Part shown: positions 1 to 23,980 of the stretch, piece after piece
Numbering within the stretch: position 1 is the stretch's first letter
Layout of the letters: every line of letters begins with the position of its first letter
Origin: a virus
Strand: one strand, 5' to 3'
DNA length: 23,980 nt
IMG/VR virus record: IMGVR_UViG_3300027771_000099
Location: 1 to 23,980 of that record
Translations under genes and position numbers: made by a program
The notes under the pieces: generated by a model
Told to the model about the DNA's origin: nothing
The model's input: the letters and a program-made list of their open reading frames with translations, nothing else
The model's database searches: none

Positions 1-889
1 CAGCTTGTGGATTTATTCCAATTTTACCTATACCTACAACACCACCTGCTGAACCTGCTTCATCTCCTACTCTTAAAGCATAAGCACCATTGGTTTGTGC
101 TGATATTTGTGCAAGACCGTCAACAGTAAGCCCATCCATCGTGGCTGTGCCAGTAACATCTATGCCTGTGGAGGTGGTGGATAGTTTGTTAGCTCCTAAA
201 TGTGAAAGTGTAACACCGCCGTCAGTAAGAATCTTAATAGCTTCGTAATCGCTATGTTCTGATTGGTCTACTGAATAGAACGTAGCAACACCGTCACCAC
301 CCGAATCTCTACCGGTGTCCAAAAGCAAGCCACGACCTGCCGTATCATATTCACCTGCACCAAACCAAGACCTTACCTGTGCGTTATTTGTGCTACCATC
401 CGTGCTGTAAACATTCAAAACTTTTACTGTGTTTGACCCAGTTGCAACTTTGATGGTAGTAGCACCATCAACAGTCAACCCATCCATCGTGGCTGTGCCA
501 GTAACGTCTATGCCTGTGGCGGTGGTGGCTAGTTTTTGAGAGCCGCTGTAGTAAAGTCTTGTGTCTGCATTAGACGCACCGAAAAGAAACAAAGTGCCAT
601 CATTGTCTGTTAGACGTAGGTTACTGCCTCTAAGGTATAAGTCACCTGTTCCGCTTGTGTCGGAAATATAGCTATTACTACCATCATGATAAATTTGTAA
701 GTCATCACCAGTACCGAACGTAGCCTTGTCGTTGTCGCCTAGTGCTATGCCAGCGTTGGCTACTATCTCGCCCGTAAAGGTAGCGCCCGAAAGCTCTGCC
801 TTATCAGTGTTTAGATTAGTAAAGTTAGCATCAACTTCGGTATTAGTTAGGGGCGAACCTTTGCTCGCCCTAGTTACTATAGTAGCCAT
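1..889 (-). CDS. Tail fibre/structural protein, C-terminus off the left edge
   Basis: An open frame of 296 codons runs from ATG at 889 off the window edge with no stop, so the gene is partial. The N-terminus reads MATIVTRASKGSPLTNTEVD followed by ANFTNLNTDK, a leader I recognise from structural or fibre proteins of marine phages. It is followed by low-complexity beta-rich modules such as GDDLQIYHDGSNSYISD and two near-identical GIDVTGTATMDGLTVDG segments about 116 residues apart. A GGGG Shine-Dalgarno element lies about 6 bases before the ATG. The role is probably a tail-tip fibre that contacts the host surface. Family recognition is from memory of the leader; host contact is inferred from position at the distal end of the tail module. 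The missing C-terminus would hold any receptor-binding domain. Confidence 0.8.
   Translation of the reverse strand, partial: MATIVTRASKGSPLTNTEVDANFTNLNTDKAELSGATFTGEIVANAGIALGDNDKATFGTGDDLQIYHDGSNSYISDTSGTGDLYLRGSNLRLTDNDGTLFLFGASNADTRLYYSGSQKLATTATGIDVTGTATMDGLTVDGATTIKVATGSNTVKVLNVYSTDGSTNNAQVRSWFGAGEYDTAGRGLLLDTGRDSGGDGVATFYSVDQSEHSDYEAIKILTDGGVTLSHLGANKLSTTSTGIDVTGTATMDGLTVDGLAQISAQTNGAYALRVGDEAGSAGGVVGIGKIGINPQA
121..187 (-). repeat. Direct repeat copy 1 inside the tail fibre gene
   Basis: This 67-bp stretch matches 469-535 with five mismatches. It encodes the second GIDVTGTATMDGLTVDG module. Offset between copies is 348 bp, exactly 116 codons, so the frame is kept and the repeat reflects duplicated protein modules. 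Confidence 0.85.
469..535 (-). repeat. Direct repeat copy 2 inside the tail fibre gene
   Basis: Partner of 121-187. It encodes the first GIDVTGTATMDGLTVDG module of the fibre. High nucleotide identity suggests recent duplication or gene conversion, and the pair could serve as a site for recombination with other phages. Confidence 0.85.
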
Positions 890-905
890 CGGAAGCCCCT
901 TCTAA

Positions 906-1355
906 TTAAGATGCAGTTAAAGTAATAGTCCAAGTTACTGACATAGTATCGTCAGCTTGCTTGTTTACAACAGCAAAAACAGTACGGCAAAGCATAGTGC
1001 CAGAAGATGAAGCATTAAATACGCCTGCCTCTGTAACCGCGCCAGTGCCTTCACCCGCTTCGAAAGACGAAACATAGGTAATGGTATTGCTAGAAGCAGA
1101 AGTGCTGTCTAACGCTTCCCTAGAGCCTAGAATAGACACTAGATCAGTCTGTCCAGCCGCAGCAGCAGTAGTGCCGGAACCCAATGCCATGTGAGACATT
1201 ACGCCAGCAGAAGTTCCAGCCATACGCGAGCAAATAAACTCAAGTCCGGAGCTAACCACTAAGTTGTGAATTTCACGGCTATCTTTTACATTGCCGTCCT
1301 TATCTTTCAATACTATCGCAACGTCACCGCGCAGCTTTAAGTCTTCGTTAATCAT
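906..1355 (-). CDS. Phage structural protein, tail fibre/baseplate associated (149 aa)
   Basis: The 149-residue product starts at ATG 1355 behind an AGGTGA Shine-Dalgarno. It has a polar N-terminus with a strand-like VAIVLKDKDGNVKDSREIHN segment. The centre, MALGSGTTAAAAGQTDL, is of a type I recall in phage tail-associated proteins that ride with fibres. The rest is Ser/Thr/Ala-rich with predicted strands and an end like a beta-sandwich (MSVTWTITLTAS). There is no signal peptide or membrane segment. It lies between a repeat-rich fibre protein and the large fibre at the left edge, which supports a virion role at the tail tip. I recognise the general type, not a named family, so the exact function is inferred. 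Confidence 0.65.
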   Translation of the reverse strand: MINEDLKLRGDVAIVLKDKDGNVKDSREIHNLVVSSGLEFICSRMAGTSAGVMSHMALGSGTTAAAAGQTDLVSILGSREALDSTSASSNTITYVSSFEAGEGTGAVTEAGVFNASSSGTMLCRTVFAVVNKQADDTMSVTWTITLTAS

Positions 1356-1365
1356 AAATCACCTG

Positions 1366-2013
1366 TTAAAAAGTTCGGCTTGCGCCAACATAATCTTCTA
1401 AAAAATAGTCAAAGGCGCAATAACCCTGACTGCGTATAGAGCCTGTATCGTTATGCCCAATTGTATCACTAACCGCACTTACGCTAGAATAAGAAAAAGC
1501 ATCTGATATGGTAGACAGGTCAGACCTGACCTTTGTAAATGTCATTTCCTGATCATCATTGGCAGTAGCCTCACCGTCCAGGTCGTCCGTTACCCCTGCA
1601 AGCTCATCAATGAACTTGTGAAAGCCCATAGTCTGATTTTCGCTGGCAGATGAAGTATCTTGCAGTGATTTACCGACTGCAAACGTATCAATCTGATCTG
1701 AGGTTAAACCAGAATCAACCTGTACTGTTCCAAAATCTAACGCGGCAGAATCCGCAGTATCTGAGCTATCAGATAAACTCTTGTCAACCGATTGCGCTGC
1801 AAGATCGGTTACTGCCTGAGAGTCAGATAAAGACTTGCCTACATCCTTAGCCTGAACATCAGATAGACCTAAAGTCTCAAAGAAGAACCTAAAGATTAAA
1901 AAGTCGCCAAGCCTTATAGAAGCAACGGCTTTCTTAAACCCTATTTCTGCAACGGCTTTCTTGAATCCTATTTCTGCAACGGCTTTCTTAAAAGCGACTA
2001 TTGCATTAATCAT
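1366..2013 (-). CDS. Repeat-rich putative tail fibre protein (215 aa)
   Basis: The ATG at 2013 overlaps the stop of the upstream gene (TAATG). Residues 8-34 hold three copies of a nine-residue unit like FKKAVAEIG, encoded by 27-bp tandem DNA repeats. The middle (about 50-180) carries degenerate GKSLSDS/DKSLSDS units rich in Asp, Ser and Ala, a pattern seen in elongated phage fibre shafts. The C-terminus, GSIRSQGYCAFDYFLEDYVG followed by ASRTF, resembles a tail motif I recall from other marine phage proteins (QGYxxxYFxEDYVG). No enzymatic motif is visible. It is most likely a virion fibre component; the variable repeat number suggests a length- or flexibility-determining region. Confidence is good for coding and moderate for role. 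Confidence 0.65.
   Translation of the reverse strand: MINAIVAFKKAVAEIGFKKAVAEIGFKKAVASIRLGDFLIFRFFFETLGLSDVQAKDVGKSLSDSQAVTDLAAQSVDKSLSDSSDTADSAALDFGTVQVDSGLTSDQIDTFAVGKSLQDTSSASENQTMGFHKFIDELAGVTDDLDGEATANDDQEMTFTKVRSDLSTISDAFSYSSVSAVSDTIGHNDTGSIRSQGYCAFDYFLEDYVGASRTF
1922..2002 (-). repeat. Tandem 27-bp repeat, three copies, near the fibre gene start
   Basis: Units are 1922-1948, 1949-1975 and 1976-2002. The first two differ at two bases; the third matches in its first 17 bases and then diverges. Each unit encodes nine residues, so copy-number change would keep the frame. Confidence 0.9.
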
Positions 2014-2342
2014 TAGAAATCAGCCCTTAGATAAAAGTCTAAAACTGCAAATACAGTTTCAATCGCACCGCTAGAATATGTAATTTCTATTTCGCCTTCA
2101 TAATACCCTGCATCAATATCTAACTGAGTTCCGGAAAAAGAGAATATAGCTTCACCTTTTGAGAATTTATCGCCAACATCTGATGCCGCGAGAGTAAACA
2201 GCGTAACAGAGGTGCCTTTCTTCCGAAACTTTAGCGAACAGCTACCGCCAGAAAAGTCAATTAATGAGCCATCATCATCTCGCTTTAATATAGCTTGAAT
2301 TTGTGGGGCTTGGTCGCCCTGTACTAAAGTATATGTTTGCAT
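2013..2342 (-). CDS. Ig-like baseplate/tail protein, BppU N-terminal-like (109 aa)
   Basis: The 109-residue product begins MQTYTLVQGDQAPQIQAIL. It follows the pattern of small beta-sandwich domains that start phage baseplate upper proteins: an early strand, a D-rich turn followed by a hydrophobic strand (SLIDFSGGSCSLKFRKKG), and a late GYYEGEIEITYSSG segment. It has neither membrane segment nor catalytic motif. It sits between the hub-proximal 63-residue protein and the repeat-rich fibre, fitting an adaptor between tail tip and fibre. The BppU-like assignment rests on pattern resemblance only; a structure prediction matching the BppU N-terminal fold would confirm it. Confidence 0.55.
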   Translation of the reverse strand: MQTYTLVQGDQAPQIQAILKRDDDGSLIDFSGGSCSLKFRKKGTSVTLFTLAASDVGDKFSKGEAIFSFSGTQLDIDAGYYEGEIEITYSSGAIETVFAVLDFYLRADF

Positions 2343-2381
2343 TGTATCTGCTCAAATGTGTTAAATTAATTATATCACCGA

Positions 2382-2573
2382 TCAGGGGTCGATGTATCCA
2401 TAGCGATTTGTGCCTGAGCCAAAATCTGCCTGCATAAATAAAGTGCTAATATCCTGCCTAGAGCTGATTGATGCTTTTAGCTCGGCAATTGCCAAATTAG
2501 CTTCTACTGGTGATTCGTAACTACCCGCAACAACATCTTCTCCACTTTCTGTAACATAGCCTATTTCAATCAC
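2382..2573 (-). CDS. Small hypothetical protein after the tail hub (63 aa)
   Basis: The start is GTG at 2573, which overlaps the TGA of the tail hub gene (GTGA). A GGAG element lies eight bases upstream inside the hub gene, so translation is probably coupled. The 63 residues are acidic at the N-terminus (IEIGYVTESGEDVV) with one amphipathic helix around ANLAIAELKASISSRQD. I do not recognise a family. Its position directly after the hub and before the baseplate-like protein suggests a minor tail-tip component. No cysteine pairs, signal or membrane segment are seen. Confidence 0.6.
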   Translation of the reverse strand: MIEIGYVTESGEDVVAGSYESPVEANLAIAELKASISSRQDISTLFMQADFGSGTNRYGYIDP

Positions 2574-5380
2574 GATACTAACTCCATTGTGCCTTGGAAT
2601 CTGGAGATTTTAGTTAGAACACCTGTATAAGATGCTGCCATTTTTGCTGTAGCCCTAAATTCTGTTGCTGTTGTTGTTGCCCCAAAAGTATCAGCCACAA
2701 CGTGTCTCATTTGCTGAGTATCCCCACCTGGGAGTGATACTTGTATTACGTCAGATCCGTTATTTGATACCCAAGTTCCTACTGCTGCAAACCTAAAAGG
2801 ACTGAAATAAAGCGTTTCACCTGTAGTGAATGTTTGAGATATGTTAGAAACTAGCAAAAAAGTTCTATTATTGACCGAATCGTAATAGACCCCGTTGATT
2901 GCGCCCTGTCCAGTTCCTGAGCTGTTGTCAGCCACCCCGCCAGAGTTATCAAGTTCTGCTAAATGATTTCCAGAGACGTAGATTAGTTGCTGGTATTGAT
3001 GCGGGAAATTGACAAATACAACCCCATTAGTTGCGCCAACTTGAGAACCAACCGCACTTTTACTTCTTACCTGAAGATTGAAAAAAGCAGTAACATTCCT
3101 GCTAGATGACGTTTGATTTTGAAAATAAAAATCAAAAGTTAAATCCACTCTTGCTCTCTTGCTAATTCCAAGTTCTGGGGCTGGCAAAGAAAATTCTGTA
3201 GTCTCTTGGTTCGTAGTTGTAAGGGTCAAATTGTCATACATAGATACTGGGAATAATTCGGACACATCACCTGTTAGCTTATTAACCTGAATAGAGTTAG
3301 CTGTGATCTGGTCGCCGGTTATCGAGCCATCAACAATTAAATCACCGCTGATAAAGTTTGTGTTTTCACTCCAGCTTGAAGAGGTAGTGCTGTAAGTCCA
3401 GGGATGCACTTTATCCGTTGCTGTAGTTGTGTCCGTTGCTAAAAATACGTCACCATTCTTAGGGCTTCGACCTGCTGCGGTAGTAAACTGCGCGGCAGTC
3501 GGCGCTGATGACGAATCAGTAACCGCTTGATAAAGGCTAGGAAGCTTTGGCGTAGTGTCTGCCATTGTCGCTACGTTACCCGTAATGGCTGTTGATCTAA
3601 CGCCAAGACCGTTATAAGCATAAACGGAAACAACATAGTTACTGGCAGGCTCAACTGGGCCGATAGTAAAGGCTGTTGTTTTTGTGCTTGAATTAACTGC
3701 TGTGCCGCTAGTTGTAGAGTTGTACCACTGAACCAAGTAGTAGTCAGTAAACGAATCATTCGCAGCAGTCCAGCTCGCATTGATAGTCGGTGTTACAGTT
3801 CCATCAGCGTTGACAGTTGATGATGCAGACAAGGCCAGGGGCGCTACGGCAGGGGCTGCGGTATTTCCGTCATACAGGGCAAGCTCACCACCAGCCAAAT
3901 AATCCTCTTCGTCTGATGAAGCCCAATCATAGATAGCTGCTGCGGTTTCAATCGCCTGCACATTAACAACAATCTCGCCTGATGACGAAAGGGATAAGTC
4001 GTAGCCTATAACCTGAAAGACTTTCTGGCTCCAACCCATTTTGGCATTGGTAATCATTACAGTATCACCAGCCCTGAACTTTAACGCCGTCAGGTTACAT
4101 GGCACTGTAATAGTGGTTTGCTGGCGGGATTGCAATAACGCGAGCTTTGCTATTCTCTGCGCTCTAATGTTGTTAGTCGTAAACGGTAGCGGCATATCTA
4201 AATAGATTGGGTCGCCGTCTGCTGTGCTAAATGTAGAGCTTAACTGGGCTGGGTAATCGGCTACGTTATAGTCGTCTTCTTCACTTCTAAATACGCCTTT
4301 AACGCCGTTGTATAGCCCTCTCCTGGACTGCTTGGTCTGTACCTCAATACCGCCAACCATTACAGATTCATCAATGGTCACAGAGGGGGCAACGTATGCG
4401 CCGCCTGATATAAAATACTCACCGCTAGAATAGACTAGCTTGCCAGCCATACCAGAAAGCATAGCCTCAATGTTTTCTTTCTTAGAATTAGCACTATCAA
4501 TCACGCCGTCTAAAGTATATCTAGCCTGATTGCCGCCAGCCTCTAAAGGTACGTCCTGATTGCATAACGATATAGCCGTTGCCAGAGCCGTTGAATTGAT
4601 GTCTGAGGCTGATTCGGCAAGGCCGTACTTTGTGTCACGCAGGTAGTCGTAAATGCACAGGGCTGGGTTTTGAGAAAATTGCCATGTTGAAGGCGTTGCA
4701 AGCCGCTGGGTAGAAACTCCCAGAGTGCTATCATAAACAGAAGAGGTGCTATCTTTGCGGGGGTCGTAGACTTTCTTGCCGCGAATCGTTGCAGATATGT
4801 TAGGCAGACCGTTAGCGAAAAACTCTGCGTCATACTTTAGGCGAATGTATATGTAAGCCGTATCTAAAAGCTTGTGGTCAGTAGTCCATTGAGTTGATCG
4901 AGATACAAGCTCTGAATCGGCTGTTGTTTGATCTCCAAGATGAACATTGACATCAAGGTATGGTTGCCAAGATACTTTTCGGAGCGTTGTTTCATCCCAA
5001 ATCTTTTCTTGGTTAGCGTAAATCTCTTCAATGGCATCTACTTCATGGCCAGCAAAAGCAATGACCATGTGGATATATTCGTTGTCCTCTTCACCGTCTG
5101 TTGTGTCGATATAAACAATGGAGCCGCCCACTTTAATGCGCCCGTAGATCATCTTTCTAGTAGCGTCAGGCTCTCTAACCGAAAACTCTAGCCCTGCTAG
5201 TTGCTGCCCCAAACTAGGCTTAGGAATTAAAGCCCTAGAAATCATTGACAATCCAGCGCCGATAGCGAATGCCGTTAATCCTGCCGTACTAAACAATGTT
5301 GCAAAAAATCCCGCCGCGCCAATTTGTGCTGCCGCCGCCGCTGTCGCTGACGCTATACCTGCTACCGCTACAACTGCCAT
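2570..5380 (-). CDS. Tail hub/host specificity protein, gpJ-like, with fibronectin type III domain (936 aa)
   Basis: This is the largest gene in the window, starting at ATG 5380 behind AAGGAAA. Residues 1-50 are unusually hydrophobic and Ala/Gly-rich, as in gpJ-type hubs that fold around the tape measure end. Residues 60-500 match the tail-hub type (SVREPDATRKMIYGRIKVGG, followed by a TipJ-like region). Residues 509-604 form a fibronectin type III domain (INASWTAANDSFTDYYLVQW). A GDLIVDGSITGDQITANSI element near 677-702 is the usual neck of gpJ C-termini, and the remaining 230 residues are likely receptor-facing. In lambda-like phages this protein closes the tail tip and selects the host receptor. 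Its place after tape measure and tip genes fits. Confidence 0.85.
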   Translation of the reverse strand: MAVVAVAGIASATAAAAAQIGAAGFFATLFSTAGLTAFAIGAGLSMISRALIPKPSLGQQLAGLEFSVREPDATRKMIYGRIKVGGSIVYIDTTDGEEDNEYIHMVIAFAGHEVDAIEEIYANQEKIWDETTLRKVSWQPYLDVNVHLGDQTTADSELVSRSTQWTTDHKLLDTAYIYIRLKYDAEFFANGLPNISATIRGKKVYDPRKDSTSSVYDSTLGVSTQRLATPSTWQFSQNPALCIYDYLRDTKYGLAESASDINSTALATAISLCNQDVPLEAGGNQARYTLDGVIDSANSKKENIEAMLSGMAGKLVYSSGEYFISGGAYVAPSVTIDESVMVGGIEVQTKQSRRGLYNGVKGVFRSEEDDYNVADYPAQLSSTFSTADGDPIYLDMPLPFTTNNIRAQRIAKLALLQSRQQTTITVPCNLTALKFRAGDTVMITNAKMGWSQKVFQVIGYDLSLSSSGEIVVNVQAIETAAAIYDWASSDEEDYLAGGELALYDGNTAAPAVAPLALSASSTVNADGTVTPTINASWTAANDSFTDYYLVQWYNSTTSGTAVNSSTKTTAFTIGPVEPASNYVVSVYAYNGLGVRSTAITGNVATMADTTPKLPSLYQAVTDSSSAPTAAQFTTAAGRSPKNGDVFLATDTTTATDKVHPWTYSTTSSSWSENTNFISGDLIVDGSITGDQITANSIQVNKLTGDVSELFPVSMYDNLTLTTTNQETTEFSLPAPELGISKRARVDLTFDFYFQNQTSSSRNVTAFFNLQVRSKSAVGSQVGATNGVVFVNFPHQYQQLIYVSGNHLAELDNSGGVADNSSGTGQGAINGVYYDSVNNRTFLLVSNISQTFTTGETLYFSPFRFAAVGTWVSNNGSDVIQVSLPGGDTQQMRHVVADTFGATTTATEFRATAKMAASYTGVLTKISRFQGTMELVS

Positions 5381-5381
5381 T

Positions 5382-5834
5382 TTATTTCCTTAATAGTTTT
5401 GAGTAGATGCGCTCTATCAATTCAAAGCCCATGCCCAATAAAAGATCATCAAAAGGTATATGCACTTTAGTATTAATCGTCATCATAGAAACGTCAGACT
5501 CTTTGCAGTAGTCTTCGGCGCATTTTATAAGATTATAACCGGCATAGGTTTTACGGTATTCAGGCAAAACAAAAACAACGTCATTAGACGCAAACTTATG
5601 GTCTTTGTAATGTATGCTTTGGCTTACCAAAAGAACGCAATACCCTACCAGCTTGCCTGCATCTCTAGCAGTAAACGCAACTAGGTTTCCAGCAGCATCT
5701 AGCCTAGCGTATTCTTTCCAATCTGGGTTTAGTTTGATCTGTCCTTGATGCAACGCCACTTCTTCCCAGTGCTTTTCTAGCAGTGGCTTTATGTCTTCTT
5801 TGACGCTTGCTAAACACTCTCTTTGATAGATCAT
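5382..5834 (-). CDS. GNAT-family N-acetyltransferase inside the tail module (150 aa)
   Basis: The ATG at 5834 overlaps the TGA of the Hint-bearing tail gene (ATGA). The fold pattern is that of GNAT enzymes: a beta strand YCVLLVS, a strand NDVVFV followed by LPEYRKTYAGYNLIKCAEDY, which is the acetyl-CoA binding helix region (motif A), and a late MGFELIERIYSKLL strand-helix. At 150 residues the length is normal for a single domain. GNATs move an acetyl group from acetyl-CoA to an amine. In similar operons this slot, just before the hub, usually holds an NlpC/P60 peptidase; here it is an acetyltransferase. The substrate is unknown; virion protein or host protein amines are both possible. Confidence 0.8.
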   Translation of the reverse strand: MIYQRECLASVKEDIKPLLEKHWEEVALHQGQIKLNPDWKEYARLDAAGNLVAFTARDAGKLVGYCVLLVSQSIHYKDHKFASNDVVFVLPEYRKTYAGYNLIKCAEDYCKESDVSMMTINTKVHIPFDDLLLGMGFELIERIYSKLLRK

Positions 5835-6895
5835 TTGTTATGCACCACAAAGTTATCAACAATAAAAGTATCATCACCATCAACGTCAAGATTAAATACA
5901 GGGATTAAGGTTTTTCGTTTGCGTAAAGTTTCTACTTCTTCTATATAAAATTTTCTGAAATTGTCATATTTGCGAAGAGCATCACCAAAGCTCAACTTCC
6001 CAGCAATTATTAAATCAGGGTGAATTTCCCTAGTCTTCTCCGGGTTTAAAGACTTCCAGCCTTGAGTGGTTAATATTGGGTGAGAATCAGTCATCTCTAA
6101 TGAGCCATTAACCGTATACAGCACCCTGTCTTCCATTGGGTGGTGATAGAGCTTCACGACTTCGTTAGCTTCTCCGCGCTGGCTTATAACTAAATCACCA
6201 ACCTCAACAGATTCAATATTCTTTTCAGTAAAATCTGCCATCAAAACTTTAGATCCTGCTACAAAGCATCCATTTCCAAAAGAAACGCCAAAACCGCCAC
6301 CGCCACGGGAACCATAGTTTGCGGTAGAATTAGGGGTTGGTCTACCCCAGATTATTTCTTGCTGTGCGATCTTAGAAACAAACTCAAACCCTTTGTCTGC
6401 TGGATAGTCAATCTTCTGATCTTCTGCCGTAAACCGGCGAACAGATGAGCGATCAAATGCAATCAGTTTATTCTCAGCAGCGATAGTAATTGTTGAAGTC
6501 TCGCCTGAATCTACAATACTCATCACATCCATAAACCCGCTAAACAAAATAACAGGGCTAGAAATGATGTCTGCGTTTTCGTCAAAGGCTCCCAGATACA
6601 AGGTTATCTTCCTGCCTTGGTATGGCTCGTCTCTTGCAATGCTTACTAATGACTGCTTGATTCCTGATACGGTAAAAGTAACACCATTAGCGGTAAGTTC
6701 TTCTGATTCTCTTACAGGGCTGATAGCCATTAGGTCGCCAGTTCCAACGTAAGTATCACCGCCGTAAACCAAATTGCCTAAGCCAGACCATAAGTCTAAA
6801 TCACCAGAATCAAACTCCATCTTAACCAGATAGATTGGACGGACTAACTCAGCAGACGCAACCGCCTGCATCTCTGTGCTTAATGTTCTGCTCAT
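5831..6895 (-). CDS. Tail-tip protein (DUF2163-like position) with C-terminal Hint autoprocessing domain (354 aa)
   Basis: The ATG at 6895 overlaps the previous stop (TAATG) behind GAGG. Residues 1-185 look like a tail-tip protein (LVRPIYLVKMEF, ILFSGFMDVMSIVDSG), at the position DUF2163-type proteins take after the tape measure and a first minor tail protein. A Gly-rich linker (195-209) leads to a Hint domain: CFVAGSKVLMADFTEKNIE from Cys210, TDSHPI with Thr269 and His272, and VFNLDVDGDD through the end VVHNK, with His352-Asn353. All residues needed for N-to-S acyl shift and Asn cyclisation are present. The residue after Asn is Lys followed by stop, so there is no C-extein and no Cys/Ser/Thr for normal splicing. 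Cleavage at Gly209-Cys210 is the expected chemistry; its use is inferred. Confidence 0.8.
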   Translation of the reverse strand: MSRTLSTEMQAVASAELVRPIYLVKMEFDSGDLDLWSGLGNLVYGGDTYVGTGDLMAISPVRESEELTANGVTFTVSGIKQSLVSIARDEPYQGRKITLYLGAFDENADIISSPVILFSGFMDVMSIVDSGETSTITIAAENKLIAFDRSSVRRFTAEDQKIDYPADKGFEFVSKIAQQEIIWGRPTPNSTANYGSRGGGGFGVSFGNGCFVAGSKVLMADFTEKNIESVEVGDLVISQRGEANEVVKLYHHPMEDRVLYTVNGSLEMTDSHPILTTQGWKSLNPEKTREIHPDLIIAGKLSFGDALRKYDNFRKFYIEEVETLRKRKTLIPVFNLDVDGDDTFIVDNFVVHNK

Positions 6896-7452
6896 TATAA
6901 AGCCTCGACAAACGCAAAGGTAAACCCATAGATTGAAGCCGTATCAACTGACCAGCCAATATCATTGGATGATAATCGCCAGAGGCTCTTTGGGAAGGTG
7001 AAATCTAAAGCAGTGCTAGTAGTCACAGCAGCCCTCAATGGCGGCTGGAATGATAACACGTTAGCGCCTGACGCTTTATCGGCTGTAGCCATATAAAGGT
7101 AATCGCCTAGCTGGAAGTAGTCGCCTGCGGCAATTGCACCTGACCCTGCTGTAGTCGTAAAAGACTCTGCGCGAATAGCGGCGCTGGCAACAGATGCAGT
7201 AGTAGTGCTAGTGTGCAAAGGACTGCCGAAAGTAAACGTGCCTGACCGACCTTTTAAGCCAACAATAAAAGCCTGTACCGCTTTGGCTTCTGCATAATTC
7301 AGCGGGGGTAATGTGACTTCACACTCCCACCTTGCGCCCTGATGCTCATACGCTTGCTGATCAAAGCTAAACGGTGATTCAGATACAGCAACACTACGCT
7401 TTAGGCGCATATTGAGGTTTGTGATTCCTACACTTGGAAAAGATAAAGGCAC
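6895..7452 (-). CDS. Minor tail protein, tail tip (185 aa)
   Basis: Translation starts at GTG 7452 with AGGAG eight bases upstream. The N-terminus, MPLSFPSVGITNLNMRLKR, and the segment LPPLNYAEAKAVQAFIVGLK with RSGTFTFGSP are typical of small proteins that follow tape measure genes in siphoviruses, at the place of the DUF2460-type protein in gene transfer agent-like clusters. The C-terminus (LWRLSSNDIGWSVDTASIYG) is also of the conserved tail type. It probably forms part of the ring or adaptor at the distal tail end. The exact family is not certain. The order tape measure, this protein, Hint protein, hub supports the role. Confidence 0.7.
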   Translation of the reverse strand: MPLSFPSVGITNLNMRLKRSVAVSESPFSFDQQAYEHQGARWECEVTLPPLNYAEAKAVQAFIVGLKGRSGTFTFGSPLHTSTTTASVASAAIRAESFTTTAGSGAIAAGDYFQLGDYLYMATADKASGANVLSFQPPLRAAVTTSTALDFTFPKSLWRLSSNDIGWSVDTASIYGFTFAFVEAL

Positions 7453-7455
7453 TTC

Positions 7456-9276
7456 TTATGCTCCTAGCATTTTGCTGTAATTGCCACCGCGCATTTTAGC
7501 GTCAGCAACCGCTCCCTTAGCCGCGTTAGCGATCTGAGGCATAAGGCTTGCTATCTCTGCGCGAACTGTCTGCTGCACGCCTGTAGTGACGTTAATGGTC
7601 TGGTTGACTACCACACCGCCACCACCTGATCTACCGTTAGGAACAATAGACCCTTGCGCGTTAGGCACGAACATTTCTGGGCCGCGCTCTCCGACCATAT
7701 AGGGCTGGCCTGATTGAACAGAACCGCCGATTGCTTTGCCGCTGAAGTTGCTAGTATTAAACGGGTCAGCGCCACCTAAAGATGAGCCATACCCGGCAGA
7801 TGAATTAATGCCTGTCTGGGTGTTACCAGTAAAGCCAGTAATCGCGCTAAAGGCAGCATCAACAATATACTTTTGAATCAGCATCTTAATCAGGCTATCA
7901 ACTACGCTCTTAGCCATAGACTTCATGGCATCAGCAAAGCTAGCAGCGCCAGTTACGCCAGCCGTTAGCGCGTCAGTCAGCCCGTTTAAACCTTGATCTG
8001 TAAGAGACTTTATATTAGCCGTTGTGTCAGGCAGTGCGTCACTCCATTCTTTAAAGCCTTGCTGTAAATCGCTTAAAGCAACTACGGCAGGCTTCAAGTT
8101 TTCTGTTACTGCTGTGCCAATGCCGTTAATGCCAGCTATTAAAGCTGTAAAAGTTTCTTGTACACCTTCAGAATTTATCAGCTCCCCTAAATTGAGCGTG
8201 GGGAATGTTTCGTTCATTCTTGCAAGGTGCGCTTCTTCTTTTGCAATCCTAAGAAATAGCTCTGAAATCTTATCGGCTTTTTGTTGTAGTCCTTTAGTCT
8301 TCCCCGCCGCTTGTAGTACAGTTATTGAATTATTTAACTCTTGAATCTTTTTGTTGGCATGAGCTATAGAATCAAGAGTTGCATTCTGGTCAAACTTTTT
8401 AATAAAGCCGGTAGCCTTGTTAAAAAACTTGCTGACTGCGCCAAGCATAGTATCTAAGGATAAAATTACAGCTTTAACACCGTTTAAAAAGCTAACGGCC
8501 ATTGACTTTGCGAACGCTTCAATCCCGCCCTTAGCCTCTTGTATCTTTAAAATGTAGGCTGTAAAAGCCGTCACCATAGTTTCGATTGCGGGCGCTAGAG
8601 CGGCTGAGAACTGATCTTTCAATCCCTTGCTTATTGATAATAAGTCTGTGAGAGCATCGTTTGCCCTTTCAACTCCACCAGCAGCTTCGCTTGACATCAC
8701 AAGACCTAAAGCCTTTGCCCTGCCAAACATCTCCTCAAGACCAGCTTCACCGAGCGCCAAGGTATTCACCAAAGCCGCGCCCTCACTATCAAACAGCTTA
8801 AACGCTATTCTTAGCCTGTCTGCATCATTTGTAACATTACCAAAAGCACCGGCCAGCGAAACCATCTGCTGGTCTAAACTCAACCGTTGTAGTTTGCTGG
8901 CATCTAAGCCTAGCTCTTTTATAGCACCTTTAGCTTCACCCGTACCTTTAGCAGCTTCTGCCGTTCGCCTGGTAAACCGCTGCATTGCCATATCGAGGGT
9001 GTTGGTTTGCACGCCAGTTCTTTCGGCGGCATAACGTAGAGCTGATAGAGCCTCTGTTGTCGTACCGATCTTGTCGGCAGTTTTCTTGAGGGAATCGGTT
9101 GCGTTTAAAGATGATTTAACCAGGTAGCCGAAACCAGCTACACCAGCTACGCCAATTAAAGCAGTCTTCATACTAAAGATAGCTGAAGTAACACCCTTTA
9201 AGGATTTTCCGACTGCACCAAAAGCAGGTTTAGTCTTGTCAAAAGCCTTAATTACAATGCTTACATTTTCAGCCAT
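7456..9276 (-). CDS. Tail tape measure protein (606 aa)
   Basis: The 606-residue product starts at ATG 9276, inside the last bases of the frameshifted chaperone gene. The N-terminus (ENVSIVIKAFDKTKPAFGAV) and the early hydrophobic segment (TALIGVAGVAGFGYLV) are standard for tape measures. Long helical stretches with Ala/Lys/Asp follow, with further hydrophobic helices around residues 230-280 and 440-480. The C-terminal marker GERGPEMFVPNAQGSIVPNG at about 529-548 is a well known tape measure motif. The protein sets tail length and is ejected with DNA; at roughly 1.5 angstrom per residue it predicts a tail near 90 nm. No lysozyme or peptidase domain is visible. Confidence 0.92.
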   Translation of the reverse strand: MAENVSIVIKAFDKTKPAFGAVGKSLKGVTSAIFSMKTALIGVAGVAGFGYLVKSSLNATDSLKKTADKIGTTTEALSALRYAAERTGVQTNTLDMAMQRFTRRTAEAAKGTGEAKGAIKELGLDASKLQRLSLDQQMVSLAGAFGNVTNDADRLRIAFKLFDSEGAALVNTLALGEAGLEEMFGRAKALGLVMSSEAAGGVERANDALTDLLSISKGLKDQFSAALAPAIETMVTAFTAYILKIQEAKGGIEAFAKSMAVSFLNGVKAVILSLDTMLGAVSKFFNKATGFIKKFDQNATLDSIAHANKKIQELNNSITVLQAAGKTKGLQQKADKISELFLRIAKEEAHLARMNETFPTLNLGELINSEGVQETFTALIAGINGIGTAVTENLKPAVVALSDLQQGFKEWSDALPDTTANIKSLTDQGLNGLTDALTAGVTGAASFADAMKSMAKSVVDSLIKMLIQKYIVDAAFSAITGFTGNTQTGINSSAGYGSSLGGADPFNTSNFSGKAIGGSVQSGQPYMVGERGPEMFVPNAQGSIVPNGRSGGGGVVVNQTINVTTGVQQTVRAEIASLMPQIANAAKGAVADAKMRGGNYSKMLGA

Positions 9277-9756
9277 CGGATTCGCTCATTATTTGAAAGT
9301 AAGCCAGCCACTCGTAAAAGTGATTAACCGGCATTGCTTCTGCTTCTGCAATTGTTAGGTGAAGCCGATCAGCCAAGGATAATAAATTCATCCTAAACGA
9401 ATCGGCTTTTAGTTTTTTGCTGCCACCTCGACAGATTCAATCTGAGCAAACATCTGATTAGCAATGTCAGAAATAACGGCAGTTTCTTCGCCCATTAAAT
9501 CCATGCGATCTTCAGCAGACCCGAACAGCTTGTTGCCGCCTTCGTCTTCTGCTTTCATGCAGATCAAATCGACCATAGAGCCGATAGTGGTGTTACTTAA
9601 AAAGTCAGGGTGCTTCTTCTGTAACTGATCTAAGTCGTAGCAAGTAATACTCCTGCAATACAACTTAAACGCTCCAGAGTCGTCACCCCATTCAGGCACG
9701 ATTACTTCACGCGCCTCTAACTTTCTTCTGCTTCTTAACTCTTTAGCTAATCCCAT
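9269..9756 (-). CDS. Tail assembly chaperone GT fusion, made by -1 frameshift (162 aa)
   Basis: Reading from ATG 9756 to the AAC codon at 9412, then slipping back one base, continues into a second frame that stays open for 47 codons to TGA at 9269-9271. The added segment includes LTIAEAEAMPVNHFYEWLAY, a clear gpT-type sequence (EWxAYF), and ends eight bases inside the tape measure gene. In lambda the G and GT proteins chaperone tape measure and tail tube assembly, with GT linking to the tube protein. The heptamer A AAA AAC, its position immediately before the stop, and the location between tube and tape measure genes all match this conserved device. Without the shift the 47 residues have no start of their own. 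Confidence 0.85.
9409..9756 (-). CDS. Tail assembly chaperone G (115 aa)
   Basis: This is the unshifted product, from ATG 9756 (behind AAAGGGGA) to TAA at 9409-9411. It begins with a basic helix, GLAKELRSRRKLEAREVIVP, then a small mixed domain (LYCRSITCYDLDQLQKKHPD) and an acidic helical end (ETAVISDIANQMFAQIESVE). Position between the major tail protein and tape measure is diagnostic for gpG-like chaperones, which bind the tape measure before tube assembly and are absent from the mature virion. The last three codons, GCA AAA AAC, carry the slippery site used to make the longer fusion. Confidence 0.85.
   Translation of the reverse strand: MGLAKELRSRRKLEAREVIVPEWGDDSGAFKLYCRSITCYDLDQLQKKHPDFLSNTTIGSMVDLICMKAEDEGGNKLFGSAEDRMDLMGEETAVISDIANQMFAQIESVEVAAKN
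9412..9418 (-). promoter_or_regulatory. Slippery heptamer A AAA AAC for -1 programmed frameshift
   Basis: On the minus strand the codons read GCA AAA AAC TAA. The canonical X XXY YYZ heptamer is in the correct register, directly before the stop codon. Both tRNAs can re-pair on AAA in the -1 frame, which opens into the gpT-like segment. I see no obvious strong downstream pseudoknot by eye. Confidence 0.85.
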
Positions 9757-9776
9757 GGTTTATCCCCTTTAGTTAA

Positions 9777-10178
9777 TTAAACTTGCGCTTCGGTTACTGC
9801 TCCGCTGCATTGGATTGAAAAGCTTGCTTCTACCATACCATCAAACGCGCCAGTGATAGAGCGTGAAGTGACAATACCATTACCAGAAAAGAAAGTTTCG
9901 CCGGAGCCATTGCCTGTAGGATAGATTTCAAAATCAACAGAAGTGCGCTCGTCAAGAATAAGCTGCTGTGCGTCTGCTTCATCCCAATAGACTTCAAGTG
10001 ATACAGTGTTAGTAGATAAACCTTGCTTATAGGTGCGTGAAAGATCACCGATTACTGAATCTTCGATAGTGTCAGCTGAACCTTCAAACGTGTAAGAACG
10101 TACTTCACCAACAGCGGCTACAGTCGTACCCGCTACTTGAAGCTTTACAACACCAGATGCGCCTGTTTTAGTCGCCAT
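9777..10178 (-). CDS. Major tail (tube) protein (133 aa)
   Basis: The 133-residue product starts ATG 10178 behind AGAGGT. The sequence type MATKTGASGVVKLQVAGTTV with VRSYTFEGSADTIEDSVIGD and later SFSIQCSGAV is that of small siphovirus tube proteins, which form stacked hexameric rings around the tape measure. It is Ser/Thr/Gly-rich, beta-dominated, without cysteine clusters or a membrane segment. Position between tail terminator and G/GT chaperones is the standard one. A fold match to the lambda gpV or TP901-1 tube protein would confirm it. Confidence 0.85.
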   Translation of the reverse strand: MATKTGASGVVKLQVAGTTVAAVGEVRSYTFEGSADTIEDSVIGDLSRTYKQGLSTNTVSLEVYWDEADAQQLILDERTSVDFEIYPTGNGSGETFFSGNGIVTSRSITGAFDGMVEASFSIQCSGAVTEAQV

Positions 10179-10199
10179 GATAATACCTCTTTAATTAAT

Positions 10200-10634
10200 T
10201 TAAGTTGTGCCGCGAGTGTATTGGTACAGAACGCGAATTGTCATTATAACCCCACCAATAGGGTCGATAGAACCTTCATCAATCTCAATGCGTGTTACCT
10301 GCGTATCAAGGGCAAAGCCCCCACGCAAACGGTCAACATCAAGACCTTCTTCGATTGCTTCGATTATATCATTTCGGGCAGCATCAATCACCGCGCCTTT
10401 AACGTAGCAAATCAAATCATAATCAATATTACCCATACGCTGGGTAATCGACCCACCAATGGTAGAATCTCCACGCTCTTCACCTGCGCTCCTTACCAGG
10501 ATTGCTGGGTACTGGGCATTAGAAAGCTTCTGGAAATCAAACGGCTCTCTAGTAACGTACTTAATGTTCACTGGCTGAATAATGCCTTGTAGCGTTGCAA
10601 CTAGATTTTCAGCTATCTTTTCTCTGATGCTCAT
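10200..10634 (-). CDS. Tail terminator protein (144 aa)
   Basis: The ATG at 10634 overlaps the TGA of the tail completion gene (ATGA) with AGGAAC upstream. The helix IREKIAENLVATLQGI, the strand QYPAILVRSAGEERGD, then DYDLICYVKGAVIDAARNDI and a long amphipathic helix, followed by TRIEIDEGSIDPIGGVIMTI, match the gpU-like tail terminator pattern (alpha/beta, hexameric cap). In siphoviruses this protein ends tube polymerisation and docks the tail to the head. Its place immediately before the major tail protein supports the call. Sequence similarity in this family is low, so the assignment rests on position plus pattern. Confidence 0.7.
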   Translation of the reverse strand: MSIREKIAENLVATLQGIIQPVNIKYVTREPFDFQKLSNAQYPAILVRSAGEERGDSTIGGSITQRMGNIDYDLICYVKGAVIDAARNDIIEAIEEGLDVDRLRGGFALDTQVTRIEIDEGSIDPIGGVIMTIRVLYQYTRGTT

Positions 10635-11053
10635 TTTAAGTTCCTAAAGAATATTTCGCCTAGCTTCTTTTCTTCCTTCTGGCTGAAGCCAAAGAAAGGC
10701 CGCTTCTTGTCATTCATTGCCGCCTTCTTAGACTCTGTAGCTCGGCTAAAGAATATCTCCGCTTGCCTACCGTTAGCCCTAGTAGTCATAGAGCCAAGCA
10801 TCTTTCCCGTAAACTGCAAATCAGGTATTTCGCCACGCCCTTTTGATCTTCTAAACGCCGCATAAACTGGGGTGTACTCTGCGAACTTGCCGCCTTTATA
10901 TCCCCGACCTTCAGCGGTACGATCCTCGATAATGTTTACGCCAGCCTGGGCAGTACGGGATAACGCACGCTTTACACTATCCGATAGCTCTTTGCCTTTC
11001 TTGCCGACACGCCTGGCAATGTCTTTGGCGTTTGATTTTATCTTTATTTCCAT
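10631..11053 (-). CDS. Tail completion/HK97 gp10-like protein (140 aa)
   Basis: The ATG at 11053 overlaps the upstream stop (TAATG). The product is strongly basic at the N-terminus (MEIKIKSNAKDIARRVGKKG), with the central segment DLQFTGKMLGSMTTRANGRQ and the end KKRPFFGFSQKEEKKLGEIF. The combination LxxTGxLxxS with RPFFGxSxxE is typical of phage virion morphogenesis or HK97 gp10-type tail completion proteins. It would join the neck between connector and tail terminator. There are no cysteine or membrane features. Neighbours on both sides are neck genes. Confidence 0.75.
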   Translation of the reverse strand: MEIKIKSNAKDIARRVGKKGKELSDSVKRALSRTAQAGVNIIEDRTAEGRGYKGGKFAEYTPVYAAFRRSKGRGEIPDLQFTGKMLGSMTTRANGRQAEIFFSRATESKKAAMNDKKRPFFGFSQKEEKKLGEIFFRNLK

Positions 11054-11466
11054 TAACGAACTAGCCGACCGTGATTGATGGGGGTCTTTTCGTCTTCGTC
11101 AATTGTGCCGTTGTTGTCATCGTCATACTCAACGCCATCTTGAAATACAGCCTCAAGCTCTTCAGCATAACGGGACTTGTAAAAGCTGATCATGTTTTGG
11201 AAGCGATCACCATCCACCCAGTTTGTAAGCTGGGGTAATGCGTACTTCCACAGAACCAAATACGCGGCGGTTTTAGTCCACTGCGAATCAGTTAAGTATT
11301 CGGGTTTAAGCTCACCAGAAATGCCGCGCTTTTCCCACCAGCGGTTTCTGATTTCACGCTCAATATCTGCTTGCGCCTTTGGGTGTTCCGCATCAAAGAA
11401 ATCAATGCCCAGATTTAAGATGTCGGGAACCAACTGCATCAAGTCTGCATCTGTAGAGAATGCCAT
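11053..11466 (-). CDS. Head-tail connector/adaptor protein (137 aa)
   Basis: I start the gene at ATG 11466, preceded by GAGGT seven bases upstream; the longer GTG start at 11517 would run through a strong hairpin and encodes an unlikely leader. The mature N-terminus is MAFSTDADLMQLVPDILNLG. The body is helical (ADIEREIRNRWWEKRG, TDSQWTKTAAYLVLWKYALP), with the pattern of neck adaptor proteins that follow the major capsid gene. The C-terminus is acidic (GVEYDDDNNGTIDEDEKTP), and the Dx-Dxx-Gx-I-x-E spacing resembles a calcium-binding EF-hand-like loop. Function as a connector is inferred from position and helical content. Confidence 0.65.
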   Translation of the reverse strand: MAFSTDADLMQLVPDILNLGIDFFDAEHPKAQADIEREIRNRWWEKRGISGELKPEYLTDSQWTKTAAYLVLWKYALPQLTNWVDGDRFQNMISFYKSRYAEELEAVFQDGVEYDDDNNGTIDEDEKTPINHGRLVR

Positions 11467-11479
11467 GTTATACCTCAGT

Positions 11480-11507
11480 AAAACCCCACCCTCCGAAGAG
11501 GGCAGGG
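11480..11507 (-). terminator. Strong hairpin with UUCG tetraloop after the major capsid gene
   Basis: On the minus strand CCCTGCCCTC, loop TTCG, then GAGGGTGGGG form a continuous 10-bp stem (11498-11507 with 11484-11493) including two G-U pairs. The loop is the very stable C(UUCG)G type, and TTTT follows at 11480-11483. It begins 10 bases after the capsid stop and ends before the GAGGT ribosome site of the connector gene. The short T run suggests partial termination or 3-prime end protection that keeps capsid mRNA in excess. Confidence 0.75.
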
Positions 11508-11517
11508 AATCTATCAC

Positions 11518-12351
11518 TTAAAGTACGGAGTCAAAAGTCATCTTAACACCGAAGCTATCGTCCAACTCGCCAACACCGTAAACGGCAGTAGCGTTCAGCT
11601 CGAATGCACGCAAAGAAGCGTCACGCTGAGTCTCGATACCAAAGTCTTTCTTGATAGCGATTGCGATTGCTTCTGGGGCAAATACTGCACCAATTGAATC
11701 ACCAGCGCCGTCAATAGAAATATTGGCAGACTCGTAGACGTTGATACCAGCGATAGTACCTACATAGCCGTTACGCATTGCTTCGTTCTGAGAGTCACCA
11801 CCATTCGGGTTAGCGAAAGTGTTGGTCAGGTTAGCTTTCAGAGCGTATGCCTGATAAGGGTGAACAACAGCGTTAATTACGCCAGTTACCTTAGCAGCAC
11901 GCAGAGTAGCAGCAGCCTTGAACAGGTCAGCAACAGTCAGCTCTTGACCAGCAGCGCCAAAGGCAGCAGTGAAGCCAGAGAACAAAGCAAGCAGGTCGGT
12001 ATCCATCTTAGTAGCAATAGCGTTACCAAGAACAGTACCAAGCTCAACAGCAGGGTTGCCAGCGCCATAAGCAGCAACGTCAGTCAGCAAGACTTGTGCG
12101 CCGACTTCGCCAACAGCTACAGAAACAGAGCTAGTTGATACAGTGGTAGACGACATGTCAGTGCCTTCGGTCAGGTCAGCAGCAGCGATAGCTGGGTACT
12201 TAGGAACCTGAATAGTTTTACCGGCTTCTGAACCGATGTTGTACTGAGTAACAAGACCCATCATTAGGGATTGCTCTTCAGCAGTGAAACGCGCCTGAGC
12301 GATAATATTTACAAACAGGTCGTCTAGGGTAGTACTGGTAGTTGCAGCCAT
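11518..12351 (-). CDS. Major capsid protein, HK97 fold (277 aa)
   Basis: ATG 12351 lies behind TGAGGAT. The N-terminus (MAATTSTTLDDLFVNIIAQA) and the hydrophobic core segment around NAVVHPYQAYALKANLTNTF, followed by GYVGTIAGINVYESANISID, belong to the HK97-fold capsid type; FAPEAIAIAIKKDFGIETQR is the usual P-domain strand-helix. The 277-residue size is normal for a capsid with a separate scaffold. Codon use favours Gln/Gly/Ala-rich, smooth stretches, consistent with high expression. It follows the scaffold gene and is followed by a UUCG hairpin. It forms the icosahedral shell. Confidence 0.9.
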   Translation of the reverse strand: MAATTSTTLDDLFVNIIAQARFTAEEQSLMMGLVTQYNIGSEAGKTIQVPKYPAIAAADLTEGTDMSSTTVSTSSVSVAVGEVGAQVLLTDVAAYGAGNPAVELGTVLGNAIATKMDTDLLALFSGFTAAFGAAGQELTVADLFKAAATLRAAKVTGVINAVVHPYQAYALKANLTNTFANPNGGDSQNEAMRNGYVGTIAGINVYESANISIDGAGDSIGAVFAPEAIAIAIKKDFGIETQRDASLRAFELNATAVYGVGELDDSFGVKMTFDSVL

Positions 12352-12396
12352 GATTTAAATCCTCAAAAGATTAAATAATTAATTAGTAAAATTGGT

Positions 12397-13062
12397 TTAT
12401 TTGGGCGATTTCTTTTTCATTGCAGCGAAGGCTTCTTTACCGCCATCGTTCCAATTATCGACCATATCAGCCACAGATAGAGACTTCTGTGTAGAGCCAC
12501 CAGCGTTACCTTGACTGCCTGAACCGCTTAAAGAGGCTCGGACATGATGAGGATTAGCCGTTAAAAATTCCGCTACCAGCTCACCAGTTGACAGCAGATT
12601 TCCACTGTCGTTATACCTTGGTGTGCCATTGCCGTCAAGAACTTCTACGCTACCATCATCTGACAGTCGTAGGTTGTTTCTCAACAGTGCAGAAACTTGG
12701 TTAGGATCAACAGCGTTATTAGAACTTGCCGCGCTTAGTAAAGCACCGTCTACTAGGGTTGTTTGCAGCTTGCTCTTGTACGCTTGTATTTCCTGATCTT
12801 TCTTTTCTACTGTTGATTTCAAAACAGATTCGAAGTCGCCGCGTTCTTTTTGGCGTTCAATACTAGCCGCTTCTTTGTCCTGAATTAACTGCCGGGCTTC
12901 AGTAATGTCAATGCCTGACAATTGCTTCTCGAACTTGCGTTGCTCTCGACCTACACGGTCAGCAACAATACGGTCTAGCTCTGTTTGTGAAAACGTCTTT
13001 TCCTGACTTTCTACTGCTGCTGTTTCAGTCTCAGCTTCTGTACCCATGATTTCATCGCTCAT
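12397..13062 (-). CDS. Capsid scaffolding protein (221 aa)
   Basis: ATG 13062 follows AAGAGG eight bases upstream. The product is acidic at the N-terminus (SDEIMGTEAETETAAVESQE), then a long charged coiled-coil helix from about 24 to 100 (FSQTELDRIVADRVGREQRK, KERGDFESVLKSTVEKKDQE), a flexible Ser/Gly stretch, and a basic end (EAFAAMKKKSPK). This is the normal layout of phage scaffold proteins, in which the basic C-terminal helix binds the capsid protein. Position directly before the capsid gene and length near 220 support the call. No protease is seen in the head module, so scaffold release may occur intact. Confidence 0.85.
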   Translation of the reverse strand: MSDEIMGTEAETETAAVESQEKTFSQTELDRIVADRVGREQRKFEKQLSGIDITEARQLIQDKEAASIERQKERGDFESVLKSTVEKKDQEIQAYKSKLQTTLVDGALLSAASSNNAVDPNQVSALLRNNLRLSDDGSVEVLDGNGTPRYNDSGNLLSTGELVAEFLTANPHHVRASLSGSGSQGNAGGSTQKSLSVADMVDNWNDGGKEAFAAMKKKSPK

Positions 13063-13114
13063 GTAACGTGCCTCTTAAAGAGTATTGGTGAGTCGTGATT
13101 GTATCATAAGTTAT

Positions 13115-13186
13115 TTATTTCTTTACTTTCTTCTTTTTCTTAGGACGGCCAACCTTGCTGCCGTATGTTCCTTTACCTTGTGGCAT
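13115..13186 (-). CDS. Tiny lysine-rich conserved phage protein (23 aa)
   Basis: ATG 13186 to TAA 13115-13117 encodes MPQGKGTYGSKVGRPKKKKK plus VKK. GAGG eight bases upstream overlaps the end of the head protein gene, which favours true translation. The sequence MPxGKGTYGSKVGRP is one I recall from many phages at the same position between head morphogenesis and scaffold or capsid genes. It carries eight lysines in the last eight-residue run and is too short for automatic calling. A role in DNA or nucleoid contact, or in neutralising charge inside the procapsid, is possible but not known. Confidence 0.75.
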   Translation of the reverse strand: MPQGKGTYGSKVGRPKKKKKVKK

Positions 13187-13189
13187 AGT

Positions 13190-13939
13190 TTATTCCTCGA
13201 ATACACCTCTGAACCTATGGCGGCAATTGTAGCCGCCCCGAACTACGAAAGGGTCGCCGCTGATCTTGCCAGCCCACGATCCCTCCCATATATTGTCAAT
13301 CTCTTCTTTGGTATACGTCTTACCAACGTGCTTTTCGCAAAAGTCTCTAGTAACCGAATCATCTGGGCCATAGTATTTAAACTCTGTCGCGCCAGCCTCA
13401 ATAGCAATCTTAGTGTTAACCGTTGCATCAAACTGCATCAGGGCATCATGTAGCCCCTGGCTAGCGTAACGGCCAAGGTTAGAACTTACCGATGCTTTGA
13501 TAGTGTTTAAGCTCTGGGCAAAGGTAGCGCCTGTTAGGGTGCTTTCGTACAGCTCCTTAGACACCGCATCAAGATAGTTCTGACCCAAGTCCTCAAAACC
13601 TTTAAATGTCATAGACTGAAGCTCAGATATAATGTTCGGATCTAGCTTGGTAACGTCAGCATAAGTGTTCAACATCGCAGCAACGTCATCAGCTATCACG
13701 GTATACTCACGAACCAAGCCATCAACAGTTGCAAGGTATTCTTCTTCTATCGCGTTGCGTAGCTGAACCCTTGCCGCTATAGCCCATTCAAGGTCAAACA
13801 GCTCGCCATCTTTAAGCGGGGCAGTGGCCATTAGATCAGTTATCCGATCTTCCAGCTTAACCAAAGCAGCAGCCAACTTTTCTTGGTGACTATCTGCCCT
13901 AGCTATTACCTCCCTGAGCTGATCAACGTCTGCTGGCAT
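13190..13939 (-). CDS. Minor head protein, SPP1 gp7/Mu gpF-like (249 aa)
   Basis: The ATG at 13939 overlaps the portal stop (TAATG); no strong ribosome site is seen, so it is probably coupled to the portal gene. Residues 1-170 are long charged helices, followed by a C-terminal module with DFCEKHVGKTYTKEEIDNIW and the end GGYNCRHRFRGV. The Cys/His pattern, FC-x-x-H then NCRHRF, is the signature of phage head morphogenesis proteins of the SPP1 gp7/Mu gpF group. These minor proteins sit in the head near the portal and may influence DNA ejection. Size is near the short end of the family. Confidence 0.85.
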   Translation of the reverse strand: MPADVDQLREVIARADSHQEKLAAALVKLEDRITDLMATAPLKDGELFDLEWAIAARVQLRNAIEEEYLATVDGLVREYTVIADDVAAMLNTYADVTKLDPNIISELQSMTFKGFEDLGQNYLDAVSKELYESTLTGATFAQSLNTIKASVSSNLGRYASQGLHDALMQFDATVNTKIAIEAGATEFKYYGPDDSVTRDFCEKHVGKTYTKEEIDNIWEGSWAGKISGDPFVVRGGYNCRHRFRGVFEE

Positions 13940-15456
13940 TAAAAGCTGCCAACATCAGTTGGTGCGCCTTCCTCTTTAGGCTCAATGAGAACGTCTCCAC
14001 CCTCTATGTCGTCTAAACCTATCTTCTCTCTAACCTCGTTTGGAGTAACAACGCCAGCGTCTATGTGGTAGCTGTAAATCTGCGTCTTATCTGAGAAGTC
14101 GCCAAGTACAGATGCTGTCGCTTCAATCTCTGCGTGAGCCTTTGCAAGGTTCTCGTCATCAAGCACAAGGTCAGCTATCTGCTTGTCTATCTCTTTCATC
14201 AGGGTTACAGACTTAACGCCGGTAGAGCGCATTTGCTGAAGGAATACAAGCTCTTGATCATAGTCTCTCAAGTCAAACGCATCAGGATAGAAAACCTCAA
14301 CATCTGGTGTTACTTCCTGCCACTCGGCAAACAACTGCCAAAGCTGCTCTTCAGCCAGTTCAAGAATATCGGCTTTCTCCGATAGCTTTGCATTCAGCAT
14401 CTGGAACTCAGTCTGCATTGCCACGCCTGACTGGGTCATTGCCGCAGTACCGCGAACAGCACCCATGTGAGACATACGGTTAATCGACTGCACCTTATCT
14501 TCAATGGCAGCGCGTACAGCGTCAAGGTTCTGACCGCTAGGCTGCATCTGATAGGGCTTCATGTTGCTATCCATATCATCCGGCATATTGATTACAGAGC
14601 CAGCACCTGCACTTGCATCGGTGTTGTACGTCTTAACCAGTGTCGGGTGATTAGATATGCGAATAAGCTGCTCGATCTCTGACAGCTCTTGGTAGATAGC
14701 CTTCTGCATATAAGCAGCATCTGACAAATCACTGATACCGATACCGCGCACAACTGACCGTTGAGCAGGTAGGAAAACAGCAGGAATCTTGCCTAGCGTG
14801 TTATCCATGCGCTCGATGAACTCATCCACTTCATTCAGAGACTTCCAGCTTTCAATAGTATCTTCACGCCAGATGCGGTAATAAGTTTCTTTCTCGGTGT
14901 CGCTAATCTCTTCGATAGCTTCACGCACTTTTAGATAGACCAGTTTAAAGCGCCCTGAAGCAGTCCTTTCGTATTTCCAGTCCATCACGTTTTCGGGGGT
15001 GAACATGGTTACATAGGGGCGAATGTCTTGTGCTAGCTCTTCTGCCTTTGTGCCAGCATTAGATGCGGGCTTATCAATCATCAGCCAAACATGGCCGTAC
15101 ACTGAAGACCAGACCTGGGCTTGACGCATGAAAGCATTGAAGCTTCTTCCGTCTAGGTCGGAGTCTTGCATAAAACTTTTCACGGCTGAATCATTAGCCA
15201 GAGAGTTAAACTGCCTGACCGGGGGAACGCGCCACAAAAAAGAACTGTAGATATGCACTATGTTCTTACAGTGATTATCTAATGGGGTAAGGTCAAGCCT
15301 GCGGTTGTATTCGTTTTTGTCTTCGTTGACGTATCGAGTCAGATACCCGCCGTCCTTGTAATCTTCACCGCCCATGTAGCTGCGTAGAAAGAACTCCCAG
15401 CGATACTTGTTGTTGTCGTATTCTGGGTGCGTGTAATCAATATCTGTGCTTATCAT
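13939..15456 (-). CDS. Portal protein, DUF4055-like (505 aa)
   Basis: I choose ATG 15456, which overlaps the terminase stop (TAATG) and has AAGGTGG six bases upstream, over an in-frame GTG nine bases earlier. The 505 residues have features of the DUF4055-type portals: YDNNKYRWEFFLRSYMGG near the start, LDLTPLDNHCKNIVHIYSS, and a helical centre (AAYMQKAIYQELSEIEQLIR) that would form the stem. MGAVRGTAAMTQSGVAMQTE and the coiled segment that follows resemble portal wing and crown. The portal is the dodecameric ring through which terminase pumps DNA. Position between terminase and the gp7-like gene is standard. Confidence 0.85.
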   Translation of the reverse strand: MISTDIDYTHPEYDNNKYRWEFFLRSYMGGEDYKDGGYLTRYVNEDKNEYNRRLDLTPLDNHCKNIVHIYSSFLWRVPPVRQFNSLANDSAVKSFMQDSDLDGRSFNAFMRQAQVWSSVYGHVWLMIDKPASNAGTKAEELAQDIRPYVTMFTPENVMDWKYERTASGRFKLVYLKVREAIEEISDTEKETYYRIWREDTIESWKSLNEVDEFIERMDNTLGKIPAVFLPAQRSVVRGIGISDLSDAAYMQKAIYQELSEIEQLIRISNHPTLVKTYNTDASAGAGSVINMPDDMDSNMKPYQMQPSGQNLDAVRAAIEDKVQSINRMSHMGAVRGTAAMTQSGVAMQTEFQMLNAKLSEKADILELAEEQLWQLFAEWQEVTPDVEVFYPDAFDLRDYDQELVFLQQMRSTGVKSVTLMKEIDKQIADLVLDDENLAKAHAEIEATASVLGDFSDKTQIYSYHIDAGVVTPNEVREKIGLDDIEGGDVLIEPKEEGAPTDVGSF

Positions 15457-16667
15457 TAAGTCCACCTTGTGGGCTGTTGAATCTTATGTTCTGTCCGTAC
15501 TGGGAACAGGTATTCTACTAAGTAACCGAGAGCATCATTCATATGGTCGAAGCCGTCCTTGTTAGGCTGGCTTGTTCCTTCTTTGTACGTCTGGCGCTCT
15601 AGTCCCTTAATGGTCTGTTTACATTTTGGGTCTATATACAAATGGCGATCACCTCCGCTAGAAAGCAATCTGCTATTTACCGCGTTTATACGATCCCGTA
15701 CCAGTGCGTGACTGTTCTTCGACTTAACGCTGAATCCTGCGTTCTGCAAAATGCTCAGGTCTGTTCTACCGCCTGCGCTTGTCTTTCTCTGCCGTGAGGC
15801 TGGGTCAGGGTAGATTATAGCAGGTCTGTTGCCATACCTAGAACGTATCTCTGAAACCATCTCATCAGTATTACTACCGAACATAACAATCTCATCAATA
15901 GCCAGCAGCGTATTGCCCTGGCGCAAACAAACAACGGCACTCATAGGGTCGATGTTAAAATCTAAACCGATATGCAAAGTGCTGCTGTTGTCCTCTATTT
16001 TCCTAACCGAATCTTCACGGCTAAAGCCATAATAAATGATGCCGCTGTAGTTGACAAATGCAGCCTCATATTCCTGCTGAAATGTGCGCTCATCTAGGTC
16101 AGATCTTGCCGCAGCAACTTCTTCTTCTGGTACGTTTCCACCCTCTAAAGTGGTGTACTGGAAGCTAGACCAATTAGCATCACCGTCAATGCCTTTGCCC
16201 CAGATGTCGTAAAAATGATTCCTTCCCTTTGGCGTTCCGATAAATAAGCAGCCGCCCTGCCTGTCAGATAGCGAAGGCCGTAGCACCTCATACCATGCTT
16301 CAGGCCGCATATCTGCAAACTCATCTAGGACAACAAAGTCTAAAGCTCGTCCGCGTAGGTTATTTGGCTTCTCTGCGCCCTTTAGAGCGATTACAGAGCC
16401 ATTAATGAGGCGTAGGGTTAGGCTAGTCTCATTGGTCTTAGAAACGTATTCTGGGGGTATAGAGGCTATCAGCATATCCCAAGCAATTTCTTTAGCAGCG
16501 CCGTAGGTTGGGGCGACATACCAGACGTTCCTATTTGGGGCTTTGATTGCTTGCTCTAACAGCTTCCCAGTAGACAGAAAGGTTTTCCCGAAGCGCCTGC
16601 CAGCCACCACTGAAACAAAGCGGCTAGGGCAGAGAAAGATCTCACTCTGCGGAAGGGTTAATTGCAC
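15456..16667 (-). CDS. terL: Terminase large subunit (403 aa)
   Basis: GTG 16667 is the start, 26 bases inside the small subunit gene; the start-to-Walker distance fits the family. Residues 23-29 are GRRFGKT (Walker A), 112-116 VVLDE (Walker B) and 143-147 IGTPK, the coupling motif. The nuclease domain has acidic residues at 236 (LDFNID), 288 (YPDP) and 374/378 (FDHMND, followed by ALGY). The ATPase packs DNA through the portal and the RNase H-like domain cuts concatemers. All key residues are present. At 403 residues it is a compact terminase. Confidence 0.95.
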   Translation of the reverse strand: MQLTLPQSEIFLCPSRFVSVVAGRRFGKTFLSTGKLLEQAIKAPNRNVWYVAPTYGAAKEIAWDMLIASIPPEYVSKTNETSLTLRLINGSVIALKGAEKPNNLRGRALDFVVLDEFADMRPEAWYEVLRPSLSDRQGGCLFIGTPKGRNHFYDIWGKGIDGDANWSSFQYTTLEGGNVPEEEVAAARSDLDERTFQQEYEAAFVNYSGIIYYGFSREDSVRKIEDNSSTLHIGLDFNIDPMSAVVCLRQGNTLLAIDEIVMFGSNTDEMVSEIRSRYGNRPAIIYPDPASRQRKTSAGGRTDLSILQNAGFSVKSKNSHALVRDRINAVNSRLLSSGGDRHLYIDPKCKQTIKGLERQTYKEGTSQPNKDGFDHMNDALGYLVEYLFPVRTEHKIQQPTRWT

Positions 16668-17010
16668 GCGGGTCTACCGTGATATTGATTTGCGGTATCT
16701 CTTTGACTGGCTCAATGTATTGGTCGCCCCAGTTCTCCCTATCTCTATGCTTTAGATAAAAGATAATAGCCGTGTTGTCACCGCCCATAGCTTTCTCGAA
16801 CAATTGGTTAGTGATTTTATCCATGCCAGAGCTTCGGCCTCTTTTTATAGCCTCCAAAAACTCTGGGTATTCGTTCTGTCTGTCGTACACTGTAGCGTCT
16901 GAAACACCAAGGCAATCAGCTATTTGTGAGATCGTAAGGCCGCGAGAAGCCATCTCAGAAGCTTGCTCGCATATAGCCTTATCAGGTATCCACTTAGGTC
17001 GTCCGGTCAT
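16642..17010 (-). CDS. terS: Terminase small subunit (122 aa)
   Basis: ATG 17010 overlaps the preceding stop (TAATG) with AGAGG upstream. Residues 1-50 form an HTH (RGLTISQIADCLGVSDATVY), followed by YPEFLEAIKRGRSSGMDKIT and a helical oligomerisation region with GDNTAIIFYLKHRDRENWGD, a combination typical of small terminases. The C-terminal end (EPVKEIPQINITVDPRAINP) is probably the large-subunit contact. It recognises the packaging site on phage DNA, and its gene lies next to the large subunit as expected. The cos or pac site itself is not identified here. Confidence 0.9.
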   Translation of the reverse strand: MTGRPKWIPDKAICEQASEMASRGLTISQIADCLGVSDATVYDRQNEYPEFLEAIKRGRSSGMDKITNQLFEKAMGGDNTAIIFYLKHRDRENWGDQYIEPVKEIPQINITVDPRAINPSAE

Positions 17011-17264
17011 TATGCCTCTGCGCCAAATGTTTCTTTATGATTCATTGATGGGTTTTGCAAGATAATGCTCTCTTCGTCTGGTGGTAACGCACTAGACCGC
17101 ATGTCTACGGAGTCAGCCCAGAGGATTAAAGCGGCTTTAATTTGAAAGGTTGCCGATGGACACTCCAGTATATTCTGGGTGATTCCATCTACCTTAGTCA
17201 GTAAATCATACCAGCCATGTTCTTCGCACTCTAGTATACGTTGGGTGATCTGTAACTGTTTCAT
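17010..17264 (-). CDS. Hypothetical protein before the terminase genes (84 aa)
   Basis: I choose ATG 17264, five bases after GGAGG, over the in-frame ATG at 17279. The 84-residue product starts MKQLQITQRILECEEHGWYD and is mildly acidic and helical, with ATFQIKAALILWADSVDMRS as the most hydrophobic segment, not long enough for a confident membrane span. I do not recognise a family. It is the first gene after a terminator and promoter candidate, and overlaps the small terminase start, so it probably belongs to the packaging operon. Two cysteines are near the N-terminal half, without a metal pattern. Confidence 0.65.
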   Translation of the reverse strand: MKQLQITQRILECEEHGWYDLLTKVDGITQNILECPSATFQIKAALILWADSVDMRSSALPPDEESIILQNPSMNHKETFGAEA

Positions 17265-17300
17265 GTTTGCCTCCCGCATTTCTGCTGTATTGGCCTTAAC

Positions 17301-17328
17301 ATAATATCAGTTTTCTTTACATAGTAAA
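17301..17328 (-). promoter_or_regulatory. Candidate promoter for the packaging/head/tail operon
   Basis: On the minus strand TTTACT (17323-17328, 4 of 6 to TTGACA) and TATTAT (17301-17306, 5 of 6 to TATAAT) are separated by 16 bases. The start would be near 17294, with a 30-base leader to the GGAGG-ATG of the next gene. It sits just after a terminator, which makes it the natural place for a late promoter. Confidence 0.45.
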
Positions 17329-17347
17329 GGTTATTGCATTCTACCAT

Positions 17348-17376
17348 AAAAAAAGACCCCGTTAGGAGTCTCTTTT
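17348..17376 (-). terminator. Intrinsic terminator between accessory and packaging modules
   Basis: On the minus strand AGACTCC, loop TAAC, GGGGTCT form a 7-bp core (one G-U pair) that extends by A-T and G-U pairing to about 12 bp, followed by a run of seven T (17348-17354). On the plus strand the same hairpin has TTTT after it, so it could work weakly in both directions. It separates the two operons. Confidence 0.8.
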
Positions 17377-17436
17377 GAATTCATCGTTGGCTATAGCTGA
17401 CAGGCCAAGTAAAACTACTGCTATTGCGTATATCAC
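17362..17436 (-). CDS. Possible small membrane peptide (24 aa)
   Basis: GTG 17436 to TAA 17362-17364 encodes MIYAIAVVLLGLSAIANDEF plus KRDS: a single hydrophobic span of about 15 residues and a short charged tail. An AGGGA element lies six bases upstream. The stop codon falls inside the loop of the terminator hairpin, so the gene, if real, ends on the terminator. The hydrophobic pattern is not expected by chance in this AT-rich stretch, but the length is short and the start is GTG. A small holin-like or membrane-affecting peptide is one possibility. The 155 bases upstream show no other gene. Confidence 0.35.
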   Translation of the reverse strand: MIYAIAVVLLGLSAIANDEFKRDS

Positions 17437-17591
17437 GGATATTCCCTGCTAAAAGTGCGTTAATGTGCGAATTATTGGTGCCTAAAAGTGTTAAGGGGGT
17501 AAAACTACCAACTAAGCGGGGAGTATAAAGACTATCGGATATGATCGGAAATGCAGGTTTATTATGGAAGTCATACCATAAATGATATGGG

Positions 17592-17768
17592 TTACTCTTC
17601 TTTATCAAACTCAAATGCTTCATCAAAGCCACTCATAACGTATTGCTCAATGCAGTTTTTTATTGTCTCTTCATTAGGGGTATCGGTATGCTTGTGCGCC
17701 CTATGATAACCTGCATCTGTACCTTGCTCAACTATCTGCTCTATTAGCTTATAAATTTTAATTCTCAT
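17592..17768 (-). CDS. Conserved phage hypothetical, acidic (58 aa)
   Basis: The start is ATG 17768, inside the end of the previous gene, with GGAG seven bases upstream; longer in-frame starts encode a Cys-rich leader that is a shadow of the neighbour gene. The product MRIKIYKLIEQIVEQGTDAG continues with YHRAHKHTDTPNEETIKNCI and ends in an acidic FDEAFEFDKEE. A YxRAHKHxxxPxEExI motif is one I recall from other marine phage hypotheticals. It is helical, with a possible metal-binding or polar His cluster (HRAHKH). The function is unknown. Confidence 0.65.
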   Translation of the reverse strand: MRIKIYKLIEQIVEQGTDAGYHRAHKHTDTPNEETIKNCIEQYVMSGFDEAFEFDKEE

Positions 17769-18138
17769 TGCGATACTCCAGCTCATCTTGCATGACTTTG
17801 TGCAGTGCTGGGCGCATGGTGGCTTTCTGAGTACCCAGACAAGCCTGCAAATGCTCATCAGTCATATCAGCAATTTTAATCCGTTTGTACGGCTGGTCAC
17901 TCTGCTTACCAAAAGTTCCCCATTTGACTGCTGCTCTTATCAATTCGTGTGGGTGGTCAGTATAAATAGTTAGCATTTCTTCTTCACCGTGGGCAGAGCA
18001 TCTAACATAATCTAAACCACCATCTAAAATGTACTTTTTGCCGTTGGCATCCATATGTGTTACATAATCGTGGCGATGCTTCGATTCAAGTATTGTGCCG
18101 TCAGGTGTACGCATCTTACTGCAAAGTATTTCTGCCAT
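17758..18138 (-). CDS. Conserved phage hypothetical with PDGTxLESxxxHDYVTHxDxNG motif (126 aa)
   Basis: ATG 18138 follows AGG seven bases upstream. The N-terminus has CSKMRTPDGTILESKHRHDY, VTHMDANGKKYILDGGLDYV and RCSAHGEEEMLTIYT, then HPHELIRAAVKWGTFGKQSD and a helical end. The arrangement TPDGTxLxSxHxHDYxxHxDxNG, with a WGxxG motif later, is known to me as a widespread phage hypothetical type. The conserved His and Asp suggest a fold with a polar pocket, but I cannot assign an activity. It overlaps the 58-residue gene by 11 bases, which suggests co-translation. Confidence 0.75.
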   Translation of the reverse strand: MAEILCSKMRTPDGTILESKHRHDYVTHMDANGKKYILDGGLDYVRCSAHGEEEMLTIYTDHPHELIRAAVKWGTFGKQSDQPYKRIKIADMTDEHLQACLGTQKATMRPALHKVMQDELEYRNEN

Positions 18139-18369
18139 TTGGTTTACCTATTGTACATTTTAAGGTGTATTACACCGTATATTCGGCATTTTTTAAACTA
18201 AAGCGCCCTTTTGCGCGTACAGGTGGGCAGTCCTGCGTCTCCCGTTAAACGGTACGCTAGATTTAAAAAAGCTAACTCATTATTCACCCCCTAGCGTAAA
18301 GTAATAGGTGGTTCGTTCTCGATCACTGGTGAACCAGGCCAGCTTCAAAGGTCAGGGGAAACCTCGATC
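18139..18369 (-). other. Structured intergenic region, possible leader/terminator/ncRNA
   Basis: This 231-bp gap, the longest in the window, has no gene I can support. It holds an 8-bp perfect inverted repeat (18253-18260 with 18291-18298), the hairpin-like ccgttaaacgg at 18242-18252, the self-complementary ctggtgaaccag at 18326-18337, a direct repeat ctcgatc at 18318-18324 and 18363-18369, and a GCGC stem (18203-18206 with 18213-18216) followed by a T-rich run as a weak terminator. No tRNA T-arm or anticodon arm could be fitted. Confidence 0.5.
18164..18176. promoter_or_regulatory. Perfect palindrome GGTGTATTACACC, candidate operator
   Basis: The palindrome is six bases, one central base, six bases, and lies 26-38 bases upstream of the ATG at 18138. 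The position fits an operator overlapping a promoter for that gene. No protein in the window can be tied to it. Confidence 0.35.
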
Positions 18370-18864
18370 TTAATTACAGCGGGTATTACCCCAGGCATCA
18401 GTCCGGCAAGTTGTTCTGCTGCTGCCATTGGTGATTGTTGTATTACCCCAAGCGTCTTTTCTAGCCGTTGTGCCGTCACTTCCTTGGGTGTTGCCCCAAG
18501 CGTCAGTCTTATAGGTCGTGCCATCGCTTGATCTTGTATTGCCCCAAGCGTCTTTTGTATATGTTAGCCCGGTGCCGCTGTCTCGCGTGTTACCCCAAGC
18601 GTCAGTCCTAAGTGTGCCGCCATTGCCTCCATCACAAGTATACTTCGTATTTCCCCAAGCATCGTTCTTATAAACGCACGCAGCGTTACTGCTAGAAGAA
18701 TAAGCAAACAAGGCGACTAGCGCCACAACTATTCCAATTTTCATAAATGAAACCCTTTTTCTGCGAGCCTCTAAGATTAATTTATCAGCCAAAAGATTTA
18801 TCTCATCAATCATCTCGGCCATTGCTTTTTCTTTATCGGCCATTTCTTTGTATTTATCGGTCAT
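18370..18864 (-). CDS. DAWGNT-repeat exported/membrane-anchored protein (164 aa)
   Basis: The long form starts at ATG 18864 behind GAGGG. Residues 1-40 are a charged helix (DKYKEMADKEKAMAEMIDEI), 41-62 a hydrophobic segment (MKIGIVVALVALFAYSSSSN), and 63-164 contain six DAWGNT units, with D at 68, 88, 105, 121, 137 and 156 (spacing 16-20). Cysteines at 63, 77, 153 and 163 flank the array, suggesting disulfides outside the cytoplasm. A second start at Met41 (18744) has AAGGG eight bases upstream and would give a classic cleavable signal peptide. So two forms, one anchored and one secreted, are possible. I do not know a function; surface or envelope location is inferred. Confidence 0.7.
   Translation of the reverse strand: MTDKYKEMADKEKAMAEMIDEINLLADKLILEARRKRVSFMKIGIVVALVALFAYSSSSNAACVYKNDAWGNTKYTCDGGNGGTLRTDAWGNTRDSGTGLTYTKDAWGNTRSSDGTTYKTDAWGNTQGSDGTTARKDAWGNTTITNGSSRTTCRTDAWGNTRCN
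18382..18663 (-). repeat. Six DAWGNT-coding repeats
   Basis: Each unit is 18 bases (plus strand gtattccccaagcatc-like; most read ccccaagcgtc), starting at codons 18663, 18603, 18552, 18504, 18456 and 18399. Spacers differ in length by whole codons and vary more than the units, so the units are under selection. Confidence 0.9.
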
Positions 18865-18867
18865 TAT

Positions 18868-19071
18868 TTAACCCTCGTTGTTAAAAGAAAATTTATTGCG
18901 GCACTTCTCAAGCGCAGCCTCTATCAAAATCGCTGGCTTTTGGCTTCTCAGCCACTCGTCCCCGTTCCAGTAGTAACTAAAGTTATGCAAGCCAATTTTA
19001 TAAAACAAGCCGTTAAGATTGCCAATAGCGTCTTCAGGTATGGCTTCAGTTACATCAATTAATCTTTTCAT
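18868..19071 (-). CDS. Small hypothetical protein (67 aa)
   Basis: ATG 19071 overlaps the previous stop (ATGA) with GAGGTGGGG upstream. The product MKRLIDVTEAIPEDAIGNLN continues with GLFYKIGLHNFSYYWNGDEW and a charged end. It is soluble, with several aromatic residues and one Cys. I recognise no family. Three bases separate its stop from the DAWGNT gene start, and its final codons supply the GAGGG ribosome site of that gene, so the two are expressed together. Confidence 0.6.
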   Translation of the reverse strand: MKRLIDVTEAIPEDAIGNLNGLFYKIGLHNFSYYWNGDEWLRSQKPAILIEAALEKCRNKFSFNNEG

Positions 19072-19436
19072 TGCCCCACCTCATATCCTGCAAACTCCTC
19101 AACCGGAATGTTAAAGGTTTCGTTAAAAACGGACTCGACAATATCCGCTAAACCAATTTCAAGTGACAAATAAATATCCTCGCGAATTGATATTGAAATG
19201 CTTTCGTTAAACGATCCCCTGTAAAGAACAAAGAGGAAGTTTGAAGGATTGGACGTTTGCGGGGGTAGTACGTCATCCCACCAGCTAGGAAAATTGAGCA
19301 AAAAGTTATAGCAAATGTCATCCTTATGCTCGTCAGTGTAATCAATAAAATCCCCAGTAAAATGCTTGTATGAAGGCTTGTAAGCCATTAGCGCATTAGA
19401 AAGCCAGCGTTTAAATTCAGGTAGTGAATCAGTCAT
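19068..19436 (-). CDS. Hypothetical protein (122 aa)
   Basis: I choose ATG 19436, which overlaps the stop of the 53-residue membrane protein gene (TAATG) and has AAGGG nine bases upstream; longer in-frame starts lie within that gene. The product begins MTDSLPEFKRWLSNALMAYK, is rich in aromatics (FTGDFIDYTDEHKDDICYNF, FPSWWDDVLP), and acidic overall. No membrane span or known motif is visible. Its location in a cluster of small membrane or exported proteins suggests an accessory or host-takeover role, but this is inference from position only. Confidence 0.6.
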   Translation of the reverse strand: MTDSLPEFKRWLSNALMAYKPSYKHFTGDFIDYTDEHKDDICYNFLLNFPSWWDDVLPPQTSNPSNFLFVLYRGSFNESISISIREDIYLSLEIGLADIVESVFNETFNIPVEEFAGYEVGQ

Positions 19437-19597
19437 TAGCATATTCCCTTGAGGCAGTCGTTGAATTCCATGGTTGAAGCCATGCAATACAGTGAGAATA
19501 AAACCACAGCGGCAATAATGCCCATGCGGTTGTCTTTTTTGACTTCAGCAGCTTGGTCGATTTGGTTTAGCTGGCTGTAACTAAGTGAATGTTTCAT
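19436..19597 (-). CDS. Small single-span membrane protein (53 aa)
   Basis: ATG 19597 behind AAGGGA encodes MKHSLSYSQLNQIDQAAEVK, a polar N-terminus, then one hydrophobic span at about 25-42 (MGIIAAVVLFSLYCMAS) and a short tail with two Cys (NDCLKGIC). The TAA overlaps the next ATG. The good ribosome site, coupling and clear membrane span support a real gene despite its length. Topology and size allow a holin or other membrane-active role, but there is no endolysin nearby in this window, so the function is open. Confidence 0.7.
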   Translation of the reverse strand: MKHSLSYSQLNQIDQAAEVKKDNRMGIIAAVVLFSLYCMASTMEFNDCLKGIC

Positions 19598-19628
19598 ATT
19601 GTTCCCTTGTTTCATTGAATGAGGTGTA

Positions 19629-19657
19629 ACTATGGGGCTTTATCTTGACAATGTAAA
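19629..19657 (-). promoter_or_regulatory. Candidate promoter for the accessory block
   Basis: On the minus strand TTTACA (19652-19657, 5 of 6) and CATAGT (19629-19634, 4 of 6) are 17 bases apart, in the 83-base gap after the HNH gene. A start near 19622 would give a 25-base leader before ATG 19597. No other gap in this area is long enough for a promoter. Confidence 0.35.
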
Positions 19658-19680
19658 GCGTTCTGATACAAATAAATCAA

Positions 19681-20070
19681 TTAATTGTAAGAAACCGGCT
19701 CATAGCTCTCACTGGCAAGCATTTTTTTATGCTCTTCCCTGTAATGCTTGGCAATCTCAGCCCTCAATAGCTTGTTTGTCTTCATCAAAACCTGCCATTT
19801 CTCCCGCAGTATATCTAGATGTCCCTGGCCTTTGTATTGCTCCAGCCAGGCAGTGAAGTCTAAAGGGTTGGCAGTGAAGGTCAGATGACAGTAGTGGCAA
19901 AGGCATACAGCGTTCATCATTGACCATCTAACGGACTTTGCAGCCCTGCCGAATATATGGGCGCATTCCATCCTTCCTTCTTGCTTGTGGCAATGCTCGC
20001 ACTCAAAGCCAGCATTCTGCCTTACAACGTCACTAAACCACTTGTCTGCTGCATCGCGTTTAATAGCCAT
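19681..20070 (-). CDS. HNH endonuclease, NinG/Rap-like (129 aa)
   Basis: The start is ATG 20070 with AGGA eight bases upstream; an in-frame TTG further out lies inside the DUF3310 gene. Residues 24-27 are CEHC, His38 is in ECAHIFGR, Asn53 in SMMNAVCLC, and 58-62 CHYCH: a treble-clef HNH site with two zinc pairs. An Arg-Trp (VRWSMMNA) before the Asn and a C-terminal charged helix are as in phage NinG-type or HNH recombination nucleases. It would cut branched or nicked DNA during recombination or packaging. The neighbours (NinB-like, DUF3310) recall the nin region of lambda. Confidence 0.75.
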   Translation of the reverse strand: MAIKRDAADKWFSDVVRQNAGFECEHCHKQEGRMECAHIFGRAAKSVRWSMMNAVCLCHYCHLTFTANPLDFTAWLEQYKGQGHLDILREKWQVLMKTNKLLRAEIAKHYREEHKKMLASESYEPVSYN

Positions 20071-20395
20071 CTTCACATTCCTGCGAATCAATCAGGCGAT
20101 TCAAATACCATTGAGCTTTTTTCAGGTCTTCTGCTGGCTTTCCCTTCATCTCATAGCGCCACAGGTATTTCTGTATATTGCCTTTAAGATACCCTTTAAA
20201 TGCAATTTCGGACATGGATTCCTGAATTGCATCAATGCACTCAATACCACCGCTGGCGTAATGACTAGGGTTATTAACTACGTCTTCTTCTGCCCAGTTA
20301 CTGTGACATTCAGCCATAGCGTTATCAATGCTATTCTCTACTGCCGGTATTTCTTTTCTCAATCGCTCCCAATCGCTTACATCTGGATCAACCAT
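20060..20395 (-). CDS. DUF3310 family protein (111 aa)
   Basis: ATG 20395 overlaps the preceding stop (TAATG) with GGGGAAG upstream. After a 35-residue variable leader, DVVNNPSHYASGGIECIDAI, the region FKGYLKGNIQKYLWRYEMKG and AEDLKKAQWYLNRLID follow: this is the DUF3310 core (NPxHYxxGxIExIDxI, NxxKYxxRxxxKxxxEDLxKAxWYLxxLI). The family is common in phages, sometimes annotated as nucleotide kinase-like, but its function is not established. It has no membrane or export signal. It is co-transcribed with nuclease and phosphoesterase genes. Confidence 0.85.
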   Translation of the reverse strand: MVDPDVSDWERLRKEIPAVENSIDNAMAECHSNWAEEDVVNNPSHYASGGIECIDAIQESMSEIAFKGYLKGNIQKYLWRYEMKGKPAEDLKKAQWYLNRLIDSQECEDGY

Positions 20396-20580
20396 TATTC
20401 TTCCCCTATTAATTCTTCGTTAAATTCAATTTCTGAAGGTATAAGATCCATGCAGCTAGTGCATACACCGTAAGCAGCATCATCGTCACCAAGCCAAAAC
20501 TCAAGAACACTCGCGCAATCATCACAAAATTTGCGGTGCAGTTGCATAGTTTTCGGTGGAAAGTTAATAACATCACCCAT
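20395..20580 (-). CDS. Small zinc-ribbon protein (61 aa)
   Basis: ATG 20580 follows GAGGG five bases upstream; its last codons overlap the next ATG (TAATG). The product has CDDC in FCDDCASVLEFWLGDDDAAY and CTSC in GVCTSCMDLIPSEIEF, spaced like a zinc ribbon (CxxC with 18 residues between). The rest is acidic. A role as a DNA-binding or partner-binding adapter of the replication or recombination module is likely but inferred. It is well within the size of many phage zinc-finger orphans. Confidence 0.65.
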   Translation of the reverse strand: MGDVINFPPKTMQLHRKFCDDCASVLEFWLGDDDAAYGVCTSCMDLIPSEIEFNEELIGEE

Positions 20581-20581
20581 C

Positions 20582-21442
20582 TTAACCCTCTACCTTAATC
20601 TTCACTCGTGAGTCTTCACCATGATCTTTGTGGTAAACCACAGCAGTCATAGAACGCTCTGAACCGTATCCTGAATCTGAATGCCATTGATCTGTGGCAG
20701 TTAGGCTACCCCAATGCTCAAAGTGCATAGAGCCGACCTCTCTGGCCGTGTGATGATGAATATGCCCAAGGTGACAGTATCTGTTCTTGGACTGGCTCCA
20801 TTGATCATCAAGGTTCTTAATAACTACCTGCAAGATCTGCTCGTGCTTCATTCGGTCGCCGTGATGAAATACGAACAGGTTGTTGTGCCACTGGTAGTGA
20901 ATGAACTTGGAATAGTTTTGTAGGACGTTGACGCGCTTCTCTGTGCTGTAAAGCAGCTCAAGGCAACTCGACAAATGGCAAGCCATATCTGAATCATGGT
21001 TGCCCCTGACGTTAATTACTACAACCTCTCTGTGCGTCTCTAGCATCTTATCAATAAGAACCTGAAACAATCGGCCAGCTAGCTTAAAGGTCTTTCCGAT
21101 ACGGGTATCAACATCAACCGGGGTGCCTTTAGTAGTAGTGTTGGCGCTGCTGTCAGCGTGAAAAAAATCACCTACGTTCAGCAATACTCCTACTTCCGCA
21201 TTTCCTACCCTGTTGGCTAGTCGGTCAGTTGATTCAACTAGTATTTTGGTCGCTATCTTAACGTCCCAATCATCGTCATCAACTTTAGTTTCGCTGTCGG
21301 CAAGCATTCCGTAATGATGGTCGCCAATCATGTACATGGCTAGATAGTCTGCGTTGTTCTTCTTGGGGGCTTTTACTGGCTTCTTAAACTCGCTAAGGTC
21401 GTCTTTCATGCCCTCAAGCATAGCGTCCAGCTTCTGCTTCAT
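20582..21442 (-). CDS. Calcineurin-like metallophosphoesterase (286 aa)
   Basis: The frame is open up to 21526, but residues before ATG 21442 are an R/L-rich shadow of the HTH frame, so I place the domain from there. Motifs are GDHHYG (40-45), GDFFHAD (91-97), RGNHD (146-150), HHGD (193-196) and GHIHHH (226-231): the complete two-metal site of the calcineurin/Mre11-like superfamily. Members act on phosphomonoesters, phosphodiesters or DNA. In related phage proteins, as I recall them, a short HTH precedes the catalytic part; here it is in another frame directly upstream (21414-21560). No good ribosome site is seen before ATG 21442, which fits a disrupted or shifted gene. Confidence 0.8.
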   Translation of the reverse strand: MKQKLDAMLEGMKDDLSEFKKPVKAPKKNNADYLAMYMIGDHHYGMLADSETKVDDDDWDVKIATKILVESTDRLANRVGNAEVGVLLNVGDFFHADSSANTTTKGTPVDVDTRIGKTFKLAGRLFQVLIDKMLETHREVVVINVRGNHDSDMACHLSSCLELLYSTEKRVNVLQNYSKFIHYQWHNNLFVFHHGDRMKHEQILQVVIKNLDDQWSQSKNRYCHLGHIHHHTAREVGSMHFEHWGSLTATDQWHSDSGYGSERSMTAVVYHKDHGEDSRVKIKVEG

Positions 21443-21560
21443 GCTGAGCTTTATCGGCAGCCTTGGTATTAGAGCCATTTTCAATAACAGCCTGACACAC
21501 AACCGCCTGCCTTTCAGTCTCTGCAAATTCCTTCAATACGTTCGGATCAATCTTGGCCAT
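21414..21560 (-). CDS. HTH leader fragment of the metallophosphoesterase, out of frame (48 aa)
   Basis: ATG 21560 behind AGGAG (eight bases) reads MAKIDPNVLKEFAETERQAV, then VCQAVIENGSNTKAADK, a start I recall at the N-terminus of phage phosphoesterase-type proteins, with the first helices of an HTH. After Lys37 it becomes unrelated (AQHEAEAGRYA) and stops at 21414. The phosphoesterase frame, shifted by one base, continues with LSMKQKLDAMLEGMKDDL, which completes the HTH pattern. So the original reading is probably one protein, with a one- or two-base indel or a programmed shift between 21443 and 21452. Confidence 0.65.
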   Translation of the reverse strand: MAKIDPNVLKEFAETERQAVVCQAVIENGSNTKAADKAQHEAEAGRYA

Positions 21561-21562
21561 GC

Positions 21563-22006
21563 CTATTTCTCCTGTTTACTCTTTAGCGCAGTGTATTCAT
21601 TGTACTGCGGTAAGGATAACATTACATCCTTTTGTCCCGCCCAGTGATATACCTGCTCCATAAAGTGAAACATTTCACCCTTATGCTTTGGCAGTGGCAT
21701 TACCTGATCAGAATATGCCTCCTTCCCTATCGCTATTGAATGAGTGCCAAGAAACATGCTTTTCATCATAAACTTCATGCCTTCCTCTGTAGCGTTGGGA
21801 ACCTTTTTAACAAAGACCTCCGACATCTCCCTGCACCAAATGTGAAACAGAGCATTCTGCCCTAGTGATCGCGAATCATCGTAACGCTCAAACCTAATGA
21901 CTAGGGCGCTTGAATAGTCCCAGCTATCTACACGCTTCAACAGAAAGGGTATTTTCTTCTCTGCGTCAACCTTGCTATCGATCTTAACGTAATCGCCCTG
22001 ACTCAT
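21563..22006 (-). CDS. NinB-like recombination protein (147 aa)
   Basis: I choose ATG 22006, which overlaps the previous stop (ATGA) and has GGGTG six bases upstream. The product has SRSLGQNALFHIWCREMSEV, close to the R-x-x-x-QNA-x-x-H/W segment of NinB-type proteins, then EGMKFMMKSMFLGTHSI and EMFHFMEQVYHWAGQK, with the end LSLPQYNEYTALKSKQEK. NinB (Orf) of lambda helps recombination by binding single-stranded DNA or RecFOR-like exchange. Its neighbours (phosphoesterase, HNH nuclease) are consistent. Similarity is moderate, so the NinB label is tentative; coding is certain. Confidence 0.6.
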   Translation of the reverse strand: MSQGDYVKIDSKVDAEKKIPFLLKRVDSWDYSSALVIRFERYDDSRSLGQNALFHIWCREMSEVFVKKVPNATEEGMKFMMKSMFLGTHSIAIGKEAYSDQVMPLPKHKGEMFHFMEQVYHWAGQKDVMLSLPQYNEYTALKSKQEK

Positions 22007-22302
22007 AACTTCACCCTTAACCATTTGTCTGACAGCTTCATGTCTGTAGTCTCAAGGTGTTCATAGAGTGCTGGCCGTTTAAAGTTGGGGCCGTCCGAGT
22101 TCTTCGCCCTTACCTCTTTGTCTGTAAACTCGCATTTACCCTTCATTCGGCTGTGCATAGTTTTGTCATTTATGCCAACAATAGCAGCCATTTCGGGAAT
22201 GGTGTAAGTTGCCCCAGTCACTAAAGCCTCGTTGCTGCCGGTAAAGAGGTAGTGAGTTGGCGGCTTGCCTGCCTTTCTGCCTCTAATTTTTGATTCACGC
22301 AT
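22003..22302 (-). CDS. HTH DNA-binding protein (99 aa)
   Basis: ATG 22302 lies seven bases after GGGTG within the previous gene. The basic N-terminus MRESKIRGRKAGKPPTHYLF precedes an HTH at about 33-55 (YTIPEMAAIVGINDKTMHSR, MKGKCEFT), followed by a Lys/Arg-rich tail. It would bind DNA, perhaps at the replication origin or as a regulator. Next to an initiator-like gene and a winged-helix gene, it may be part of the initiation complex. I cannot name a closer family. Confidence 0.65.
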   Translation of the reverse strand: MRESKIRGRKAGKPPTHYLFTGSNEALVTGATYTIPEMAAIVGINDKTMHSRMKGKCEFTDKEVRAKNSDGPNFKRPALYEHLETTDMKLSDKWLRVKL

Positions 22303-22702
22303 TTCTAAGCACCCCATCAAAATAAAACCCACGCTGATCAAGGTAAAATTGCTTCATAACCTGAGCATCTTGAGGGTCTAGCCAGCTAACATCAGTAAGC
22401 TGCATATTCATCGTCAAAGACCTTAGCATAACAGGAGTTGCGCCTATACCTGAAGGGTCTAGCTTCACTACCTGCTTACCAATAACTGCCGGACTGCTTC
22501 CACCCCTATCTTGTGAGCGTGAAAGCCAGCTATTCACGAAGCGTTTAATGCCGACCTTTGTCTTGCGCTTCTTAGGATTAGCATCAAGCCAAGACTCCAT
22601 TGCTCTGATCTCTTGGAAGACATCGACTGCCGGATAAGCTTTAGCCCATGCAATCATGTCAGTGTCTTCAGGCTCCCAGCGTTCCCCAGTATTAAGAATC
22701 AT
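22295..22702 (-). CDS. Replication initiator-like protein, DnaT/O C-terminal type (135 aa)
   Basis: ATG 22702 overlaps the winged-helix gene stop (ATGA). Residues 18-65 read IAWAKAYPAVDVFQEIRAME then SWLDANPKKRKTKVGIKRFV and NSWLSRSQDRGGSS: the tryptophan-anchored WLxxNPxKRKTxxGxxRFxxxWL segment is the C-terminal domain of many phage replication initiator (O/DnaT-like) proteins, which contacts the helicase loader or single-stranded DNA. The N-terminal origin-binding winged helix expected in a full initiator is missing here; a separate winged-helix gene lies just upstream. It may act with that protein as a two-part initiator. Confidence 0.65.
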   Translation of the reverse strand: MILNTGERWEPEDTDMIAWAKAYPAVDVFQEIRAMESWLDANPKKRKTKVGIKRFVNSWLSRSQDRGGSSPAVIGKQVVKLDPSGIGATPVMLRSLTMNMQLTDVSWLDPQDAQVMKQFYLDQRGFYFDGVLRNA

Positions 22703-22914
22703 TGCGTTCCCCCCATCGAGTATTCAGATACATGGCACTTTTCACCGTATCGATTAGTCACTGGAACCATTCGGCTAGTAATCTTATGGCCTTGCTTTTT
22801 TAAGTTACTGATCCGTGAAGCCAGCCTAAAGATACCCAGCTCATTCAACGCCTGGATGCTGGTAATGGTTGGGGTTGTAGCTAAGTAATCAAGTAATCGT
22901 TCTTCTTGTTTCAT
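22699..22914 (-). CDS. Winged-helix protein, HTH_39-like (71 aa)
   Basis: ATG 22914 follows GGAGG nine bases upstream. The sequence MKQEERLLDYLATTPTITSI, QALNELGIFRLASRISNLKK and GHKITSRMVPVTNRYGEKCH is the compact winged-helix pattern (ITSxxALxxLGIxRLAxRIxxLKxxGHxI) of HTH_39-type domains often found near phage replication genes. The wing is followed by a short end. It is likely DNA-binding, with the next gene as a partner. The ribosome site lies right at the edge of the 20-bp repeat. Confidence 0.8.
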   Translation of the reverse strand: MKQEERLLDYLATTPTITSIQALNELGIFRLASRISNLKKQGHKITSRMVPVTNRYGEKCHVSEYSMGGTQ

Positions 22915-22924
22915 TGGTGAACCT

Positions 22925-22944
22925 CCTACAGTTCTAGTTTAATC
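22925..22944. repeat. 20-bp direct repeat, copy after the methyltransferase
   Basis: The plus-strand sequence cctacagttctagtttaatc is identical to 23712-23731. On the minus strand it contains the last codons and stop of the methyltransferase and part of the next ribosome site (AGG). Confidence 0.95.
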
Positions 22945-23701
22945 TTTTGCTAAGTATATCCCATGCTTTTGCCGCCGTTTGTGGCACTACTCCGTTTCCC
23001 AAGAGCCTAATCCTGTCCACCCTGTCGGCACACCCATCAACCACTCTACCCAATCTGGGTTCAGGTGGCCAACTTTGGTCTTGTCCCCACTGTGGTGCTG
23101 TACTGCGACATCCAGCGTGTCGTAACTCACTTTGCCGTTGCGTACCCGACCTCCCTGATAGCCCCCCTTGTGATCCCGGGCTGACGGTGTCGGCCAAGAT
23201 GTAGACTCGCTTTCTCTGATGGAGAGCGCCGACTTCACGCGCACTGAATATTCCCCACGCGCTTCGATAACCATCTTCTTCCAAGTCGCTGATGACTGTG
23301 GAGAGTCCAAGCGAGATGTGTCCTTCGACATTTTCAAAGAAGCATCGAGCAGGTCTAATTGATTGGATGTGTCGCCTAATGAACGGCCAGAGATGTCGCG
23401 GATCATCTGCACCCTTTCGCTGTCCTGCTGCTGAAAATGGTTGGCAGGGATAACCGCCAGTGATGAGGTCAACGCGGCCTCGAAACAACGCCGCTGGGAA
23501 GGTTTTAATATCCGTGTAAATAGGTGCTGGACGTAGCTGCCCTGTTTCCATCTTGTTGACCAGGTTCGCAATTGCGAAGGCTTCGATCTCCACATAAGCG
23601 ATGACTCTATGTTCAACCCCGGCAAGGTCAAGTCCTCTTTCGATTCCACCATATCCAGCGCAAAACGCGATGACAGTGGGTAATTCTTTGGTAATATCCA
23701 C
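22934..23701 (-). CDS. DNA cytosine-5 methyltransferase (255 aa)
   Basis: GTG 23701 has GGGGG seven bases upstream. Motif I is FCAGYGG (13-19), IV is GGYPCQPFS with catalytic Cys86, VI is FENVEG (122-127), VIII QRKRVYI (162-168) and X LLGNGVVP (233-240). The target recognition region (about 172-215) is short, so the enzyme is compact. It transfers methyl from SAM to C5 of cytosine and would protect phage DNA from restriction. Three sampled 60-base lines within the gene are 52-62% GC against 37-42% in flanking lines, and the gene lies between two copies of a 20-bp repeat, signs of separate origin. No cognate nuclease is seen. Confidence 0.92.
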   Translation of the reverse strand: MDITKELPTVIAFCAGYGGIERGLDLAGVEHRVIAYVEIEAFAIANLVNKMETGQLRPAPIYTDIKTFPAALFRGRVDLITGGYPCQPFSAAGQRKGADDPRHLWPFIRRHIQSIRPARCFFENVEGHISLGLSTVISDLEEDGYRSAWGIFSAREVGALHQRKRVYILADTVSPGSQGGLSGRSGTQRQSELRHAGCRSTAPQWGQDQSWPPEPRLGRVVDGCADRVDRIRLLGNGVVPQTAAKAWDILSKRLN

Positions 23702-23711
23702 ATTGTTTCCC

Positions 23712-23731
23712 CCTACAGTTCTAGTTTAATC
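23712..23731. repeat. 20-bp direct repeat, copy before the methyltransferase
   Basis: Identical to 22925-22944. It covers the last codons and stop of the 81-residue gene and part of the ribosome site of the methyltransferase. The distance between the copies is 787 bp, the size of the methyltransferase unit. Confidence 0.95.
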
Positions 23732-23971
23732 GTAATCCCAGCCTGATAGCTTTTGTTGTATTTCAAGCATTGACTGGAAATCAATATCGCAATATTTGCC
23801 CATAATTTCAACCCTGATGCCTTCGTCATCAAATGATTCGCAATCAGGATCAAACCAAATTAAGCCATCATCCCCGTCAGTATAAAAACAACCAACGCCA
23901 GATTCTGCTATGTAAGTCTTGTAATCAGGCTGAAAGCAACTGATCCAGTCTATAAAATCTGAATTAGTCAT
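23726..23971 (-). CDS. Acidic hypothetical protein (81 aa)
   Basis: ATG 23971 lies near the window edge after a TTAGGA element. The product MTNSDFIDWISCFQPDYKTY, with IAESGVGCFYTDGDDGLIWF and the end SMLEIQQKLSGWDYD, is strongly acidic (many Asp/Glu) and rich in aromatics, of the type that mimics DNA charge, although I cannot claim such a role. No family is recognised. It ends at the first copy of the direct repeat, immediately before the methyltransferase gene, which may link it to DNA protection. Confidence 0.6.
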   Translation of the reverse strand: MTNSDFIDWISCFQPDYKTYIAESGVGCFYTDGDDGLIWFDPDCESFDDEGIRVEIMGKYCDIDFQSMLEIQQKLSGWDYD

Positions 23972-23980
23972 TCCTAATAA

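Follow-up and report, generated by a model that had tools for sequence, protein, structure and literature searches.

Hint domains in phages and the chemistry of BIL domains are already known, and where intein-like domains of phages are discussed it is usually as selfish insertions into enzymes of replication or packaging. Uncultured phage proteins have also been annotated as 'Hint domain containing' before. A search of the open-access literature gave no account of a Hint family carried by structural proteins of phage tails, nor of an invariant basic residue directly after the terminal His-Asn (HN) of Hint domains, the +1 position.

BIL2 from Tetrahymena thermophila (BUBL1 locus; PDB 6y75 and 6tmm) acts between two Ubl domains of a eukaryotic polyubiquitin-like gene. 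Its own chemistry is isopeptide formation and not canonical splicing; it was reported to link the ubiquitin-like domain that precedes it to a lysine epsilon-amine (PMC8616854). A-type BIL domains are defined as having no nucleophilic +1 residue (PMC5874633, PMC7664689), and self-cleavage at both the N- and the C-terminal side is a further mark of the type. Intein-like domains without Cys, Ser or Thr at +1 can splice in some cases, according to the account of Dassa 2004 given in PMC5874633 and that of Aranko 2013 given in PMC7664689.

Here we explore a Hint domain encoded in a virus, IMG/VR record IMGVR_UViG_3300027771_000099, of which a stretch of 23,980 nucleotides (the window) was analysed. 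It forms the C-terminal part of a 354-residue gpL-like protein in a tail module of lambda-like order: tape measure, distal tail protein, the gpL-like protein, GNAT and J-like fibre. A preliminary description, made from the sequence alone, had listed a complete catalytic set (Cys210, Thr269-x-x-His272 and His352-Asn353) with a Gly-rich stretch before Cys210, and translation of 5831-6895 on the minus strand returns all of these; the interval 5834-6268 that it assigned to the domain corresponds exactly to residues 210-354. The features of the locus are as follows.

5831..6895, minus strand: gpL-like minor tail protein with C-terminal Hint domain, 354 aa plus stop (ORF; PHROG 2048)
6269..6895, minus strand: predicted mature part, residues 1-209, gpL-like domain and Gly-rich tail (from the lengths of 68 complete Hint-less relatives)
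6269..6340, minus strand: Gly-rich variable linker, residues 186-209, ending ...FGNG before Cys210
5837..6268, minus strand: Hint domain, residues 210-353 (Pfam, AlphaFold, BIL2 fold match)
6266..6268, minus strand: Cys210, predicted nucleophile of an N-to-S acyl shift (invariant in 60/60 family Hints)
6080..6091, minus strand: block B TxxH, Thr269 to His272 (Thr and His invariant in 60/60)
5837..5842, minus strand: block G His352-Asn353 (invariant in 60/60)
5834..5836, minus strand: Lys354, the +1 residue and last residue of the protein (Lys or Arg at +1 in 61 Hints)
5382..5834, minus strand: GNAT acetyltransferase, next gene (Pfam Acetyltransf_1, 2e-7)
6895..7452, minus strand: distal tail protein (phrog_1302, 2e-30)
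2570..5380, minus strand: J-like central tail fibre (phrog_5616, 1e-91; phrog_31, 1e-60)

The Hint domain and its described relatives

The earlier assignment to a tail-tip protein is borne out by a match of PHROG 2048, 'tail protein', to residues 1-201 (1e-54) and by the surroundings of the gene, with the distal tail protein (phrog_1302) on one side and the J-like fibre (phrog_31) on the other. Among PDB sequences no convincing relative of the gpL-like domain was found. The gpL-like gene stops at a TGA that overlaps the GNAT start codon ATG (AAATGA). We rejected this GNAT as a dedicated partner of the Hint, since a GNAT also occurs between L and J in Hint-less phages. Phage DSL-LC06 has one between its L-like and J-like genes too, and in pelagiphage HTVC112P the gene at the same position is annotated as an RTX toxin acyltransferase.

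The Hint region matches Pfam Hom_end_hint (2e-9) and Vint (6e-7). Since both exceed the curated cut-offs the match is not due to chance, and both profiles are matched by 26 of the 26 family members sampled. Hint fold, Cys1 and block B TxxH, the features of the Hint superfamily, are all present. An AlphaFold model of the 152-residue Hint, with an alignment of 26 diverse Hints as input, has a confident Hint fold (mean pLDDT 93.5); the model of the full-length protein (mean pLDDT 55.3) is too poor to position the Hint against the tail domain. The closest solved fold is BIL2 (6y75, Z 20.9, 137 residues, 2.1 A; 6tmm, Z 20.0), followed by the gp41-1 intein (Z 18.2), the C. thermocellum BIL 2lwy (Z 17.8) and Hedgehog Hog (Z 17.0). 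A profile search of PDB sequences placed 2lwy first (1.7e-12) and BIL2 second (5e-10). Likeness of the modelled fold to BIL2 is not proof of the same reaction.

Each of 60 distinct family Hints, whose pairwise identities go down to 28%, retains Cys1, the block B Thr and His and the terminal His-Asn without exception. Loss of Cys210 or His272 in homologues, which according to the preliminary description would refute its reading, was thus not encountered. The complete catalytic set is conserved in nine of the nine gpL-type relatives that read through the Hint to the stop; in gpL-type L005, whose contig ends after residue 291, Cys210 and TxxH are kept. A dN/dS of 0.05-0.12 in close pairs corresponds to purifying selection on the Hint. 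Block F (residues about 333-346, positions 5855-5899) has Asn for the Asp of inteins, as in 2lwy, and Asp for the His. Most HNK-terminal relatives share this block F. Nine of 11 terminal-type Hints have Asp at the His position, and most of the remaining copies have Asn, Lys or some other residue there. In inteins the block F His helps Asn cyclisation (PMC7765530), and since it is mostly lost here the C-terminal step may be weak, slow or differently assisted.

BIL2 resembles the phage Hint best in fold, is similar in size and also has Gly before Cys1; it differs in its eukaryotic gene context between Ubl domains, and identity is only 24%. With the A-type BIL of C. thermocellum (2lwy) the phage Hints share the C-terminal His-Asn (60 of 60), a +1 residue that is not Cys, Ser or Thr (it is Lys or Arg) and the block F 'YN' motif. 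A-type BILs are located in variable regions of non-conserved proteins; the phage Hints lie in variable linkers, though of conserved tail families. They differ from A-type BILs in being carried by phage virion proteins, in the nearly invariant basic +1 and in the loss of most block F His residues. The C-terminal motif of B-type BILs lacks the HN that is present here. The class 1 inteins found in phage genes for replication and packaging have the fold, Cys1, TxxH and HN in common with the phage Hints, but carry Cys, Ser or Thr at +1 and occupy conserved sites of essential enzymes, with a C-extein, whereas the phage Hints have Lys or Arg at +1 and lie in a variable linker or at a protein end; in the studied protein the Hint is C-terminal after a variable Gly-rich linker, with Lys354 at +1 and no C-extein beyond it. 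The PT-HINT domain (PF07591) is similar in its Hint fold and HN end, and 15 of 26 family members match it weakly. The hosts here are tail parts and not toxins, the two groups fall on separate sides of the tree, and the PT-HINT layout of a Hint between delivery protein and C-terminal toxin is absent, only Lys following the Hint. Hedgehog Hog is likewise a C-terminal Hint without C-extein, and as in Hog the phage domain would use the N-terminal thioester step only; unlike Hog it is followed by a single residue instead of a sterol-recognition region, it retains HN, and its host is a phage protein.

Optional presence on gpL-like proteins

Among 80 close viral relatives of the whole 354-aa protein the Hint is present in 10, including the truncated L005. 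The 68 complete Hint-less relatives measure 204-228 aa with a median of 209.5, compared with 209 for the predicted cleavage product, and Hint-plus gpL proteins have 201-209 residues before Cys1. Since Hint-less relatives end near 209 aa, a cut between Gly209 and Cys210 would restore the protein in its common form; the N-terminal product of about 209 residues predicted in the preliminary description agrees very well with these lengths. The residue before Cys1 is Gly in every gpL-type Hint. In one matched pair (a slash marks the Hint border) Hint-plus L006 reads ...RPRGG/C while Hint-less L023 has the same end, ...RPIGGGQ followed by the stop.

Proteins with and without the Hint are intermixed in the gpL tree, where well-supported branches force at least three changes. 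Hint-less L011 and the studied locus are 97% identical in the distal tail protein, 91% in the gpL domain and 98% in GNAT, and their DNA differs only from the WGRPxP codons to the GNAT start codon. The existence of such near-identical modules without Hint implies that the tail module does not need it. The preliminary description had spoken of a notable maturation step; such a step is not required by the tail module, the Hint being facultative. That the domain is optional, and that Lys354 is not a stray last residue, are the two points it missed.

The basic +1 residue and other layouts of the family

A search of viral contigs with the Hint family returned C-terminal Hints ending in HNK and stop on gpL-like, DUF4815/VrlC-like, J-like and other proteins. 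For the survey of the +1 residue only the N-terminal 75 Hint residues served as query, against C-terminal bias, and the best 80 of at least 427 relatives, all on metagenomic contigs, were kept. These best 80 comprise 61 distinct complete Hints, with Lys at +1 in 56 and Arg in 5; 11 are terminal, 6 are followed by a short tail, 19 by a long C-terminal flank and 25 by a second Hint. Sixty of them, with a median pairwise identity of 42% (minimum 28%), form 17 clusters at 60% identity, of which 16 have Lys and one has Arg. The single known exception is L111, with Thr. In the control set the +1 residue is A, C, D, T, D, A and S in seven PT-HINTs borne on plasmids, C, T and S in three phage inteins, and A in a Ruminococcus phage Hint. 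The Lys-type family is split from these controls in the tree (support 99/96, midpoint root). The near-invariant basic +1 is a property of one clade and has probably been selected.

The preliminary description had stated that only Lys follows the Hint, without a C-extein. This is correct in that Lys354 is the last residue, but Lys is the signature of the family rather than a simple absence of C-extein. It had likewise stressed the lack of Cys, Ser or Thr, which are indeed absent from +1 in the 61 Hints, yet a basic residue occupies the position throughout. An origin of Lys354 as by-product of the ATGA overlap with the next gene was rejected, as other members have AAA or AAG followed by TAA or TAG without overlap, or continue after the Lys. 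The notion of Lys as an obligatory nucleophile is weakened by the five Hints with Arg, which argue against a strict need for the lysine amine; a positive charge at +1 that aids the C-terminal step appears more likely.

The same Hint subclade occurs on unrelated proteins, namely gpL, DUF4815/VrlC and J-like. In the VrlC/DUF4815 type the Hint lies inside a Pro-rich linker ahead of a conserved DPLAQSF segment; L187, L196, L225, L227 and L229 have such an internal Hint with Arg at +1. At least 80% of the length of the joined flanks is matched in 1,172 isolate phage records, and the six of these that were read have no Hint at that place. As the linker is continuous in more than 1,100 isolate phage records, removal of the Hint is likely there too. 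Cultured cyanophages have the same VrlC/DUF4815-type protein without Hint.

J-like proteins, found by means of the J domain and not the Hint, all have an N-terminal Hint. Where the start is readable there is almost no N-extein (MCC/C or MGKLS/C), and HN/K is followed by a Gly-rich stretch. With HN/KGG... after an N-terminal Hint, the J-like genes of L150-L158 and L109 are the mirror image of the layout of the 354-aa protein. In L095-L107 and L186-L228 a complete Hint ending in HNK is directly followed by a second Hint-like domain (GCF[LI].GT...MADG) without HN end; these tandem-Hint carriers are marine phage proteins, mostly of 550-800 aa. Judged by its sequences, the family occupies variable linkers, C-termini or N-termini of tail proteins, which is like BIL domains and unlike inteins.

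Four Hint queries found no cultured phage with this Hint family among 50,697 records at the sensitivity used. Relatives in cellular genomes are limited to one archaeal MAG match and one unannotated Aeromonas caviae record. The latter (L161:3839-4570) is a 244-codon ORF encoding a Hint with HN/KGG and then a Gly/Ser-rich tail, a rare cellular copy of the Lys type. In Achromobacter phages 2-1 and JWF (L159, L160) a tail-fibre-like protein has a Hint in its C-terminal part, preceded by a Cys/Asn repeat (NCNCDCNCSCF). These two Hints have no recognisable HN end; the phages are cultured and are possible models for Hints of structural proteins.

Possible fates of the domain

We consider it fairly probable that the domain is an optional, self-removing Hint resembling A-type BILs, in which a thioester at Gly209-Cys210 followed by hydrolysis or aminolysis would yield a 209-residue tail protein. 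The analysis shows directly that the domain is intact, under purifying selection and optional, that its predicted product has the standard length and that the basic +1 is near-invariant; every chemical step we infer from sequence and model. As the conserved residues suggest, Cys210, aided by Thr269 and His272, would turn the Gly209-Cys210 peptide bond into a thioester. This would then be opened, most likely by water or a small amine, with release of residues 1-209, the equivalent of the whole protein in Hint-less phages. Asn353 might subsequently cyclise and free Lys354, and the basic +1 would most likely assist this C-terminal step or position the junction. In a variant the free amine of Lys354 would attack the thioester, giving 1-209 plus Lys as product. 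Self-removal as the sole role would not account for the HN end and the basic +1 being invariant in terminal Hints too, which needs another explanation. Alternatively, the Hint could stay attached and be tolerated in the virion.

The conclusion of the preliminary description that splicing is not expected was too strong, given the cases without +1 Cys, Ser or Thr attributed to Dassa 2004 and Aranko 2013. In BIL-like splicing the +1 alpha-amine would attack the thioester after Asn cyclisation, by which internal copies would have their flanks joined and the 354-aa protein would become 1-209 plus Lys. The splicing of A-type BILs that lack a +1 nucleophile, as PMC5874633 cites it from Dassa 2004, the presence of the family inside proteins with continuous Hint-less homologues, and the invariance of HN in all layouts agree with such a reaction. 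We nevertheless hold it to be unlikely, as the block F His is gone in most of the family and splicing would be pointless for the N-terminal J-type Hints with nearly no N-extein.

A covalent ligation, which we regard as rather unlikely, would pass the Gly209 thioester to a lysine amine of a tail-hub partner or to Lys354, and produce an isopeptide-linked tail protein as in BIL2. It draws on the fact that BIL2, the nearest solved fold, was reported to transfer a ...RGG C-terminus to a lysine epsilon-amine (PMC8616854; RGG motif, PMC9200820), on the gpL-type junctions GNG/C, RGG/C and LGG/C and on a +1 that is almost always Lys. However, five Hints carry Arg at +1, from which a nucleophilic role of this kind would not be expected. 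The near-identical modules without Hint would make the link dispensable, and we saw no partner gene whose presence follows that of the Hint, GNAT occurring also where it is missing. That the basic-+1 family as a whole would be a built-in, ATP-free ligase of tail assembly, joining the Gly thioester of a tail protein to a neighbouring amine or its own +1 lysine, is an equally doubtful proposal.

The domain might also be a cassette, selfish or hitchhiking, that recombination carries from one tail gene to another; the phage would gain nothing from it and would tolerate it because of its self-removal or its position at a harmless protein end. Patchy presence between close relatives, one subclade on unrelated gpL, DUF4815/VrlC and J-like proteins, and sites in variable linkers or at protein ends fit this idea, which is compatible with self-removal and not exclusive of it. 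We judge it improbable nonetheless, because every catalytic residue is kept by selection and the 144-residue domain shows neither a homing endonuclease nor any other function for mobility. A catalytically dead domain with a structural C-terminal role only, to which the Asn and Asp in place of the block F Asp and His of class 1 inteins might point, is very improbable, since it leaves the full conservation of Cys1, Thr, His and HN in 60 divergent copies unexplained.

The present Hints form a coherent clade whose carriers are structural proteins of the virion, among them the gpL hub, the J fibre and VrlC/DUF4815. The clade keeps the full set of catalytic residues and has a near-invariant basic +1, which is absent from the BIL-type and intein controls sampled. 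Sequences and fold model together suggest that the family is probably a module for its own removal from virion parts or for their attachment, and near-identical tails with and without Hint make the question directly testable. Were the ligase reading true, virion parts would be covalently joined in a manner not described for phages. Whether by self-removal from tail parts or by their ligation, environmental phages would, if this is true, possess a maturation step that is new, and the family would also be a new source of enzymes for protein cleavage or ligation.
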